Shown: one piece after another, positions 1 through 64,000 of the stretch
Position numbering within the stretch: position 1 is the first letter of the stretch
How the letters are laid out: each line of letters opens with the position of its first letter
Assembly (NCBI GenBank): GCA_024278455.1
Contig: JAJRTE010000107.1
Span: forward strand, 1 to 64,000
Direction of reading: 5' to 3'
Source of the DNA: Myxococcota bacterium
Lineage (GTDB): Bacteria; Myxococcota_A; UBA796; JAJRTE01
DNA: 64,000 nucleotides
Made by a program: the position numbers and the translations under genes
Notes under the pieces: model-generated
What the model was told of the DNA's origin: nothing
What the model saw: the letters and a program-made list of their open reading frames with translations, nothing else
The model's database searches: none

Positions 1-143
1 ACCAGGTCCGGCAACGCCATTTCTCCAGCCGGGAAACCATCGACCTCGAGGCCGACCTGCCGTCGATCTTTCGCACCATGGCGGCCGCGGACGCGCACCT
101 GGTCGCCGAGGAGCCTGTGCTGGATCACCAGGTGACGTTCTGA
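1..143 (+). CDS. C-terminal fragment of an unknown protein
   Basis: An open frame runs in from the left edge of the window and stops at TGA 141-143, giving about 46 C-terminal residues ending in DHQVTF. Composition is typical coding sequence for this genome and includes an in-frame CTC GAG. No motif is visible and I do not recognise the family. It could equally be a spurious open frame, since the start lies outside the window; reading the sequence to the left would settle that. Confidence 0.45.
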   Translation, partial: QVRQRHFSSRETIDLEADLPSIFRTMAAADAHLVAEEPVLDHQVTF

Positions 144-283
144 ACACGGACGCCCCGCATGGACGCCGTGCGGATCCTCGAGGTCGTCCCCGAGGAAGGG
201 CGCCCGGCCCGCTCGCGCAAAAAAGATCACCTCCGGGGTTTACTCCCCGCAACGAGGTTACTATCATGGACGGGGCGAACAGC

Positions 284-312
284 TTGACAAGTTGGACGAT
301 TCCATCTATCAA
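284..312 (+). promoter_or_regulatory. sigma70-type promoter for the CBM48 gene
   Basis: TTGACA (284-289) is followed by a 17-nt spacer and TATCAA (307-312). The -35 box is perfect and the spacing optimal. Transcription would start near 319, giving a leader of about 115 nt before the ATG at 433. A weak CGGGG/CCCCG hairpin at about 234-249 precedes it and may end the upstream unit, but it has no T-run. Confidence 0.6.
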
Positions 313-432
313 GCCGGATCTGTCGGTTCGGAATGTGGCACTTCCGGACCCTTGGCAGAAAACGGTCGGAACGTGGCGCCTGCATCCTGCCCGGCGGCAT
401 GTGGACACCGACACGGATGAGGACATCGGACC

Positions 433-729
433 ATGCTCAAGAAGAACTACTCCAGTACGCGCAAGTTCTGTCGCGTCACCTTCCGGTTGCCCGCCGGGAT
501 CGAAGCGGAAACCGCGGCAGTCCTGGGCGATTTCAATGACTGGAATCCGGAAGCGCGCCCCATGAGAAAGTTGAAGGCCGGGGGATTCAGCGCGACGGTC
601 TCCCTGAGCGCTCCTGCCGAGTATCGTTTCAGGTACCTGCTCGATGGAGAGCGCTGGGAGAACGACGATAGCGCCGATGGGTACCAGGCCAACGCATTTG
701 GTACCGAGGACGGCCTGTTGAAGGTGTGA
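433..729 (+). CDS. Small CBM48 / isoamylase early-set domain protein
   Basis: This 98-residue protein is essentially one glycogen-binding (CBM48, AMPK-beta-like) domain. It shows the hallmark LGDFNDWNP near residue 36, followed by PAEYRFRYLLDGERW, the aromatic strand that normally contacts alpha-glucan. No catalytic domain is attached. Stand-alone proteins of this kind occur in many bacteria and are presumed to bind glycogen or starch or to act as small regulatory subunits; the role here is inferred from the domain only. The start is ATG 433, with GAGG about 9 nt upstream. Two other track ORFs (from 266 and 333) overlap it in other frames and look like shadows. The gene converges on the minus-strand cassette ending at 755, with only 25 nt between them. 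Confidence 0.85.
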   Translation: MLKKNYSSTRKFCRVTFRLPAGIEAETAAVLGDFNDWNPEARPMRKLKAGGFSATVSLSAPAEYRFRYLLDGERWENDDSADGYQANAFGTEDGLLKV

Positions 730-754
730 GCGGACCGGTCTTCTGGGGCGCGGC

Positions 755-3676
755 TCAGGTGCCGGAAGGCGTTTGACCCGGTTCCCCGGTCGGTTCAGCC
801 GGTGCCGCCGTGGCCTCGTGCGGGTTCGGGGTTGCCGGCGGCGAGGTGGGCGGAGGGGATGTCTCCGCGGCCGGGCCTTCTCCCGCAGCCTCGATAGTCC
901 GCCGCCCGGGAAATGCCTCTGCCACATCCTCGGAACTTTCGCCCCCGGACCGTGCCGCCGCTGCCGTCTCCTCGAGCCCAGGTCCCGGACGTATCCCATG
1001 GGCCCCCATGGGCTTCCACGGAGGCGGAAAGTCGCCGGGGCGGCCCACCATGGGGAGACACCCCTGCCCGTCCGGGGGGGAACCCGGCAACCGGTACACG
1101 TCGAGAGTGTCGCCCCACGCCCTGCTTCGCTGTGCCACCACCTGCTCGGGGGGCCAGTAGTATTCCACCCGGCGGGAGCCGCCCGCGTCGTCATCCACGA
1201 GGACGACGAAGGAGTAGGCGATCTCGTCATCCAGCGGGAGCCTGATCGACGCATGGGTCACCGGTTCGGCGAACCGGTGCACCGACTCGCAACTGTTGGC
1301 GCCGGCCGTGCGCGAACGAATCTCCTCCAGCCGCGCACCCTCGGGCAGCGACACCTGTACACCCCGGCTGTGCCAGATACGGTAGCCGAACACGCCGCTC
1401 ATCACCAGGGCGAGAACGGTCGGGATCAGCAGCCACCGGAAGCGGTTCATGCGCTGGCGCAGGAAGTTCCAGAGTGCCCGGTGGATCTGTGCCCTGTCGG
1501 TCCGGCCGAGCAGGAACCAGGCGAGGATGTAGAAGGCCGCACCTCCCGCCGCGCCCACCACCTTTATCATGGTGTAGAACTGGCTTGGATTCTCGACCTG
1601 CGTGTCCAGGAAGAAGTCGTAGAGCGCCGTTGCGATCATCGTCCCCAGGGACACGACCAGCAGGTAGCGCAGCAACCGCCGCCACCGGGCGAGCGGGTCG
1701 TTGAGCGCACCGTGAAACCCCTTGCTGATCTGGTCCAGCGTCGGCCGCTCGTCCGGGCTCGAGTCCAGGCAGCGGCGAACCAACCGCACCAGAGGGCCGA
1801 CACTGATGTCCGTGGCACCTGTCAGCCGGTCCTCCAGGTGGTCCAGCATCTGTTGCGGCGAACTCTTCCGGGTCAGCAGGAGCCCGGCTATCGTCCCGAT
1901 GGCGTAGGCGTCGTCACTGTAGGTCGGGTGGTATGGCGGGGAATCCGCGTTCTCGAGGAACCCGGGAAGCCGCTCCGGAGCAACGAAAAGCGCCGCCGCG
2001 GCGAGCCGGCCGGCAGGATCCGGCGAAGACGGAGACAACCGCACATTCCAGCGCCCGCGGAGTTCCCCGGACGACAGCTCGGCCGTGATGGTCGGCGTGC
2101 CCAGGGGCGACCCTGCGTTGGCCGCACCGTTGTCCCCCAGGGCAACCCAGGTGATCTCGAGCTGCGACAGCGTGAGTAGTTGGTGGTTCCCCCCCGCTCG
2201 AGCCTGCTGTGTCGCGCGCGTGATCGCCTTGAGCAATTCGATGATCGCCCGGGCCGACGACGGCCCCCGGTCCGAGACCAGGGCGTCCAAGGGATGGGGA
2301 AGATACAACGGACTCCTGCCCCCCCCCGGCGAAGCCACCCGCTCGGTCTCCATGGTGGTCGTCACGTGGCGGCGCGTACCGGTCGTCTTTATCTCCGTGT
2401 GAGCCGTGGGCCGGGTATGCGTTTCGTCCGGCCGGCGCTCCACCTCCCGCTCCTGCGCCAGTTGCTTCGCGAACGCCTCCATCCTGTGCCGGAGGTGGCT
2501 GGCTCGAGGCAGGACCGCCATCAACCAGGGCTGCACGATGGGCGTTGCAAACCGGTAGACGAAGCGATCGTCGGCCACCTCGAGCCCGGCGATACCGGCC
2601 AGCTCCAGCGGAAGCAGCGTTTCCGCCGAGGTCTCCTCCACGGTGTGCCCGGCAACGAGTTCCTCGAGCGCATCCACGATGCGCTTGCTCCTTCCCTTGG
2701 CATTGGAAAGCATGGTCGAAAGACCTTCCCGGATGAGCGCCCGCCCCGGCTCGGCAAGCCCTTCGGCCCGCGATAGCCACTCCCATGCCCACACGGGAAC
2801 GCTGGCCCAGTCGTCGCTGAAGGTCTCGAGTAGCGCCGTCCCGATCGTCGCGTCCCGGTGAATGGCATCCAGGAACAGCTCGAGGAACCCTGCATACCCC
2901 CCCGTCACGTGCACCAGCACCTCGAGAAGTTCATCAGGGAGCCCGCCGGGCAGGGGCGTCAACTCGCAGAGATCCTCCACCGAGAACGGCGCCACGAGGT
3001 ACCGATCCGTCCGCTCGTAGAGCGGGGACGTGAGGAAACCAGTGCCTTCCACGATGGCCTCGCCACTCAGGAAGTCCGAGTGGCCGGTCATGACCAGCCG
3101 GAGAACCTGTTGCCGCGCCTTGTTGTCCAGCGCTACCCGAAGCGTACGCTGGAGACGCTCGCTCACCCGCCAGGGAAGATCGTGCATGGCCTCGAGCACG
3201 ATGACGGGCCAGTAGTGCTCCCGGCGGGCGACCAGGGCGAAATGGACCAGGAGGTCGTCCAACTCCGCTCCCGGAGCCTCCAGGACGTGGTTCGCCTCGA
3301 GACCGGGCTGTGGCGCCTCCTCCCAGGGCTCCGTGGTATCCGGAGCGAGTGCTCGAGCGAAGCTCGACTGGAGGGCGGTCTGGATGGCCTGGTCCCATGG
3401 CCCGCCTTCTCGAGTCGGGTCTCCACCGTCGTCGAGCCGGGCGACGACCTGGGACAAATTGGCCAGGTCCACCCACACGATGATGGTCTGGTCGCCGATC
3501 CCGCGCATGATATCGTTGGCGAGACGGTGCAGGTCGGCTCCGGGGGGCCCCATGATGGCCACGGCAGACCCCGGGCGGAGTTGGGCCGACGTGCTGCCCA
3601 GCGTCTTCAGGACCTGCCCTCGATGGTCCATGGGTATCAGACTCGGTCGGATATCGTCCTGTACGCGCCTGGTCAC
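755..3676 (-). CDS. Membrane protein with degenerate P-loop NTPase and pseudokinase-like domains
   Basis: 973 residues. Residues about 20-330 resemble a STAND/AAA-type NTPase, but the Walker A position reads GPPGADLH (43-50) without the Lys, and the Walker B strand reads VIVLEAMHD. Residues about 455-655 resemble the C-lobe of a Ser/Thr kinase: a DDAYAIGTIAGLLLT helix, then RRCLDSSPDERPTLDQI, matching the usual subdomain IX and XI patterns. No HRD or DFG motif is visible, so a pseudokinase is likely. Three membrane segments follow (about 665-690, 702-722, 745-768), then an extracytoplasmic region of about 200 residues ending in a Pro/Thr/Ala-rich tail. The start is GTG at 3676, with AGGAG 9 nt upstream. 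It lies 264 nt downstream of the giant NTPase gene on the same strand and probably works with it. Function unknown. Confidence 0.75.
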   Translation of the reverse strand: MTRRVQDDIRPSLIPMDHRGQVLKTLGSTSAQLRPGSAVAIMGPPGADLHRLANDIMRGIGDQTIIVWVDLANLSQVVARLDDGGDPTREGGPWDQAIQTALQSSFARALAPDTTEPWEEAPQPGLEANHVLEAPGAELDDLLVHFALVARREHYWPVIVLEAMHDLPWRVSERLQRTLRVALDNKARQQVLRLVMTGHSDFLSGEAIVEGTGFLTSPLYERTDRYLVAPFSVEDLCELTPLPGGLPDELLEVLVHVTGGYAGFLELFLDAIHRDATIGTALLETFSDDWASVPVWAWEWLSRAEGLAEPGRALIREGLSTMLSNAKGRSKRIVDALEELVAGHTVEETSAETLLPLELAGIAGLEVADDRFVYRFATPIVQPWLMAVLPRASHLRHRMEAFAKQLAQEREVERRPDETHTRPTAHTEIKTTGTRRHVTTTMETERVASPGGGRSPLYLPHPLDALVSDRGPSSARAIIELLKAITRATQQARAGGNHQLLTLSQLEITWVALGDNGAANAGSPLGTPTITAELSSGELRGRWNVRLSPSSPDPAGRLAAAALFVAPERLPGFLENADSPPYHPTYSDDAYAIGTIAGLLLTRKSSPQQMLDHLEDRLTGATDISVGPLVRLVRRCLDSSPDERPTLDQISKGFHGALNDPLARWRRLLRYLLVVSLGTMIATALYDFFLDTQVENPSQFYTMIKVVGAAGGAAFYILAWFLLGRTDRAQIHRALWNFLRQRMNRFRWLLIPTVLALVMSGVFGYRIWHSRGVQVSLPEGARLEEIRSRTAGANSCESVHRFAEPVTHASIRLPLDDEIAYSFVVLVDDDAGGSRRVEYYWPPEQVVAQRSRAWGDTLDVYRLPGSPPDGQGCLPMVGRPGDFPPPWKPMGAHGIRPGPGLEETAAAARSGGESSEDVAEAFPGRRTIEAAGEGPAAETSPPPTSPPATPNPHEATAAPAEPTGEPGQTPSGT

Positions 3677-3940
3677 GCTCCGGTTCTCCTGTAGATCGCA
3701 CGCGCCTTCGGCGATGGCAAACCAGCGTCCGCGTTGCCGGGTGTTTCGACGGCTGCCGGACAGGCATCGGCACCGTGGGTGTCGCGAACAGACCGTCGCT
3801 TCCTTCAGCCTGTCCTGGCCGGTTCTTCGGACCGGGCCTCCGGCTCCTCCCCTTCTACCCTTCCAGACACCGGAGAGAGAGGGTTGTTCCGGCGATTCCT
3901 TCCAGCGTTGCCTGAATATTCCCAGAGTGACGAACAGCGT
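3677..3940 (-). other. Intergenic gap inside the two-gene NTPase cassette
   Basis: 264 nt separate the stop of the giant NTPase gene from the GTG of the 973-residue protein. The only recognisable element is the Shine-Dalgarno AGGAG close to 3676. Inverted-repeat fragments are present but no hairpin with a T-run was found on the minus strand, so read-through from the upstream gene is possible. Confidence 0.4.
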
Positions 3941-6900
3941 TCAGGACCTCGACAGTTCTTCAAGGAGCCGCTGGACTCGAGGCCGAACATCTCCCAGTCG
4001 ATTGCGAATGACGGACGGATACATGTCCAGTGGGAAGGAGTATACCCCATCTTTGACCGTGAGCGCCAGTGTGAGTGTCAGGTTGTCGAGCGAGCGGTGA
4101 AGTCCCTCGAAAGGAACCAGGCGCCAGATGTCCGAACCGAACTCGGTCTCGAGCAGGGCGTGGAGGTCCTCTTCCGTGAACGTGTTCACCCCCGCCGCCA
4201 CCAGGGTCAGGAGCACGAACTGTTCCCCGATCGACATGACTCTCGGACTCGTGAAATGCGTGTAGAGCTGCTCCTCGATCTGGATGGCGACGCCGTCGAC
4301 GTCTTCCCTTTGGATCCTCCGGTCCAGGCGTCGCTGGCGGGCCAGGCGTTCGTCGAGACGAGCGATGAGCTGGTCGCAGAACAACTGGATGATCCAGGGG
4401 ACACGATAGGTGCGTTCCACGATCACGTCCAGCAGGCCGTCCGATGCGAGTTCGATGTCGAGCGCGCCCATCGGGTTCCGCACGAGCGTCCTGGCGGCCT
4501 CGAGGCTGAGGGCGCCGAGGCGTATGAAGGTGGTGAAGTTGTGGAACGCCGACCGGGGGTTGAGCCTCAGCTCGTGGATCTTGGCGTAGCCCGCCATCAC
4601 CAGTCGAACGAGTCCCGCGTTGGCTAGGCTTCTCAGGTTCCACATCAGCGTCTCTGCTTGCTTCTCGGCCTCTTCGCCCGGCTGGTCGTAGATGCCGTCG
4701 ATCTCGTCCAGCAGGAGCACGACGCGCTGCCGGCTCTGCTGCAGGTGCCTCTCGAGTTGCAATCGCCCGCTGGAGGGCTCGAGGGCCGGCAGCCGCAAGA
4801 CTCGAGCGATTTCTCGCCACACGGCGTCCGGGTCGAGCCTGGCGCAGTCGAGGAACACGACCCTGGCACGGCTACCGAGTTCGGTGCTCAGCACCTGGCG
4901 CACCTTGAGGAGCAGGGTGGTCTTGCCGATCTTCCTGGACCCCACGATGGCGAAGGCCTTGTCGGGGTGCCGGAGGATTTCGTCGATTTCCGATTCCCGG
5001 CCGACGAACAGCACGTCCATCGCGCGTCCGATCAGGGGTCCGACGAGCTGGTAGGGCGACAGGTGCTTGAACTGGAACCCGGCGCCGGCGAGGAGATCGA
5101 GGAAGGCGTGCCGGCCGCCCCTGCCCAGCGCGGCTCTCGTGAGACGTCGTTCGGTGAGTCGAATGAGCCGCTCCCCTAGCAGTTCTCTCTCCTCGGGTTC
5201 CGACGCGCTCGTTCGTCCTCCCGGGGGCTCCCCGCCGGTCTCGAGGATGAAGCCGATGCTCTGACTCCCCGGCACGCCAGGGTCGTTTCGCAACGCCATG
5301 TCCGATCGTCTCAGCACCTCCCGCAGGTTCTGCGCCTCCAGGAAGGTCATGCCGGCTGGCACGCCGAAGACCGTGGCTCGAGAAAGCCGGGGAATGCGCA
5401 GCGAGGACAGGTCGAGTGTCAGGGCATGGGTGCCCTCCACGATTTCATGACGCGCAATGGACGGTTCCACCGAGAACAGCGACGCCCAGTCGCGCACGAC
5501 GTTGCGAAATGTCTCTGCTCCTGGCCGATCGTTCCAGGCCCGAACACGCTTGGCCAGTGCGACCAGGCGTTCCCAGCGGGCCTCGGCATCCTCGACGGCG
5601 CCGGCGGTACCAGCGTCGGGACCCTGGATGAGCCCCAGGAACACCAGGAAGGCCCGAAGCTGGCCCATGGTGCGAAGGCGCTTGTGCAGCGCGGGATAGA
5701 CGGACAGCGGAATGCTTTCCGCCACCAGTTCCCCCTCCAGGAGCCGGTGCCGGATGTTCCCCTCCTCCCCGGGCTCGAAGGGGTGGTTCACGTTCAGCCA
5801 TCGCCGGAACAACGGGATCGCCACCGACCAGGCTGTGCCGTCCTGGTAGCTCAGCCGCCGGAGGATACCCAGGTCGACCAGGTCCGACAGCATCGCCTCG
5901 ATGTTCGTCACGGCAAGGACGTGCGCCAGGGCGCAGCGGAAGTCGTGGGATCGAAACATGCCCGTCCGCAATTGTCCCCGCACGTTGCCAACCGTGATGC
6001 GCAGGTACTTCACGTCGTCCGGGAGCAGGACGGCTCCGGCCGGGTAGAGACGTTTCGACCGGTTGCCCCTGGCACGTACCTGGGTCATCACGTCGTCGGC
6101 CAGGATCATCCCCGGGCGCAACTCCCTGCGCGTAACCCGGGTACGCGCCGACCCCACGGCGGCGAGTGCCAGCCGGTGCAGCGGGGGCAGGCTGCGCATG
6201 CGCTCCTTGAGCAATCTCGAGACCGCCGGGAGCGCCTTCTGTACCAGGAAGCGATCCAGCTCTTCCGGCTCTCCCTGGCCCGACCGCTCGTCGGCCCGCC
6301 AGTTGAGCCAGTTGTCCGCTCGCTGGTCCTCGAGCGCCTCTGCGAGCAGGCGCACGAACGTGAGGTTCCAGCCGGCATGAGCGACCAACTTGTGGACGAT
6401 GTGCCGTGATGGGGTGAGGCGGGAGACCTCGAACAGCTTTGCCGCCCGGGCCAGGTGTTCCGCCTCCGCCCGGGACGCGCCGGGAGGGAACGGGAGTTCC
6501 GTGTCGATCACCAGCATCCGGCCCGCCAGGGGGGAGGGCGCAATGGCCAGGCGTGCCGCGGTCGCCCTGTCCACGGACAGCAGCAAGTGAACCTTGTGCG
6601 ACGGGTGGTCGAGCAACGCGCCGATCCATCGCATCACCTCGGCAGCCTGACGCCCGGCTCGTACCAGCATGGCTCGAGAGGTCTTCTTGAACACCAGCCA
6701 GAGGGCGCCTACCGATTCGGACACCTGGTACAGGATCCGGGTAAGTGCATTGTCCGGGTCCGAGCGCAGCGTCCCTCGGTCCGGGAAGGTGGATAGCAGG
6801 TCCTGGTCATACAACGCCCTGGCCAGGCGGTGGGTCAGCCACCAGGAGGGCGTGAGTTCCGTCGCCATTCGAGGAGGACCCTCGAGCATGGACGCCAGGT

Positions 6901-9900
6901 TGAGGATAACCACCGCTCGCCGCGCCGCTGTCACCCCCTCCGCGAGGCTCTGGGCCAGCTCGAGCGCCAGGTCGTCGCTGTCCTTGATGTCCTCCCCGGC
7001 CAGCATGATGGCTTGTCCCGCGCTGGCGTGGCGGAGCCGGTGCAACATCGCCTCGAAGGTCACCGGGGCTTCCTGGCGCCAGCGCGTCGGCGGGCCGACC
7101 GTGCTCGTCGACTCCTCCCGGATCACCTTTACCGGAATCGTGAAACACTGAGCCGCCTTTTCCTCGTGAACGCTCGTGTTCAGCTCGAAGGACAGCGTTA
7201 CGTGGTCGGCACGAGGGTCCACCAGGATTTCTGTCCGGTACTCGATCGCCTGCCCGTAGTTGATGGGCCCCTGGCACCACTCGAGCGTCCCGTCCCACAG
7301 GTAGGTCGCCCGTTCGTCCTGCCGGAGACCTACCATGAGGCCTTCCAGCGGGTGGCCACCAAGGTTGTGGATACGGGCCGAGACCACCGCCAGCCCATCC
7401 TCGGCCACCGTGACGCGGACATCCCGCACCTCGAGGTGCACCGCGTCCTGGAGCCTCCGGATCTCAGGACGCAGTATCTTTTGTCGCCAGCGATTCACGA
7501 CTGCCGCCACCACCCGTTGTTCGAGTGCCGCGCCCCCTTTCCACCGTTGCTTGAAACCCAGGAGGGTCTCCGAGTGGGCGACCAGGACCTGGATCCTGTC
7601 CTGGAAGCGCGACGTGTCATCGCGCTCGGAAGAGATGGGCGGCACCGCTGCAAGCAGCCTCGTGCGCACCTCGGCGAAGGCCTTGAGCCACGCCGCGTGG
7701 TGTACGGCGTTCGACCGGACCGACGGCAGGAACTCGGGTGCGTCCACCAGGAACCGACTGTACTGATCGTAGTCACGGTAGCCGAACGTCTCGAGGATGT
7801 CCTCGAGAGCCAGCCGCTCTTCCGTGGCACCGGGGAGAGCGTCCTCGAGTTCGGCCAGGAGATCCCGCCGTTCGCGGATGGCGTTTTCGAGCGCGGTGGG
7901 CGTGGTCGCCTGGAGCAGGGTAGCATACTGGCTCACCGCACGCCTGGCCACCGGGTCATCGACGACGTGAGGGAGGGACAGGGCCTCGCACACCCACTCC
8001 GCGATGCGGATGTTCTGGTCCTCGAGGTCCCTGACGAGCCGAATGGACGCCAGCGCGTTGGCCCGGCTGAACTCGAGCAGTTTGCGGCAGAACGTGCCGG
8101 CGACCGGCAGCACCTGGCGATGGCCGAGGGTCCCGGACGACTGTTCGGCCAGGTGATGGAGTGCCCGCCACCAGAAGAGCGCGTCGACGTGCTCATCGCG
8201 GAAGCGATACCACAGGTGCTCCAGCGCCTTGAGATAGGCCCTGGCAACCGACTGGTCGTCCAGGCTTCCGGTGGAGAGCACCAGTGCCTGTTCGTCCGCG
8301 CCAAGCCGGTCCAGCAGGAGCCCCAGTGCCTGGACGAGGTATTTTCGCGCCACGTTGGACCCATCCCCTGAAGCCAGGAAGTGTCGCAGGCACTCGTAGG
8401 CCCGGGGCCGGGTTTCGGGCTCCTCGTCGAGCCCTTCGAGCAGGCATCGGACCAGGGCTCGAGTCGCCGGACGGTTGGCCAGCAGGCGCGTTCCGTGTCG
8501 TTCCATGAACGCGACCAACTCCCCCGCGGACCGGGCTCCCCTCACGCAAGCCGACAGGGCCAGCGACGCCGGATCCCCCCTCCGCTCGAACAACTCCAAG
8601 ATCCCACGTTCCGGGAGTCGCTGCGCGAGTTGGTCCAGGATCGGCCGCACCGCATCGAGCGGTTCGCCCTCGGCCATCTCGAGGACCGCCGCTGTACCGG
8701 CCCTCGAGGAGACGAGCAGGTAGCAGTGGGGCAAAGTCGGGAATCTCAACGGCGCCAGGTCCGTCGGGTACCGCTCCACCATCGTGTTGGCGACGACCTC
8801 GCCATTCTTGAGAATCAGCAGCGAACCGTCGTCGAGCGCGGCGACGAACCTGTCCTCTCCGGCCACCCGGATGTGGCAGAGGTCGGTGATGCCTCTCGAG
8901 CACTGATACAGCCAGCACAATTCCGGGTCGTTCGTCGGACGTGCAGGTTCGCCGAAGGCGAGAATGAACCCGTTCGCCAGTCCGACGAGGAGCAGGCGGG
9001 GCGGGCGACCACCGCCGCTCGTCTCGAGTCCGGCGATCCTGAACGCGGTGACCGGGGAGGTCATGCGCAGGGCGGAGCGCTGGAATGAAAGGCTACCAGC
9101 GCGGAGGCGCAAGTCCGTGCAAACCAGCAGGTCGCGCGCGCCGTCCACCAAGAGCGTCGGTTTCTGTCTCCACGAGGCCACCGCCACGTGGTGCACGGGC
9201 CCTTGGCGGTGGAGTTCGAGGAGGGGGGTGGGGTCCAGTCCGGCGAAGCAGGCATGGCTCGCCGCGCCACCGTCCTCCCGGATGGCGAACAGTCTGAGTC
9301 GGCCGTCGGCCTGCCCCAGCGCCAGCACGGTGGCGTGGCCATCCGAGTCCCCGCTCACCGGAATCTCGAGCAGTGACAGGGCCGTCACGGGTTCCTCGAG
9401 GTCCAGGGTCGCCGACTCGACCGGGTGGAGATACGTGTGATCGCCGGTGACGGTCGCCGTGTACAGGAGCAACCGGTCATGCGTCGTCAGAGCCAGGAGC
9501 GCCGGCCGGTTCCGGTGCGAAAGGGACGCCAGGGCGGTCGCACCCGGAATCTGCTCGAACGCCGATGGTTCCGGGATTTCCGCCGATGGGTGCACCAGGT
9601 AGACCTGTAGCCCGTCTTCGTGAATGGCTGCCATCCTCGCCGGAACGGGCCTGCCGCCGGAGGGCGTGTCGCAGCCGGTGTCGCCGGGCACGATACGCAC
9701 CACTCGAGTCACCCCTGGCAGTGTCGTCGTGCGGCAGAGGGGGTAGCTGTGGCGTTGCCAGGTGAGCACCGCCGCGCGGTAGAGGTTTTTCACCTTCTCG
9801 TCCCAGGTTTCCGCCGCGTTCGCCGCCTCGAGGGCCTCCTGTATCACGACGAAGTCTTCCCGGGGCCAGTGGGACCATGGCGAGAGTGCCTGGGGGTTCC

Positions 9901-11515
9901 TGGCGCGATACCGGTCGAACGTCTCGGGATCCAGCCACTGGTTTCGGAGTCGTCGCAGCAGGCGCTCGATGCGCCGTCGCGCATCACCATGGGTGAACGG
10001 CGCGATGGCTGCCACAGCGGTGAAGAGCATGTGCAGCCTGGGTTCATCGCTTCCTGCCCGTCCTTCTGTCGTGCCGGGCGCCGTATCGCCGATGACCGAA
10101 GCGAACTGCCAGGTCAGAAATCGCACGACCGTGGCCGCGCTCGTATCATCGAGCCAACCAGCGCTGGAGAAGAGGTGGATCAGGCCGTCGCGGATCAGGG
10201 TGAGCTGTTCGGGCGGGAGGTCGCGTCTCCTGAGCAATCGATCGATGAGGAGCATGCACAGGTAGGGCCGGAATGGCCTTTGAACGCCAGGCTGGACGGA
10301 CTCGGGACGTGCAAGGAAGCGTCTCCCCGGGGGGCTGGCGCCGGGCATGGCCGCGTGGCTGGACGAAGATCTCTTGGGGCGGATCGACCCGGGCGGTTCC
10401 ACGGGGAGGTTGGACCGCAGCAGGGTTTCCGGGGGATCCTCCGCTTCGGAGAGGAGGCGTTCGATGCTGTTCCACACCCGTCTCGAGTCGGAGAATTCGT
10501 AGAAGGTCAGCAGGCCACCGGGAGTGGCAGTGACCAGTTGGTGTCTCTCCCTCCCGGCGAATGTCGCCGCAGCAAGGCTGTTTCGCGTGTCGTATTTCCA
10601 TGCCGGGCGGCCGGTGTCCAGATCGATGGAGAAGACCGTGCCATCGGCCATTGCGGCAATCAGCGCCCTTTTCTCGGTTCCGGGGCCCGACAGCAGCGCC
10701 TTGGCCGGGACGGGAGTATCCAGGGTGATGATCGGACGAAGCACCGGTGGTCGAGGGCCGAATGGGTCGGACACGGCCACGATCTCATTGGATCGCGCCA
10801 CGAAGTACAAGGTCTCGCCGTCGAACAGCGGGTGGTGAAGCGGGTGGGCGGCGCGGTGAATCGTTTTCCACGGATGGTAGGGAGAAGGCCGGGCAAGCAG
10901 CTCGTAGGTCGGGCGATCGGCAACATCTTGAGTTCGCCGTACCTCGAGCTGGACGCTGGTCTCCAGCGGTGAGTCGTTGGCGCCGATCGCCACGGGGGCC
11001 GTTGCAGCAGTTCCCTTGGTCTGGAGAACGGTGATCTCGCCGCTGCTCGAGACGTCGATGCGGTACTGCAAGAGGTTATCTGCAGCGGTGCAAACGATGA
11101 TGGCCTCCACGGCGGCCAGGTGCCCGACGGCCTGGAACGTCATCCCTATTGGCGTCCCCTCAACCGGGAGCGTCCACCGCTGGAGTTGGAAACCCTTCTC
11201 GGGAAGATCCTCGAGCCGGAAGAGGTGGACGTGGGCCGAGTCCAGTCCGATGAGAAGCAGCCGGTCATCCGCCCGGTCGGGAAAGGTCGCCAGGTGAACC
11301 AGCTCGAATCCAGGTGCCACCGTCTCGGCCTGGAGCAGCGGCCGGTCGAGATAGGGGGCGAGCCGGTCCAGCTGATCCAGCGCTCGAGCCTTGCGGCCGC
11401 CGTCGGCGGTCTCGTCTGTGTCCGGGTGGTCGATTCGGGCCAGGAGCTTCCGGTAGTCTCGGCTTTCCCGGTTGGCGTGTTCGAGCGGAACGGGGGTCCA
11501 GTTCTTGAGAATCAT
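3941..11515 (-). CDS. Giant STAND-like NTPase with two beta-propellers (2524 aa)
   Basis: Architecture, numbered from the chosen ATG: a WD/PQQ-like propeller at about 40-400 (blade GTVFSIDLDTGRPAWKYDT), a second propeller at about 600-905, a long helical repeat region to about 1350, an Ig-like/CARDB-like domain (about 1358-1465), a degenerate NTPase (about 1500-1720, P-loop replaced by LAGEDIKDSDD), a stretch near 1800 resembling the LRPGMILADDV...LYPAGAVLL module often seen beside HD-GYP domains, and a C-terminal NTPase with intact FVGRE box, Walker A GSRKIGKTT (about 2190) and Walker B VVLLLDEIDG (about 2264), then winged-helix-like sequence. The track start at 11722 adds 69 unlikely residues. 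ATG 11515 fits better because a promoter ends 7 nt before it. Domain order is that of signal-transducing STAND ATPases, in which repeats sense and the NTPase switches. No effector domain is recognisable, so the partner encoded downstream may supply it. Confidence 0.8.
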   Translation of the reverse strand: MILKNWTPVPLEHANRESRDYRKLLARIDHPDTDETADGGRKARALDQLDRLAPYLDRPLLQAETVAPGFELVHLATFPDRADDRLLLIGLDSAHVHLFRLEDLPEKGFQLQRWTLPVEGTPIGMTFQAVGHLAAVEAIIVCTAADNLLQYRIDVSSSGEITVLQTKGTAATAPVAIGANDSPLETSVQLEVRRTQDVADRPTYELLARPSPYHPWKTIHRAAHPLHHPLFDGETLYFVARSNEIVAVSDPFGPRPPVLRPIITLDTPVPAKALLSGPGTEKRALIAAMADGTVFSIDLDTGRPAWKYDTRNSLAAATFAGRERHQLVTATPGGLLTFYEFSDSRRVWNSIERLLSEAEDPPETLLRSNLPVEPPGSIRPKRSSSSHAAMPGASPPGRRFLARPESVQPGVQRPFRPYLCMLLIDRLLRRRDLPPEQLTLIRDGLIHLFSSAGWLDDTSAATVVRFLTWQFASVIGDTAPGTTEGRAGSDEPRLHMLFTAVAAIAPFTHGDARRRIERLLRRLRNQWLDPETFDRYRARNPQALSPWSHWPREDFVVIQEALEAANAAETWDEKVKNLYRAAVLTWQRHSYPLCRTTTLPGVTRVVRIVPGDTGCDTPSGGRPVPARMAAIHEDGLQVYLVHPSAEIPEPSAFEQIPGATALASLSHRNRPALLALTTHDRLLLYTATVTGDHTYLHPVESATLDLEEPVTALSLLEIPVSGDSDGHATVLALGQADGRLRLFAIREDGGAASHACFAGLDPTPLLELHRQGPVHHVAVASWRQKPTLLVDGARDLLVCTDLRLRAGSLSFQRSALRMTSPVTAFRIAGLETSGGGRPPRLLLVGLANGFILAFGEPARPTNDPELCWLYQCSRGITDLCHIRVAGEDRFVAALDDGSLLILKNGEVVANTMVERYPTDLAPLRFPTLPHCYLLVSSRAGTAAVLEMAEGEPLDAVRPILDQLAQRLPERGILELFERRGDPASLALSACVRGARSAGELVAFMERHGTRLLANRPATRALVRCLLEGLDEEPETRPRAYECLRHFLASGDGSNVARKYLVQALGLLLDRLGADEQALVLSTGSLDDQSVARAYLKALEHLWYRFRDEHVDALFWWRALHHLAEQSSGTLGHRQVLPVAGTFCRKLLEFSRANALASIRLVRDLEDQNIRIAEWVCEALSLPHVVDDPVARRAVSQYATLLQATTPTALENAIRERRDLLAELEDALPGATEERLALEDILETFGYRDYDQYSRFLVDAPEFLPSVRSNAVHHAAWLKAFAEVRTRLLAAVPPISSERDDTSRFQDRIQVLVAHSETLLGFKQRWKGGAALEQRVVAAVVNRWRQKILRPEIRRLQDAVHLEVRDVRVTVAEDGLAVVSARIHNLGGHPLEGLMVGLRQDERATYLWDGTLEWCQGPINYGQAIEYRTEILVDPRADHVTLSFELNTSVHEEKAAQCFTIPVKVIREESTSTVGPPTRWRQEAPVTFEAMLHRLRHASAGQAIMLAGEDIKDSDDLALELAQSLAEGVTAARRAVVILNLASMLEGPPRMATELTPSWWLTHRLARALYDQDLLSTFPDRGTLRSDPDNALTRILYQVSESVGALWLVFKKTSRAMLVRAGRQAAEVMRWIGALLDHPSHKVHLLLSVDRATAARLAIAPSPLAGRMLVIDTELPFPPGASRAEAEHLARAAKLFEVSRLTPSRHIVHKLVAHAGWNLTFVRLLAEALEDQRADNWLNWRADERSGQGEPEELDRFLVQKALPAVSRLLKERMRSLPPLHRLALAAVGSARTRVTRRELRPGMILADDVMTQVRARGNRSKRLYPAGAVLLPDDVKYLRITVGNVRGQLRTGMFRSHDFRCALAHVLAVTNIEAMLSDLVDLGILRRLSYQDGTAWSVAIPLFRRWLNVNHPFEPGEEGNIRHRLLEGELVAESIPLSVYPALHKRLRTMGQLRAFLVFLGLIQGPDAGTAGAVEDAEARWERLVALAKRVRAWNDRPGAETFRNVVRDWASLFSVEPSIARHEIVEGTHALTLDLSSLRIPRLSRATVFGVPAGMTFLEAQNLREVLRRSDMALRNDPGVPGSQSIGFILETGGEPPGGRTSASEPEERELLGERLIRLTERRLTRAALGRGGRHAFLDLLAGAGFQFKHLSPYQLVGPLIGRAMDVLFVGRESEIDEILRHPDKAFAIVGSRKIGKTTLLLKVRQVLSTELGSRARVVFLDCARLDPDAVWREIARVLRLPALEPSSGRLQLERHLQQSRQRVVLLLDEIDGIYDQPGEEAEKQAETLMWNLRSLANAGLVRLVMAGYAKIHELRLNPRSAFHNFTTFIRLGALSLEAARTLVRNPMGALDIELASDGLLDVIVERTYRVPWIIQLFCDQLIARLDERLARQRRLDRRIQREDVDGVAIQIEEQLYTHFTSPRVMSIGEQFVLLTLVAAGVNTFTEEDLHALLETEFGSDIWRLVPFEGLHRSLDNLTLTLALTVKDGVYSFPLDMYPSVIRNRLGDVRPRVQRLLEELSRS

Positions 11516-11522
11516 GCCATCG

Positions 11523-11551
11523 ATTCTACAAGAAGGCTGAGCCCCCGGCAA
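11523..11551 (-). promoter_or_regulatory. Promoter of the giant NTPase gene, apparently leaderless
   Basis: Read on the minus strand, TTGCCG (11551-11546) is followed by a 17-nt spacer and TAGAAT (11528-11523). Only 7 nt separate the -10 box from ATG 11515, so transcription would begin at or next to the A of the start codon. No Shine-Dalgarno sequence precedes this ATG, which agrees with a leaderless mRNA. Confidence 0.5.
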
Positions 11552-11602
11552 TGCGCGTGCCGGCATCGACGAGCAAAAAGCGCACCCAGTCGAAATATCC
11601 TG

Positions 11603-11631
11603 TTGACACTGGAGAAGGTCCACGTTAGACT
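11603..11631 (+). promoter_or_regulatory. Strong sigma70-type promoter, probably of the S10 operon
   Basis: A perfect TTGACA (11603-11608), a 17-nt spacer and TAGACT (11626-11631) face the ribosomal operon. Transcription from about 11638 gives a leader of roughly 450 nt before rpsJ, long enough for attenuation or ribosomal-protein feedback. It lies back to back with the promoter of the divergent NTPase gene. Confidence 0.6.
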
Positions 11632-11818
11632 CTGCTCCGCTTTTTCGGCGCCCCTGTCGTTCCGCGCAGTCGATGGAAGACATCCGTCGAGCGGACTCCG
11701 GGGCCGACTCGAGCAGGGGCACCGCAAGGATCGCCGACAGGAGCGATCTTCACACGCGTGCGTTCTTGTCCGAAAGCACTTTGACAGCGTGCTGTGCGGA
11801 TATCGGACGGAGGCAGAC

Positions 11819-11860
11819 ATGTCGCTGATCCGCACTGGACGAGGAACACGCTGGCCGTAG
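11819..11860 (+). CDS. Possible 13-residue leader peptide in the S10 operon leader
   Basis: A short ORF encoding MSLIRTGRGTRWP begins with ATG 11819 and is preceded by GGAGG with a 5-nt spacer, one of the better initiation regions in the area. The stop TAG is followed at once by a GC-rich hairpin-prone stretch (CGCC...GGCG). Too short for the ORF track. A coupled leader peptide is an inference; chance is possible. Confidence 0.3.
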   Translation: MSLIRTGRGTRWP

Positions 11861-12004
11861 CGCCGGGCGCCTGGCGGCTGACACGGGCATTGATTCGCGT
11901 CAGCAGGATGCCGCGCCCGGCAACGTCCTGGTCTCGATTCGGAGAAGATTCTCGTATTCGTGTCCCGGGATCGGGTCGGGTTCCGTGACCGGCTTCGATA
12001 CTGG

Positions 12005-12033
12005 TTGACGCTGTGGGCCGTTTGTGCTAGTGA
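12005..12033 (+). promoter_or_regulatory. rpsJ: Possible second promoter just upstream of rpsJ
   Basis: TTGACG (12005-12010), a 17-nt spacer and TAGTGA (12028-12033). The -35 is good, the -10 poor. If used, it would give a leader of about 45 nt before rpsJ, in contrast to the distal promoter at 11603. Confidence 0.3.
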
Positions 12034-12086
12034 CTGGCGACCCCGCGACGCCTTGACGTGCATGAAAGTCGACGCCTGAGGATGAC

Positions 12087-12398
12087 ATGACTGAACAGAA
12101 GATCCGTATTCGATTGAGGGCCTTTGACCACAGGATACTGGACAGGTCCGCAAAGGAGATCGTCGAAACGGCGCAGAAGACGGGCGCTCGAGTGCGAGGA
12201 CCGGTTCCGATGCCCACGGGGATAAACAAGTACACCGTGCTGCGCTCTCCCCACGTGGACAAGAAATCCCGGGAGCAGTTCGAGATTCGCACGCACAAGC
12301 GGCTCGTAGACATTCTCGAACCCACGAATCAGACCATCGACGCCCTGATGAAACTCGACTTGTCGGCCGGTGTCGATGTGGAGATAAAGCTGCTCTGA
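12087..12398 (+). CDS. rpsJ: 30S ribosomal protein S10
   Basis: 103 residues, the standard S10 length, with the conserved [20 protein letters not shown] loop region and C-terminal VEIKL. S10 sits in the 30S head and also serves as NusE in antitermination complexes with NusB. ATG 12087 has GAGG a few bases upstream. It is the first gene of the S10 operon. The next gene is rplD only 22 nt away, so rplC (L3), which normally separates them, is absent here. Upstream there is no tuf, fusA or other str-operon gene, but the divergent giant NTPase. Confidence 0.97.
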
Positions 12399-12420
12399 AC
12401 GGCAGAGGGAGGTCACCGTC

Positions 12421-13044
12421 ATGCCAACCGTTCCCCTCATGAATCAACTCGCTGAGCAGCTCGGGGAAATCGACCTGAGCGACGAGGTGTTCTCCGCGGA
12501 AATAAAGGAGCACCTGCTTCACGACGTGGTCCGCATGCAGCTCTCGAACCGGCGCTCGGCAAACCCGGTTACCAAGACTCGAGCCATGGTTTCCGGCGGC
12601 GGCCGCAAGCCGTACCGCCAGAAAGGCACCGGTCGCGCGCGGCAGGGCACGACTCGAGCTGTCCAGTTCCGTGGGGGAGGGGTGGCATTCGGACCCAACG
12701 GGCGCAAGTACACGATGCGGCTCAACAAGAAGGTGCGGCGCGCCGCCTTGCGGTCCGCCCTGACCTTGCGCCTGGTCAACGAGGAGCTGATCGTCGTCAA
12801 CGATCTCACGCTGGAACAGCCGAAGACCAGGCAGTTCCTCGATACCGCGACGCGGCTCTCGGCCACGCGCGCGCTGTTCATCATCGGCGACCCGGACGAA
12901 AACGTGATGTTGTCGGCTCGAAATCTGAAGACGTTGAAGGTGCTGCCCGTGGCCGGCTTGAACGTGTACGACATCTTGAAGTATCCCCGGCTGGTCCTGA
13001 CGGCGCCGGCGGTCGAGAAGATTGAAGCGAGGTTGAAGGCATGA
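12421..13044 (+). CDS. rplD: 50S ribosomal protein L4
   Basis: 207 residues, usual length for L4. The conserved extended loop GGGRKPYRQKGTGRARQGTTRAVQFRGGGVAFGP is present, the part that reaches into the peptide exit tunnel. L4 binds 23S rRNA early in assembly and in enterobacteria also represses the S10 operon; whether it does so here is unknown. ATG 12421 follows GGGAGGT. The last codons overlap the rplW start by 4 nt (ATGA), implying coupled translation. Confidence 0.97.
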   Translation: MPTVPLMNQLAEQLGEIDLSDEVFSAEIKEHLLHDVVRMQLSNRRSANPVTKTRAMVSGGGRKPYRQKGTGRARQGTTRAVQFRGGGVAFGPNGRKYTMRLNKKVRRAALRSALTLRLVNEELIVVNDLTLEQPKTRQFLDTATRLSATRALFIIGDPDENVMLSARNLKTLKVLPVAGLNVYDILKYPRLVLTAPAVEKIEARLKA

Positions 13045-13334
13045 AGCCCATCTACGAGATCATCAAGCGGCCCCTGCTGACGGAAAAGGGAACCGTTCTC
13101 GAGGAAGAGCACAACATCTACTGCTTCGAGGTGGGCATGGCGGCCAACAAGGTAGAGATCAAGGCTGCCATCGAGGAGCTGTTCGACGTCGAGGTCGCCA
13201 CCGTTCGGACCCTGGTGGTTCGCGGCAAGCAGAAGCGATTCGGGCGTAGAGTGGGAAGGCGGTCGAACTGGAAGAAGGCCTATGTCAAGGTCAAGGGGGA
13301 CAGGCAACTCGACCTCCTGCACCTCGCGGGCTAA
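13041..13334 (+). CDS. rplW: 50S ribosomal protein L23
   Basis: 97 residues beginning MKPIYEIIKRPLLTEKG, the typical L23 opening, with the VRTLVVRGKQKRFGRRVGRRSNWKKAYVKV loop that binds domain III of 23S rRNA. L23 sits at the tunnel exit and docks trigger factor and SRP. It overlaps rplD by 4 nt and is followed after 60 nt by rplB. Nothing is unusual in length or sequence. Confidence 0.97.
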   Translation: MKPIYEIIKRPLLTEKGTVLEEEHNIYCFEVGMAANKVEIKAAIEELFDVEVATVRTLVVRGKQKRFGRRVGRRSNWKKAYVKVKGDRQLDLLHLAG

Positions 13335-13394
13335 GCAGCGGGGCCGAACGGTGGGCATGGCGACAACTCCAGCAAGGCTGAGGTAGGACAAGAA

Positions 13395-14216
13395 ATGGCA
13401 ATCAAAACCTTCAAACCGACGTCACCCGGCCGGCGTTTCCAGACCGTGTCTGACTTCTCCGACCTGACGAGGAAGCAGCCCCACAAGCGCCTGACCGCCC
13501 CGCTCAAGCGCCACGGCGGCCGTAACAACACCGGCCGCATCACCGCTCGATTCCTCGGCGGCGGGCACAAGCGGCGGTACCGTGTCATCGACTTCAAGCG
13601 CAAGAAGCGAGACATCGTCGGGTCTGTGAAGGCGTTGGAATATGACCCGAATCGGTCCGCCCGCGTCGCGCTGGTCGCCTACGCCGACGGAGAAAAGGCC
13701 TACATCATCGCCCCAGCGGGTTTGCAGGTGGGCGACAAGGTGATCGCGAGTGACGAAGCCGACATTCGGCCCGGCAATGCCCTGCCTTTGCGGCGCATTC
13801 CGTTGGGCACCCAGGTCCACAACATCGAGTTGAAAATCGGTAAGGGTGGACAGATGGTCAGGAGCGCCGGCACGTTCGCGCAGGTGATGGCCAAGGAAGG
13901 CGACCACTGCCTGCTGCGCTTGCCCTCCGGTGAGTTGCGCAAGGTCCACATCGATTGCTTCGCCACGGTCGGGCAGGTGAGCAACCTGGACCATGAGAAT
14001 GTCGTGTACGGCAAGGCTGGGCGGCGGAGGTGGCTGGGGCACAGACCGCACAACCGGGGCACCAGCATGAATCCCATCGACCACCCGCATGGCGGGGGCG
14101 AGGGTAAGACCAAGGGTGGGCGCAACCCCGTCACGCCGTGGGGTATCCCCACGAAGGGGTACAAGACCCGCAAGAATCTGAGGACAGACACATTCATCGT
14201 CAAACGACGCAAATAG
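13395..14216 (+). CDS. rplB: 50S ribosomal protein L2
   Basis: 273 residues, full length for L2. The conserved [25 protein letters not shown] stretch and the C-terminal [17 protein letters not shown] motif carrying the peptidyl-transferase-proximal His are intact. L2 is essential for subunit association and peptide bond formation. GAGG lies about 11 nt before ATG 13395. It is followed after 19 nt by rpsS, as in the classical S10 order. Confidence 0.97.
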
Positions 14217-14235
14217 TTGCGAGCGAGGAGTTGGA

Positions 14236-14517
14236 ATGGCGCGCTCTGTCAAGAAAGGACCATTTGTCGACCAGCACCTGTTGAACAAGGTGCAGGAGGC
14301 CACGCGGAGCAGGAGTCCCAAGGTCATCAAGACCTGGTCTCGTCGCTCGACCATCATCCCGGAGATGATTGGCCTCACCTTCGCGGTGCACAACGGCAAG
14401 AAGTTCCTGCCGGTCTTTGTGACCGAGAACCTGGTTGGGCACAAGTTGGGTGAATTCGCCCCGACGCGCATTTTCCACGGGCATGCGGGGGACAGGAGAG
14501 GCAAGCTGAGGCGCTGA
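14236..14517 (+). CDS. rpsS: 30S ribosomal protein S19
   Basis: 93 residues, [16 protein letters not shown] at the N-terminus and the conserved [28 protein letters not shown] core. S19 forms the head complex with S13 near the A site. The start codon follows GAGGAGTT. Position between rplB and rplV is canonical. A second plus-strand track ORF at 14217 overlaps it in another frame and is a shadow. Confidence 0.97.
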
Positions 14518-14566
14518 CAGCGGATTGACCGGGCGCTTCACTCCTTGGAACGGATAGGGAATCGAC

Positions 14567-14905
14567 ATGAAGGCAAGAGCCATTCATCGGCATGCACGGG
14601 TCGCACCCAGGAAGGTGCGGTTGGTGGCTGACCTCGTGCGGGGAATGCCGGTAACGAGAGCGCTGGAGATCCTGGCCTGCACAAGGAAGGGTGCCGCGCC
14701 GATGCTGACCAGGGTCATCAACTCGGCCGTTGCCAACGCAACGACCAAGGGCGACGTCGATGTCGACCAGCTCTTGGTGTCCAAGATCACGGTGGACCAG
14801 GGACCGATGCTGAAGCGTTACCTTCCAAGGGCGATGGGTCGGGCTACCATGATTCAGAAGAAGACCAGCCACATCTTGGTGGTCGTCGAGAGCAATCCGC
14901 ATTGA
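14567..14905 (+). CDS. rplV: 50S ribosomal protein L22
   Basis: 112 residues, close to the 110 of E. coli. It shows the standard ARVAPRKVRLVADLVRG start region and the C-terminal beta-hairpin (PRAMGRATMIQKKTSHI) that lines the exit tunnel near the macrolide site. Order rpsS-rplV-rpsC is conserved. The 49-nt gap upstream contains a Shine-Dalgarno-like AGGG and no other feature. Confidence 0.97.
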   Translation: MKARAIHRHARVAPRKVRLVADLVRGMPVTRALEILACTRKGAAPMLTRVINSAVANATTKGDVDVDQLLVSKITVDQGPMLKRYLPRAMGRATMIQKKTSHILVVVESNPH

Positions 14906-14934
14906 ACCGTGTCGGGCGCAAAGGGAGATAGTCT

Positions 14935-15579
14935 GTGGGACAGAAAGTAAGTCCAATAGGTTTTCGCCTCGGAGTCACCAGGACGTGGGATTCCCGATGG
15001 TATTCGAAGCGGGAGTATACCAGGCTGCTGCACGAGGACCTGCAGATTCGCAAGTTCCTGAAAAAGCGACTCTACCAGGCTGGCATATCGAAGATCGTGA
15101 TCGAGCGGGCCGCCAACAAGGCGAAGGTATACGTTCACGCTGCCAAGCCGGGAATGGTGATCGGGAAGCGTTGTGCGGGTCTCGAGGTGCTCAAGGCCGA
15201 CCTGAACCGGATCACGAAAAACGATGTATTCCTGAACATCATCGAGGTCCGCAAGGTCGACACCGACGCTCAGCTTGTCGCCGAGAACATCGCCGCCCAG
15301 CTCGAGAAGCGCGTGTCGTTCCGTCGTGCCATGAAAAAGGCCCTGACACAGGCACTGCGCGGCGGCGCCAAGGGCATCAAGATAAATTGCGCCGGGCGAC
15401 TGGGCGGGGCCGAGATGGCAAGGAGCGAATTCTACCGGGAGGGCCGCGTCCCGTTGCACACCTTGCGAGCCGACATCGACTATGGTTTCGCCGAGGCTCG
15501 GACGACCTATGGTGCGGTTGGGATCAAGGTCTGGATCTACAAGGGTGAGGTCATTCCGGGGGAAGAGGACAGCCGATAA
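14935..15579 (+). CDS. rpsC: 30S ribosomal protein S3 (GTG start)
   Basis: 214 residues starting with GTG 14935 ([22 protein letters not shown]), preceded by GGGAG at a 7-nt spacing. The KH domain appears around residues 40-110 ([14 protein letters not shown]) and the C-terminal domain ends with [19 protein letters not shown]3 lines the mRNA entry channel and takes part in helicase activity of the ribosome. The KH GXXG loop reads GKRC. Followed after 12 nt by rplP. Confidence 0.97.
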
Positions 15580-15591
15580 GGAGTTGGACAG

Positions 15592-16011
15592 ATGCTCAGT
15601 CCAAAACGGGTGAAGTTTCGCAAGCAGCAGAAGGGTCGCCGACGTGGTATTGCCACCGCTGGCGCCTCCCTGAGCTTCGGGGATTACGGCTTGCAGGCGC
15701 TGGAGCCGGGGAGAATCACTGCACGCCAGATCGAGGCTGCTCGAATCGCCATGACCCGGTTCGTCAAGCGGGGCGGCAAGATCTGGATTCGGATCTTTCC
15801 CGACAAGCCAATTACCAAGAAGCCTGCTGAGACCCGGATGGGAAAAGGGAAGGGGTCGCCGGAGGCCTGGGTCTGTGTCATTCGACCGGGGCGCGTGCTC
15901 TACGAGATGGAGGGGGTGTCGTTGGAGCAAGCGAGGGAAGCTCTTCGGCTCGCCTCCCACAAGCTGCCGATCGCCACGCGGTTTCTTTCCAGAGAGGGAG
16001 CGTTGGAATGA
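15592..16011 (+). CDS. rplP: 50S ribosomal protein L16
   Basis: 139 residues with the conserved [15 protein letters not shown] opening and [18 protein letters not shown] segment, which contains the Arg hydroxylated in some bacteria. L16 contacts the A-site tRNA elbow and is needed late in 50S assembly. ATG 15592 follows AAGGAGTTGGACAG. The stop overlaps the rpmC start (ATGA), so the two are probably translated together. Confidence 0.97.
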
Positions 16012-16346
16012 AAACGGAAAGTCTCGACAAGTTGTCGGACGATGACATCATCACTCGGCGCGCCGAACTCATGCGCGAGCTGATGGCCCATCGGATACAG
16101 TTGCGCATGCAGCAGCTCGAGGACAATTCAAAGATCAAGAAGACTCGCAGGGCATTGGCAAGAATGAACACAGAGTTGAGGAAGCGGGAGATCGCCCAAG
16201 GATTGCCCAAGAGCGCCTTGCTTGGCCGGACGACCGTGAGGCCTCAGGATGTCTCTGATTCCGGGGAAGGTGTGCAGACGGGCAGGCGCAGCCGGTTCGG
16301 GCTCGGGTTCCTCAAGGACGCCTTGCTGGGGAAGCGCTCGGAGTGA
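16008..16346 (+). CDS. rpmC: 50S ribosomal protein L29 with a C-terminal extension
   Basis: The first roughly 67 residues are a normal L29: an N-terminal helix ([28 protein letters not shown]) and the [20 protein letters not shown] motif. L29 lies at the exit tunnel next to L23 and the trigger factor dock. Here the protein continues for about 45 more residues ([20 protein letters not shown]... ending LLGKRSE), giving 112 residues where 60-75 is usual. The extension is Ser/Gly/Arg-rich and probably flexible. A frameshift is unlikely because rpsQ follows normally after 24 nt. Confidence 0.93.
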
Positions 16347-16370
16347 CGGGATCCGGAAAGGGAGTTCAGC

Positions 16371-16649
16371 ATGAATAGCAACACCGCTCAGGGCCATCGA
16401 AAGAAACTGGTCGGCGTGGTCGTAAGCAACAAAATGCACAAGACCGTGGTCGTTTCGGTCGCCCGCAAGGTTCGGCACCGGAAGTACTTGAAATATGTCA
16501 CCACGCGCAAGAAATACTATGTGCATGATGAACACGAGGAATGCCGGGTCGGTGATGAAGTGGAAATCCTCGAGACGCGACCGCTGAGCAAGTTGAAGCG
16601 TTGGCGCCTGTTGGGTGTGAAGTCCCGTGCAGAAGGGACTCGAGTCTGA
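16371..16649 (+). CDS. rpsQ: 30S ribosomal protein S17
   Basis: 92 residues with the S17 OB-fold signature [31 protein letters not shown] and the C-terminal [17 protein letters not shown]. It binds the 5-prime domain of 16S rRNA early in assembly. GGGAG lies 6 nt before ATG 16371. The gene sits between rpmC and rplN, the canonical position. Confidence 0.96.
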
Positions 16650-16693
16650 GAGTTCGCCCGTTGTACGGGATTGAGGCAAGGAGGGCAACGGCC

Positions 16694-17062
16694 ATGATTC
16701 AGAGTCAAACCTATCTGGACGTCGCCGATAATTCAGGGGCCAAAAAGGTCATGTGTATCAAGGTCCCGGGGGGAACGCGCCGAAAGTACGCCAGTGTGGG
16801 CGACGTCATCACGGTGACGGTGAAGGAGGCGATTCCCAACTCCAAGGTGAAGCGGGGCGAGGTCATGAAGGCTGTTGTCGTGCGCACGGCCAAGGAGATA
16901 CGGCGACCGGACGGATCGTACATCAAGTTCGATACGAACTCGGCCGTGTTGATCAACGCCCAGCGGGAGCCTATCGGAACGCGTATTTTCGGGCCCGTCG
17001 CACGGGAGTTGAGAGCAAAGCGCTTCATGAAAATCATTTCGCTGGCACCAGAGGTCTTGTGA
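16694..17062 (+). CDS. rplN: 50S ribosomal protein L14
   Basis: 122 residues from ATG 16694 ([24 protein letters not shown]), the standard L14 length and opening. The track ORF from 16601 adds 31 spurious residues that run through the rpsQ stop region. L14 forms an inter-subunit bridge and is the docking site of the silencing factor RsfS. rplX (L24) should follow but does not; rplE comes next after 161 nt. Confidence 0.97.
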
Positions 17063-17223
17063 TTTGAAAATCGGACTCGAGCGGGCGCGAAGTCTCTGAA
17101 CGACACCGGCCACGGGCAAGATGGTTGGTGGCACCGTTCGGCTTTCACCGGGCTCGAGCCAGGCTATTCGGGCTGGACAACAGGGTTGACATAGAAGCCA
17201 GTTGGGCAGCAGGAGAACCGTCC
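17063..17223 (+). other. Spacer where rplX (L24) would normally lie
   Basis: 161 nt, too short for L24 (usually 75-115 codons), separate rplN and rplE. A TTG-initiated reading just after the rplN stop gives [11 protein letters not shown] and then a stop, faintly like an L24 N-terminus (MKI...), and a longer frame in phase with rplE opens at 17125. Neither looks like L24. I see no terminator or promoter. Confidence 0.5.
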
Positions 17224-17766
17224 ATGGCACGGCTGAAAGATAGGTACGAAGCAGAGATCGTACCAGCGCTCATGAAAGAATTCGGGTATGTCAACGTCAT
17301 GCAGGCGCCGAGGTTGACCAAGATCGTCGTGAATACGAGTCTGAAGGAGGCCATCCAGAACATCAAAGTCCTGGAGACCGCCGCGGCGGAACTCGCGCTG
17401 ATCACCGGGCAGAAGGCGATAATCCGGCGGGCACGCCGCTCGATAGCCAACTTCAAGCTCCGCGAGGGGATGCCGATCGGGGCCATGGTGACCTTGAGGC
17501 GCGAGCGCATGTATGAGTTCATGGATCGGCTGTTCAATGTGGCGATCCCTCGAATTCGCGACTTCCGCGGGGTCTCGCCCAAGTCTTTCGATGGTCGCGG
17601 GAACTACTCGTTGGGGCTTGGGGAGCAGATCGTCTTTCCCGAGATCGACTACGACAAGGTGACCAAGGTGAACGGCATGAATGTGACGTTTGTGACCACA
17701 GCGAAATCGGACCGGGAGGCACGATCGTTGTTGGCGCACCTCGGCATGCCATTCAGGCAGCAATAG
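17224..17766 (+). CDS. rplE: 50S ribosomal protein L5
   Basis: 180 residues from ATG 17224 ([22 protein letters not shown]), the standard length and start of bacterial L5. The track start at 17125 would add 33 residues not seen in the family. Conserved blocks include [23 protein letters not shown]-like [15 protein letters not shown] and [10 protein letters not shown]5 binds 5S rRNA and contacts P-site tRNA. It opens the spc part of the cluster and is followed by rpsN after 46 nt. Confidence 0.96.
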
Positions 17767-17812
17767 GCTGCGAGAACGAAGCAGGTTCACGATTTGTTTG
17801 AGGAGTTATCCG

Positions 17813-17998
17813 GTGGCGCGAAAAGCATTGATGTACAAGGCAATACGCAAACCGAAGTTCAAGGTGCGCGCTTACAATCGCTGCCCGCTCTGCGGCAGGC
17901 CGAGAGCCTTCCTGCGAAGGTTCGGTATGTGCCGGATATGTTTTCGGACCTTGGCGCTTCGAGGGGAACTCCCCGGGGTGATCAAGTCGAGTTGGTAG
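17813..17998 (+). CDS. rpsN: 30S ribosomal protein S14, zinc-binding type Z
   Basis: 61 residues from GTG 17813 ([23 protein letters not shown]), preceded by GAGGAG. The CPLCGRP...CRICFR pair forms the zinc knuckle of the short, C+ form of S14. The track ORF from 17798 begins 5 codons too early. S14 is assembled late into the 30S head. The C+ form depends on zinc, and no zinc-free paralogue is visible in this window. Confidence 0.96.
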
Positions 17999-18053
17999 TC
18001 TTGTTGCCTTTCTGCGGCGGTCAGGGATTACTAACAGGTTGAGGAGAGTTTTC

Positions 18054-18452
18054 ATGAGCATGACCGATCCGGTGGCGGACCTCTTGACCCGTCTGCGAAA
18101 TGCCACTCGTGCGAAACATGCCACGGTGACGATTCCGAAGTCCGTGCTCAAGCTGAATATCTTGAGAATTCTGAAAGACGAGGGGTTCATTCGTGGCTTC
18201 CGTGTCGCGGGAAAGGCGCCGAAGGAGCAGATCGTCGTGTCCCTGGGATATGACCAGCACCAGGAAGGCCTGATCCGCGGCTTGCGGCGCGTCAGCAAAC
18301 CCGGGTGCCGCATCTATGTAGGCAAGGACAGCCTCCCGAGGATTCGCAACGGACTCGGGGTTGCCATCGTGTCCACGTCTCGAGGTGTGATGAGCGATGC
18401 CCAGGCCCGGGCCGTCGTAGTCGGCGGTGAGTTCCTCTGCGAGGTCTGGTAG
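18054..18452 (+). CDS. rpsH: 30S ribosomal protein S8
   Basis: 132 residues from ATG 18054 (MSMTDPVADLLTRLRNATRAKHATVTIPKS), preceded by GAGGAG with an 8-nt gap. The C-terminal GVAIVSTSRGVMSDAQARA block and final GGEFLCEVW are typical. S8 nucleates the 16S central domain and represses the spc operon in E. coli; regulation here is not shown by the sequence. Located between rpsN and rplF as expected. Confidence 0.96.
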   Translation: MSMTDPVADLLTRLRNATRAKHATVTIPKSVLKLNILRILKDEGFIRGFRVAGKAPKEQIVVSLGYDQHQEGLIRGLRRVSKPGCRIYVGKDSLPRIRNGLGVAIVSTSRGVMSDAQARAVVVGGEFLCEVW

Positions 18453-18497
18453 CGTGCATTGGTTCCGGGGCGTTGCCCGTCCGATTGTGAGGTCATC

Positions 18498-19037
18498 ATG
18501 TCTAGAATAGGCCGCATGCCCATTGAACTCCCCACTGGCGTCACCGTCACGGAGAAGAATGGGGTCGTAAGGGTCAATGGGCCGAAGGGGGCGCTCACCA
18601 TGGCCTTGTCCCCGTTGATAACGTTGCGCCAGGAAGGTGTGAAGTTGTTGCTCGAACGCCGATCGGACGACCGCCGGGCCCGCTCCGTGCACGGCCTCAT
18701 GCGAAACCTGATCGCCAACATGGTGCGGGGTGTGTCCGCCGGATTCGAAAAGCGGTTGGATATCGTCGGGGTCGGATTCAAGGCAGAAAAGGCCGGCGGA
18801 GTGCTCAAGCTCAATCTGGGCTACTCTCACCCGGTGATCCTAGAAATCCCGGAAGGTATCGACATCGTACTGGAGAAACCGACGAAGATCGTCGTTCGCG
18901 GTATCGACGTACAGCAGGTTGGACAGGTCGCCGCGAACATAAGGGCCTATCGCCCGCCGGACATCTACAAGGGCAAGGGCGTTCGGTACGAGGGCGAGGT
19001 CGTCAAGCTCAAGCCAGGCAAGGCAGCAGCCGGCTAG
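18498..19037 (+). CDS. rplF: 50S ribosomal protein L6
   Basis: 179 residues from ATG 18498 (MSRIGRMPIELPTGVTVT), with the duplicated L6 fold and the C-terminal PPDIYKGKGVRYEGEVVKLKPGKAA signature near the sarcin-ricin loop. The track start at 18459 adds a non-conserved leader of 13 residues. A GAGG lies 7 nt upstream of the chosen ATG. It is followed after 75 nt by rplR. Confidence 0.96.
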   Translation: MSRIGRMPIELPTGVTVTEKNGVVRVNGPKGALTMALSPLITLRQEGVKLLLERRSDDRRARSVHGLMRNLIANMVRGVSAGFEKRLDIVGVGFKAEKAGGVLKLNLGYSHPVILEIPEGIDIVLEKPTKIVVRGIDVQQVGQVAANIRAYRPPDIYKGKGVRYEGEVVKLKPGKAAAG

Positions 19038-19112
19038 TGTGCGCTTTTGGGAACGCAGGTCGCCGGGTCGCCGGTCCGGACGTTCCAGGGAAGGGTGTTG
19101 GAGGTATTTGCC

Positions 19113-19481
19113 GTGGGAAAGACAAACCCGAGGGCCGTCGCCCGTGCGCGACGCAAGATGAGCATTCGAAAAAAGGTGCGCGGAACAACGCGCCGTCCTC
19201 GATTGTGCGTCTATTGCAGCGGACGACACATCTACGCCCAGATCATCGATGACCAATCCGGTCGGACCTTGGCGGCTGTGTCCACGCTGTCGCCGGCGAT
19301 TCGTTCTCAGGGCCAGGTGGCCGCAAACGTCGCGTCCGCGGTGAAGGTCGGCAAAGCCATCGCCGCTCAGGCACTGGAACGCGATATCAAGACAGTGGTC
19401 TTCGATCGAAACGGATTCGTCTATCACGGGAAGGTCAAAGCACTGGGCGACGCGGCCCGCAAGGGCGGGTTGCTGTTCTGA
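19113..19481 (+). CDS. rplR: 50S ribosomal protein L18
   Basis: Starting at GTG 19113 the protein is 122 residues ([24 protein letters not shown]), which matches the usual L18 length; GGAGG lies 8 nt upstream. The track start at 19047 gives 22 extra residues without family support. The [20 protein letters not shown] core and C-terminal [23 protein letters not shown] bind 5S rRNA. Followed closely by rpsE. Confidence 0.95.
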
Positions 19482-19513
19482 CACAGTGATGAATGACGTA
19501 TCGGGGAGTGATT

Positions 19514-20023
19514 GTGCAGCGAAACAATTCCGATGATATGCAACTCCTGGACAGGGTCGTCCACATCAACCGGGTTGCAAAGGTCGTCAAAGGCGGGCGC
19601 CGCTTCAGTTTCTCGGCTCTTGTCGTTGTCGGCGACGGAGAGGGCCGCGTGGGCGTCGGCCTTGGGAAGGCCACGGAAGTCCCGGAGGCCATCCGGAAGG
19701 GTGGCGAGCGTGCCAGGAAGAGCATGGTGACGATTCCCATTGTAAATCAGACGATTCCACACGGCGTCGTTGGCCGCTATGGGGCGGGTAGAGTCGTTTT
19801 GAGACCTGCCTCTCCTGGGACTGGCGTCATCGCCGGTGGTGCCGTTCGGGCGGTTTTGGAGGTGGCGGGAGTGCGAAACATCCTGACCAAGTCGCTGGGA
19901 ACCAGCAACCCGCACAATGTGGTCAAGGCCACCATGAACGGGTTGCAGCAGTTGCGCTCGGTAGAAGACGTGGCGGCTACTCGAGGGAAGGAAGTGCGCG
20001 CCGATGGAGAACTGGTGCGCTGA
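19514..20023 (+). CDS. rpsE: 30S ribosomal protein S5
   Basis: About 169 residues from GTG 19514 ([29 protein letters not shown]), which has GGGAG 5 nt upstream; ATG 19493 would add 7 residues with a weaker ribosome-binding site. The dsRNA-binding-like N-terminal domain ([18 protein letters not shown]) and the C-terminal fold with [22 protein letters not shown] are intact. S5 helps set decoding accuracy. Order rplR-rpsE-rpmD-rplO is canonical. Confidence 0.95.
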
Positions 20024-20066
20024 CTGAATCGCTTTCTTGGAACATACGAAGTTGTTGGGGATCGTC

Positions 20067-20252
20067 ATGAGTCGTCTGAAGGTAACGCTGGTCCGGAGTG
20101 GTATCGGTAGACCGGAATCCCAGAAGAAGATCTTGAAGGGACTCGGGCTGACCAGGCTGCACCGGACCGTCGTCAGGCAGAATTCGCCCACCATACGGGG
20201 AATGATCAAGAAAGTGCTCCACCTGGTACATGTCGAGGAAGTGCCGGAGTAG
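20067..20252 (+). CDS. rpmD: 50S ribosomal protein L30
   Basis: 61 residues from ATG 20067 ([28 protein letters not shown]), the usual length and core for bacterial L30. The track start at 20037 adds 10 residues outside the family. The conserved [23 protein letters not shown] follows. L30 is absent from some phyla but common in proteobacteria and relatives. GGGG precedes the ATG by 6 nt. Confidence 0.95.
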
Positions 20253-20270
20253 CAAGGCAAGGGAGTTGAC

Positions 20271-20714
20271 ATGGGCAACGAACTATCCAAACTGACCGTG
20301 GTGCCGGGATCGAGGCGCCGCCGGCGTCGCCTTGGTCGGGGCATCGGATCCGGCAGGGGAAAGACCTGTGGGCGTGGCGTCAAGGGGCAATGTTCGCGGT
20401 CCGGCTCCGGGGCACGGCCTGGTTTCGAGGGTGGACAGATGCCCTTGCAGCGGCGTGTCCCGAAACGGGGGTTCTCGAACATCTTCCAGGAGCGATATGA
20501 TATCGTCAACGTGAGGACCCTTGCGAGACTCTCGGGTGTCGATGTGGTGGACCCTTCGGTGTTGCGGGCAGCGGGAATGATCTCGGGGCGGCGGAAGGTG
20601 AAGATTCTGTCGTCCGGTGAAATGACACGGCCGTTGACGGTACGAGCACACAAGTTCAGCGCCCAGGCGGTCGCGAAGATCGAAGCCTGCGGTGGCAAGG
20701 TGGAGGTACTCTGA
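20271..20714 (+). CDS. rplO: 50S ribosomal protein L15
   Basis: 147 residues. The glycine- and arginine-rich N-terminus ([22 protein letters not shown]) and the [17 protein letters not shown] block are typical of L15, which threads into the 23S core. ATG 20271 follows GGGAGTTGAC. The stop TGA is one nucleotide from the TTG start of secY, so translation of the two genes is probably coupled. Confidence 0.96.
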
Positions 20715-20715
20715 C

Positions 20716-22044
20716 TTGGCCGGCGGCTATCGAAACATATTCAAGATTCCTGAGCTGCGGAGTCGTGTGCTGTTTACCGTGGCGTTGCTCGGCGTGTACC
20801 GTCTCGGGGTATTCATACCAGTTCCAGGAACGAACCGAGCCGCGCTCGCCCAGTTTTTCGAAAGTAGCGGAAAGGGAACCCTGCTCGGCCTGTACGACAT
20901 GTTCTCCGGCGGGGCCCTGCTTCGTTTTTCGGTCTTTACCCTCGGGATCATGCCCTACATCACCGCCTCGATCATCTTGCAGGTGCTGACCGTGGTGGTG
21001 CCGCAGCTCGAGCGGCTCTCCAAGGAAGGTGAGACCGGCCGCAGAAAGATCACGCAGTACACGCGGTACGGGACGATCGTGATCTCTGCGGTTCAGAGTC
21101 TGGCGATATCCTACAGCCTCGAGTCCATGCCCGGCGTACAGGACATGCCTGTCGTGATCAACCCGGGGTGGGGATTCCGAATGCTCGCCCTGGTGACGTT
21201 GACCGCGGGCACCTGTTTCATCATGTGGCTTGGTGAGCAGATTTCGGACAGGGGCATCGGGAATGGTATTTCGCTCATCATCTTCGCCGGTATCGTCGCC
21301 CGGTTCCCGGTCGCGATCTTCAACACGTTCCAGCAGGTCGGTATTGGCGAACTGCCTATCGCCGAACTCTTGGGGCTCACCCTGTTCATGGTTGCCGTCA
21401 TCGCTGCCATCGTCTTTTGTGAGCGGGGGCAGAGGCGCATTCCCGTTCAGTACGCCAAGCGGGTCGTCGGCCGGAAAGTGTATGGGGGGCAGACAGCCCA
21501 CCTGCCGTTGAAGATCAACATGTCGGGCGTGATTCCCCCGATCTTCGCATCCTCCTTGATGGTCTTCCCGGCAACCATCAGCAGCTTTGTCGGTGAGGAC
21601 CGGTTTCCCTGGTTGGCTGCGTTCAACGGTGCGATGAGGCATGATCAGATCCTCTACAACGTTTTGTATGTGGCGATGATCATATTCTTCTGCTACTTCT
21701 ATACCGCCGTGACCTTCAATCCGGATGACGTGGCGGAGAACATGAAGAAGTACAACGGCTTCATCCCCGGGATTCGACCGGGGAAGAAGACGGCAGAGTA
21801 CATAGACAGGATTCTCACGCGGATTACCTTGGGGGGGGCGCTCTACCTGTCGGTTGTTTGTGTGCTCCCCACGTTCCTGATGGTTCGCTTTGGTGTGCCA
21901 TTCTATTTCGGAGGTACGTCGCTCTTGATCGTGGTCGGCGTCGCCCTGGACACGGTGGCGCAGATCGACTCCCATCTGCTGACGCGCGAGTATGAAGGTC
22001 TGCTCGGGGCGAAGGGCGGGAGAATTCGAGGTCGACGTCGCTAG
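20716..22044 (+). CDS. secY: Protein translocase subunit SecY
   Basis: 442 residues from TTG 20716 (AGGYRNIFKIPELRSRVLF), supported by GGAGG 9 nt upstream; the track start at 20692 lies inside rplO. Ten membrane spans are expected, with the plug and pore-ring region (ITASIILQVLTVVVPQLERL) and cytosolic loops bearing RRKITQYTRYGT and the Arg-rich C-terminus. SecY forms the membrane channel with SecE and SecG for SecA- or ribosome-driven export, which matters in a window so rich in secreted proteins. adk and map, which often follow secY, are missing; infA begins 38 nt downstream. Confidence 0.97.
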   Translation: MAGGYRNIFKIPELRSRVLFTVALLGVYRLGVFIPVPGTNRAALAQFFESSGKGTLLGLYDMFSGGALLRFSVFTLGIMPYITASIILQVLTVVVPQLERLSKEGETGRRKITQYTRYGTIVISAVQSLAISYSLESMPGVQDMPVVINPGWGFRMLALVTLTAGTCFIMWLGEQISDRGIGNGISLIIFAGIVARFPVAIFNTFQQVGIGELPIAELLGLTLFMVAVIAAIVFCERGQRRIPVQYAKRVVGRKVYGGQTAHLPLKINMSGVIPPIFASSLMVFPATISSFVGEDRFPWLAAFNGAMRHDQILYNVLYVAMIIFFCYFYTAVTFNPDDVAENMKKYNGFIPGIRPGKKTAEYIDRILTRITLGGALYLSVVCVLPTFLMVRFGVPFYFGGTSLLIVVGVALDTVAQIDSHLLTREYEGLLGAKGGRIRGRRR

Positions 22045-22082
22045 CTGTCACCGGGTTCGCCCAAATGATCGGGTAGGAAGAA

Positions 22083-22307
22083 ATGTCAAGTCAGAAAGAG
22101 GAAGCTATCGAGGTGGTTGGTACGGTCATCGAGCCACTTCCCAACGCAATGTTTCGTGTGCAGTTGGAGAACGGCCACAAGATCCTCGCCCACATTTCGG
22201 GCAAGATGCGGATGCATTTCATCAAGATCTTGCCCGGTGACCAGGTGACCGTGGAGCTTTCTCCCTATGACTTGACTCGAGGGCGAATAACCTACAGGGC
22301 AAAGTAA
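22083..22307 (+). CDS. infA: Translation initiation factor IF-1
   Basis: 74 residues with the S1/OB-fold pattern of IF-1: [62 protein letters not shown]-1 binds the A site during initiation with IF-2 and IF-3. AGGAAGAA precedes ATG 22083. It lies between secY and rpmJ, as in many bacteria that lack adk-map at this spot. Confidence 0.97.
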
Positions 22308-22334
22308 CCCAAACGTGGTCAAGGACGTAGAAAA

Positions 22335-22448
22335 ATGAAGGTCAAGGCGTCAGTGAAGAAGATGTGTGTAAAGTGTCGAACGATCAAGAGGCGAGGAATC
22401 GTGAGTATTATATGTCCGAACCCGAAGCACAAGCAACGGCAGGGATGA
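22335..22448 (+). CDS. rpmJ: 50S ribosomal protein L36, zinc-binding form
   Basis: 37 residues ([20 protein letters not shown]...HKQRQG), too short for the ORF track. The zinc-ribbon ligands are CVKC and CPNPKH. L36 binds 23S rRNA beneath the L7/L12 stalk base. The start codon is ATG 22335 in an A-rich context. The position between infA and rpsM is canonical and confirms the call. Confidence 0.95.
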
Positions 22449-22502
22449 CGCAACGATCCTGTCGCCCGTCTGACACGCTCAACCTGGTAAGGAGGCCTGG
22501 CT

Positions 22503-22871
22503 TTGGCTCGAATCGCTGGTATTGATCTTCCTCGCAACAAGCGTATCGAGGTCGGTTTGACCTATATCTTCGGGATTGGACGTTCGACCAGTCGCCGGGT
22601 CCTGGCGAGCGCGAATGTCAGTCCGGATACACGAACCGACAGCCTCACCGATGCCGAGATAGCTCGCATCCGGGCGGTCATCGACCGTGATTGCAAGGTA
22701 GAAGGCGACCTTCGTAAGGAGGTCGGAATGAACATCAAGCGGTTGATGGACATCAACTGCTATCGGGGACTGCGCCACAGGCGTGGCTTGCCGGTTCGGG
22801 GTCAGAGAACGCACACGAATGCTCGGACTCGAAAGGGACCACGGCGAGCGATTGCTGGAAAGAAGAAGTGA
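22503..22871 (+). CDS. rpsM: 30S ribosomal protein S13 (TTG start)
   Basis: 122 residues beginning at TTG 22503 ([25 protein letters not shown]) with AAGGAGG upstream. The helix-two-turn-helix ([15 protein letters not shown]) and the basic C-terminus ([24 protein letters not shown]) that contacts P-site tRNA are conserved. It opens the alpha-operon portion: rpsM, rpsK, rpsD, rpoA, rplQ. Confidence 0.96.
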
Positions 22872-22924
22872 CCCGATAGGGAAAGCGCCCTGGGAAACGC
22901 GGCGCGCAACGGTAGGGAATCTCC

Positions 22925-23317
22925 ATGGCAAAGCAAAGAAGAATCTCTCGCAAGAAGAAAGTCAGGAAGAACATCCAGAAGGGGATTGCCCATATCCAGG
23001 CCACCTTCAACAACACCATCGTCACGATCTCGGATGAGATGGGTAATACGATTGCGTGGTCGAGTGCTGGTGTGAGAGGGTTCAAGGGCTCCCGCAAGAG
23101 CACCCCGTTCGCCGCTCAGCTCGCCGCCGAGGACGCTGCGAAAAAGGCCATGGAGCACGGTCTTCGTACCGTTGGCGTGCAGGTCAAGGGGCCTGGGGCG
23201 GGCAGGGAATCGGCCTTGCGCTCGCTACAGGCATCCGGCCTGAAGATTACCTTGATCCGCGACGTGACGCCAATTCCGCACAACGGTTGCCGTCCCCCCA
23301 AGCGTCGAAGGGTTTGA
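22925..23317 (+). CDS. rpsK: 30S ribosomal protein S11
   Basis: 130 residues with the S11 core ([43 protein letters not shown]) and C-terminal [17 protein letters not shown], close to the E. coli sequence. S11 forms the platform near the Shine-Dalgarno duplex. AGGG lies 7 nt before ATG 22925. The gene is followed after 60 nt by rpsD. Confidence 0.97.
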
Positions 23318-23377
23318 TCAGCGCGCATGAAGTGGTCATGCTGCAGGAATTCTACGTGATTTCGTCTGGAGGACGTT

Positions 23378-24004
23378 TTGGCTAGGTACAGAGATTCCGT
23401 ATGCCGGCTCTGCCGCCGCGAAGGTGTGAAGTTGTTCTTGAAGGGCGAACGTTGTTTCACTGACAAGTGCGCGTTCGACCGCAGACAGTATCCGCCCGGT
23501 CAGCACGGACAGCGACGCCACAAGGAGACCGAGTACGGGCGTCAGTTGCGCGAAAAGCAGAAAGCCCGGCGTGTCTACGGGGTGCTCGAGAAGCAGTTCC
23601 ATCTGTATTTCGAAAGGGCGGACCGGCAGAAGGGAGAGACTGGCAAGAACCTCCTGACCATTCTCGAAAGGCGGCTCGACAACATCGTCTATCGGCTGGG
23701 ATTCGCCTGTACCCGGGCCGAGGCTCGCCAACTCGTCAGGCATGGTCACTTCCTCGTCAATGGCAAAAAGGTCAACATTCCGTCCTTTCTCGTGAAACCA
23801 GGCGACAGGATCGAATTGCGAGAAAAGAGTCGAAAGATACAGAGAGTGCTCGACTCTCTGGAAGCGGTCTCCAGGCGTCAGATGCCCTCCTGGCTGGAGC
23901 TGGACAAGAACGCTTTCAAGGGATCCATGACAGCGCTGCCGGTCCGGGAGGAACTCCCCTCTGACTTCAATGAGCAGCTCATCGTGGAACTCTATTCCCG
24001 GTAG
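23378..24004 (+). CDS. rpsD: 30S ribosomal protein S4, zinc-binding form (TTG start)
   Basis: 208 residues from TTG 23378 ([15 protein letters not shown]), preceded by GGAGG. Four N-terminal cysteines (CRLC and, near residues 26-31, CFTDKC) mark the zinc-binding C+ form. The S4 RNA-binding domain follows ([39 protein letters not shown]). S4 nucleates 30S assembly, and in E. coli represses the alpha operon. Confidence 0.97.
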
Positions 24005-24050
24005 ATCGCGTTTGTCTTTTTCCCCTCTGGTCTCTGGGTGCGGAGGTTTC

Positions 24051-25040
24051 ATGTACAGGAATTGGCGGTCTCTCATTCGACCTCGGTCACTCGACGTGGA
24101 CAACGAGACGCTGACGAGTCACTACGGCAAGTTCGTCGCAAAGCCGCTCGAGCGCGGGTTCGGCGTGACCTTGGGCAATTCCCTGCGACGTATCCTGCTG
24201 TCGAGCCTGCAGGGCGCGGCCATTACTTCCGTCAAGATCGAGGGCGCGTTGCACGAATTCACCTCGATTCCAGGCGTCCTCGAGGATGTCACCGACATCG
24301 TGCTCAATCTCAAGGGCGTGCGCTTCAAGCTCGACTCATACGACAGTAGCACGGTCCGCATCGAGAGCCGTGGCGAGTGCGAGATCACAGCAGGGGACAT
24401 TATCACCGGAGCCGGTGTCGAGATCCTCAACCCTGATCACCACATCGCAACGTTGAACGCCGAGGGCCGGCTTTACGCCGAGATGAGTGTCAAGATGGGA
24501 AAGGGGTATGTGCCGGCTGACAAGAATGTCGACGGCGACCTGCCCATCGGCACCATTCCTGTCGACGCCATCTTCACGCCCGTTCGGAAGGTCAACTTTA
24601 CCGTGACGAACGCACGTGTCGGGCATGAAACCGATTATGACAAACTCACACTGGAAGTTTGGACCGACGGCAGCGTCCTTCCACAGGACGCCGTCGCTTA
24701 TGCCGCGAAAATCCTGAAGGAGCAGCTCCAGGTCTTCATCAACTTCGAGGAGGAACCGGAACCGGTCGAGCCGGAGGAAGAGGAAGAGGAAGAGGAATTC
24801 AACGAGAACCTGTTCAAGACAGTCGATGAACTCGAGCTGTCTGTCCGTTCAGCGAATTGCCTGCAGAACGCTAGCATCAAGTACATCTACGAACTCGTGG
24901 AGAAGACCGAGGCCGAAATGTTGAAAACGAAGAACTTCGGTCGCAAATCCCTCACCGAGATCAAGGATATTCTGGGAGAGATGGGGTTGTCTCTGGGCAT
25001 GAAACTCCACAACTTCCCCAAACACAAACTGCCCAAGTGA
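24051..25040 (+). CDS. rpoA: DNA-directed RNA polymerase alpha subunit
   Basis: 329 residues from ATG 24051, with GGAGG 4 nt upstream; the track start at 23970 lies inside rpsD. The N-terminal dimerisation domain contains [21 protein letters not shown]; the C-terminal domain, which binds UP elements and activators, has [45 protein letters not shown]. The linker between them is strongly acidic ([18 protein letters not shown]), longer in Glu than the E. coli linker. It is followed after 21 nt by rplQ, as in most bacteria. Confidence 0.97.
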
Positions 25041-25061
25041 CAAAAGCTGGGGATTGGCGCT

Positions 25062-25496
25062 ATGAGACATCTCAAAGGACGGCGCAAGCTGAACCGCTCA
25101 GGTTCCCATCGCGTCGCTATGCTTCGAAATATGGTGACAGCTCTGTTGCGGCATGAGCAAATCACCACAACCGATACACGCGCGAAGGAAATCAGGCCGA
25201 TCGCCGAACGTGTGATCACCCTTGCAAAGCGCGTGCAGCTCGAGCAGTTGACTCAGGGCTCCGAAGACGAGCAGCAGAAAGCCGTTGCGCAGCGTGTGCA
25301 CGGGTTCCGCCTGGCGCGCAGGTGGGTTAATGACCGGGAGGTGTTGCAAAAGGTCTTCGATGTCTACGGGGTGCGCTATCGGGACCGGAACGGTGGCTAC
25401 ACCCGGATCATCAAGCTCGGCTTTCGTCCAGGCGACAACGCCCCGATGAGTTTGATTCAGCTCGTGGAGGAGGAGGGGGAGACGTCTTCGGCCTGA
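25062..25496 (+). CDS. rplQ: 50S ribosomal protein L17
   Basis: 144 residues with the L17 opening MRHLKGRRKLNRSGSHRVAMLRNMVTALLRHEQITTTDTRAKEIRP. A short insertion (QLTQGSEDEQQKAV) lies between the two conserved parts, and the C-terminal YTRIIKLGFRPGDNAPMSLIQLVE is typical. It closes the alpha operon: a strong terminator begins about 40 nt after the stop. Confidence 0.97.
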   Translation: MRHLKGRRKLNRSGSHRVAMLRNMVTALLRHEQITTTDTRAKEIRPIAERVITLAKRVQLEQLTQGSEDEQQKAVAQRVHGFRLARRWVNDREVLQKVFDVYGVRYRDRNGGYTRIIKLGFRPGDNAPMSLIQLVEEEGETSSA

Positions 25497-25538
25497 AGCA
25501 GTCGAGCCCGCGACACGACGAGTAACTTCCCGATCTCG

Positions 25539-25568
25539 CCGGCAGTCTCCCGATTGCCGGTTTTTTTT
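25539..25568 (+). terminator. Rho-independent terminator of the ribosomal operon
   Basis: A CCGGCA/TGCCGG stem (25539-25544 with 25555-25560) around a 10-nt loop is followed at once by eight T residues. It is the clearest intrinsic terminator in the window and marks the end of the S10-spc-alpha block. Confidence 0.93.
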
Positions 25569-25946
25569 GTCCTCGCTTCGAAGTTGCCAGGTAAGCGCTT
25601 GCGGCCACTCCACTACCCGGAGTTCACCGACACGCTCCCGGGGCCAGGGCGTCGCGGCTTCTGAAGATGCAGCGTCCAGACAGGGCGACACCGACCAGCG
25701 CATGCGTACACCTCTCTACCCCACCGACCGTGCAGTGCGCGTCTGGCCAGGTCGTTCGCGGGGGCTTGGTGCCGGGTTCCGTCGCGAGTGGACTATTCCG
25801 AAGAGGATGCAACGTTGGAGGCCGGCGGGCACGAGGACTTGTGCCACGTTCCCGCGCTTCGTCTCCAGCAGCAGAGTCCAGGGGTGACGGTGTATACTTG
25901 AACAGGTTCGAGGCGTGGAGGCATAGGGCTCAGTTGGAGAGGAAAC
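25569..25946. other. Intergenic region between rplQ and the MopE-like gene
   Basis: 378 nt. A TATACT hexamer at 25893-25898 could be a -10 box for the MopE-like gene, about 50 nt upstream of its ATG, but no matching -35 box is present at 16-18 nt. The track ORFs across this stretch have no recognisable content. No RNA gene or repeat seen. Confidence 0.4.
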
Positions 25947-28130
25947 ATGTCGCGTGGCGCGATTGCAGTGCTGACGATGCTATGGCTTGGGGCACTCGCT
26001 TGCCACTCCCCCGACCCGGACCGGGACCTGGATGGGTCGCCGGCGTCCAGGGACTGTGACGATACCGACCCCAGGACCTATCCCGGCGCCGATGAGGTAT
26101 GCGAGGATGGCATCGATCAGAACTGTGACGGCGGTGACGAGCCGTGCCCGGACGCGGAGCAGGATTGGGACCAGGATGGGTTCGACGCCATCGAGTATGG
26201 TGGAGCCGATTGCAACGACCAGCGAAGCGACGTGTACCCGGGGGCGCCGGAAGTGCCATACGACGGTATTGATCAGGATTGCAGCGGCGAGGACCTGGTG
26301 GACGTGGATGGCGACGGCCAGGCCGCGACGGAGGCCGGGGGAGAGGATTGCAACGACGCAGCCGCCACGGTCTACCTGGGCGCGGCCGAAACGCCCTACG
26401 ACGGTGTGGACCAGGATTGTGACGGAAGCGACACCGTCGATGTGGACGGCGACGGCGTTCCCGGCATTCCTGCTGGAGGGGACGACTGTGACGACGAGGA
26501 CGCCGGCGTGTATCCCGGCGCGGAAGAACTGCCGGAAAACGGGGTCGATGAGAACTGCGACGGACTGGACGACATCGACCAGGACAGCGACGGACATGGC
26601 GCCGCTGACGATTGCGACGACAGCGACCCAGGCGTCTACCCCGGCGCCGTGGAGACGCCTTGCAACGAACTGGACGAGGACTGCGACGGGTACGTCGAGG
26701 ACCGGGATTGCGATGGCGTCGACGGCCCACCTCTTGGCCCCGATTGCGACGACACCGACCCGGACATTTCTCCGCTCGCCCCTGAAGTGCCGTGCAATGG
26801 CATCGACGAAAACTGTGACGGGTTCGCCGGGGACGAAGATTGTGACGGGGTGGACGGGTCGAACACTGGTGGAGCGGACTGTGACGACCTGAACGCTGCT
26901 GTCTATCCGGGCGCGATAGAGGTGCTCAACAATGACCGGGATGACGATTGTGACGGCAGCGTCGACGAGCCGGCGCATGCTGGGGACGCCTCGTCTGGCT
27001 TTTGGGGACCGGCGGGGAGCCATGCAGGGGCCGCCCTTGCGGTCGGAGACCTGGATGGCGATGGCGTACCGGACTTGGCGATCGGCGCGCCGGCCTATGC
27101 CGGTGAGCAGGAGCCCGCAACCGGGGCTGTCTTCGTTGTTGCAGGCGGGCGGGAAAGTCTCGAGAGCGAACTCCTGGAGCCAAGCAGTCTTCTGGTCGGA
27201 CAGGCGGACGGCGAGTATTTCGGTGCGTCGCTTGCGATCGGGGACGTGGATGGAGACGGAACGAATGATTTGATCATTGGAGCGCCGGGACGACCGGATG
27301 ACCCGACGTTTGCCGGCAAGGTCTATGTCGTGTCCGGGAGTGTCCTGCCATTTTCCGGTACGGTCGTTGCCCTTGCGCTGGTGGTGGAGGGTGCTGAGGT
27401 GGGAAGCAGGTTCGGCGCCGCCGTCGCCGTTCCCGGTGACGTGAATGGCGATGGCGTGGATGATTTCCTGATCGGCGCGCCCGAATCGACCTGTGGCGCC
27501 GGGGCGGCTTGCGGCGCCGCCTATTTCTTCCTGGGATCCTCCAGCGCAGTCCCGCCAGCCCCGGGTTCCGCCGACCTCCTGTGGACCGGCACCGAAAACG
27601 GAGAGCGCACGGGCGCCTACGTCGCAGGAACGGGGGATATCGACCAGGACGGCATGGCGGACATGGCGATCGGGTCTCCGGGTGCCAACGCGGGGATCGG
27701 TCTTGTCTCGTTCTTTCTCGGGCGTGACCATGCCACCCACTGGCCGGACGATCGCGTCAAGACAGTGGTAGTCAGTCTGGAAGACACCCAGCCCATCGGC
27801 CTTGGGCCAGTGGCTGAGTGTGGCGACATCAACCAGGACGGCCACGTAGACCTTCTGCTCGGTGCACCCGGGGACGCCGACGACACGGGCCGTACCTACG
27901 TCCTGTTTGGACCTTGGCTCCAGGAGAGCCAGCAGGTCTATGAAATAGAGAGACTCTCGCATGCTTCATTCCTGGGCGAGGGCGAGGGAGATCGGTTCGG
28001 AAGTGTTTTTCGCACCGGGTGGGTGTCTGGCGGAGCGTTCGCCGATGTCCTGGTCGGCGCCGCCGCCCATGACGGCTCCAGCGGGCGTCTGTATCTTTTC
28101 CAGGCCGCAGGGGGAAAGGTGTGGGGCTAA
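25947..28130 (+). CDS. MopE-repeat and FG-GAP propeller lipoprotein, interrupted at its C-terminus
   Basis: 727 residues. Signal peptide with lipobox LGALAC (Cys19). Residues about 35-340 hold seven repeats of the type DCDDxDxxVYPGAxExxxxGxDxxCDG, the Cys/Asp motif found in MopE-like and other proteins of myxobacteria and relatives; such repeats probably bind calcium and form disulphides. Residues about 350-727 are FG-GAP propeller blades (GDLDGDGVPDLAIGAP, GDVDGDGTNDLIIGAP, GDVNGDGVDDFLIGAP, GDINQDGHVDLLLGAP), the integrin-alpha-like calcium-binding fold. The stop TAA at 28128 falls inside the propeller: the same frame continues after it with a further blade (see next entry). GAGAGG precedes ATG 25947. 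Likely a surface-exposed structural or adhesive protein. Confidence 0.85.
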   Translation: MSRGAIAVLTMLWLGALACHSPDPDRDLDGSPASRDCDDTDPRTYPGADEVCEDGIDQNCDGGDEPCPDAEQDWDQDGFDAIEYGGADCNDQRSDVYPGAPEVPYDGIDQDCSGEDLVDVDGDGQAATEAGGEDCNDAAATVYLGAAETPYDGVDQDCDGSDTVDVDGDGVPGIPAGGDDCDDEDAGVYPGAEELPENGVDENCDGLDDIDQDSDGHGAADDCDDSDPGVYPGAVETPCNELDEDCDGYVEDRDCDGVDGPPLGPDCDDTDPDISPLAPEVPCNGIDENCDGFAGDEDCDGVDGSNTGGADCDDLNAAVYPGAIEVLNNDRDDDCDGSVDEPAHAGDASSGFWGPAGSHAGAALAVGDLDGDGVPDLAIGAPAYAGEQEPATGAVFVVAGGRESLESELLEPSSLLVGQADGEYFGASLAIGDVDGDGTNDLIIGAPGRPDDPTFAGKVYVVSGSVLPFSGTVVALALVVEGAEVGSRFGAAVAVPGDVNGDGVDDFLIGAPESTCGAGAACGAAYFFLGSSSAVPPAPGSADLLWTGTENGERTGAYVAGTGDIDQDGMADMAIGSPGANAGIGLVSFFLGRDHATHWPDDRVKTVVVSLEDTQPIGLGPVAECGDINQDGHVDLLLGAPGDADDTGRTYVLFGPWLQESQQVYEIERLSHASFLGEGEGDRFGSVFRTGWVSGGAFADVLVGAAAHDGSSGRLYLFQAAGGKVWG

Positions 28131-28307
28131 ATCGGTGCTGACCAGGCCATGACGGCTTGGGAGGGCTCCACCACGGTGCCGGGCGTGGGGGGCGTCATGG
28201 CGCTCGGCGACCTTGACCAGAATGGCACGGATGATCTCGTCATCGGCGTGCCCGGCGACGGGACTCGAGCCCAGGCCGGTGGGGCCGCGCTGGTCTTCCT
28301 CTTTTGA
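28131..28307 (+). pseudogene. Severed last FG-GAP blade, in frame after TAA
   Basis: Continuing in the frame of the MopE-like gene past TAA 28128-28130, 58 codons stay open to TGA 28305-28307. They encode a full blade, with GDLDQNGTDDLVIGVPGDG and a hydrophobic end ALVFLF like the other blades. The natural end of the protein was therefore probably 28307. An in-frame ATG at 28149 has no ribosome-binding site. Nonsense mutation or a sequencing error are the simplest explanations. Confidence 0.75.
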
Positions 28308-28460
28308 GCATCGCTATCGTTGCAGGGGCAGTCTCATCCACCGGGCGGAGCCGTGGTGCCCGTGGATATCCGCCTGGTCTCGCCTGCAACGACGATGCCT
28401 TGCAGAGCATGTCCCATGTCTCCGGTGCGTCCCGCCGGCACGCGGGCTGAATCACGGGGC

Positions 28461-28488
28461 TTGCTGCAACAGGCCTTGGCGCTATACT
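28461..28488 (+). promoter_or_regulatory. Possible promoter of the AsmA/YdbH-like gene
   Basis: TTGCTG (28461-28466), a 16-nt spacer and TATACT (28483-28488). The -10 box is good, the -35 partial. Transcription from about 28495 would leave a 45-nt leader before ATG 28540. Confidence 0.45.
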
Positions 28489-28539
28489 GAAAGCGACTCG
28501 TGTCACACGTTGGGTGTGCACAGCCAAAGCAGGGGCAGC

Positions 28540-31500
28540 ATGGCGTCTCGCAAGGCAAGGAAACCTCGACCGACCGGATGGCGGCGCGCGCGGCGGTGGA
28601 TCGTCCGCTCTTCCGGTGCGCTCCTGGCGGCCGCGTTGCTGCTGCTCGTGGGGTTGACCATCCTCTTTGCCAACCTGGATCGCCCCGCTGTCAGCGACCC
28701 GCTCGCCGACTACCTGCATGAATCCCTGGGGCTCGAGGTCTCCTACGAGACACTCCGAGCTTCGATGTTGTCAAGCCTCGTGGGGCGCAACATCCGTGTC
28801 GCCTCTCCTGTTTCGGTGCGTGAGCATGCCCCCGATTTCGTGCGGATCGGCAGCATCGACGCCAGTTGGGCGCCCGGGACGCTCCTGACCGACCATTTCA
28901 CTGTTCACGCGGTGGAGATCCATGAATTGGGCGTCGTCCTGGTCGTCGATGAACAGGGAAGAACGACACTCGATCTCCTGTTTCCACCGGGTGCCGAGGC
29001 TGCGACGCCGACTCCGGCGACTGTGCCGTCCGATAAGCCCTTCATCCTGTCCGACAGCCTGGGACTCTTGCCCGCGTTCGTCGACCTGGAGAAACTGTCG
29101 GTGGACGGCATACAGGTGACGGTCCTCGAACTCGAGGCGGGGAGGGTCCGGCGGGCCACCACCGTGAAGGGTCTCGGGTTGGAAGCTGCATTGACCCCGG
29201 GCAACGACGGACCGGTGGGGATGGTTCGGCTCTATTCCGACCCCGAAACCGGCCTGTCGATTGCGATCGACGAAGCTGGAGGCGACAGCCGGGACTCGAG
29301 GGGGTGGCAGGGGCGGCTGGACTTCCGGACCGACCTGAACGGGAACACCCTGGCCGTGGCCTTGTCCATCCTGCTGGACCACCAGTCGCTGGTCGATCTC
29401 CCCGTCCCGCCCGGCGAAGTCGTGCGCCTCGAGGGCGTGCTCCGTTTCCAGCCCGACGCCCGCGCGACGCAAGTCGAGGTGACGCGCCTCGACCTGATCG
29501 GCAAGGCGATCGCTGCGACCCTGGGGGCCACTGTCGAAGACCTGGAAGGAGGGATGTTTGGGATTCACGTCGCCGAAGGTCGCATCACCGCGAGCCTCGA
29601 CGACCTGCTGCCGCTGGTGACACTGCCCGGCGGCCTGGAGGTGGGAGGGGGGAACGTGGCACTGACCTTGGACGACCTCGCCCTCGATCCCGCCACGTTC
29701 TACGCCACCTCCGGCCGGATCGCGGTTTCCGGAGATCTGTCCGGCGTCTCCTGGTTCGACGCACCGGCCTCCGTCGAGATCGACGCCGTGTCCGTGCGAG
29801 CGGAAGCGGTTGTTCGAGGCATTCTCGAGCAGGACGTGACCCTGGATGTTCCCCTCGCGGGGGTGGTCATCGACGACGGCTCCACCAGGACGACGCTCCC
29901 TCGAGCCGCCCTTTCCGTGGCTGTCCTGGGGAGCCGCGTGGAAATCGAGCAGCCGTTGGCCTCGACCGGGGACGTGCGTGTGCGGCTGGAGACCCGTGGG
30001 GGTGGGGCCCACCTGGGCGCCACCCGTGTTTCCGACGCCACGATGGGTCTCGAGTTGTCGTCCAGGCTTTCCGGAACACAGCCCTACAGCTTCGACGCGC
30101 GGTTGTCCGTGGATGCAATGACGGTGGCCGACCCGGCGGTGGGTACGCATGACCTGGCCGGAGCAGCGGTCGAGGCGCACCTGCGGGACGTCCGGGTCGA
30201 CCTCGACGACCCGTCGTCGGCGAGCGGTCGTGCGGTGTGCTCGCTGAGGCTCGGACCGCTGGCACTCGCTGCAGATGTCTCCCACGACCGGGACGCCACC
30301 CGGTGGCGCGTCCAGGCTGACGCACCGACGTTGAAGCCGCTCGGGCCGCTGCTGAACACGCTCCTGTCTCCGGGCGAGAGGGTCGAATGGGCTCGCATGG
30401 GGGTTCAGCTCACCTCGGAAGGGACAGCTCGAGGCGTGATGGGGGCCGGCCCGATCCGGATCAGCCAGCAGGCCACCGTGTCGGCACGGCATCTCAACTA
30501 TCGGGCGCCGGACTATGCCGCCACCGTTTCGGCCATTTCCGGGCGGTTCGGGTATCGTGGCACACCCGAGAGGGGTACCCTGGACGCCGACCTGAAACTC
30601 GGCGGCTGGGCCTATGATGTCCTGTGGGCCGACCGCGCCACGGAAGCATCTCTCGGGGTCACGTTCTCCTTGCCCGAGGATCGCTACCGGCTTCGTGTGC
30701 GCCGGTTTCGCGGCGATGTGAACTACCTGGACGGCGACATGAAGGTCGCGATGCGCGACCTGTCGGGTACCGCCGACATCATCTACGACCGGGGACGGCT
30801 CAACGGTTCGGCCGAATTGGAGACAGAACGCATCGACTACACCGACGGCGCGGACCACGTGTGGCTCGACAAGGTCAGCCACCATTTGCGCCTGGCCTCC
30901 ACCGAGGATATAGAGGCGGGCGTGCTCGAGGTGGCATATCGGGCCGGCGCCGCCCTGGTGGGTCAGAACCTCGCTGCCGTCTATCCCCCCGTGGATATGA
31001 ACGTGGACCTCCGCTTGCGACTGGCACGGCTCTCCGCGTACAGCCTGGACCGGTGCATCCTCGAGAGCAGGCAAGGCGGGACACGGCTGGAGGTGGCCCT
31101 GGCAATGGACGATGCTCGAGGCAACCTGGCCGCGCTTGCCGTCCCCGGCCGCGGCGAACCGGGGGCGAGCGGGCCGGGAGAAGCGCCGGGACAGGGGTTC
31201 CTGGCATCGGCGCCCATCACCGGGGGCGAGAGTCTGACCTTGAGCGGCGTGCTTCGCCAGGACCTGGGCGCATTGACCGGTGACCCCGGCTTCCTGTCCG
31301 CACGCGGGGAGGTCGTGGTTCCGTTCCGCCTGGAGTCGCCCGAGCAGATCCAGTACCGGCTGTCGTCCTCCCTCGAGCTGCGCGACGTCGACCTGCGGTT
31401 GCCGGGGGAGGAACTCGAGATCCAGGGGTTCACCGGGAAGTGCCTCGTCGTCGAGGAGTTCCGCGACGGTCCCAGCGGATTCGTACTCGTGCCCGGTGGC

Positions 31501-32109
31501 CGGAGCAACGCCTATGCCCGGGCAGCGTTCCCGGACACCCAACCGTACCTGACCGGCGACAGCTTTTTTTCCATCGAGCGCCTCGCCTGGTCCGACCTGT
31601 TCGAGGCTGCTCCGGTGGCGGGAAACTTCCGGGTCGACCGCAACATGGTTCGGCTGGACCAGCTCCAGATGGGGGTCGCACAGGGAACCGTGAGCGGGCA
31701 GCTCCTCGTCGACTACCAGGAGAACGATACCAGCGTGCTGTTCCGCGGTGCCGCCAACGGTCTGCGCCTGGCTGACGATTCTTCGGAACGGTTCGATGCC
31801 AACCTCGCCCTGGACTTCTCCCTCGACAAGCTGGACCTCAACGGCAGGGCCCACATCGTGCATATCGGGAGGAAGACCCTCCTGGCCATGCTGGACGGCG
31901 TGGATCCGTACCACGAGGACGTGGACATCAACCAGTTACGATTGGCACTCAACGCCGGCTACCCCAGGTTCGTGCGCGTCGATTTCGACCACGGATTCAT
32001 GTCGATCAAGGTCGACCTCGGCGGGCTTGCCCGCACGGTCCGCATCGACGAAATCCGGGGCATTCCCATCGGGCCGATCCTGAATACCTACCTGGGAGAC
32101 TTGCTGTGA
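28540..32109 (+). CDS. AsmA/YdbH-like intermembrane lipid-transport protein
   Basis: 1189 residues from ATG 28540 (MASRKARKPRPTGWRRARRW); the track start at 28213 adds a Cys/Trp-rich leader that reads through the previous gene. A basic N-terminus and one membrane anchor (about 25-46, ALLAAALLLLVGLTILFANL) precede a very long beta-rich periplasmic part typical of the AsmA/TamB/YdbH group, ending with an amphipathic NAGYPRFVRVDFDHGFMSIKVDLGG segment. Proteins of this group form hydrophobic grooves that carry phospholipids between inner and outer membrane. The downstream lipoprotein resembles YdbL, the usual partner of YdbH, which favours YdbH over AsmA or TamB. Exact family assignment is by pattern only. 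Confidence 0.65.
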   Translation: MASRKARKPRPTGWRRARRWIVRSSGALLAAALLLLVGLTILFANLDRPAVSDPLADYLHESLGLEVSYETLRASMLSSLVGRNIRVASPVSVREHAPDFVRIGSIDASWAPGTLLTDHFTVHAVEIHELGVVLVVDEQGRTTLDLLFPPGAEAATPTPATVPSDKPFILSDSLGLLPAFVDLEKLSVDGIQVTVLELEAGRVRRATTVKGLGLEAALTPGNDGPVGMVRLYSDPETGLSIAIDEAGGDSRDSRGWQGRLDFRTDLNGNTLAVALSILLDHQSLVDLPVPPGEVVRLEGVLRFQPDARATQVEVTRLDLIGKAIAATLGATVEDLEGGMFGIHVAEGRITASLDDLLPLVTLPGGLEVGGGNVALTLDDLALDPATFYATSGRIAVSGDLSGVSWFDAPASVEIDAVSVRAEAVVRGILEQDVTLDVPLAGVVIDDGSTRTTLPRAALSVAVLGSRVEIEQPLASTGDVRVRLETRGGGAHLGATRVSDATMGLELSSRLSGTQPYSFDARLSVDAMTVADPAVGTHDLAGAAVEAHLRDVRVDLDDPSSASGRAVCSLRLGPLALAADVSHDRDATRWRVQADAPTLKPLGPLLNTLLSPGERVEWARMGVQLTSEGTARGVMGAGPIRISQQATVSARHLNYRAPDYAATVSAISGRFGYRGTPERGTLDADLKLGGWAYDVLWADRATEASLGVTFSLPEDRYRLRVRRFRGDVNYLDGDMKVAMRDLSGTADIIYDRGRLNGSAELETERIDYTDGADHVWLDKVSHHLRLASTEDIEAGVLEVAYRAGAALVGQNLAAVYPPVDMNVDLRLRLARLSAYSLDRCILESRQGGTRLEVALAMDDARGNLAALAVPGRGEPGASGPGEAPGQGFLASAPITGGESLTLSGVLRQDLGALTGDPGFLSARGEVVVPFRLESPEQIQYRLSSSLELRDVDLRLPGEELEIQGFTGKCLVVEEFRDGPSGFVLVPGGRSNAYARAAFPDTQPYLTGDSFFSIERLAWSDLFEAAPVAGNFRVDRNMVRLDQLQMGVAQGTVSGQLLVDYQENDTSVLFRGAANGLRLADDSSERFDANLALDFSLDKLDLNGRAHIVHIGRKTLLAMLDGVDPYHEDVDINQLRLALNAGYPRFVRVDFDHGFMSIKVDLGGLARTVRIDEIRGIPIGPILNTYLGDLL

Positions 32110-32173
32110 ACACCGCGCTTGCTACAACTTGCGGGCGAAAAGCTCTCGACGCCGGCAAGGAAGGGAGGATCGA

Positions 32174-32893
32174 GTGAATAACGGGTATCCTCGCAACGTG
32201 TCCATTGTCGTCACGGCCCTGCTCATCCTGGGGTGGACATCCTCCGGGTGCGTCAAGGCTCCCGATACGGTCTATCTCGTCGACAAGAAGACCGTGCTCG
32301 AGCACCAGGCGGGAGGAGAGTTGACCGCCCTCGAGAACGACCTGAACGACTCGGCACTTCAGCCCCACTGCGAACCCTTCACGCCGGGTCAGCTCGAGGC
32401 CGAGGGCGTGGCCGGTGGCGGCGTCTCCTCGGTGGCGGGACTCTATGCCGCCACCCGCACGGACGCCCAGCGGATCGACGAATTGTTGATACGACGGTGC
32501 GTCGGCGAGGCGCGTTCCGGGCTGCTCGAGGAGACACCGGGGACTTGCACGGGTACCGTGAACGGTGACGAAATCACTCGGCTTGTTCAGCGCGAGAACC
32601 GGAATCGCCGCCAGGTCTGGTCCTACATCCAGCGGGAGATGCCGGGGACGGAAGAGGAAGCAATCCGGCAGGCCTGGTGGAAGAACCACCTCGAGCAGGT
32701 TGTGTGCGGTGGGCAGATCCAGCGGGAGGACGGCTCCTGGTTCGTGAAACGATGCGGCGGAGAGGCGCATGCCCCGCGCCGAAACGGGGAGCGGGTTGCG
32801 GCGCCCGAAGCGGTCCCGGACGCAGATGGTGTGCGGGCCGGGGAGCCGGAGAGCGGGGAGGCGGGCACCGGGGAGGGCGACGTTTCACCGTGA
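32174..32893 (+). CDS. YdbL/DUF1318-like lipoprotein
   Basis: 239 residues from GTG 32174 (NNGYPRNVSIVVTALLILGW), supported by GGGAGG 5 nt upstream; the track start at 32129 is too early. Lipobox TSSGC puts the lipidated Cys at 26. The region VGEARSGLLEE ... LVQRENRNRRQVWSYIQRE ... GGQIQREDGSWFVKR parallels the E. coli YdbL pattern, in which a VGE-G-L block, an N-x-x-R helix and a final G-x-W strand recur. The N-terminal part after the Cys (VKAPDTVYLVDKKTVLEHQ) may play the part of the small partner YnbE, making this a fused partner; that is inference. The C-terminal 40 residues are Ala/Glu/Gly-rich. It starts 64 nt after the YdbH-like gene. Confidence 0.6.
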   Translation: MNNGYPRNVSIVVTALLILGWTSSGCVKAPDTVYLVDKKTVLEHQAGGELTALENDLNDSALQPHCEPFTPGQLEAEGVAGGGVSSVAGLYAATRTDAQRIDELLIRRCVGEARSGLLEETPGTCTGTVNGDEITRLVQRENRNRRQVWSYIQREMPGTEEEAIRQAWWKNHLEQVVCGGQIQREDGSWFVKRCGGEAHAPRRNGERVAAPEAVPDADGVRAGEPESGEAGTGEGDVSP

Positions 32894-33027
32894 GACCGAA
32901 ACCTGAGACAATGAAGATGGTTCCGGAGCGGCGACGAAGCACGGGTGTGGACTGCCGTTCGTTGGACCTCGAGAACCCGGGAGGCAACGCGCGGCACGTG
33001 AGGGATACGCACCATCGCAGGAGACGC

Positions 33028-36000
33028 ATGCCGGTGATACGGTGGGCGGCCGCGCCGTCGCTGTTGCTGTGCCTGCTCGGCTTGCCGGGGCGTGTCCACG
33101 CCGGCGCGCGGATGGCCGAGCCCCTCAGGCTGACCGCCGGGGCGGCCGACGAGATGATGGGCGCAACGGACCCGACCGGCGCGCGGCTCTATTTCGCAAG
33201 CAACTCGAGGGCGACGTGGCAGATCTTCGTCCAGGACATGGAGCGGGGCGTCCCGGAGCTGTTGTTCGATCACGGCGCCGACGCGACAGATCCTCGAGTC
33301 GGACCGCGGGGGCGGTGGATCCTCTATGTTTCCTACCTGACCGACGCAACCGGCGACGCCTGCCTGTACGATATCGAGACCGAAAAGACGACATGCCTGA
33401 CGGACGAGCGCACGTCGGAATCCCAGGCCTTCTGGTTCCCCGGCGGAGAACACGTGGGCGTGGTCTCGAGGACCGGCATGCACGGCGACTTCCGGTTGCT
33501 CGACTTCGCGTTGTCGGGTGGCCCTCCGGCAGTGGTGTTGGACCGCAACCTCGCCGCCCCGGCGGTGTCCCCGGATGGCCGTTGGCTGGTGTTCGTGCCG
33601 GTGACGCGGAACGCCGAAGTGGTAGGGGCCAACTTCGCACGCCGGGCAGCGAAGACCCTGGCCCTCGTTCGGCTCGATGACCCGGACCGCGTGCTCGAGC
33701 TGCGCTTCCACCTCTCGGGAGCGAGCGGTTTCCCGGCGTTCTCCAAGGATGGGAAGTACCTCTACTTCTCCCAGTACCTCAACGACACCAATCTGGACGG
33801 CATCATCGACGGTGATGACAACAGCGTCCTTTTCCGCGTCCCGTTCGACACCCTGTCGGACCTCCCGGTCGACGCCCGCCGGGCCGAACAGTTGACCAGT
33901 GCCCGCTGGAACTGCCAGTACCCGGTCCCGGAGACGGACAGGCTCCTTGCGACCTGTGCCCACGAGGGGTCCCTCGACATCTATGCATTGCCCCTCGAGG
34001 GCAGTGTCCCCGGATCGTGGTCCAACGCACGGCTCGAGGAAGAACTCCGGTCCGCCCGTGACACGTGGCAGAGACTCCTGCTCCTCGCTCACCTCCTTGG
34101 CCGGAGCACCGAGCCCGATGCACGTGTCGAGGTGCTCCGGCGCATGACCCAGGCACACCTGGAATTGAGGGAGTACGAGTCGGCCGAGCACTATGCACGG
34201 CTCGTGATTGATCGATACGGCGGCGTGGACGGCGGGAAGCAAGCCCAGCTCATGGAAATCCTCCTCGAAGTCATCGCCGAACGCCGGGAGACGCAACGGC
34301 TGGTCCAGGGGGAACTCAACCTGCGTTTCATTCGCGACCAGCAGAAGCGGCTGGAGCGGCTCCTCCAACCGGTGCGGGGAGGCGACGCGATGGCGGCGAT
34401 GGCTCTCATCGCGGCCAGCGAAGTGAACGACACCATCGGGGAGAAGGGAAGGGCCCGGGACCTTCTCGAGCAGGTGGACATCGGCGCCATCGGGGACCCG
34501 TTCGTGGTGTCAGCATTCGGCGACCGCGCTTCTGGCCTGTACCAGGAGCTGGGACTGACCGGCAAGCTGCTCGAGACGCTCCGTGCCCTTTCGGATCACC
34601 CCGCGTTGGCCGAAGCCGAGCGTCTCGAGTTTGCCAGGAGGTTCGTCCGCGCACTGACGAAAGGCGCGCCTGTCGAGGAGCGGGTGGCTCGGGTGGCCCG
34701 CTGGCGGGAGCGCGTGGCGCCGGAGTCGCCGCTCGCCATGGTACTCGAGGCCGAGGGCCTCCTGCTGGGGTTGAGCCCGGAGAGCGAGGAAGCGGTGCGC
34801 AAAGGGCTTTACGAGCTGTACCGGAGGACCAGCGGGATCGAGCGCCGCCGCGTGCTGGTCGAGATGATCGTCGAGCGCGCCGTGACGCAGGACAGTGACT
34901 ACCTCCTGTACGAATTCTCGAATACCTGGGTAAGCTGGTTGAAACGGGCGTCGAGCGAGCGGCAGTACGCTGAGGCGTTGTATCGGGAGGTCTTGCTGGC
35001 TCGAGTCTATGTCTCCCAGGCCGGCGGGGATTTTGCGGATGCTCGAGGCTACGCCTACGGTCTGACCCGCCAGACCGATGCGCTCGAAGCACACATCGCG
35101 TTCATCGAGAATTGGGACAACGAGGGGCGCAAGGATGTCGCCGGGCAGTATGCGAAGCAGTTCCGGAGCCGGCAGGACGACCCGGTGTACGGTTTCGTTC
35201 GCGCCTACCTGGTCGCACGCACGTTGCAAGCGCTGGAAGGCGAAGCGCTCGAGGCGGGTATTGGCGAGGCCCGGGCGGTGCTGCAGGAAGCAGCGCCAGG
35301 GCTGCCTCGACGGGTCGAAGTGCACCATCTCCAGGGCTACCTGGCCCACCTCGATTTCCTTCGCACCGGGGATGCCGGTTTCGCCCAGGAGGCCAACACC
35401 CACTACCTTCTCGCCCTGGACCTCGCTCGGAGCAACCCGCGCTACCAGGCCACGCTCCTCCAGTCTCTCGGCCTGCTTCAAGGCCAGGTGGACAGCCACA
35501 GGATCGCCCTGGACTATTTCGCCCGGCGGGACAGGCTCCCCTACGTCGACCCGGAGCAGGCGCTTTGTATCATGCTGGCCTCGGCCCGCAGCCTGTTTCA
35601 CGCAGGTCGGCTGGACGAGGCAGCGGAGCGGACGGTTCGAGCCCTGGACTGGGTGGACGGCCACCCGGATCTCGAGCGGTTTCGGCCCCTGGCCCTGTCT
35701 CGAGCCGCCCTGTATCACTATGCAGCGGGACGCGACGCCGCCGCCTGGACCTACTACCTCGAGCTGGAGCCCTGGATGGCTCGAGAGGACACCTCGGACG
35801 AGGGGCAGCGGACGCGCGTGCAGCTCCTCGTGGGCAAGGGCGCGGTCGCCCAGCGGATTGGAAAGCACGAGGAGGCGCTGGAGGCTTTCCGGGCGGCGCG
35901 CGAACGTCTGGACACGTCCGAAGGGGCGTTCGAGGTGCGGGAGAGAGAGAATGGCGGGCGGCGTCTCACCTATGGCGCCGGCGCGTATCGCCGTCTCCTC

Positions 36001-36459
36001 GATGGACTCGTTGCCGGCAGCCTCGAGGCGCTTGGGCGGCTGGACGAAGCCGCGGAGGCGATGGCGCGGCGGAAGAGCGCGTTTGCCGAGAGGTTCGAGA
36101 AGACCGATCTTGACGAGGACCTGTGGGAGATCGCGGCCGCCTGTCACCATCTCGCTCGCTACGCCTACCAGGCCGGCGACTCGAGCCGGGCGCTCGAGGC
36201 CGCTGAGGAGGGGTGGGTGTATGCCGTGCGCTACAACCGGCGTACCGGGTCGGATGTCTCCGACATAAGCTTGAGGCTGCTGGCCGACTTTGCAGAACTG
36301 CACCTCTATGGTAAGCTGCCGGGAAACGCCATGTCGGTCAGGCTGGAGCGGGAGTTGCGGGCCGCTTACGAGGTGATTTGCCGGCGCCGGAGTCCTGCGT
36401 GGGCGCCGTGGCGATTTCTTTTCGAGGTTTACTTGACCATGCTGGAAGTGGGGCGGTAG
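33028..36459 (+). CDS. Exported TolB-like propeller plus TPR protein
   Basis: 1143 residues from ATG 33028 (MPVIRWAAAPSLLLCLLGLPGRVHA), with AGGAG upstream and a clear signal peptide; the track start at 32677 runs over the previous gene. Residues about 35-330 form a WD40-like/TolB propeller (DPTGARLYFASNSRATWQIFVQD, SPDGRWLVFVP, SKDGKYLYFSQYLNDTNLDG). From about 350 to the end the sequence is helical with many TPR-like pairs (for example YESAEHYARLVIDRYG and RLDEAAERTVRALDWV). The combination suggests a periplasmic scaffold or sensor rather than an enzyme. The next gene, 58 nt downstream, encodes a lipoprotein with a haem-binding motif. Function not recognised. Confidence 0.7.
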   Translation: MPVIRWAAAPSLLLCLLGLPGRVHAGARMAEPLRLTAGAADEMMGATDPTGARLYFASNSRATWQIFVQDMERGVPELLFDHGADATDPRVGPRGRWILYVSYLTDATGDACLYDIETEKTTCLTDERTSESQAFWFPGGEHVGVVSRTGMHGDFRLLDFALSGGPPAVVLDRNLAAPAVSPDGRWLVFVPVTRNAEVVGANFARRAAKTLALVRLDDPDRVLELRFHLSGASGFPAFSKDGKYLYFSQYLNDTNLDGIIDGDDNSVLFRVPFDTLSDLPVDARRAEQLTSARWNCQYPVPETDRLLATCAHEGSLDIYALPLEGSVPGSWSNARLEEELRSARDTWQRLLLLAHLLGRSTEPDARVEVLRRMTQAHLELREYESAEHYARLVIDRYGGVDGGKQAQLMEILLEVIAERRETQRLVQGELNLRFIRDQQKRLERLLQPVRGGDAMAAMALIAASEVNDTIGEKGRARDLLEQVDIGAIGDPFVVSAFGDRASGLYQELGLTGKLLETLRALSDHPALAEAERLEFARRFVRALTKGAPVEERVARVARWRERVAPESPLAMVLEAEGLLLGLSPESEEAVRKGLYELYRRTSGIERRRVLVEMIVERAVTQDSDYLLYEFSNTWVSWLKRASSERQYAEALYREVLLARVYVSQAGGDFADARGYAYGLTRQTDALEAHIAFIENWDNEGRKDVAGQYAKQFRSRQDDPVYGFVRAYLVARTLQALEGEALEAGIGEARAVLQEAAPGLPRRVEVHHLQGYLAHLDFLRTGDAGFAQEANTHYLLALDLARSNPRYQATLLQSLGLLQGQVDSHRIALDYFARRDRLPYVDPEQALCIMLASARSLFHAGRLDEAAERTVRALDWVDGHPDLERFRPLALSRAALYHYAAGRDAAAWTYYLELEPWMAREDTSDEGQRTRVQLLVGKGAVAQRIGKHEEALEAFRAARERLDTSEGAFEVRERENGGRRLTYGAGAYRRLLDGLVAGSLEALGRLDEAAEAMARRKSAFAERFEKTDLDEDLWEIAAACHHLARYAYQAGDSSRALEAAEEGWVYAVRYNRRTGSDVSDISLRLLADFAELHLYGKLPGNAMSVRLERELRAAYEVICRRRSPAWAPWRFLFEVYLTMLEVGR

Positions 36460-36517
36460 GAGGGAGCGGCGCGGGGTCGGGCCCTCCTCGAGCCCGGATC
36501 ATGGAGGAGCGGCTGGA

Positions 36518-37027
36518 ATGAGACGAATCGACGGGTGGGTCGGGGGTGCGGCGTCCCTGGTGGCGCTGTGTGTGCTGGGAGCGGGGTGCGTCGTTGTGGG
36601 AGACGACGACGACGCCACCGCCACGACCGGGTTCGACGGCCTCTACGAGGACTATTTCCAGGAGTGCACCGCGTGCCACGCGCCGGATGCACCGGGATTC
36701 ACCGAGGGCACAGAGGCGACCCTGGACTTCACTACCGTGGACACGGCCTACGCCACCATCTCGACGGGCCAGGCGTCGGGCCTGTCTGGTAACCAGGAAG
36801 CCTGCAACGGCGCCTACTTCGTGGGGACCTCCCCGGAGACCAGCCTGATCATGGCCGTGCTCGACGAGGGGGTTCGGGCGGGTTTCAGCGTGGAAAGCAA
36901 CCCCGGGTGCGATGGCGACGCCATCAGCGACATGACGGTCAAGGTCGGCTTCGCGCCTTCCGAGGACTTTCTCGGCAACCTCGAGGCCTGGATAGACGAA
37001 CTCAACACTGGGGTGGCGAGAAAGTAG
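36518..37027 (+). CDS. Lipoprotein with a c-type haem motif
   Basis: 169 residues. Lipobox LGAGC (Cys24), then an acidic GDDDD stretch as in several lipoproteins of this window. Residues 50-54 are CTACH, a CxxCH haem c attachment motif, in the context FQECTACHAPDAPGF, common in the mono-haem domains of planctomycete-type cytochromes. The rest (GTSPETSLIMAVLDEG) fits such domains. It would be a membrane-attached electron carrier or redox sensor. GGAGG lies some 14 nt upstream of ATG 36518. No other cytochrome gene is in the window. Confidence 0.65.
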   Translation: MRRIDGWVGGAASLVALCVLGAGCVVVGDDDDATATTGFDGLYEDYFQECTACHAPDAPGFTEGTEATLDFTTVDTAYATISTGQASGLSGNQEACNGAYFVGTSPETSLIMAVLDEGVRAGFSVESNPGCDGDAISDMTVKVGFAPSEDFLGNLEAWIDELNTGVARK

Positions 37028-37265
37028 TCCTTGCTGGCTCGTCGCTTCCAGGCGACAGGGGGGCGGTTGCACGTGGTCGCCCACCCGGTCCTTCCTTCCC
37101 GTGGCCTGCGCCGGGTCGCACCTTTCTCGAGCTGCCCGGCCCGGGATCCATGACGCGCTCCCCGGTTTCACGCTGATTCGGATCAATAATCTTTCCATTT
37201 TCCGGCCGCCGGGGTTCAAATGGATAGAGACACCATGAAGCCGTCAATCGGCCACGGAGTTGCCC
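37028..37265. other. Intergenic region before the ECF sigma operon
   Basis: 238 nt with an unusually AT-rich patch (about 37175-37202, ...GATCAATAATCTTTCC...). This is the natural place for an autoregulated ECF promoter, but I cannot define the boxes. A 21-codon ORF at 37220-37285 overlaps the sigma start in another frame and is likely chance. Confidence 0.35.
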
Positions 37266-37826
37266 GTGCAATTGTCTCGCACTGATATCCAGGATCTCTA
37301 CGAGCGGTATGCCCATGTCGTGCACCGCCGTTGCCTGTCGATCCTCCGTGACGAGGAGGACGCATACGATGCCATGCAGGAGGTCTTCGTGCGGCTCATC
37401 AAGCATGCAGACCAGTTTCGTGGCGAGGCTCAGCCCCTCACCTGGCTCTACCGGACGAGCACGAACCTGTGCCTGAACCGGATACGGGACCGCCGGTCCC
37501 GTGCCAGGAAGTTGGCTGAGCCCAACCCCGCCGCAGACACCTTGCCCGGCATGGGCGCGTTCTCGCGGATCGACCCGGAGCGCCGGCACCTGGTCGCGTC
37601 GTTGCTCGAAAAGGCCGACGAGTCGACCCGCGCGATCGTCCTCTACTACTTCGTCGACGAGATGACGTTGGAAGAGGTCTCCCGTATCGTGGGCGTGAGC
37701 GTGCCGACGATTCGCAAGCGGATCCGGCGATTCCAGCGGATCGCCGGGAAATCGGTTGGCAGAACCGCCTTGAGCGCGTGTCTCCTGGCGCTCGTCGGCG
37801 GTCTCGAAGCCTGGAGGGTGTCATGA
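37266..37826 (+). CDS. ECF-type sigma-70 family factor
   Basis: 186 residues from GTG 37266, chosen because GGAG lies 6 nt upstream; the track start TTG 37260 differs by two codons. Region 2 covers about 5-75 (LYERYAHVVHRRCLSILRDEEDAYDAMQEVFVRLI) and region 4 about 110-165 (LYYFVDEMTLEEVSRIVGVSVPTIRKRIRRF, a helix-turn-helix). Regions 1 and 3 are missing, which defines the ECF group. The last 20 residues are hydrophobic (LSACLLALVGGLEAW), unusual for a sigma factor. The stop overlaps the anti-sigma ATG by 4 nt. The operon also encodes a secreted caspase-like protein, suggesting an envelope-stress or developmental response. Confidence 0.9.
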   Translation: MQLSRTDIQDLYERYAHVVHRRCLSILRDEEDAYDAMQEVFVRLIKHADQFRGEAQPLTWLYRTSTNLCLNRIRDRRSRARKLAEPNPAADTLPGMGAFSRIDPERRHLVASLLEKADESTRAIVLYYFVDEMTLEEVSRIVGVSVPTIRKRIRRFQRIAGKSVGRTALSACLLALVGGLEAWRVS

Positions 37827-38734
37827 GCGTGCGAGACGAGGCGAAACCGGCCGTGTCACGAGCCTCCGGGTGCTTCTCGAGGTTCCTGCTCGAGCGTTAC
37901 CTGGCCGCGGAACTGGGTGACCCCGACGCCAGCCGTGTTGCAAGCCACCTCGAGGCCTGCGCGCGGTGCCAGGGGCTGCTCGAGACCCTCGAAAAGGAGA
38001 AGGCGGCCTTCCAGGACCGCGTCCCGTTCGACAGGTTCTACAGCGACCTCGAGGCGCGCCTTCGCCGGGATGCCACCGCCGATCGAGACGCCCGGCAGGC
38101 GACGCTCGAGATGTCTGGCGGCAGGGTGGGTTCCTGGCTGGAGCGCGTGCGGGCGTGGATCGCGGACTTTTCGCAATGGCTGGCCGGACCGCGGTGGGCG
38201 GTCGTCGCCGTCGTCGCCGTGGCGCTGGTGGTCGTGCTTCCACGAACGGGCGGCCTGATCCCCGGCGACCACGACGACGGATCCCGTATCAAGGCCACGG
38301 CCGTTCATCCCGGCCCGCTCGAGGTGGTGTTGCTCAGGGACGGCCGGATCGTGCAGGCGGTGAGCGGAGACCTGTTCCACCAGGGCGACAGGCTCCAGTT
38401 CAGGATCGCCCCCGGCACATGGCGGTTCCTGCACCTGGTCAGCCTGGATGACCAGGGAAGGCTCACCCCGTTCTACCCCGATGACGGGTCGGCCAGCCTC
38501 GAGCTGCGGCTTGACGCCGAACAGTTGTTGCCGGGTGCCATCGAACTCGACGACTTCGTGGGCCAGGAGCGGATTTTCGCCGTATTCAGCCAGGAGCCCC
38601 TGGACTATTCCGTCGTGGAGGAAGCTGCCAGGAGACTCGGGGCAGGCATGTCCCTGCCGCTCGACCTGGCGCGGATCGAGGAACTGCCCATCGATGGGAC
38701 GGCCCAGGTGTCCTTCCTGATGATCAAGGAGTAG
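37823..38734 (+). CDS. Membrane anti-sigma factor with zinc finger and extracytoplasmic domain
   Basis: 303 residues from ATG 37823, overlapping the sigma gene (ATGA). The N-terminus carries the anti-sigma zinc-finger pattern HLEACARC (His42, Cys46, Cys49). One membrane segment (about 124-140, RWAVVAVVAVALVVVLP) separates it from an extracytoplasmic domain of about 160 residues with VVLLRDGRIV and FLHLVSLDDQGRLTPFYPDDG, resembling DUF4384-type domains that often accompany caspase-like proteins. Expected role: hold the sigma factor inactive until an outside signal is sensed. The track start at 37778 lies within the sigma gene. Confidence 0.8.
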   Translation: MSVRDEAKPAVSRASGCFSRFLLERYLAAELGDPDASRVASHLEACARCQGLLETLEKEKAAFQDRVPFDRFYSDLEARLRRDATADRDARQATLEMSGGRVGSWLERVRAWIADFSQWLAGPRWAVVAVVAVALVVVLPRTGGLIPGDHDDGSRIKATAVHPGPLEVVLLRDGRIVQAVSGDLFHQGDRLQFRIAPGTWRFLHLVSLDDQGRLTPFYPDDGSASLELRLDAEQLLPGAIELDDFVGQERIFAVFSQEPLDYSVVEEAARRLGAGMSLPLDLARIEELPIDGTAQVSFLMIKE

Positions 38735-38741
38735 CCGGGAG

Positions 38742-40352
38742 ATGACGTGTCGAGCCCGCACAAGATGGCTCCTGTTCGCGGTCATCCTGGCGATCACCGG
38801 GAACCTGGACGCCGGCGAGATGCGCCGGTTCGGACTGTTCGTGGGAGAGAATGACGGAGGCGCTCGAGCACACAGGCTGCTGTACGCCGCCCAGGACGCT
38901 CGCACCATGCGGGACCTGCTGGTAGAACACGGTGCCATCGACCCGAACGACGCCAGGTTGCTCGTCGACGTGACCGAACGGGGGGTCCAGGACGCCATCC
39001 GGGCCATGGGCAAGCGGATTCGGGCGCACCGTGGCGCCGGGGGGCGCGCCACGCTCTTTTTCTACTACTCCGGGCATGGCGACAGCCAGGGCCTGCGGCT
39101 CCGCGATACCATCCTCGCGCTCGGTGCATTGAAACAGGCACTCCGGGACACCACGGCCGATCTGCGCATCGTCATGCTCGACGCCTGCCAGAGCGGCCAG
39201 GCCACCCGGCCCAAGGGCGGAACCAGGGCGCCCTCGTTCCTCGTCGAGGTGGACCGTGGGGAGAACCTGGCCGGCGAGGTCATCATCACCTCGAGCGCTG
39301 CGGACGAGGCGTCCCAGGAGTCGGACAGGATAGGAGGAGGCTATTTCACGCATCACCTGGCCACCGGCTTGAGAGGCGCCGCGGACATCTCTCGAGACGG
39401 GATGGTCACCCTGGAAGAGGCTTACGCCTATGCGTACAACAGGACCCTGTACGAGACTGCCGGGTCGGCGGTGGGTCTTCAGCACGCAGGATACGCGGCC
39501 GATCTGCGGGGGCACGGTACGCTCGTGCTGACCTGGCCGGCCGACGGCCAGACCGTCCTCGTGTTTCCCCCCGGGCTGAACGGCAGCTTCATGGTTTTCG
39601 ACCGGGACCGGAAGCTGTTCGTCGCCGACCTCGAGATGAACGGGCGTGACGAGCGGCGCCTGGCCTTGCCCGCCGGCCGCTACGTGGTCCAGAAGAGGGC
39701 GCCGGACCACCTGCTCACCACCGAGGTGTACCTGACTCGAGGCGTCATGCGCCAGGTCGACGAGAAGGAGATGACAGCCACCGGGTTCGAAGACGATTTC
39801 GCCAAGGGTGTGGAATTGGCGAACATTCGGCGAGCCACCCGCGTCCCGGTCCTGGTGAGCGGCCTCGCCGGCGTGCAGAAGTTCCTGTTGCAACCGGCGG
39901 GCACGCCCCTGTTCATCGACATGCCCATGGCGGGGCTCGAGGTCGAATGGCGCGGGCTGATAGGCCCGAACTGGTCCCTCACTGCCGACGTGATGACTGG
40001 CGTCGCGGAGACGACCCTGGATTTCTCCGCCTACGACGTGCCTACCTCGTACTGGCAGTTCAACGTCGGGCTGGGGTTGAAGTATGGCAGAAGCTGGGGG
40101 CCGTTGCGACTGTCGGCGGGGCCGCACGTCGGCAACCTGTACGTGCGCCGATCGTTCCCGGGCAGCATCGAGCCGCCGCAGGACTTCATGATGGTGTCAC
40201 CCGGCGTGATTGGAGAAGCCGCGCTTCGACTGACCCCGCGATTGGTCGTGGGCGTGCAGGGACGGAGCCACCTGCTATACTACTACGTGGAAGACGACGA
40301 TTTCAGCCTTGCCTACAGCGAGGCGCTGGTTCGAGCAACGGTGCGGTTTTGA
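38742..40352 (+). CDS. Secreted caspase-like (C14) protease with a barrel-like C-terminal domain
   Basis: 536 residues. A signal peptide (about 1-24, ending NLDA) is followed by a caspase/metacaspase fold: FGLFVGENDGG, AQDARTMRDLLVEHG, catalytic His112 in FFYYSGHGD and Cys149 in VMLDACQSG, then IITSSAADEASQES. Both catalytic residues are present. Residues about 255-350 form a beta domain with PAGRYVVQKR. The last 140 residues alternate polar and aromatic strands (WQFNVGLGLKYGRS, GPLRLSAGPHVGNLYV) and end VRATVRF with a terminal Phe, as outer-membrane barrels do. The gene begins 7 nt after the anti-sigma stop, with AAGGAG upstream. Substrate unknown; a surface-anchored protease is the best reading. 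Confidence 0.8.
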   Translation: MTCRARTRWLLFAVILAITGNLDAGEMRRFGLFVGENDGGARAHRLLYAAQDARTMRDLLVEHGAIDPNDARLLVDVTERGVQDAIRAMGKRIRAHRGAGGRATLFFYYSGHGDSQGLRLRDTILALGALKQALRDTTADLRIVMLDACQSGQATRPKGGTRAPSFLVEVDRGENLAGEVIITSSAADEASQESDRIGGGYFTHHLATGLRGAADISRDGMVTLEEAYAYAYNRTLYETAGSAVGLQHAGYAADLRGHGTLVLTWPADGQTVLVFPPGLNGSFMVFDRDRKLFVADLEMNGRDERRLALPAGRYVVQKRAPDHLLTTEVYLTRGVMRQVDEKEMTATGFEDDFAKGVELANIRRATRVPVLVSGLAGVQKFLLQPAGTPLFIDMPMAGLEVEWRGLIGPNWSLTADVMTGVAETTLDFSAYDVPTSYWQFNVGLGLKYGRSWGPLRLSAGPHVGNLYVRRSFPGSIEPPQDFMMVSPGVIGEAALRLTPRLVVGVQGRSHLLYYYVEDDDFSLAYSEALVRATVRF

Positions 40353-40425
40353 GAATAACCTCACGCGCGCGCCCTCGAGAAGCAGGAGCATGGCGCACGC
40401 CCGATTCTCCGGCGAGGACGATACC

Positions 40426-41538
40426 ATGAGAGCTTCAACGATGACAGGCGCAAGAGCAGGAACCGGCACCACGACCGGCAGTGCCGGTGCCGGGATTCTG
40501 ACCGGCCGTGCAGTGGTGGCCTTGGCCGCTGCGACCGCACTCCTGGCCCCGTCCGGGTGTGGGGAGCCGTTCACGAACGCCCTGTTCGAGGAGGACATCC
40601 TCTACCTGGACGCCCTCCCTTCCGATGTCCTCTACGTGGACACCCCGGAGGATTCCGGAGGAAGTGTCTCGCGCCCCGCCCCCGCGGAGGCAGCAGCAGC
40701 ACTCCCCGCAGCCTGCGCGGCGGCAACCAACCCCTGCGACCCCGACATGTTGCGGCAGTTTACGGTCCAGGTCGCCAGGAGTCTGAACGAACAGATCTAC
40801 TACCTCCTGTCGCTCCTGGACAAGATTCGGACGTTCGATCCCACCCTGCGCACGGACAATAGCCGGGTCTGGGGCCCCATTCTCGTGCCAGGCAGCGACG
40901 TGTATGTCCGCCTGGAGGTCACTCGAGGCACCGCGACCTTCTCCTACGAGATGACCCTGTCCTACGACCCGAACGACCCCACCGACATCGTTCTGGCGGG
41001 CTTCTATCGCCCGGGATCGACCGCCGACGAAGGGGTCGGGCAGTTCTCATACAGCTTCACCGTGCACCGCGACTACTTCCCCGATGAGGTGTCGATGGAC
41101 GGCGAGATGGACGTCGCCTACTCCACGCTCGGCGACGAGGTCGACCTCGACGTCACCCTCGACGACATGGGAGAGCCCGGTGAAGAGCCGTTCGATGCCG
41201 CCTATGCCTTCTACGCCCCGGGCGATGGGTCGGGACTCTTCTACTTCAGCCAGGAAGCGGAGATCGTCGAGCCCGACGAAGGAGAGCCGCAGCTCCTCGA
41301 ACAGGCGTCGATCTGGAGCGGTTGGAAAGAAGACGGTTGGGGACGGGCGGACATCAGGTATTATGGAGGGAACCTCGGCGACGTGGTCGCCGGTGGGGTC
41401 GAGTGCTGGGACCCTGGACAGACACCGGTCTACGCCTACTTGGCCGGGTGCGTCTACGATCCCTCCTTGTGGGATGCCACTCTGTGTATCGAACCATCCA
41501 TCGGATGGAACGAGGAGACCGATGAAACAACTCGATAA
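40426..41538 (+). CDS. Lipoprotein of unknown function downstream of the caspase gene
   Basis: 370 residues from ATG 40426, chosen for GAGG 8 nt upstream; ATG 40390 is an alternative and the track start at 40309 overlaps the caspase gene. After a Thr/Gly/Ala-rich N-terminus comes a lipobox (LLAPSGC, Cys45). The mature part has an Ala/Pro stretch, a helix (LRQFTVQVARSLNEQIYYLLSLLDKIRT) and acidic beta-rich sequence (VSMDGEMDVAYSTLGDEVDLDVTLDDMGE). Three late cysteine-containing strands (GVECWDPG, AGCVYDP, ATLCIEP) may form disulphides. The gene is 73 nt from the caspase stop and may belong to that operon. Family not recognised. Confidence 0.6.
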   Translation: MRASTMTGARAGTGTTTGSAGAGILTGRAVVALAAATALLAPSGCGEPFTNALFEEDILYLDALPSDVLYVDTPEDSGGSVSRPAPAEAAAALPAACAAATNPCDPDMLRQFTVQVARSLNEQIYYLLSLLDKIRTFDPTLRTDNSRVWGPILVPGSDVYVRLEVTRGTATFSYEMTLSYDPNDPTDIVLAGFYRPGSTADEGVGQFSYSFTVHRDYFPDEVSMDGEMDVAYSTLGDEVDLDVTLDDMGEPGEEPFDAAYAFYAPGDGSGLFYFSQEAEIVEPDEGEPQLLEQASIWSGWKEDGWGRADIRYYGGNLGDVVAGGVECWDPGQTPVYAYLAGCVYDPSLWDATLCIEPSIGWNEETDETTR

Positions 41539-41682
41539 GCCCGCAGTTCCCCTGTTCCCAGCAGCGGTCGCTCGAGGTGACACACCACGTCCAGTCAGAA
41601 GTATGCACCCTCCCGGCCCCGTCGCCTGCCTGACAAATCCGCCCACCCCCAACTGACAGGTCAGCAGCAACAGGACCCAGGA

Positions 41683-43539
41683 ATGCAACAGGTTCCCATT
41701 CGCGCACCACGACATCGTGCCCGCAGACCTCGGGCCGACCGGCAACTCCCGGTAGGCTTGGCGCTCCTCGCCGTCGCACTCCTCGCCATTCGATGTGGCG
41801 GGGATGACCCCGGCGCCCAGTTGGCCTGTTCGCCCGGAGACACGCCGTGTGCCACACGGACACCGGGCCCGGACGGACAATCGACCGGGACTCCGTGTCC
41901 CACATCCCCGGCCTGTGCCTCGCCGACGCCCTCTCCTTCGCCGGCCGCCACCCCGACGCCCCCCCTCACCCCGACGCCCACCCCCACCCCGACGCCCACC
42001 CCCACCCAGTTCCCGGACATCCAACTGCTCGACGCTCCCAATCCCGACAATCCACAATCCCGCGCGTTCGACATCGCGCTCGAGACCGCACAGGCCGTCA
42101 TCCTCGAGTGTGTCCAGGACGGCGACGACCAGGAACGCCATCGCCTCTCATCCCCCCCACAGCGCGACCACCACCTCGTGCTGTACGGCCTCAAGGCCGA
42201 TACCTCGTACCACTGCGACGCGGCCATCGACGGCATGCCGGACAGGCGGTCGAACGACGTGACCTTCCACACAGATCCGCTCCCGCCGGATCTCTACTCG
42301 CCGGTCGTCTCGGTTCCCCCCTCGGACCCTGCTGCGGTGGGCTATACGCTCATCAACTATGCCCTCATGGACGACGACTCGTGGTCCTACTCCGGTGACC
42401 GGCTCGTCATTCTGGACCCGCTCGGCGATGTGCGCTGGTACTACGACGAGGGGGGCGGCGGCGATGTGGAGGTCACCTACGCCGGAAACAATCTCATACT
42501 ATTCGGCGGAATGGCCAACACATACAACAACCCGACGCTGGTAGACCTCGACAGGACCGAGGTCTTTCACGCTGCCTCGAGCCAACTCGTGGATTACGAG
42601 ATCGCCGGCACGTTTCATCACGATACCGGCATGTCACAGGCCGGGGGCACGATCTTCGCCATGACCAAGACGAAGATCGACAACATCTGGCGGGGGTTCA
42701 TCATCCGCGAGATCGATGTCGCGACCGGCGACGTCGTCTGGTGGTGGGACGCCTATGCCGATGGCGTACTGGCTGGCTGGCTCGAGCCCGGTTCCGAGCA
42801 GGACCTCGACCCCTACCACGCCAACTCGGTGCAAGATCGGTGGGAAAACGGGCGCTGCTACATCTATCTCGGCATGCGGAACCTCAACCAGATGGTCAAG
42901 ATCGACTATGAAACCAAGGACGTGCTCTGGCGCCTGGGATACAAGGGCGATTTCGTCCTCCTCGAGGCCGACGGATCGCTGGCCGAACCGGAACGTTGGT
43001 TCTTCCATCAGCATGATGCGAAGCGCGAGGGGCAGTACGTGCTCGTCTATGACAACGGCAAGACGCGCAACGAGGTCGGGGGCGAGGAATACTCGCGGGC
43101 CCTGGTGCTCGAGTTGGACGAAGAGGCGGCAACGGCGACCATCGTGCTCGAGTACACCGAGGATGGGTGGTTCGAGCCCATCTGGGGGGGGCTGGATCTG
43201 CTTGACAACGGTCATTTTCTCATCGCCATCGGCCATTGCCCGTTGTGCGTCTCCACGCCGCGCACCAGTGCGTTGATCGAAATCGACCCGGCGGGTAACG
43301 TCGTGTGGCGGTTGGACTATCAGCGAGAGAACGAGGTGTTCTATCGAGCGGACCGGGTGGACGGGTGCGCGTTGTTCCACAATGTCGCGTTCTGCCCGGC
43401 GCTCGATGACCCTTCTGGCGAGGAGGCTTCCTCGAATCATGGGGGCGATGAAGTGAGGGCGGCCCCTGGTCCGCGTGGCCCTGCAGGAGGCGTCAGTCCT
43501 TCATCACGGCCTGGATACCCCGGAAGACGAGATAGATGA
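41683..43539 (+). CDS. Arylsulfotransferase-like lipoprotein
   Basis: 618 residues. Lipobox LLAIRC (Cys38), a Pro/Thr linker (about 85-108), then a domain matching the arylsulfotransferase (ASST) family: LIFFGG-like LILFGGMANTY, FHHDTGM, DPYHANSVQ, and the signature FFHQHDAKREGQYVLVYDNGKTR. In E. coli CKB-type ASST the catalytic histidines lie in such segments and transfer sulfate between phenols in the periplasm; activity here is inferred. The tail after about residue 585 (GEEASSNHGGDEVRAAPGPRG...) is low-complexity, and its last 47 nt overlap tail to tail with the small gene at 43493-43678. The sequence between 41539 and 41682 holds nothing I recognise. Confidence 0.7.
   Translation: MQQVPIRAPRHRARRPRADRQLPVGLALLAVALLAIRCGGDDPGAQLACSPGDTPCATRTPGPDGQSTGTPCPTSPACASPTPSPSPAATPTPPLTPTPTPTPTPTPTQFPDIQLLDAPNPDNPQSRAFDIALETAQAVILECVQDGDDQERHRLSSPPQRDHHLVLYGLKADTSYHCDAAIDGMPDRRSNDVTFHTDPLPPDLYSPVVSVPPSDPAAVGYTLINYALMDDDSWSYSGDRLVILDPLGDVRWYYDEGGGGDVEVTYAGNNLILFGGMANTYNNPTLVDLDRTEVFHAASSQLVDYEIAGTFHHDTGMSQAGGTIFAMTKTKIDNIWRGFIIREIDVATGDVVWWWDAYADGVLAGWLEPGSEQDLDPYHANSVQDRWENGRCYIYLGMRNLNQMVKIDYETKDVLWRLGYKGDFVLLEADGSLAEPERWFFHQHDAKREGQYVLVYDNGKTRNEVGGEEYSRALVLELDEEAATATIVLEYTEDGWFEPIWGGLDLLDNGHFLIAIGHCPLCVSTPRTSALIEIDPAGNVVWRLDYQRENEVFYRADRVDGCALFHNVAFCPALDDPSGEEASSNHGGDEVRAAPGPRGPAGGVSPSSRPGYPGRRDR
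41950..42009 (+). repeat. Pro/Thr linker microrepeat in the arylsulfotransferase gene
   Basis: Short iterations of ACCCCGACGCCC encode alternating Thr-Pro residues between the lipid anchor and the sulfotransferase domain. The unit CCGACGCCCACCCCCACC occurs twice in tandem. Such tracts are prone to slippage and serve as flexible spacers. Confidence 0.7.
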
Positions 43540-43678
43540 CCAGGACGGCGACGGCGACGCGGACACCGAGGTAGAGCAGGCCGAATGTGAGTCCGAGCAA
43601 CCCGAGCACGATCTTGAGGATCACCGGGAGCAGCACGATGGCGAGGACGATGATACCGACGGTCTTGAGTATTTCCAT
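43493..43678 (-). CDS. Small hydrophobic membrane protein
   Basis: 61 residues at the end of a longer minus-strand track ORF. The real start is ATG 43678 (MEILKTVGIIVLAIVLLPVILKIV), with GGAG and AGG motifs just upstream. Almost the whole chain is hydrophobic, giving two membrane segments (about 5-30 and 32-55) around a GLLYLGVRV turn, with charged end QAVMKD. It resembles small bacterial membrane proteins of unknown function. The gene overlaps the arylsulfotransferase 3-prime end by 47 nt on the opposite strand. Confidence 0.7.
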   Translation of the reverse strand: MEILKTVGIIVLAIVLLPVILKIVLGLLGLTFGLLYLGVRVAVAVLVIYLVFRGIQAVMKD

Positions 43679-43985
43679 GACCTGTCTCCGAATGCAACGG
43701 GCCTGCGCATGTTCTTCTTGTGTACCAGGCAGGTCGCGGGACGGCAATGGAAATCGCGTCCGGCAGTTCTGCTCGCCCGATGTGCGGCCCGTGAAGTTCC
43801 CGGCAGTCTCGCGATGGTAGCGTTCGCCTGGCCCGGCTGCGAGGGCGGTGCAGCGTATCATCCTCAGGGGGTGCCGCGCAAGGAAGCCTGTAAGGTAGGG
43901 GAGGGGGGCAGCTCGACGCGAGATCGGCCTGGCTCCGGGAGAACCGGGTGCCTGGGCATTGTGGACAGGGTACTGGGGGAGAGGT
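43679..43985. other. Divergent intergenic region
   Basis: 307 nt between the minus-strand small membrane protein gene and the plus-strand acyl-CoA synthetase gene. The ribosome-binding sites at both ends are clear. I found no convincing promoter pair, repeat or RNA gene. Confidence 0.4.
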
Positions 43986-46241
43986 ATGGCGAACGAGACA
44001 GTTGTGCTTGCGGAGGACGTGGCGGGAAAGATGCTCGCCTCGGCCGGCATTCCGGTGGTGGCGGGCCAGCCGGTGGCTTCTGTGGACATGTTCCGGGATG
44101 GCGCCGCCGGGGTGACGTTTCCCGTGGTCCTCAAGGCCTGTGGCCAGGGGCTGCTTCACAAGACGGAGCTGGGCGCAGTCGAGGTCGGCATTCGTGACCG
44201 GGCGGGGCTCGAGGCGGCTGCTCGCCGAATGATCGAGCGGTTGCCGTTTCGCCCTGAACGGTTCCTGGTCCAGGCGATGGCCGGCGACGGTCTGGAGGTC
44301 ATTGTCGGTGCGCACCGGGATCCGGTGTTCGGACCGGTCATCGTCGTGGGGATGGGAGGCATTCTGGCCGAGCTGCACCAGGACACCGCGATCGGGACGG
44401 CCCCGATGGACCTGGACAAGGCGATGGACCTGCTGCGGTCTCTGCGGGGGTGGCCGCTGTTCGATGGCTACCGTGGCCAAGGGCGGCTCGATGCCGGGGC
44501 GGTCGCCGCGTGCATGGTTCGACTGGCGGGCCTGGTGGGGGACGACGCGGACATCGTGAGCGTGGACATCAACCCTTTGCGTGTCTATGCCGATGGTTGC
44601 CTGGCCCTGGATACCGCCATGGTTGTACGCGCGGGAGCGGGTGTGCGGGAGCTGCCGGAGGAGGCCGGGACCAGGGCCCGCGGCGAGCGAGACCTTTCCC
44701 CGGTGTCTTCCCGCGACGCCGGTGGAGATGTCCGGCACGGGGACTCTTCGTCGGGCGCCGTCCCTGGCAGGAGCGGCGCGCGGGGGCGAGAGCGGGAAGA
44801 GAGCAGCGGCGGTCGCTGGTCGGCCCGGCGCGGGATCGACCTGCTGCGGGGCGGCGGCGAGGCGGACCTGGGCACCCTGTTCGATCCTCGAGGGATCGCC
44901 GTGGTGGGCGTCGCCCGCACACCGGGCAAGGCGGGCCGGGTCATCTTCGAGAACCTCAAGCGGGCGGGATACTCGGGGCGACTCTACCCGGTGAACCCGG
45001 CCATCGACATGTTGCTCGGCCATCGTTGCTATCCTCGAGTGTCCGACATCGGGGACCGTGTGGACCTGGCCGTCCTCGCCGTCCCGCGGACCCAGGTGCC
45101 CCTGGCCCTGGACGACGCTGCGGCAGCAGGCGTGCGTTCGGTCATCGTGACGAGCGGCGGCTTCTCGGATGCCGGGGAGGAGGGCCGCCAGGCGGAGCAG
45201 GCCTTGCGGAACCAGGCTTCGCGGCTGGGCATTCGCGTGCTGGGACCCAACAGTATCGGGATCATCGACCCTGCTCGAGGCATCAACACCTCGATCACGA
45301 CGCTCGAGCCGCTCGATGCCAATCGCCTGGCGTTCGTCGGCCAGACTGGCTTGTTCGCTGCCGGGTTCGCGGCCATGCTCCGGGACGAGCCGCCCTATGG
45401 AGTAGGCCGGGTGGTCTGTCTTGGAAACCGGGCCGGGGTGGACGAGGCGCATGTCCTGGACGACCTGGCCGGCGATGCGCGGATCGACGCCGTGGGGCTG
45501 TATGTCGAGGGAGTCAAGGATGGCGCGCGTTTCCGGGAGTCCGCGGCGCGCCTTCTATCTAGCAAGCCGCTCGTCGTGCTCAAGGGTGGGCAGTCTCGAG
45601 TCGGGGCTGCGGCGGTGGCGTCGCACACGGGCAGCCTGGCCGGGAGCCGGGAGGTGTTTGCTGCCGTACTGCGGGAACTGGGTGCCGTGACGGCCGAAGG
45701 GTTCTCCGAGTTGTTCGATGTGATGCAGGCCCTCGCCTGCGGGGGGCGGCCTCGAGGCCGGAAACTCGGCGTGGTATCGGTCAGCGGAGCAGGCTGCGTG
45801 TTGGCTGCCGATGGCGCCGAACGGGTGGGTCTCGAGCTTCCTGGCCTGACGGAAGGGACGCTGGCCAAGGTGCGGGAGATTGTGCCGGAGTGGGCTCCTG
45901 CGCGCAACCCGTTGGACGTCTGGTCCGGGATCGAGCGGTGGGGTCCTGCGCAGGCCTATCTCCGGTGTGGGGAAGCCTTGCTTTCCCAGCCCGATATCGA
46001 TGCCCTGCTCCTGGCGTTCGTGATGATTCCGGAAGCGGATTTCGATGTGGGAGAGGTGCTTTCCCCGCTGCGGCGGCGGTTTCCGGGCAAGCCGATCTAC
46101 GCGGTGTTGTTCGGGGGCACGGCGGAATCTGCCGGGCGCTGGAAACGGAGCTGTTTTGCGGCCGGGATCCCTGTCTACACGGATATCCAGGCGGCGATGA
46201 ACGTGTTCGGGAAGTTGTGCGGCACGTCACGCGGCGCGTGA
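43986..46241 (+). CDS. ADP-forming acyl-CoA synthetase, beta-alpha fused order
   Basis: 751 residues from ATG 43986 (MANETVVLAEDVAGKMLASAGIPVV), with GGGGGAGAGG upstream. The N-terminal 225 residues are an ATP-grasp (beta) domain: FPVVLKACGQGLLHKTELGAVEVGI and GMGGILAELHQD. A Gly/Ser/Arg-rich linker of about 60 residues follows, then a CoA-binding Rossmann domain (about 310-430, LFDPRGIAVVGVARTPGKAGRVIFENL) and succinyl-CoA-ligase-like domains with the phosphohistidine motif VASHTGSLAG near residue 546. Such enzymes convert acyl-CoA, ADP and phosphate to acid, CoA and ATP, or the reverse. Fused homologues usually run alpha-then-beta; here beta comes first. Similar to protein-acetyltransferase Pat/PatZ scaffolds but without a GNAT domain. 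Confidence 0.85.
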   Translation: MANETVVLAEDVAGKMLASAGIPVVAGQPVASVDMFRDGAAGVTFPVVLKACGQGLLHKTELGAVEVGIRDRAGLEAAARRMIERLPFRPERFLVQAMAGDGLEVIVGAHRDPVFGPVIVVGMGGILAELHQDTAIGTAPMDLDKAMDLLRSLRGWPLFDGYRGQGRLDAGAVAACMVRLAGLVGDDADIVSVDINPLRVYADGCLALDTAMVVRAGAGVRELPEEAGTRARGERDLSPVSSRDAGGDVRHGDSSSGAVPGRSGARGREREESSGGRWSARRGIDLLRGGGEADLGTLFDPRGIAVVGVARTPGKAGRVIFENLKRAGYSGRLYPVNPAIDMLLGHRCYPRVSDIGDRVDLAVLAVPRTQVPLALDDAAAAGVRSVIVTSGGFSDAGEEGRQAEQALRNQASRLGIRVLGPNSIGIIDPARGINTSITTLEPLDANRLAFVGQTGLFAAGFAAMLRDEPPYGVGRVVCLGNRAGVDEAHVLDDLAGDARIDAVGLYVEGVKDGARFRESAARLLSSKPLVVLKGGQSRVGAAAVASHTGSLAGSREVFAAVLRELGAVTAEGFSELFDVMQALACGGRPRGRKLGVVSVSGAGCVLAADGAERVGLELPGLTEGTLAKVREIVPEWAPARNPLDVWSGIERWGPAQAYLRCGEALLSQPDIDALLLAFVMIPEADFDVGEVLSPLRRRFPGKPIYAVLFGGTAESAGRWKRSCFAAGIPVYTDIQAAMNVFGKLCGTSRGA

Positions 46242-46265
46242 GGTCGGGGGAGGGTGCGACGAGGA

Positions 46266-46289
46266 ACGGGGAGGATCTTTCGTCCCCGT
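46266..46289. terminator. Hairpin between convergent genes
   Basis: ACGGGGA and TCCCCGT (46266-46272, 46283-46289) form a perfect 7-bp stem around a 10-nt loop, between the convergent acyl-CoA synthetase and asnA genes. A T-run is lacking on both strands, so a bidirectional terminator is only probable. Confidence 0.45.
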
Positions 46290-46308
46290 CGACGGAGATC
46301 GGCGAGGC

Positions 46309-47445
46309 CTACTCGAGGACGTGGATGTGGCGTTTCGCGCACATGTCCTTGAGGACCTGCGGCCACACGGTGACGCTGCATTCGCCGAGGTGGGCCCTGC
46401 GGAGGAGATACATGTAGGTGCGGGACTGGCCGATGCCGCCCCCCACGCTCAGCGGCAGGTCTCCGCTGATAATCCCCTGGTGATAGGGATAGTTGAGGAA
46501 ATCGAGCTGTCCGGTGATCTCGAGCTGTTGCCGGAGCGTGTCGGCGTTGACGCGGATACCCATCGAGGAGAGTTCGTGCCGGCGCCGGGTCACCGGGTTC
46601 CAGACGAGGATGTCCCCGTTGAGTCCGTGCATCGGGCGTCCATCCTTGGAGACGGTCGGGGTGACCCAATCGTCGTAGTCGGCAGCGCGCATCTCGTGGG
46701 GATAGCCATCGGCGAGGGTCCATCCGATGCCGTAGATGAAGATGGCCGGGTACTTCTTGAGCACTTCGGTCTCACGCTGCTTCCGCGGAAGGTCGGGGAA
46801 CATCTCGAGAATCTCCTCCGCGTGCAGGAACGTGAGTTCTTCCGGGAAATCCGGGAACTTCGGGTCCGCCAGCTTCGGGAAGAGTTCCTTGGCGTACTGG
46901 CCGGCACCATGGAGGACCTTCCAGATTCGTTTCACCACGCCGGTGAGGAACTCGAGGTTGCGGTCCTCGGCGGTGATGACCCGTTCCCAGTCCCACTGGT
47001 CCACGTAGGCGCTGTGGTCGTGGTCCAGGAAGTAGTCCTTCCGGACCGCACGCATGTCGGTGTAGAGGCCTTCACCTGGCTTCATGCCGAACTGCTTGAG
47101 CGCGAATCGTTTCCACTTGGTGGCAGCCTGGACCACCTGCGCATCGATCGGGTTCTTGTCGTAGTCGTTGCTGATGTGAAACTCGATGGGCGTCCTCGAC
47201 CCGTCCCGATCGAGGTAGTCGTTGACGCCGCTTTTCACATCGACGATGAGCGGGCACTCGACGCGGATCAGGTTGAGTTCCTTGGACAGGTTCTCCTCGA
47301 TGTAACCTTTGACCGCCGTGATGGCTTCCTGGACTTCTCGAGGCGAGATCAGCGGGTCGTAGTCGTTGGGGAGTATCTTCTCGACTTCTTCGTACGTGCC
47401 GATGCCCGGACCAGCGAGATCTGCCTTCTTGTCGCCGTTCGACAT
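46309..47445 (-). CDS. asnA: Aspartate--ammonia ligase (asparagine synthetase A)
   Basis: 378 residues from ATG 47445 (MSNGDKKADLAGPG), with GGAGG 8 nt upstream; the track start at 47580 adds 45 residues without support. The fold is that of class II aminoacyl-tRNA synthetases: VECPLIVDVKSGVNDYLDRDGSRTPIEFHISND, LYTDMRAVRKDYFLDHDHSAYVDQWDWERVI and the C-terminal LPLSVGGGIGQSRTYMYLLRRAHLGE are characteristic. The enzyme makes asparagine from aspartate, ammonia and ATP through an aspartyl-AMP intermediate. E. coli AsnA has 330 residues; this one carries an insertion in the middle. It is a single-gene unit. Confidence 0.93.
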   Translation of the reverse strand: MSNGDKKADLAGPGIGTYEEVEKILPNDYDPLISPREVQEAITAVKGYIEENLSKELNLIRVECPLIVDVKSGVNDYLDRDGSRTPIEFHISNDYDKNPIDAQVVQAATKWKRFALKQFGMKPGEGLYTDMRAVRKDYFLDHDHSAYVDQWDWERVITAEDRNLEFLTGVVKRIWKVLHGAGQYAKELFPKLADPKFPDFPEELTFLHAEEILEMFPDLPRKQRETEVLKKYPAIFIYGIGWTLADGYPHEMRAADYDDWVTPTVSKDGRPMHGLNGDILVWNPVTRRRHELSSMGIRVNADTLRQQLEITGQLDFLNYPYHQGIISGDLPLSVGGGIGQSRTYMYLLRRAHLGECSVTVWPQVLKDMCAKRHIHVLE

Positions 47446-47470
47446 GCGTGTTTCCTCCGAATGTGCGTTG

Positions 47471-47488
47471 TGACGTGATTGACGTGAT
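47471..47488. repeat. Tandem 9-bp repeat upstream of asnA
   Basis: TGACGTGAT occurs twice with no gap (ATCACGTCA twice when read with asnA). It ends 26 nt before the asnA start codon, within or next to the expected promoter, so it may be an operator. Chance duplication is possible. Confidence 0.4.
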
Positions 47489-47640
47489 GCCTGATCTGTT
47501 TGAAGCAAAGTCAGGAAGGCTGGGGGCATTCCCGGGCGTGAACCCTGGATGTCGCCTGCCCTCCTTGAATCGGCCCACAAGTCTAACGTGAGGGCGGCGC
47601 TCGATCAAGCAATCTCGTACAACGGGACCTGGTACGGCGT

Positions 47641-48747
47641 CTATTCCCTGTCGCGACCGGGCAGGGTCCGGCCGGGACACGGGGTCGGACAGGCCAGCAA
47701 GTAGTCGGCGACAGCCTCGCCCATGGCACGGTGGGCGGCCGCGCTGGGGTGTGCTTCGCCTGGAAGCACGGTCAGTTCCGCCTGGGACAACGAACGCAAT
47801 GCCGGGGTCAAGTCGACGACCTCGAACCCGAAACGGCGTGCCTCGAGACCTACCCTCGCCAGGAAGTCCGCCATGGGGTCCACGTGGAAGGCGTCCAGCA
47901 TGGGAAGGAGCAGCACGACGCAGCGTGCGTGCAACATCCTGCATTGCGTGCGAAACCTGTTCAGCCCGTCGCGGAGCCGGGTTTCGAACGCATCGGTCTC
48001 CATGGAGGCGCGCAGGATGTCTCGGTAGTCCCGCTGCACACCGAGCAACGCGCGGGCGAGACGCTGGCGTTCCACGTACCGGGCGATGTAGTTGACCATG
48101 AACGAGTATCGGCGCAGCCCGTTCTCCCAGGACGCCCACACCGGGACGCGCGCCACGGCCGGGGGCATGGGGTCGCGGGGGTCGCGATAGAAGCTCGGCT
48201 CGAGGTCGTTCACGAAAAAGCCCAGGGTTATGATGGCAGGCTGGATTGTCCTTCCGTTCAGCTCCAGCCAGCGGACTTCCTGGCGGAGGCTCCATGTCGG
48301 GGTCCCGGCGTTCAGCACCTCGTACCGGCCATAACGGTTCAGGGCACGCTCGAGCACCGCGGGGTAGGTTTCATCGTCCCCGACCCCTTCGCCGAACGTG
48401 AAGGAATCGCCCACGGCGAGGATCCGGGTTGTCCCGGGCGGTGGCATGTCGGCCCGGTCCGGGCCGCGGAGACCATGGCGCGAGACACGGAACGGGACCG
48501 TCTTGAGCACCTTGGCATCCATCGCCCGTTCGTAGACCATGCTTCCCTGGAACGACGGGGTCAGCGCCACCTGGATTTCGGGATCGTCATGGACGTAGAA
48601 GGGGGACGAGGGCACCCATCGAAAGATGAAGTCGTAGCATGACGCGGGGTTGCCGAGCCCCAGCACGCGGAACAGGCCTTCCGCCAGGAGCAATCCCGCC
48701 AGAATCCCGCCCCCTCCCAGGAGAACCCGTCCGGCCGCTCCTCTCAT
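47641..48747 (-). CDS. Membrane-anchored SGNH/GDSL hydrolase-like protein
   Basis: 368 residues from ATG 48747 (MRGAAGRVLLGGGGILAGLLLAEGLFRVLG), the N-terminus being one membrane anchor; the track start at 48876 lies inside the preceding gene. The SGNH block I is ILAVGDSFTFGEGV with nucleophile Ser115, block III-like ITLGFFVNDLEP contains Asn, and the C-terminal AHPSAAAHRAMGEAV supplies His, with Glu where Asp is usual in block V. Such proteins de-acylate or O-acylate glycans and lipids. Its start overlaps the stop of the radical SAM gene (ATGA), so it is the third gene of that coupled operon. Confidence 0.8.
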   Translation of the reverse strand: MRGAAGRVLLGGGGILAGLLLAEGLFRVLGLGNPASCYDFIFRWVPSSPFYVHDDPEIQVALTPSFQGSMVYERAMDAKVLKTVPFRVSRHGLRGPDRADMPPPGTTRILAVGDSFTFGEGVGDDETYPAVLERALNRYGRYEVLNAGTPTWSLRQEVRWLELNGRTIQPAIITLGFFVNDLEPSFYRDPRDPMPPAVARVPVWASWENGLRRYSFMVNYIARYVERQRLARALLGVQRDYRDILRASMETDAFETRLRDGLNRFRTQCRMLHARCVVLLLPMLDAFHVDPMADFLARVGLEARRFGFEVVDLTPALRSLSQAELTVLPGEAHPSAAAHRAMGEAVADYLLACPTPCPGRTLPGRDRE

Positions 48748-49934
48748 GTTCTCGCTCGCCGCTCGATCCGGCCTGGACCCCGGTAGGTTCGGCTCATGAT
48801 CTCCACCGCTCCCTGCATGCACCCCGGGCATGCGTCGACCCGGTCGCGATGGGCATTCGCCCGATCGCCGTACCACACCCGTGCAAATCCCTCCCGGTAC
48901 ACGTTGCCCACCGGCTCATGGTTGATGCCACAGGTCACCAGGTCGCCGTTGGGCATGAAATAGGCGAGTTGCCGGAGTTCGGCGCAGGGAAAGCTCAGAG
49001 CGGTCCCGCCGGCGATGTGCTTGCGGTAGACCGCCCGGTTGTAGGTTCGGAGTACCCAGTGCTCGAGGCGGTTGAATCCGCGACGTGCTCCGTGGTCCGC
49101 CTGCTGGAGACGTTTCAGGTGCGCCTGGCCCTCGTGCACCCCGATCGTGCCGGCCCGTTCGTGCTCGAGGTTGGCGTGGCGCAGGAACGGCTTGACCGGG
49201 AAGCCGGGGATGACATCTACCTCGAGTGCCCGGCACCGGGCGATGAGTTCGTCCATCTCGACGAGACTGCGGTCTGTCAGGGTGAAGTTGACCGCAAGGG
49301 AGAAACGCCTTCGCCGCCGGATCCTGGATAGGCCCTCCAGGGTGGCCATGGCCCTGGCGAATGTGCCGGGAACGCCCCGGGAGGCGTCGTGGGTCTTCTC
49401 GAGGCCGTCCAGGGACACGCGGAGGTGGAGCCCCGGCCAGCCGTGGCGTTCCGCGAATCTCAGCGTATCCTCGGTGAGGGTCCCGTTGGTCACGAGTTGG
49501 ACGATGAACGGATTGATCTCGCGCCGGGCAGCTCGTGTGACCTCTCCCAGGTCCCCCCGCAGAAAGGGTTCTCCCCCGATGATCTTGATGATGTCCAGGG
49601 AGCGCACCTGGGCGAACACCTCTCCCCATTGCGCTGCACTGAGTTCGTCCTGGTCCTCGCGTTGCCAGGCTGTGCAGGCGTGGCACCGAACGTTGCAGCG
49701 CCAGGTCAGCACGAGATGGCACGCATGCGGCATCGGAGGCCGGGGTCCTTCGGGACGCAAGCGCGAACGGGCGACGTGGGCGTAGGCACGGACTCGAGGC
49801 GGAACCAGCGTGACAGTACGGGACAATCGGCTCAGGGGTGAGGACCGGCGGGCACGGGTGGGTCCGCGCTCGAACCCGGTCGCGTGCCGAACGCCGTTTC
49901 CTGCCGTCTCCAACACCGCATCTTCGCCGTTCAT
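48744..49934 (-). CDS. Radical SAM/SPASM protein
   Basis: 396 residues from ATG 49934 (MNGEDAVLETAGNGV); the track ORF starts much earlier, in the previous gene. After about 65 less conserved residues comes the radical SAM motif LVLTWRCNVRCHAC (Cys80, 84, 87), then IKIIGGEPFLRGDL and VSLDGLEKTHDASRGVPGTFARAM. The C-terminus has a SPASM-like cluster region: SFPCAELRQLAYFMPNGDLVTCGI, then VDACPGCMQG. SPASM proteins often modify peptides (RiPP maturases) or act as anaerobic maturases; others work on sugars or cofactors. No precursor peptide gene is visible nearby. Both gene junctions overlap by 4 nt, so its product probably acts with the PP-loop and SGNH proteins. Confidence 0.88.
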   Translation of the reverse strand: MNGEDAVLETAGNGVRHATGFERGPTRARRSSPLSRLSRTVTLVPPRVRAYAHVARSRLRPEGPRPPMPHACHLVLTWRCNVRCHACTAWQREDQDELSAAQWGEVFAQVRSLDIIKIIGGEPFLRGDLGEVTRAARREINPFIVQLVTNGTLTEDTLRFAERHGWPGLHLRVSLDGLEKTHDASRGVPGTFARAMATLEGLSRIRRRRRFSLAVNFTLTDRSLVEMDELIARCRALEVDVIPGFPVKPFLRHANLEHERAGTIGVHEGQAHLKRLQQADHGARRGFNRLEHWVLRTYNRAVYRKHIAGGTALSFPCAELRQLAYFMPNGDLVTCGINHEPVGNVYREGFARVWYGDRANAHRDRVDACPGCMQGAVEIMSRTYRGPGRIERRART

Positions 49935-50836
49935 GTCCTGTCGCCGTCCTCCGTTTGCTGTTTTTCGCTGGCATGGGGGGATGTCCCCATCCCGGTCTTC
50001 TGCCGAAGCCGCTCCACCAGCAGCGCCATGTCGTGCCCGGTTTTCCGAAAATGCTCGGCGATGTAGTCGTGGCAGATGGGTGCCTTCTCCCGGTAGAAGC
50101 GGGTAACCTGGTCCGGCTTGTGGACGGGGTGCAGGTTGAACAGCACGTCGGGCAGGTGCTGGAGGCTCGGGAGGCAATAGCCCTGGTTTCCGAAGGAATG
50201 CTTGTCCAGGAAGCGGATGCCGGGCCACACGCCGAGGGTCTGGAGCAGTTCGCGCTCCTGCGCCTTGACGATGTGCTCGTCGAGCAGGGGGGTGCTGTAG
50301 ACGACGCCGTACTGCGCGCAGAACGCTTTCTGCTCCGCCACGGTCGCGGGCATGGACTGGGGAGCGTAGGTGCCGCCGACAGAGCTGCCCATCATGATGT
50401 GCGGGATCTCGTTCTCCAGGTTGTAGATGACCGCCTTGGTGGTGAGGGCCATGGTGCAGCCCATGCACACGCCCAACTTGGCCTTGTATTTCAGGAGGTC
50501 GCGCAAGAACGGCTCGATGGCGAGAACCCGGAACAGGTCGCAGGTGTCCACGTACCGGTGAACGACACGGTCATGGCCAAGCGCCCGCTTCAGGGCAGGG
50601 ACGTTCTTTTCCGCCCAGGTGCGAAACAGGTAGCCGTGGCCATGATCGAGGGTCAGGAGGTGCACCCGTCCTTTCTCTTTCAGACCGGCCATGCAGGCCA
50701 CCGCGGTCGAGTCCAGGCCGCCGGAAAAGAAAACACTGACATCTCCGAACAAGGGGGCACTGATGGAACAATGTGGCACGTCGCGTTCTCCCGCTTCCAG
50801 GTGCACGTCCGCTTCTGCCGGTGTATGGATCCGCAT
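49931..50836 (-). CDS. PP-loop ATPase, asparagine-synthase/amidotransferase-like
   Basis: 301 residues from ATG 50836; GTG 50779 is a strong alternative because GGGAG lies 8 nt before it, whereas ATG 50836 has no ribosome-binding site. The PP-loop VFFSGGLDSTAVACM (SGGLDS at 38-43) begins the domain; LTLDHGHGYLFRTWAEKNV and KAKLGVCMGCTMALTTKAVIYN follow, then MMGSSVGGTYAPQS. PP-loop enzymes adenylate a carboxyl or carbonyl group and swap in nitrogen or sulfur. A CxxC after the PP-loop, as in QueC- or TtcA-like proteins, hints at metal or sulfur chemistry. It is the first gene of the operon and its stop overlaps the radical SAM start. Confidence 0.8.
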   Translation of the reverse strand: MRIHTPAEADVHLEAGERDVPHCSISAPLFGDVSVFFSGGLDSTAVACMAGLKEKGRVHLLTLDHGHGYLFRTWAEKNVPALKRALGHDRVVHRYVDTCDLFRVLAIEPFLRDLLKYKAKLGVCMGCTMALTTKAVIYNLENEIPHIMMGSSVGGTYAPQSMPATVAEQKAFCAQYGVVYSTPLLDEHIVKAQERELLQTLGVWPGIRFLDKHSFGNQGYCLPSLQHLPDVLFNLHPVHKPDQVTRFYREKAPICHDYIAEHFRKTGHDMALLVERLRQKTGMGTSPHASEKQQTEDGDRT

Positions 50837-51090
50837 ATTACACGATCGCGCGAGGGGGGGGAAAGAGGTTCTTGATCCGGCCGGCATGCGTCGCACCCGT
50901 CTTCCCGCTCGCCTCGCCAGTTCGACGCGGCACTTGCCCGCACCCAGGTCTCGTGGTAGCCTACGTACCATCCCATGGGACCGACCGTACCACGGTGCGA
51001 CGGTTGGGGGGCGAGCCTGTTCCGCCTGGTCCGCCGTTGCCGTCCGGCCGGTTGCGTCCCTCGATGGCGATTGGGCGAGAGGAGGCCGGT

Positions 51091-52710
51091 ATGTCGGAAT
51101 CAGCCATGGCATTCAAGACCGCGGCGCCGGGCGAGCGTTCCGTTCGGAACATCGTCTTGTGTATCTGCGATGGAGATGACCCTGAAATCGCCCGGGACCA
51201 CCTGGCCAGGTACCTGGGGCCTGACGCGACGGGCCGGATCACCGAGCTGATCGGAAAGCGGCAGGTGCGCGGAAAATACAAGGAATTCAACCTGATCGGC
51301 GGCGACGGTTCCGGGCGCGACCTGGACTGGATCTTGTTGATGGGCCTGGGCAGGAGAAAACAGCTCGACGACCGGATCCGCCGCGACGACCGAATCCGCT
51401 CGGTGATGGCCATCGCCGCACGCCACTTCCGGCGGAAAAACATCGACCGGTTCGCGGTGGAGGACTTCGCCGATTTCGGGGTCGGCCCGGGCGACGCCGG
51501 CCAGCTCGTGGTCGAGGGCATGGTGCTGGGGCTGTACCGGTTCGACCGGTACAAGACCGCTGTATCGCGCAAGTACCCGGTGGACCAGGTGATTCGTGAA
51601 GTCACCATCCTCAGCGACCGGGACCAGGGCATGCTCGAGCGTTCCATTGCACGGGGGCGAATTTGTGCCCGGAGCACCTGCATCGCCAGGGACCTCGTCA
51701 ACACGCCTGCGGCTGACCTCACCCCGGAGGCCTTTGCTCGAGTCGCGTGTGACCTGGCTCGGTCCGTGCCGGGGCTGGATGTGGAGGTGCTGGACAGGGC
51801 GGCCATGGAGCGGGCCAACATGGGGCTTCACCTTGCCGTGGCTCGAGGTTCGGACAACGACCCCTGCGTGGTGATGGTCAAGCACCGGCCACGCAAGAGC
51901 GACCCATGGGACCTGGCGCTGGTGGGCAAGGGCGTGACGTTCGACGCCGGGGGGTACGACCTGAAGCCGTCGCCCTACATGGAACGGATGTACGGAGACA
52001 TGGCCGGAGCCGCAGCCGTCCTTGCCGCAATGCGCTCCATCGGGCTCATGCGCCTGCCGGTCAACGTCGCCGGGGTCATGCCGCTTGCCGAAAACTTGGT
52101 GAGCGGCCGTGCCTACAAGCCTGGTGACATCCTCACATCCCACAAAGGGCTGAGTGTGGAGATCACCAACACCGACGCCGAAGGCCGCCTCCTCCTCGCC
52201 GACTCCCTCAGCCTGGCCTGCTCCCGGTTCCGTCCCCGTTTCCTCGTGGACATCGCCACGCTCACCGGTGCGATCGTCACCGCCCTCGGGCAGTTCGTGA
52301 CCGGCCTGTTCACCTATGCCGAGACCGGCAACAGCAACGACGCTTTCGCGCGCCGTGTCGCGGACGCCGGTCGAATGACCGGTGAATGGGTGTGGCGTCT
52401 CCCGGTCAATGACGACTACAAGGTCCAGCTCTCGAGCGACGTGGCAGATCTCGAGAACTGCGACACCGACCGCGCCGCAGGTGCCGGCTCCATCACCGCT
52501 GCCCTGTTCTTGAAGGAGTTCGTCGACTTCGACATCGTGGAAGCCTGGGCGCACCTCGACATTGCCGGGACCTCCATGATGAAGCGGCGGTTGATCTACA
52601 ACAAGTGCCCCTACCAGCCCAAGGAAGGCGCCACCGGCGTGGGCGCCAGGCTGTTGACCCGTCTCGCCCTGGACCTGGCCAGCGATACCGGCGAGAATAC
52701 CTTGCCGTAG
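51091..52710 (+). CDS. pepA: Leucyl aminopeptidase, M17 family
   Basis: 539 residues from ATG 51091 (MSESAMAFKTAAPGERSVRNIV), with GGAGG 5 nt upstream; the track start at 50773 crosses the divergent region. The C-terminal catalytic domain has the M17 ligands in VGKGVTFDAGGYDLKPSPYMERMYGDMAGAAAV and the signature NTDAEGRLLLADSL; Lys, three Asp, Glu and Arg of the two-metal site are all present. M17 enzymes remove N-terminal leucine and other residues, and some also bind DNA. An N-terminal macro-like domain (about 20-200) precedes it, as is usual. It is divergent from the PP-loop operon. Confidence 0.9.
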   Translation: MSESAMAFKTAAPGERSVRNIVLCICDGDDPEIARDHLARYLGPDATGRITELIGKRQVRGKYKEFNLIGGDGSGRDLDWILLMGLGRRKQLDDRIRRDDRIRSVMAIAARHFRRKNIDRFAVEDFADFGVGPGDAGQLVVEGMVLGLYRFDRYKTAVSRKYPVDQVIREVTILSDRDQGMLERSIARGRICARSTCIARDLVNTPAADLTPEAFARVACDLARSVPGLDVEVLDRAAMERANMGLHLAVARGSDNDPCVVMVKHRPRKSDPWDLALVGKGVTFDAGGYDLKPSPYMERMYGDMAGAAAVLAAMRSIGLMRLPVNVAGVMPLAENLVSGRAYKPGDILTSHKGLSVEITNTDAEGRLLLADSLSLACSRFRPRFLVDIATLTGAIVTALGQFVTGLFTYAETGNSNDAFARRVADAGRMTGEWVWRLPVNDDYKVQLSSDVADLENCDTDRAAGAGSITAALFLKEFVDFDIVEAWAHLDIAGTSMMKRRLIYNKCPYQPKEGATGVGARLLTRLALDLASDTGENTLP

Positions 52711-52984
52711 CTGGCATTCGCCTCCCCCTCTCCCCTGTCGCGCCTCACGATTCCGGAACCTGGCCCCTCGCCCCTGGGACACGCCATGCAGCCCCGTTCA
52801 GAACACCGGCATCACGGGGTATGACATCAAGATCCGGTTGCCCATGCGCGCTCGGTCGCGGCGCAGGCTCCGTTGTCCAGGTATCTCCTGGAGTTGTAGC
52901 GCGACCACACTGATGGCACGTCGCTTGCCAGTACCGCTTGCGGTGTTGTGGCCAATCCTACAAGTTCCGTGCAGTGAGGTTACC

Positions 52985-54673
52985 ATGACTTTCATCCATC
53001 CAAGGCGACTTGAACAAAAACGATTCGTGCTGCTGCCACTTGCCGTGGCCTGGCTCTGGGCAGGATGTGGTGCCGCATACGTTGGAGACGATGATTCCAC
53101 TGGAGGTGCCACCGAGACGTCGGCGGATGGTTCGGAGCCCTGGTCCGGGGACGACGATGCCTACTATGGCGACGATGACAGCAGCACCGGCGACGACGAC
53201 GACGGCGACGACGACGACGTTTTGCCGACACTGCCCCCGGAGGTGCCGGACTCGTTCTATCGAACCAAACCGGCGGGCGGCGACCTCTACGTGTTCGTCG
53301 TCAACCCGGACAACGACACGGTGTCCAAGATCAACGCATCCACTCAGGCCGTCTACACCATCGGTGTTGGCACCCACCCGACGCAGGTGGTGGTGGGACC
53401 CGACGACCCACGCAAGGCCCTCGTCCTCAATGAAGGCGACGCCACCATCTCCATCATCGACACGCGCACAGACGAGATTCAGACCGTCCCGATTCACCAG
53501 GATACCAACTACATGAATGTAACATCGGATGGTCAGTATGCAGTCACCTACTTCGACCCTCGAGTCGAGGACGCCGACACCGACATCAACGGTGTCCGGA
53601 GTTTCTCCAGCATCTCCGTGGTCTACACCGGCGACGCAACGAGCGAACCGACCTCGACTCCTATCGCCGTGGCGCTGAACCCGCAAGAAGTCACGTTCGT
53701 GCCGTCCACCGGGGAAGCGATCGTACTGTGCGACGAGGCGATTGCCCTCGTGAGTCTTTCGCCGGAACCGAGCGCCCGAATCATTGCCCTGACGGACGAC
53801 ATCGAGGAGGATCTCGATGTGGAGGAGTTGGTCGTCGGCTCGGACGGGCGATATGTGTTTCTGCGTCTCGGGTCCCAGGCAGAACTGGTCGTCGTGGACC
53901 TGGATGAGGGCGGTTCCGGTGAGGCGGTGTCGAGGATAGCTCTGCCGGCGGTTCCCTCGGACATGGCGTTGGCGGACCACACATTGGTCCTCGTCGATCG
54001 CACCGACCATGAGCTGCTGGTATTCGATGCGATGGATCCCGGGGCCGAGCCTGCGGTGGTGCCCCTTCCGGAGAATCAACTCGTCGGGTCGATCGCTGTG
54101 GCTCCGGACAACCGGCACGCCATCCTGTACACGACGTTGACCGAGGCAGACATCCGCGGCACCGCGGAGGACGGGACCCCTCTCGACCGATTCTCGGTAT
54201 GGGACCTTGAAACCGACGACATCTCGGTCAAGGAGTTGGTCAAGCCGGTGGAAGGGGTCGCCATCGGTTCGTACAAGGAGGTTCAGGTAGTAACCATTTT
54301 GCACGACGGGTCCGCCGACAGTAACGTGGACGTCTTTGCTTACGAAGAGGCGTTCTCGGAGTACTACATGGAAGACGATCTCGTCGTGCCTACGCTCCTC
54401 GAGGCGCCGGTCACGGCCTTGGCCGAGTCCTCGGACGGCCTGTACCAGTTCATGATCATGGAGGACGACCTGAGCGTGGTGGTGGTCGACTACATGACCA
54501 GGCAGGCATACTCCGTGGACGTCCAATCCCAGCCGGTCTTCGTCGGCGCGCTCACTGATACCAACCTCGCTTATGTCTCACAGGAGTACGAGTTGGGACG
54601 GCTGTCTTTCATCGATCCCGAGACGCTGTCGGTGTCCACCATCACCGGATTCGAATTGAATGCACAACCCTGA
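52985..54673 (+). CDS. YncE-like propeller lipoprotein with an Asp-rich tether
   Basis: 562 residues from ATG 52985 (MTFIHPRRLEQKRFVLLPLAVAWLWAGC), GAGG 5 nt upstream; the track start at 52838 is too early. Lipobox WAGC (Cys28) is followed by about 50 residues dominated by Asp, Ser and Gly (GDDDAYYGDDDSSTGDDDDGDDDD). From about 80 on there are YncE/lactonase-like blades: LYVFVVNPDNDTVSKINASTQAVYTIGVGTHPTQVVVGPDDPRKALVLNEGDATISIID. No catalytic residues are obvious. It stands first in a probable operon with a second propeller lipoprotein and a barrel protein. Confidence 0.75.
   Translation: MTFIHPRRLEQKRFVLLPLAVAWLWAGCGAAYVGDDDSTGGATETSADGSEPWSGDDDAYYGDDDSSTGDDDDGDDDDVLPTLPPEVPDSFYRTKPAGGDLYVFVVNPDNDTVSKINASTQAVYTIGVGTHPTQVVVGPDDPRKALVLNEGDATISIIDTRTDEIQTVPIHQDTNYMNVTSDGQYAVTYFDPRVEDADTDINGVRSFSSISVVYTGDATSEPTSTPIAVALNPQEVTFVPSTGEAIVLCDEAIALVSLSPEPSARIIALTDDIEEDLDVEELVVGSDGRYVFLRLGSQAELVVVDLDEGGSGEAVSRIALPAVPSDMALADHTLVLVDRTDHELLVFDAMDPGAEPAVVPLPENQLVGSIAVAPDNRHAILYTTLTEADIRGTAEDGTPLDRFSVWDLETDDISVKELVKPVEGVAIGSYKEVQVVTILHDGSADSNVDVFAYEEAFSEYYMEDDLVVPTLLEAPVTALAESSDGLYQFMIMEDDLSVVVVDYMTRQAYSVDVQSQPVFVGALTDTNLAYVSQEYELGRLSFIDPETLSVSTITGFELNAQP
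53150..53219 (+). repeat. Asp-codon microrepeat
   Basis: Runs of GAC/GAT codons (GACGACGACGACGGCGACGACGACGAC) encode the acidic tether of the propeller lipoprotein. The track can slip and changes length easily; similar short GACGAC runs lie after the lipid Cys of the lipoprotein at 36518. Confidence 0.65.
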
Positions 54674-54710
54674 GTCGTCGACTCGTGTCACGATATGGAA
54701 GGAGACAACC

Positions 54711-56258
54711 ATGAAGTACATTCTCACGACGATGGCTGTTCCCATGTTGCTCGCGGCAGGGTGCGGCGGCAGCCCGACGGATTTGCCCGATACCTTCACC
54801 ATGGAGGACCAGCCCGACATCATCGTCACCGGCGACTCGGTGTTCATGTTGTCGCCCTACGACGATTCCGTGGTCAAGGTGACGCCCGGGTCGCAGACAG
54901 GCACCGCGGAAGAGGACGGCTACACGGACCTCGAGACGTTCGATGTCGAGAACATCGGCATCGGCCAGGGTCCTCAGGGGCTGATCTTCACGCCGGACAA
55001 GCGCTACATCCTTTCTCTGACCCATGGTGAGGACACCGATGGACTCGCCATACTTGCACCGTCCGCCACCTGCACCGGGGAGCGTCCGGTGGACGCGACC
55101 TGCGTCACCACGCTCGATGCACGGCCCCTCCACGATACACTGGTACTCTCTCCGGATGGGCGATTCGCCGTCTCCTACATCTCGGAAGAGAGTGCTTCCC
55201 AGGCGTCGCAAGATGTCATCAACCTGAACGAGATTGGTGTCTACGATCTTGACAACAGAACCGTGCTGTTTGCGACACTTGGCTTCAGCCCCAAGGGGTT
55301 CGCCTTCACCCACGCGGAGAGCCCCCCCCGCATGGTGGCCATCACCGAAACCAAGGTGGTCGTCCTCGACCTCGAAACGGGCGAAACCACGCAGCGAGAA
55401 CTTGCCGGGGCCAGCGATAGCCAGTTGCGTCCCGACGGCGTGGTCGTCACCGGGGATGACCACTATGCCCTGATGACGCTCGAGGCGTCCAGCGACCTGT
55501 TTACTTTCGACCTCACACAACCGAACTTGCCGATCAATATCATCAACTTGGGGATGATTCCGCGCCAGATCGCGCTTTCGGCGACTGGGAACGAGACACT
55601 CGTCATCTCGACGACCAAGACCGCGATAGGGGTCATCCATCAGGAAGATCTCAGTGTGGATGTCTACGAACTCGAGCAACGTGTGACCGAGATGCTCTCC
55701 CCGGAAGGGAGCGACTACGCGGTATTCTACGATGCGACGGGGGTAGGGCGCGACCTGTACTACCTGGACCTGGAACAGGGCCGCATGGTGGCCTACTACC
55801 TGGAAAACCCGTGCGTCGAGGTGCACGCGAGTCCCGGCGGCGACGCGCTGGTGCTCTACTACGAGCCTGAACCCTACTCGACGGGCGGGAGTGGATTGGC
55901 TTCGAGTTTCGCGGTGGCGATCCTCAACCTGGCCCAGGGGGATCGGCAGCCCAATCCCATCCTCGTCCGCACACTCCCACCCGCGATCGCCTTCCACCTG
56001 GGGGCGGATCCGAGCCAGGACCAGGTGTTCGCCCCGTTCCAAGGGAGCGAAAGCGGAACGGTGGGCAGCTTCAACCTCTCTTCCTACGACAGCATGGCCA
56101 TCGACGTGGCCCCCATGCCCTATGCCATCGGCATTCTTTCAGACGACCGTGTGGTGGTCGCTCACCAGGCCGCGCTGGGTTTCCTGAGTGTGTTTCCCGT
56201 GAATGATCCCGATCTCGTCCAGTTTGTCCATGGGTTCCTGGCGGGTGGATTGATGTGA
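54711..56258 (+). CDS. Second propeller lipoprotein
   Basis: 515 residues from ATG 54711 (MKYILTTMAVPMLLAAGCGG), with AAGGAG upstream; the track start at 54660 overlaps the preceding gene. Lipobox LAAGC (Cys18), no long acidic tether. Blades follow a YncE/lactonase-like pattern: VMLSPYDDSVVKVTPGS-type strands, IGIGQGPQGLIFTPDKRYILSLTHGEDTDGLAIL, LHDTLVLSPDGRFAVSYI. It is a distant paralogue of the gene 37 nt upstream. A single pair of Cys residues (SATCTGERPVDATCV) may form a disulphide. No enzyme activity can be inferred. Confidence 0.7.
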   Translation: MKYILTTMAVPMLLAAGCGGSPTDLPDTFTMEDQPDIIVTGDSVFMLSPYDDSVVKVTPGSQTGTAEEDGYTDLETFDVENIGIGQGPQGLIFTPDKRYILSLTHGEDTDGLAILAPSATCTGERPVDATCVTTLDARPLHDTLVLSPDGRFAVSYISEESASQASQDVINLNEIGVYDLDNRTVLFATLGFSPKGFAFTHAESPPRMVAITETKVVVLDLETGETTQRELAGASDSQLRPDGVVVTGDDHYALMTLEASSDLFTFDLTQPNLPINIINLGMIPRQIALSATGNETLVISTTKTAIGVIHQEDLSVDVYELEQRVTEMLSPEGSDYAVFYDATGVGRDLYYLDLEQGRMVAYYLENPCVEVHASPGGDALVLYYEPEPYSTGGSGLASSFAVAILNLAQGDRQPNPILVRTLPPAIAFHLGADPSQDQVFAPFQGSESGTVGSFNLSSYDSMAIDVAPMPYAIGILSDDRVVVAHQAALGFLSVFPVNDPDLVQFVHGFLAGGLM

Positions 56259-56302
56259 CCAAAAAATGAACTATCGGCTGCAACGCCGGGAGGATAGAGA
56301 AA

Positions 56303-57634
56303 ATGGCACGAGTTGACATCGTCGTAGGCGGCGCACTGCTGTTTGCCTTGGTCGGCGCACCCGTTTGGGCCACGGAAGTCCAGGTGGGAACGACCCACCA
56401 GCGTATCTCCGATGAGAGCTTCTACCTCGTATCGCCGTACGCGGCGCTCGACATGATGACGCTCCACGTCACCAATTCCCTTGGATTCGCCAACCTGTCC
56501 TGGACGGCCGGCTACGAGTTCGGCAGGACGGAGAACACGACCTGGGGCTACTTGCTGGAGGCGGATTGGTCGGAACAGTCCACGTCGTCCATGCTGAACG
56601 GGGCACTGGATCTCCACGGTCTCGAGGCAGGACTGCGTTGGTCGGCCCCGTTTCACCGGCGGGTCGTTCCTTACGTGTCGGTTTCGGCCAAGGGCTACGC
56701 TGGCTACCTCCGTGTCGAGGACCAGATGACCGGTTGGAGCTATCCTGGGACCGTGGACGAGGGTGCGGAGCCTGACTACACCGCGGAGAAGACCCGGCGA
56801 TGGGGGTTTACGGGCGGCGGCCTGGCGGTGGTCGGCATCCACTGGGTGATCAAGCGTCCGGGCGGCGGCGCTGCTGTGGGGGAAACGGCTGCTCCAGCCG
56901 CGGTTCCGCCCGAGCAGACGGCTGCTGCGCCGGTGTCACCCGAGGCTGCTTCCCAGCCGGTGGCGGTTGCTTCGTCCGGCGTTCTTCGGGGCGGCAGTGC
57001 AGAGACGGCTGACTCGCCGGCCGGAGCCGCACCGTCGATCGAGGGCGAGGTGGCAGGGGCTGCCGTCGAGACCGCGGGCGAGGAGGCACCGGTGGAGGAG
57101 GGAGAGACCGGTGCTGTGCACGGGTCCGCGGAGAGCGAAGGTGGTGCGGCCGTTCAAGAGGAAGAGGAACCAGGACAGGGGCTCAGTCCCCGCCCCGCCC
57201 CTCCCATCGTCTCGCCTGAAGCCGTTCAACGGGCCGAAGCGCCGGGACAGGCTTCACAGTCCTGGATACATCCTCGTGGCAACGATGGTGGTGCGGCCGT
57301 TCAAGAAGAAGCGCCGGAACAGGCCTCGCAGTCCTGGATACTTCCTCGTGGCAACGATGGTCGTGCGGCCGTTCAAAAAGAAGCGCCGGAACAGGCCTCG
57401 CAGTCCTGGGCATTTCCGCACAGCAGCGACGGGGGTGCGGTTGCGAGAAAGAAGGTGCGGGAGGTCGAGAGGACGCGACCTGACTGGTGGAACCGTGCGA
57501 TGCAAGGGTCCTGGGGGCTGGGGCTCGACACATCGGCGGGTTACACCCTGTCGGCCCCGCTGACGTTCCGCGATGTCGGGGAACTTTCGATGTCCGGTAT
57601 CCGTTTCCAGGTGGGGCTGAACCTGTCGTTCTGA
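56303..57634 (+). CDS. Outer-membrane barrel-like protein with a long repetitive insert
   Basis: 443 residues. Signal peptide (about 1-22, ending VWA). Residues 23-185 alternate in barrel style (SFYLVSPYAALDMMTLHV, WTAGYEFGRTENTTWGYLLEADW, LEAGLRWSAPF). Residues about 190-390 are a low-complexity insert rich in Ala, Glu, Pro and Gly that ends in three 24-residue repeats (EAPEQASQSWILPRGNDGRAAVQK). The last 45 residues (GSWGLGLDTSAGYTLSAPLTF...FQVGLNLSF) are again barrel-like and end in Phe, the usual outer-membrane sorting residue. So the barrel is split by a large, perhaps extracellular or periplasmic, disordered loop. The gene follows the second propeller lipoprotein after 44 nt. Confidence 0.7.
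   Translation: MARVDIVVGGALLFALVGAPVWATEVQVGTTHQRISDESFYLVSPYAALDMMTLHVTNSLGFANLSWTAGYEFGRTENTTWGYLLEADWSEQSTSSMLNGALDLHGLEAGLRWSAPFHRRVVPYVSVSAKGYAGYLRVEDQMTGWSYPGTVDEGAEPDYTAEKTRRWGFTGGGLAVVGIHWVIKRPGGGAAVGETAAPAAVPPEQTAAAPVSPEAASQPVAVASSGVLRGGSAETADSPAGAAPSIEGEVAGAAVETAGEEAPVEEGETGAVHGSAESEGGAAVQEEEEPGQGLSPRPAPPIVSPEAVQRAEAPGQASQSWIHPRGNDGGAAVQEEAPEQASQSWILPRGNDGRAAVQKEAPEQASQSWAFPHSSDGGAVARKKVREVERTRPDWWNRAMQGSWGLGLDTSAGYTLSAPLTFRDVGELSMSGIRFQVGLNLSF
57236..57451 (+). repeat. Three tandem 72-bp repeats in the barrel protein gene
   Basis: Units at 57236-57307, 57308-57379 and 57380-57451, each 24 codons, share GAAGCGCCGG(A/G)ACAGGC at the start and CAGTCCTGG in the middle. The first two are nearly identical, the third decays after the first half. 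A partial related stretch lies upstream near 57141. Copy number may vary among strains. Confidence 0.85.
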
Positions 57635-57669
57635 TACCTGTTGCGTTCTCGAGGGCTCTGCTGGCGTTG

Positions 57670-59208
57670 TCACGACTCCGGTGACGCCGTGCGGCCGGAA
57701 GGCTCCGTGTCCGGCGCGCTGGCCCGGTGACCGGAGATGACCGCGCGGAGGCCTCGAGGCTCCAGGGGCTCGAATGTGAGGTCGAAACCGGCTCGCGCGC
57801 ACAGCTCCCCCGTGATGGACAGGCCGAGTCCGGTCCCCTGGACATGCCGCTGCCGGGCACTGTCCCCGCGAAACGTCCGTTCGCTCAGCCGCACGATTTC
57901 CGAGGGGGGAACGCCCGGTCCGTCATCGACGACCTCGAGCGTGAATCGTGTGGTGTCCGCCTCGAGGATCACGACAACGTGTCCATCGGGTTCGCCATAC
58001 CGGACGGCGTTGTGAACCAGGTTGCTCAAGGCCCGTTCAGCGAAGAGCGGGTCCCACTCGACCCACACCGCGCGGTCCGGGTGGGCGTTTTCGAGGGACA
58101 GCCGACGGTGTCGGGCGAGCATGCCCATGCGGCTGCACACGCGCTCGACGACATCCACCAGGTTCGATCGCTGCTGTGGCCGTCCTTCGAGCAGGCCTTC
58201 CTTGAGCTGCGTGGCCAGGCGGAGGTTGTCCGTGAGGGTCTCGAGGTAGACCGCGTCGGCGACGGCGGACGCCAGCCAACGGTCGGCCTCGTCGTCCCCG
58301 GCGGAGAGCCGTTCGAGCGCCAGTTGCAGCGAGCTGATGGGGGTGCGCAAGTCGTGTGCGATGTCGGAGAGATGCCGTGTCAGTGCCCGCGTCCTGGACT
58401 TGAGGGCTTGGCGGTCCTCGAGGATGCGCTGGTGGGCGTCCTGGAGACCCCGTTCGATCGTGCCGAGTTCGTCGGGTGGACCCGTCGTGGTGGCCGGAAA
58501 AGAGGTATCTCCCACGGTGCGGGCAGCGAAGGCCAGGGCGGAAATCCGCTTGAGCAACGGGCGGACGGTCCAGAGCATCCCTGATACGATGACCAGGAGC
58601 AGCGCAATGGCGACGACCGCGGCGAGCGTCAGGCGTCGCTCGCGCAGGCGTTCCCGGTTCGGGGTCCAGCGCAGGCTGAGCAGGCTGCACGGGCCGGCGT
58701 CTGCTACCCTGAAGACTATCTGGGCGTCACCGGCGCCGGTCATGCCGAAGGCGTAGTCTGCCCCCGCGGTGATGGGCGCGACCAGCGCCGGGTCGATTGG
58801 CGGGGCTTCCGGACAGGCCGAGGAGAGGTCCTCGATGTCGTATGCGTTGACCCTGGTGCCGTTGGCCAGGGTGAAGGCCCACGATTCCGGCGCCGTGCGG
58901 CAACCCAGCCCGTCGCCGGCGGACATCAGTTCTCGAGCGAAATCCGCCCCCATTTCGGCAGTCAGCCTCGAGACGTCTTCGGCCAGGATCATGTACATGG
59001 CGCCGAGGGCAAGGGCGGAACTAAGCGCGGCGATCGCGATGGCTCGCGGGGTCAGTGCGGCGACGATACGCGATGAGGTGGGCGAGCGTGCCGGGGGCGA
59101 CGGTTGCTTGCGCTCTCCGTGCGCCGGCCGTTCCTCTGTCGCCGGCTCGGTGTCCGCGTGGTCATGCGGTTGCGCTGTCTGGTTCGAGTCTTTCGGCGGC
59201 GTGGTCAT
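57670..59208 (-). CDS. Sensor histidine kinase
   Basis: 512 residues. A cytosolic Pro/Glu-rich N-terminus, TM1 (about 55-75), a periplasmic sensor of about 115 residues with three Cys (CRTAPE, SSACPEA, GPCSLL), TM2 (about 193-213) and a HAMP-like linker precede the kinase core. The H-box is SDIAHDLRTPISSLQ (His285); the N box (LSNLVHNAVRYG), G1 (VVDDGPGVP) and G2 (GTGLGLSI) are intact, so it should be active. Its ATG overlaps the response regulator stop (ATGA). Together they probably control the efflux pump encoded upstream in the same operon. Confidence 0.93.
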   Translation of the reverse strand: MTTPPKDSNQTAQPHDHADTEPATEERPAHGERKQPSPPARSPTSSRIVAALTPRAIAIAALSSALALGAMYMILAEDVSRLTAEMGADFARELMSAGDGLGCRTAPESWAFTLANGTRVNAYDIEDLSSACPEAPPIDPALVAPITAGADYAFGMTGAGDAQIVFRVADAGPCSLLSLRWTPNRERLRERRLTLAAVVAIALLLVIVSGMLWTVRPLLKRISALAFAARTVGDTSFPATTTGPPDELGTIERGLQDAHQRILEDRQALKSRTRALTRHLSDIAHDLRTPISSLQLALERLSAGDDEADRWLASAVADAVYLETLTDNLRLATQLKEGLLEGRPQQRSNLVDVVERVCSRMGMLARHRRLSLENAHPDRAVWVEWDPLFAERALSNLVHNAVRYGEPDGHVVVILEADTTRFTLEVVDDGPGVPPSEIVRLSERTFRGDSARQRHVQGTGLGLSITGELCARAGFDLTFEPLEPRGLRAVISGHRASAPDTEPSGRTASPES

Positions 59209-59942
59209 GATGGCCCATCCGTCTTGTCCACTCCGGGAGACCGGTTGTCGTCGGTCGGTGGTGGGTCGAACCGGTACCCGATTCCCCAGACGGTCCGGAT
59301 GGCGTCGGCGGCGGGCCTACCGAGCTTGCGCCGTATCCTGGCCACGTGGCTGTCCACCGTCCGGCTGTCCACCTCGTCGTCGGCTGTCAAGCTCGAGCGG
59401 GCGATCTGTGTCCGCGACATGGCGCGGCCGGGGCGTTCGAGGAGGTATGCCAGGAGGTTGAACTCGTAGGCGGTGAGCCCCAGGTCCTCCCCGTCGCGTG
59501 TCGCTCGCCTTGCGTCCAGGTCGGCGACCACGTCCTCCCAGGCGATGCGACGGGGCTGGGCTTGCTCGCGCACGCGGAGCCTGGCCCGGATCCTCGCCAG
59601 GAGTTCCTCCATCCAGAACGGCTTGGGGAGATAGTCCACGGCCCCGAGTTCGAAACACTTCAGGCGGTCCTCGAGTTCCGTCCGGGCGGTAAGGACCAGG
59701 ATGGGGACCGCGATACGACCGCTCCAAGCGGCGAGAAGCTCGAGCCCGCTCATGCCGGGGAGCATCAGGTCGAGCACGATGAGGTCGAACGGCTGGCGCA
59801 ACGGCACCTGGAGTGCCGTATCCCCTCGAGTGCACAGCTCCACCTGGAGCCCGGCCTGTTTCAGGCCCTTCACGATGACCGCGGCCATGGACGGGTCGTC
59901 CTCCACGACGAGAATGCGTACCGGCATCGAGTTTGTCACCAT
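59205..59942 (-). CDS. OmpR-family response regulator
   Basis: 245 residues. Receiver domain 7-125 with acidic pocket EDD (14-16), phosphoacceptor Asp58, Thr85 and Lys107 (LPKPF). The C-terminal winged helix (about 140-230) has LTAYEFNLLAYLLERPGRAMSR and the recognition region VDSHVARIRRKLG, ending VWGIGYRF. The ATG at 59942 has GAGG 6 nt upstream. The gene begins 36 nt after the RND pump stop and overlaps the kinase gene. It should activate or repress the efflux operon; target sites are not visible here. Confidence 0.95.
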   Translation of the reverse strand: MVTNSMPVRILVVEDDPSMAAVIVKGLKQAGLQVELCTRGDTALQVPLRQPFDLIVLDLMLPGMSGLELLAAWSGRIAVPILVLTARTELEDRLKCFELGAVDYLPKPFWMEELLARIRARLRVREQAQPRRIAWEDVVADLDARRATRDGEDLGLTAYEFNLLAYLLERPGRAMSRTQIARSSLTADDEVDSRTVDSHVARIRRKLGRPAADAIRTVWGIGYRFDPPPTDDNRSPGVDKTDGPS

Positions 59943-59978
59943 CAGCCACCTCGCTGAACGAGCCGTCGCACCTTTCGA

Positions 59979-62900
59979 TCAGTCCACTTCCTCCCTGTCC
60001 GCGCTCGAGACCTCCCCCTTGCGCCCGAATGCCAGCGCAAACACCACGGGGATGACTACCATGGTCAGCAACGTGGACAGCAGGAGCCCGTTCATGAGTG
60101 AAACGGACATGGGCACGAAGAGCGGATGGCCGGACAGCAGCATGGGGGTCAGGCCCATGACCGTGGTCGTGGTCGACAGGCCAATCGGGCGCAGCCGCTT
60201 GGCGACGGAATCGACACAGGCCTCCTGCACGGTGTACCCCCTGGACCGGGCCTTGTTGATGAAATCGAGAAGGAGAATGGCGTTGTTCACCACGATGCCG
60301 ATCAGGCTCGCCATGCCCAGAATGGCCATGAAGCTCATGGGTTGCTGGAAAAGGAAGAGCCCCACCACGGAGCCGACCGCGGAGAGCGGCACCGTGACCA
60401 GGATCACCAGGGGCTGCGTGAACGAGTTGAACTGGACGAAAAGAATCAAGTACACCACGACCACGGCGAAGGCCGACGCGACGGCAACGTTGCCGAAGTT
60501 CTTGACAATCCGCTCCCGCTCCCCGTCGAACGTCACCGTAACCCCGCCGGTGTCGAGGGCCGGCAGCACGTCCCGTTCGATCAGCCCGGCCAACTCCGGG
60601 GCGCTGTAGCCCGGTATCACCCAGGACTTCACGGCCACACTGCGCGCCTGCCGGAAGTGGGTGATGTTCTCCAGGACCGGTTCGAGGTTGATGGTCGCGA
60701 CCTGTTTGAGCAGGGCTCGAGTGTTCGCGAATCGGGACTTGATGGCCAGGTTCTCCAGTTCCTCGCGTGAATCGATGTCGCTGGTCACGACGACATCATA
60801 CTCTTTGCCGCTGGTCCTGAATACCGTCGCGGTGGCGCCGTAGAGGGCGATGTTGATCTGTCGTTGAATGTCATACTTGGTAATCCCGAGATGGGTGGCC
60901 ACGTCGCTGTCCACGTGGACCCGGAACTCGAGGTCTTCGTGCGCGGCATCGTCCTCCACGTCGGCCGTCCCTGGCACGTTCCGGATGGCGGCCTTCAGGG
61001 TGTCGGCCACCTGCAGGATACGGTCGAGCCGGTCGCCGCTGACCCGGAGCACGATGGGCGCCGCCGCCGCGTCGGCCAGTTCGAGCATCTTGACCGTCAC
61101 TTCGCCACCGGAGAGGCGCGCATCGAGGGTGTGCTGGAGGTAGAAACCCAAATCCTCGGCTGTGGAAAAGCGGTCGCTCGCGTCCAGGTCGAAATGGAAC
61201 ATGATCTGGGCGTAGTCGTCGGACTGGCTGGCCTGGCCGACCGTGACGTAGAACTTGGGAAGTCCCTCCCCGATGGAGGTGGTGTAGCTCGTGATCTCGG
61301 GGACCGTGGCGAGGACGCCCTCCACCTGGCGTGCGAGCCGGTCCGTCCGGTCGATGTCCGAGATTTCCGACCGGATCTCGAGGTGCGCGAATGGCTTGTC
61401 CGCGTGGGGAAAGAAGCTCAGGCCGAGCAGGGACTGGAGATAGAAAGCACCGGCACCGAGCGCGAGCGTGATGCCCACGGTGACCCACTTCCGGCGCATG
61501 CCCGCGTTCAGCAGGAAGTAGAACAGGCGTCGCAGCCTTCCGGGCCCGGAGCCTTCCGTCCGCTGCGGCCGGAACAACAGTGTGGACAGCGAAGGAGTCA
61601 CCAGCATCGCCACGATGTAGGAGCAAGTCAGCGAGATGATGACGACCAGGGGGAGCGGGCGGGCGAAATCTCCCGGCGCTCCAGGCATCATCAACAGGGG
61701 CACATAGGCCGCAACCGTGGTCAAGGTGGCGCTGAACACCGGCGCGGCAGAGTCGCGAGCGCCCTCGAAGGCAGCTCTCATCGCCGGCATGCCGTGGTCG
61801 AGCCGGACCTGGACGGCATCCGCGATCACGATGGCGTTGTCCACCAGCATGCCCAGGGCGATGATCAGCCCCGCCGTGGACACCATGTGGATTTGGATGT
61901 CCACCGCGTACATGGTCGCCATCGTGGCCAGGATAGAGATGGGAATGGCCGTGGACACCACGATGGCGTTGCGGAGTCCCATCCCGAGGAACACGACGAT
62001 GATCACCAGGATCACGCCCTGGAGCAGGTTTCGCATGAACCCGTTCACCGCCTTCCCCACGTCCTCCGGCTGGTACAACACCTCGTCGACCTTCAGGCCT
62101 TCCGGCAGCCGCCGCCGGACACGCTTCAGGGTCTCCCGGACCTCGTGCCCGATCAGCACGATGTTCTCCCCGTGCTTGAAGTACCCGGCGAGCAGGACCG
62201 CGTTCTCTCCGTTCTGCCGGATCCGCTTCACACCCCGCTCGAGCCCCATGTAGACACGGGCGATGTCCTTCAGACGAACGATCGCCCCGGTCTCCCGGGA
62301 CACGTCCACTATCGTGTTCCGAATGTCCTCGAGCGATTCGAATGTCCCCGGCGTGCTGACGTTGATCTTCACCCCGTCCTTCTGAAGGTAGCCCGAAGGA
62401 ATGGAGACGTTCTGAATCTTGAGCAGGTTGAGCACGTCCTCCAGGGAGGTGCGGTGCTGGTTGAGCTTTTCGTACTGGACTTCGACCTTGACCTCCCGCT
62501 TGATTTCCCCCTCGATGTCGAACCGGGAAATGCCCGGAATCGTCGCCAGTTCCCGCTTGAACTCCTCGGCGAAATCGGCCAGTTGGTCATAGGAATACTG
62601 GTCTCCGGACAGGGCGATGATCATCCCGGCGGTATCGGCCAGGTCGGTCTTGACTTCCGGCTTGTGACACTGCTCCGGGAGTTCCGATTCGACGTCATCC
62701 AGCCGCCGGCGCAATTCCGCCCACCCCTTCTCGACGTCGGCCTCCATCTCCAGGAACAGCACCAGGATGGATACACTGTTCCGGGAATAGGACTGGATGT
62801 AGTCGAAGCCCTCGATCTGCGAAAGTTCGTCCTCGAGCTTGTTCGTGACCAGGGTCTCCACGTCTGCCGGCGACGCGCCGGGGTAGATGGTCGTCACGAC

Positions 62901-63038
62901 GGCGACAGGAGGCGATGTATCCGGGTTCTCCTGCTTGGGGATCAGGTAGTAGGCGATGAATCCGTAGACGACCACGACCGCCGTGGCAAGCAGCGTGACC
63001 TTGCGGTTCTTCAGTGCCGCCATGATGAGGGCGCTCAT
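59979..63038 (-). CDS. RND efflux transporter, inner-membrane pump
   Basis: 1019 residues from ATG 63038 (MSALIMAALKNRKVTLLATAVVVVYGFIAYYLIP); the track start at 63227 lies in the upstream gene. The two-fold RND layout is clear: PKQENPDTSPPVAVVTTIYPGASPADVETLVTNKLEDEL after TM1, the TM4 proton-relay segment IIALGMLVDNAIVIADAV (Asp-Asn, as in many RND pumps of the AcrB/MdtB class), and PMLLSGHPLFVPMSVSLMNGLLLSTLLTMVVIPV near the end. Substrate cannot be read from sequence; no His/Met-rich metal motif is evident. The start overlaps the stop of the TolC-like gene by ATGA. No membrane-fusion protein gene is in the window; it may lie beyond the right edge. Confidence 0.93.
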   Translation of the reverse strand: MSALIMAALKNRKVTLLATAVVVVYGFIAYYLIPKQENPDTSPPVAVVTTIYPGASPADVETLVTNKLEDELSQIEGFDYIQSYSRNSVSILVLFLEMEADVEKGWAELRRRLDDVESELPEQCHKPEVKTDLADTAGMIIALSGDQYSYDQLADFAEEFKRELATIPGISRFDIEGEIKREVKVEVQYEKLNQHRTSLEDVLNLLKIQNVSIPSGYLQKDGVKINVSTPGTFESLEDIRNTIVDVSRETGAIVRLKDIARVYMGLERGVKRIRQNGENAVLLAGYFKHGENIVLIGHEVRETLKRVRRRLPEGLKVDEVLYQPEDVGKAVNGFMRNLLQGVILVIIVVFLGMGLRNAIVVSTAIPISILATMATMYAVDIQIHMVSTAGLIIALGMLVDNAIVIADAVQVRLDHGMPAMRAAFEGARDSAAPVFSATLTTVAAYVPLLMMPGAPGDFARPLPLVVIISLTCSYIVAMLVTPSLSTLLFRPQRTEGSGPGRLRRLFYFLLNAGMRRKWVTVGITLALGAGAFYLQSLLGLSFFPHADKPFAHLEIRSEISDIDRTDRLARQVEGVLATVPEITSYTTSIGEGLPKFYVTVGQASQSDDYAQIMFHFDLDASDRFSTAEDLGFYLQHTLDARLSGGEVTVKMLELADAAAAPIVLRVSGDRLDRILQVADTLKAAIRNVPGTADVEDDAAHEDLEFRVHVDSDVATHLGITKYDIQRQINIALYGATATVFRTSGKEYDVVVTSDIDSREELENLAIKSRFANTRALLKQVATINLEPVLENITHFRQARSVAVKSWVIPGYSAPELAGLIERDVLPALDTGGVTVTFDGERERIVKNFGNVAVASAFAVVVVYLILFVQFNSFTQPLVILVTVPLSAVGSVVGLFLFQQPMSFMAILGMASLIGIVVNNAILLLDFINKARSRGYTVQEACVDSVAKRLRPIGLSTTTTVMGLTPMLLSGHPLFVPMSVSLMNGLLLSTLLTMVVIPVVFALAFGRKGEVSSADREEVD

Positions 63039-64000
63039 TCCGCCCCCCTTTCCGCCGGTCCGGACCCGGGGGCGGCACGGCCAGTTTCGCCCGGACAGGC
63101 GTCCTGCGCCCTGCCCCGCCGAACCTCCTCCGGGGAACGTGGGAGTGCGCCCGTGGCAAGCTCGAGGGACAGCCTGGCCTGCTCGAGGTTGAACCGGGCG
63201 AGGAGCTGTTCGGTACGTGCCTGGCACCAGGCCATGTATTCGGCGAGGTATTCGGCCCGTCCCAGCGTGCCGGCTTCAAAGCCCAGTCTTGCGCTCCGGT
63301 GCTTCTCTTCGTGCTCGGCGACTCGAGCCTCCGCCCTCGAGACGGCTGCCCAGGCCGATTCGACCGCCGCTCTGGCTTGCCGGACTTCCTTGACGACGAG
63401 CGATCGCGTCTGCTCCAGCCCGGCAGCGGCCTTTTGCTGCTTCAGGCGGGCCTGCCGGACTCGAGCGGCGGATTCGCCCCCGTCGAAGAGGTTCACCTGG
63501 AGTTGGGCCGCGGCGGTGTAGTAGTCGTCCCACTCCATGGTCCAGTTGGTCTGGAGTCCGGGCCAACGGTCGCCTCGAGCACCGTATTCCACGCTCAACC
63601 CGAGCACAGGACGGAAGGGGCGGTCTCCCTTGCGATACGCGACGTTGGCCTTGGCAATGTCCTGTTGCACCTGCCTGCTGCGTAGCACAGGCCGCCTGGC
63701 GAGCGCGTTGGCGACCAGGGTCTCTTCCGGCGGCAAGCGGGGCGGAGCGGGGGAGGGCGGTGCATGCGCGATCGTCATGGGGTCATCGCGCGTGGCGCCG
63801 GTCAAAAGGCGAAGCGATTCCCGTGCTTCCACGAGTCGAGCAGTGGTGTTCGCCAGTTCTTCCTCGAGCTGTTTCAGGCCCGCTTCGGCCTCGAGGACAT
63901 CGGAGGTGGCCACCAACCCCTGCGCCCGCATGGAACGGGTGTCCTCGAGGATCTGGGTCGTCTCCTGGCGCATCGTGTCGAGCAAGGACCTCGATGCTTC
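63035..64000 (-). CDS. TolC-like outer-membrane efflux protein (N-terminus outside the window)
   Basis: The frame stays open to the right edge, so the TTG start in the track at 63985 is artificial; codons 63986-64000 continue it. The visible 321 residues contain two long amphipathic helical stretches (DVLEAEAGLKQLEEELANTTARLVEARESLRLLTG and ARVRQARLKQQKAAAGLEQTRSLVVKEVRQARAAVESAWAAVSRAEARVAEHEEKHRSARLGFEAGTLGRAEYLAEY), with the TolC-family G-x-A motif in ATSDVLEAE and ARYRKGDRPFRPVLGLSVEYG. The C-terminal tail (GETGRAAPGSGPAERGAE) is low-complexity. Forms the outer-membrane exit channel for the RND pump encoded next. Confidence 0.9.
   Translation of the reverse strand, partial: EASRSLLDTMRQETTQILEDTRSMRAQGLVATSDVLEAEAGLKQLEEELANTTARLVEARESLRLLTGATRDDPMTIAHAPPSPAPPRLPPEETLVANALARRPVLRSRQVQQDIAKANVAYRKGDRPFRPVLGLSVEYGARGDRWPGLQTNWTMEWDDYYTAAAQLQVNLFDGGESAARVRQARLKQQKAAAGLEQTRSLVVKEVRQARAAVESAWAAVSRAEARVAEHEEKHRSARLGFEAGTLGRAEYLAEYMAWCQARTEQLLARFNLEQARLSLELATGALPRSPEEVRRGRAQDACPGETGRAAPGSGPAERGAE

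Follow-up and report, generated by a model that had tools for sequence, protein, structure and literature searches.

An ECF sigma factor operon of a Myxococcota bacterium that encodes an exported caspase with a predicted outer-membrane barrel

Most bacterial caspase homologues have no known role and are commonly discussed as cell-death enzymes. Operons pairing sigma-70 factors with metacaspases have been described in Myxococcus, Anaeromyxobacter, Haliangium, Sorangium, Ralstonia, and Fibrobacter, and sigma-70 genes are found in four of the five caspase operons of M. xanthus (Asplund-Samuelsson 2012, PMC3501461). A caspase is likewise accompanied by an ECF sigma gene in the EACC1/EACC2 systems (PMC8195603). 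In Craspase (Csx29/Csx30/CASP-sigma), the substrate of a caspase-fold protease inhibits an ECF-like sigma, and there is thus a precedent for the cleavage of a sigma inhibitor by such a protease (PMC10028731). Cell-surface signalling systems such as FecIRA and FoxIRA co-encode an ECF sigma factor, an inner-membrane anti-sigma, and an outer-membrane barrel protein (PMC11637429). Envelope stress is transmitted by RseA/DegS/RseP, where the membrane anti-sigma undergoes site-1 cleavage in the periplasm; the RseA-DegS pair is also mentioned in PMC10028731.

How does the locus described here compare with these systems? The window, a stretch of 64,000 nucleotides from a Myxococcota bacterium (contig JAJRTE010000107.1), contains the genes listed in Table 1. 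Like the operons of PMC3501461, the locus joins a caspase homologue and a sigma factor in one operon, but the relevant sections of that report contain no DUF4384 anti-sigma, outer-membrane barrel, companion lipoprotein, promoter, or regulon. In contrast to cell-surface signalling, the place of the TonB-dependent receptor is taken by a caspase whose predicted eight-stranded barrel would lie in the outer membrane; no TonB-receptor domain was matched in this protein with Pfam, and the locus does not qualify as such a system. Craspase is RNA-activated, of the TPR-CHAT type, and not exported, whereas the window encodes an exported C14 protein alongside a membrane anti-sigma; neither CHAT nor TPR was matched in the caspase with Pfam, so it does not qualify as a Craspase either. 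Against the model of the EACC1-associated caspase (NCBIfam caspase_w_EACC1, NF047832) it scores 69 bits, below the cut-off of 140. As in RseA/DegS/RseP, a membrane anti-sigma would undergo site-1 cleavage in the periplasm, but by an outer-membrane-anchored caspase and not by an inner-membrane serine protease. Craspase is therefore the closest functional precedent, while cell-surface signalling has the closest layout.

Sigma-caspase operons have been known since 2012; within the open-access literature searched, the predicted barrel anchor, the DUF4384 partner, the lipoprotein, and the candidate regulon appear to be new. That search, which did not reach the main ECF classification paper, returned no report of an outer-membrane-anchored caspase, nor of a DUF4384 partner, companion lipoprotein, or regulon of caspase operons. 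An ECF pathway with a protease as its outer-membrane component would, to our knowledge, be a first.

Table 1. Features of the sigma-caspase locus, in window coordinates
Feature	Start codon	Coordinates	Strand	Remarks
Promoter-like motif CTTTC-N16-GGGTTC		37191..37217	+	one mismatch from family motif CTTTC-N17-GGGTC
ECF sigma factor (regions 2 and 4)	GTG	37266..37826	+	Sigma70_r2, TIGR02937; alternative start TTG 37260
Membrane anti-sigma	ATG	37823..38734	+	zf-HC2 with HxxxCxxC, TM, DUF4384-like domain
Exported caspase	ATG	38742..40352	+	signal peptide, C14 domain, beta domain, predicted eight-stranded barrel
Companion lipoprotein	ATG	40426..41538	+	lipobox APSG-C45, conserved post-lipobox motif

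The sigma and anti-sigma genes overlap by 4 nt (ATGA), the caspase gene begins after a gap of 7 nt, and 73 nt separate its stop from the lipoprotein start. The initial annotation, made from the sequence alone, had given this layout (4-nt overlap, 7-nt gap, lipoprotein downstream), and it held in full. Downstream, a gene at 41683-43539 begins 145 nt past the lipoprotein; its product resembles arylsulfotransferases (PF05935, 87 bits) and has a possible lipobox. No conserved membership of this gene in the operon was noticed, although no dedicated search for it was made. The sigma protein matches only regions 2 and 4, both above curated Pfam cut-offs (Sigma70_r2, 61.9 bits, E 5e-17, cut-off 24; Sigma70_r4_2, 29.6 bits, cut-off 25.7), and TIGR02937 at 83 bits (cut-off 42.9); it thus meets the definition of an ECF factor. 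The anti-sigma has the zinc motif (HLEACARC) and the single transmembrane segment (around residues 126-142; TM score 2.45) that define a zinc anti-sigma (ZAS). Its zf-HC2 match of 22.2 bits is exactly at the Pfam cut-off, and only 4 of 26 members of the anti-sigma family match zf-HC2 at E<=0.01. Residues 185-259 form a DUF4384-like domain, which scores 18.9 bits against PF14326, below the gathering cut-off of 27; at E<=0.01 DUF4384 was matched in 11 of the 26 family members, the best at 1.5e-7.

Could this gene order have arisen by chance? This is excluded, because the whole order is conserved in relatives. A caspase match was found in 35 of 39 genomes searched (the source genome and 38 of the same class), and a scan of a species-genome collection gave 280 caspase relatives, the best 80 of which were analysed. 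Type A (48/80) can be aligned to the C-terminus and the remaining 32 are type B; two type A members (L126 and L131) have long type-B-like proteins, and LA_2272 surface repeats were matched in one (L123) of the two type B proteins that were tested. By record title, the relatives are mostly Myxococcota and Deltaproteobacteria, with others from Spirochaetes, Fibrobacter, Gammaproteobacteria, and Eisenbacteria. Five records (L085, L086, L096, L108, and L118) are titled Klebsiella pneumoniae or Bifidobacterium breve; they group with Myxococcota or deltaproteobacterial relatives and are probably mislabelled MAGs.

Linkage was counted in the 66 relatives with more than 2 kb upstream of the caspase. 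A sigma gene lies upstream on the same strand in 61 of them and both sigma and anti-sigma in 60 (type A, 38/39 and 37/39; type B, 23/27 and 23/27). The 4-nt overlap recurs at 46 of 67 sigma/anti-sigma junctions and at 31 of 72 anti-sigma/caspase junctions. The initial annotation had proposed looking for the operon in other genomes, and by these counts the linkage held. In a systematic sample, drawn so as not to depend on a search with the window caspase, one in three of the C14 matches listed for 58 class genomes was taken (50 loci, window excluded); an ECF sigma gene was found no more than 2.5 kb upstream in 28 of 50, or 27 of the 43 with more than 2 kb upstream. With just 28 Sigma70_r2 matches across the 7.03 Mb of the source genome, chance linkage comes, by our own arithmetic, to about 0.005 per caspase, and yet all five C14 matches of this genome lie behind a sigma gene (a weak sixth match, on C315, is not included). 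These five caspases have export signals and barrel-like C-terminal ends as read from their sequences, and three resemble lipoproteins. Pairwise distances covary between sigma and caspase (Spearman 0.72) and between anti-sigma and caspase (0.75), against permuted maxima of 0.15 and 0.14, although covariation is also expected from simple vertical co-inheritance. The linkage is strong, and the system is real and conserved. The four further sigma/anti-sigma/exported-caspase sets of the source genome (L006, L007, L008, and L009, on contigs C105, C3, C133, and C97) encode caspases of more distant subfamilies, with barrel-like C-termini.

The caspase matches Peptidase_C14 (Pfam, 43 bits). An AlphaFold model, built with an alignment of 45 relatives, all from related loci that had been found, reached a pLDDT of 90.1 and a pTM of 0.81 and contains a caspase fold (approximately residues 24-267), a beta domain (271-338), and a C-terminal barrel (370-535). 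In structural superposition, residues 24-267 match both metacaspase-4 and caspase-7 (Z about 20; for metacaspase-4, Z 20.7 and rmsd 2.8 over 208), and the closest sequences with a solved structure are metacaspases. The His112/Cys149 dyad is invariant in an alignment of 46 type A sequences. Fold and dyad thus place the protein in Peptidase C14, while its proteolytic activity is inferred. The invariant D52 aligns with the S1-pocket Asp of metacaspases, and D147 precedes Cys149 as it does in metacaspases. Since the dyad and the aligned S1-pocket Asp are both invariant in type A, catalysis appears to be under selection. Metacaspases cut after Arg or Lys. The same is reported for orthocaspases (PMC6426788), and a basic P1 preference of the window caspase may be inferred from its alignment to metacaspases. 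A loop, D215-x-S-x-D219-G-x-V-T-x-x-E226, is compatible with a calcium EF-hand as read from alignments.

The C-terminal part of the model consists of eight long strands. Its top PDB matches with Foldseek are OmpA (E 6e-9), NspA (9e-8), Ail, and OmpX (1.4e-6), with OmpW lower; target TM values for OmpA, NspA, and OmpX are 0.67-0.75. Strand amphipathy is 3.62 in the barrel, against 1.94 for the soluble strands of the same protein and 1.99 for the strands of the lipoprotein; the score takes the best nine-residue stretch and is biased toward long strands. Of 49 type A proteins, 34, including that of the window, end in Phe and 37 in an aromatic residue. Because the Foldseek matches, the amphipathy, and the C-terminal Phe agree, an eight-stranded barrel of the OmpA/OmpX type is well supported as a prediction, from which outer-membrane residence is inferred. 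The even number of strands and the C-terminal aromatic residue imply, from how such barrels are built, that both barrel ends face the periplasm; the protease domain would therefore do so too. As for the initial annotation, the His112/Cys149 dyad and the C-terminal Phe held, as did the signal peptide, which remains a signal-peptide-like stretch read from sequence alone. Its barrel-like anchor is supported, as structure prediction gave a barrel at the C-terminus and not a soluble domain, and its outer-membrane caspase is supported as a prediction, without localisation data.

Which part of the anti-sigma belongs with the caspase? Loci L123 and L149 have no adjacent sigma gene and L150 has its sigma pair in divergent orientation, but in each the gene directly upstream of the caspase encodes a transmembrane segment and a DUF4384-like domain without the zf-HC2 part. 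The periplasmic domain therefore seems to be the constant partner of the caspase, and the sigma-binding part is likely to be dispensable in a few loci. The sigma/anti-sigma pair of L155 and that of L157 are transcribed divergently from the caspase gene, and neither partner was found upstream of the caspase of L126, a member of this family. DUF4384 domains are rare among genomes of the class: 58 genomes gave 16 matches, of which nine adjoin a caspase gene and one lies inside one (read off coordinates; for G023, a caspase-like match was used). Just after the transmembrane segment, 57 of 77 partners have an R/K-x-K/R-G motif and 20 do not; the juxtamembrane site of the window anti-sigma is RIKA and not RxKG. 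We also considered whether R-x-K-G is a generic DUF4384 feature. It is absent from L163 and L170, the two readable DUF4384 proteins with no caspase neighbour, but also from the caspase-linked L167, and four minus-strand loci could not be used.

The motif CTTTC-N16/17-GGGTC, with at most one mismatch, occurs in 30 of 43 regions upstream of type A sigma genes, against 11 of 860 shuffles. It was not found upstream of type A anti-sigma (0/45), caspase (0/49), or lipoprotein (0/44) genes, and it is present once in the window. Type B sigma genes are preceded by a different motif, GTGAC-N17-GTGTT (at most one mismatch in 14/24; anti-sigma 3/28, caspase 3/32). Conservation before sigma genes and absence before the other genes of the operon suggest that it is autoregulated by its sigma; this is likely, but rests on motif position only, without expression data. 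The 'membrane stress switch' of the initial annotation is strengthened by the conserved motif, and its inducing signal has not been identified.

Does the sigma factor act beyond its own operon? A strict motif, CTTTC-N17-GGGTC[CG]AA, has 26 sites in 58 genomes of the class, compared with six for the reversed pattern. Nine of these precede caspase-linked sigma genes. Under a fixed rule, 12 of the remaining 17 are followed by a lipoprotein gene at a distance of no more than 60 bp (13 when judged by eye), and three of these genes belong to the companion family. Random positions precede a lipoprotein gene in 247 of 20,000 cases (1.2%), a background that understates chance for sites already known to precede genes; a stricter control needs gene calls. 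In a replicate with the variant [GT]TTTC motif (38 sites against 16 in the control, in 71 genomes overlapping the first 58), a lipoprotein gene follows 14 of the 34 sites left after removal of four sigma sites (family f3, 11/18; elsewhere, three of 16). Among these last 16 is L283, a copy of a sigma start truncated by its contig and not recognised by the sigma model. The type B motif has nine sites against one in the control, including at least three at sigma/anti-sigma genes and two at lipoprotein genes (by eye). In the source genome, CTTTC-N15..18-GGGTTC has 19 sites against eight for the reversed control, and none of the 18 non-sigma sites precedes an obvious lipoprotein gene. That the sigma drives a set of lipoprotein genes in relatives is thus supported by motif position, with no expression data. 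The lipoprotein genes behind CTTTC-N17-GGGTC (L220-L245, L265-L302) are of many kinds: hydrolase-like, companion family, and unknown. One type B site (L306) precedes a protein with LA_2272-like repeats, the kind of module that also ends the type B caspase L123.

The companion lipoprotein gene follows 43 of 48 type A caspases and no type B caspase. The motif after its lipobox is of the type CGxxSNxxFxEDAxFLAALP, and the protein has no Pfam match. Its structural model has a pLDDT of 89.3, with no Foldseek match at E<=0.001; the best VIA Z scores are 9.0 at rmsd 3.8 (OspA) and 8.8 at rmsd 7.4 (OmpF). Given these weak matches and the empty Foldseek search, no known fold was assigned.

How might these components work together? 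We propose an autoregulated trans-envelope pathway in which the outer-membrane caspase acts on the anti-sigma, a reading that we consider as likely to be wrong as right. By its sequence, the anti-sigma keeps the ECF sigma at the inner membrane and has its own DUF4384-like domain exposed on the periplasmic side, while the predicted barrel would anchor the caspase in the outer membrane with its protease domain toward the periplasm. A cue at the outer surface or in the envelope, for which the barrel and the companion lipoprotein may be the sensors, would switch the caspase. The caspase may then cut the anti-sigma on its periplasmic side after Arg or Lys, possibly within the juxtamembrane R-x-K-G. 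An S2P protease, of which the source genome has a homologue (E 2e-65), would complete the cleavage and free the sigma. From the conserved motif, the freed sigma would transcribe the operon that encodes it and, in relatives, lipoprotein genes, a step that rests on motif position only. The initial annotation's suggestion that the protease might cleave the anti-sigma therefore remains an inference without cleavage data. Architecture, linkage, and motif are shown; whether the caspase acts on the anti-sigma or the sigma on the caspase is undecided. Against the mechanism, the two proteins would be in different membranes and would have to meet across the periplasm; the RIKA site of the window, the partners lacking the motif (20/77), L126, and the absence of a lipoprotein regulon in the source genome also count against it. 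In a bolder form, to which we would give rather less than even weight as a whole, cleavage of the inner-membrane anti-sigma by the tethered caspase lets outer-membrane or lipoprotein-traffic events switch a lipoprotein regulon, and the design recurs in several divergent caspase subfamilies, with five copies in the source genome.

Alternatively, the caspase may be the output: the anti-sigma would sense envelope damage through its DUF4384-like domain, the sigma would raise the level of the outer-membrane caspase, and the caspase would mature, shed, or degrade lipoproteins or other periplasmic proteins. This remains possible. The motif precedes lipoprotein genes in relatives and a dedicated lipoprotein is encoded after 43 of 48 type A caspases, so lipoproteins could be the substrates; moreover, the companion has its own conserved fold. 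However, the DUF4384-like part without a sigma-binding domain stays beside the caspase in three loci, which suggests direct partnership over mere co-expression. A non-proteolytic analogue of cell-surface signalling appears unlikely; here the caspase domain would shield the anti-sigma by binding it, much like the signalling domain of FoxA, and catalysis would act elsewhere or on the caspase itself. This reading has in its favour the shared layout of sigma, anti-sigma, and outer-membrane barrel and the protection by an outer-membrane transducer reported for Fox (PMC11637429), but the dyad and S1-pocket Asp are invariant in 46 type A sequences. A regulated cell-death or defence module is very unlikely: caspase-family proteases often serve in such systems, there is a weak PADLOC 'caspase' match (E 6.5e-5), and ECF sigma genes are known from EACC2-caspase systems (PMC8195603), but this caspase is exported, with a predicted outer-membrane anchor, and not cytosolic, and motif sites lie before lipoprotein genes. 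Nothing beyond the weak caspase match was found with PADLOC, and a phage link was rejected because a collection of viral contigs gave only three weak caspase matches.

If the trans-envelope reading is true, this would be a new bacterial route by which envelope signals are passed to genes through an outer-membrane-tethered protease. A large and widely spread group of caspases appears to be part of envelope signalling, and its role can be tested directly, since candidates for its substrate partner and its regulon are available, together with a promoter-like motif. Gene number also varies among the loci: in L070 and L158 two tandem caspase genes lie behind one sigma/anti-sigma pair, and in L080, L081, L095, and L100 two consecutive companion-lipoprotein genes lie downstream of the caspase.
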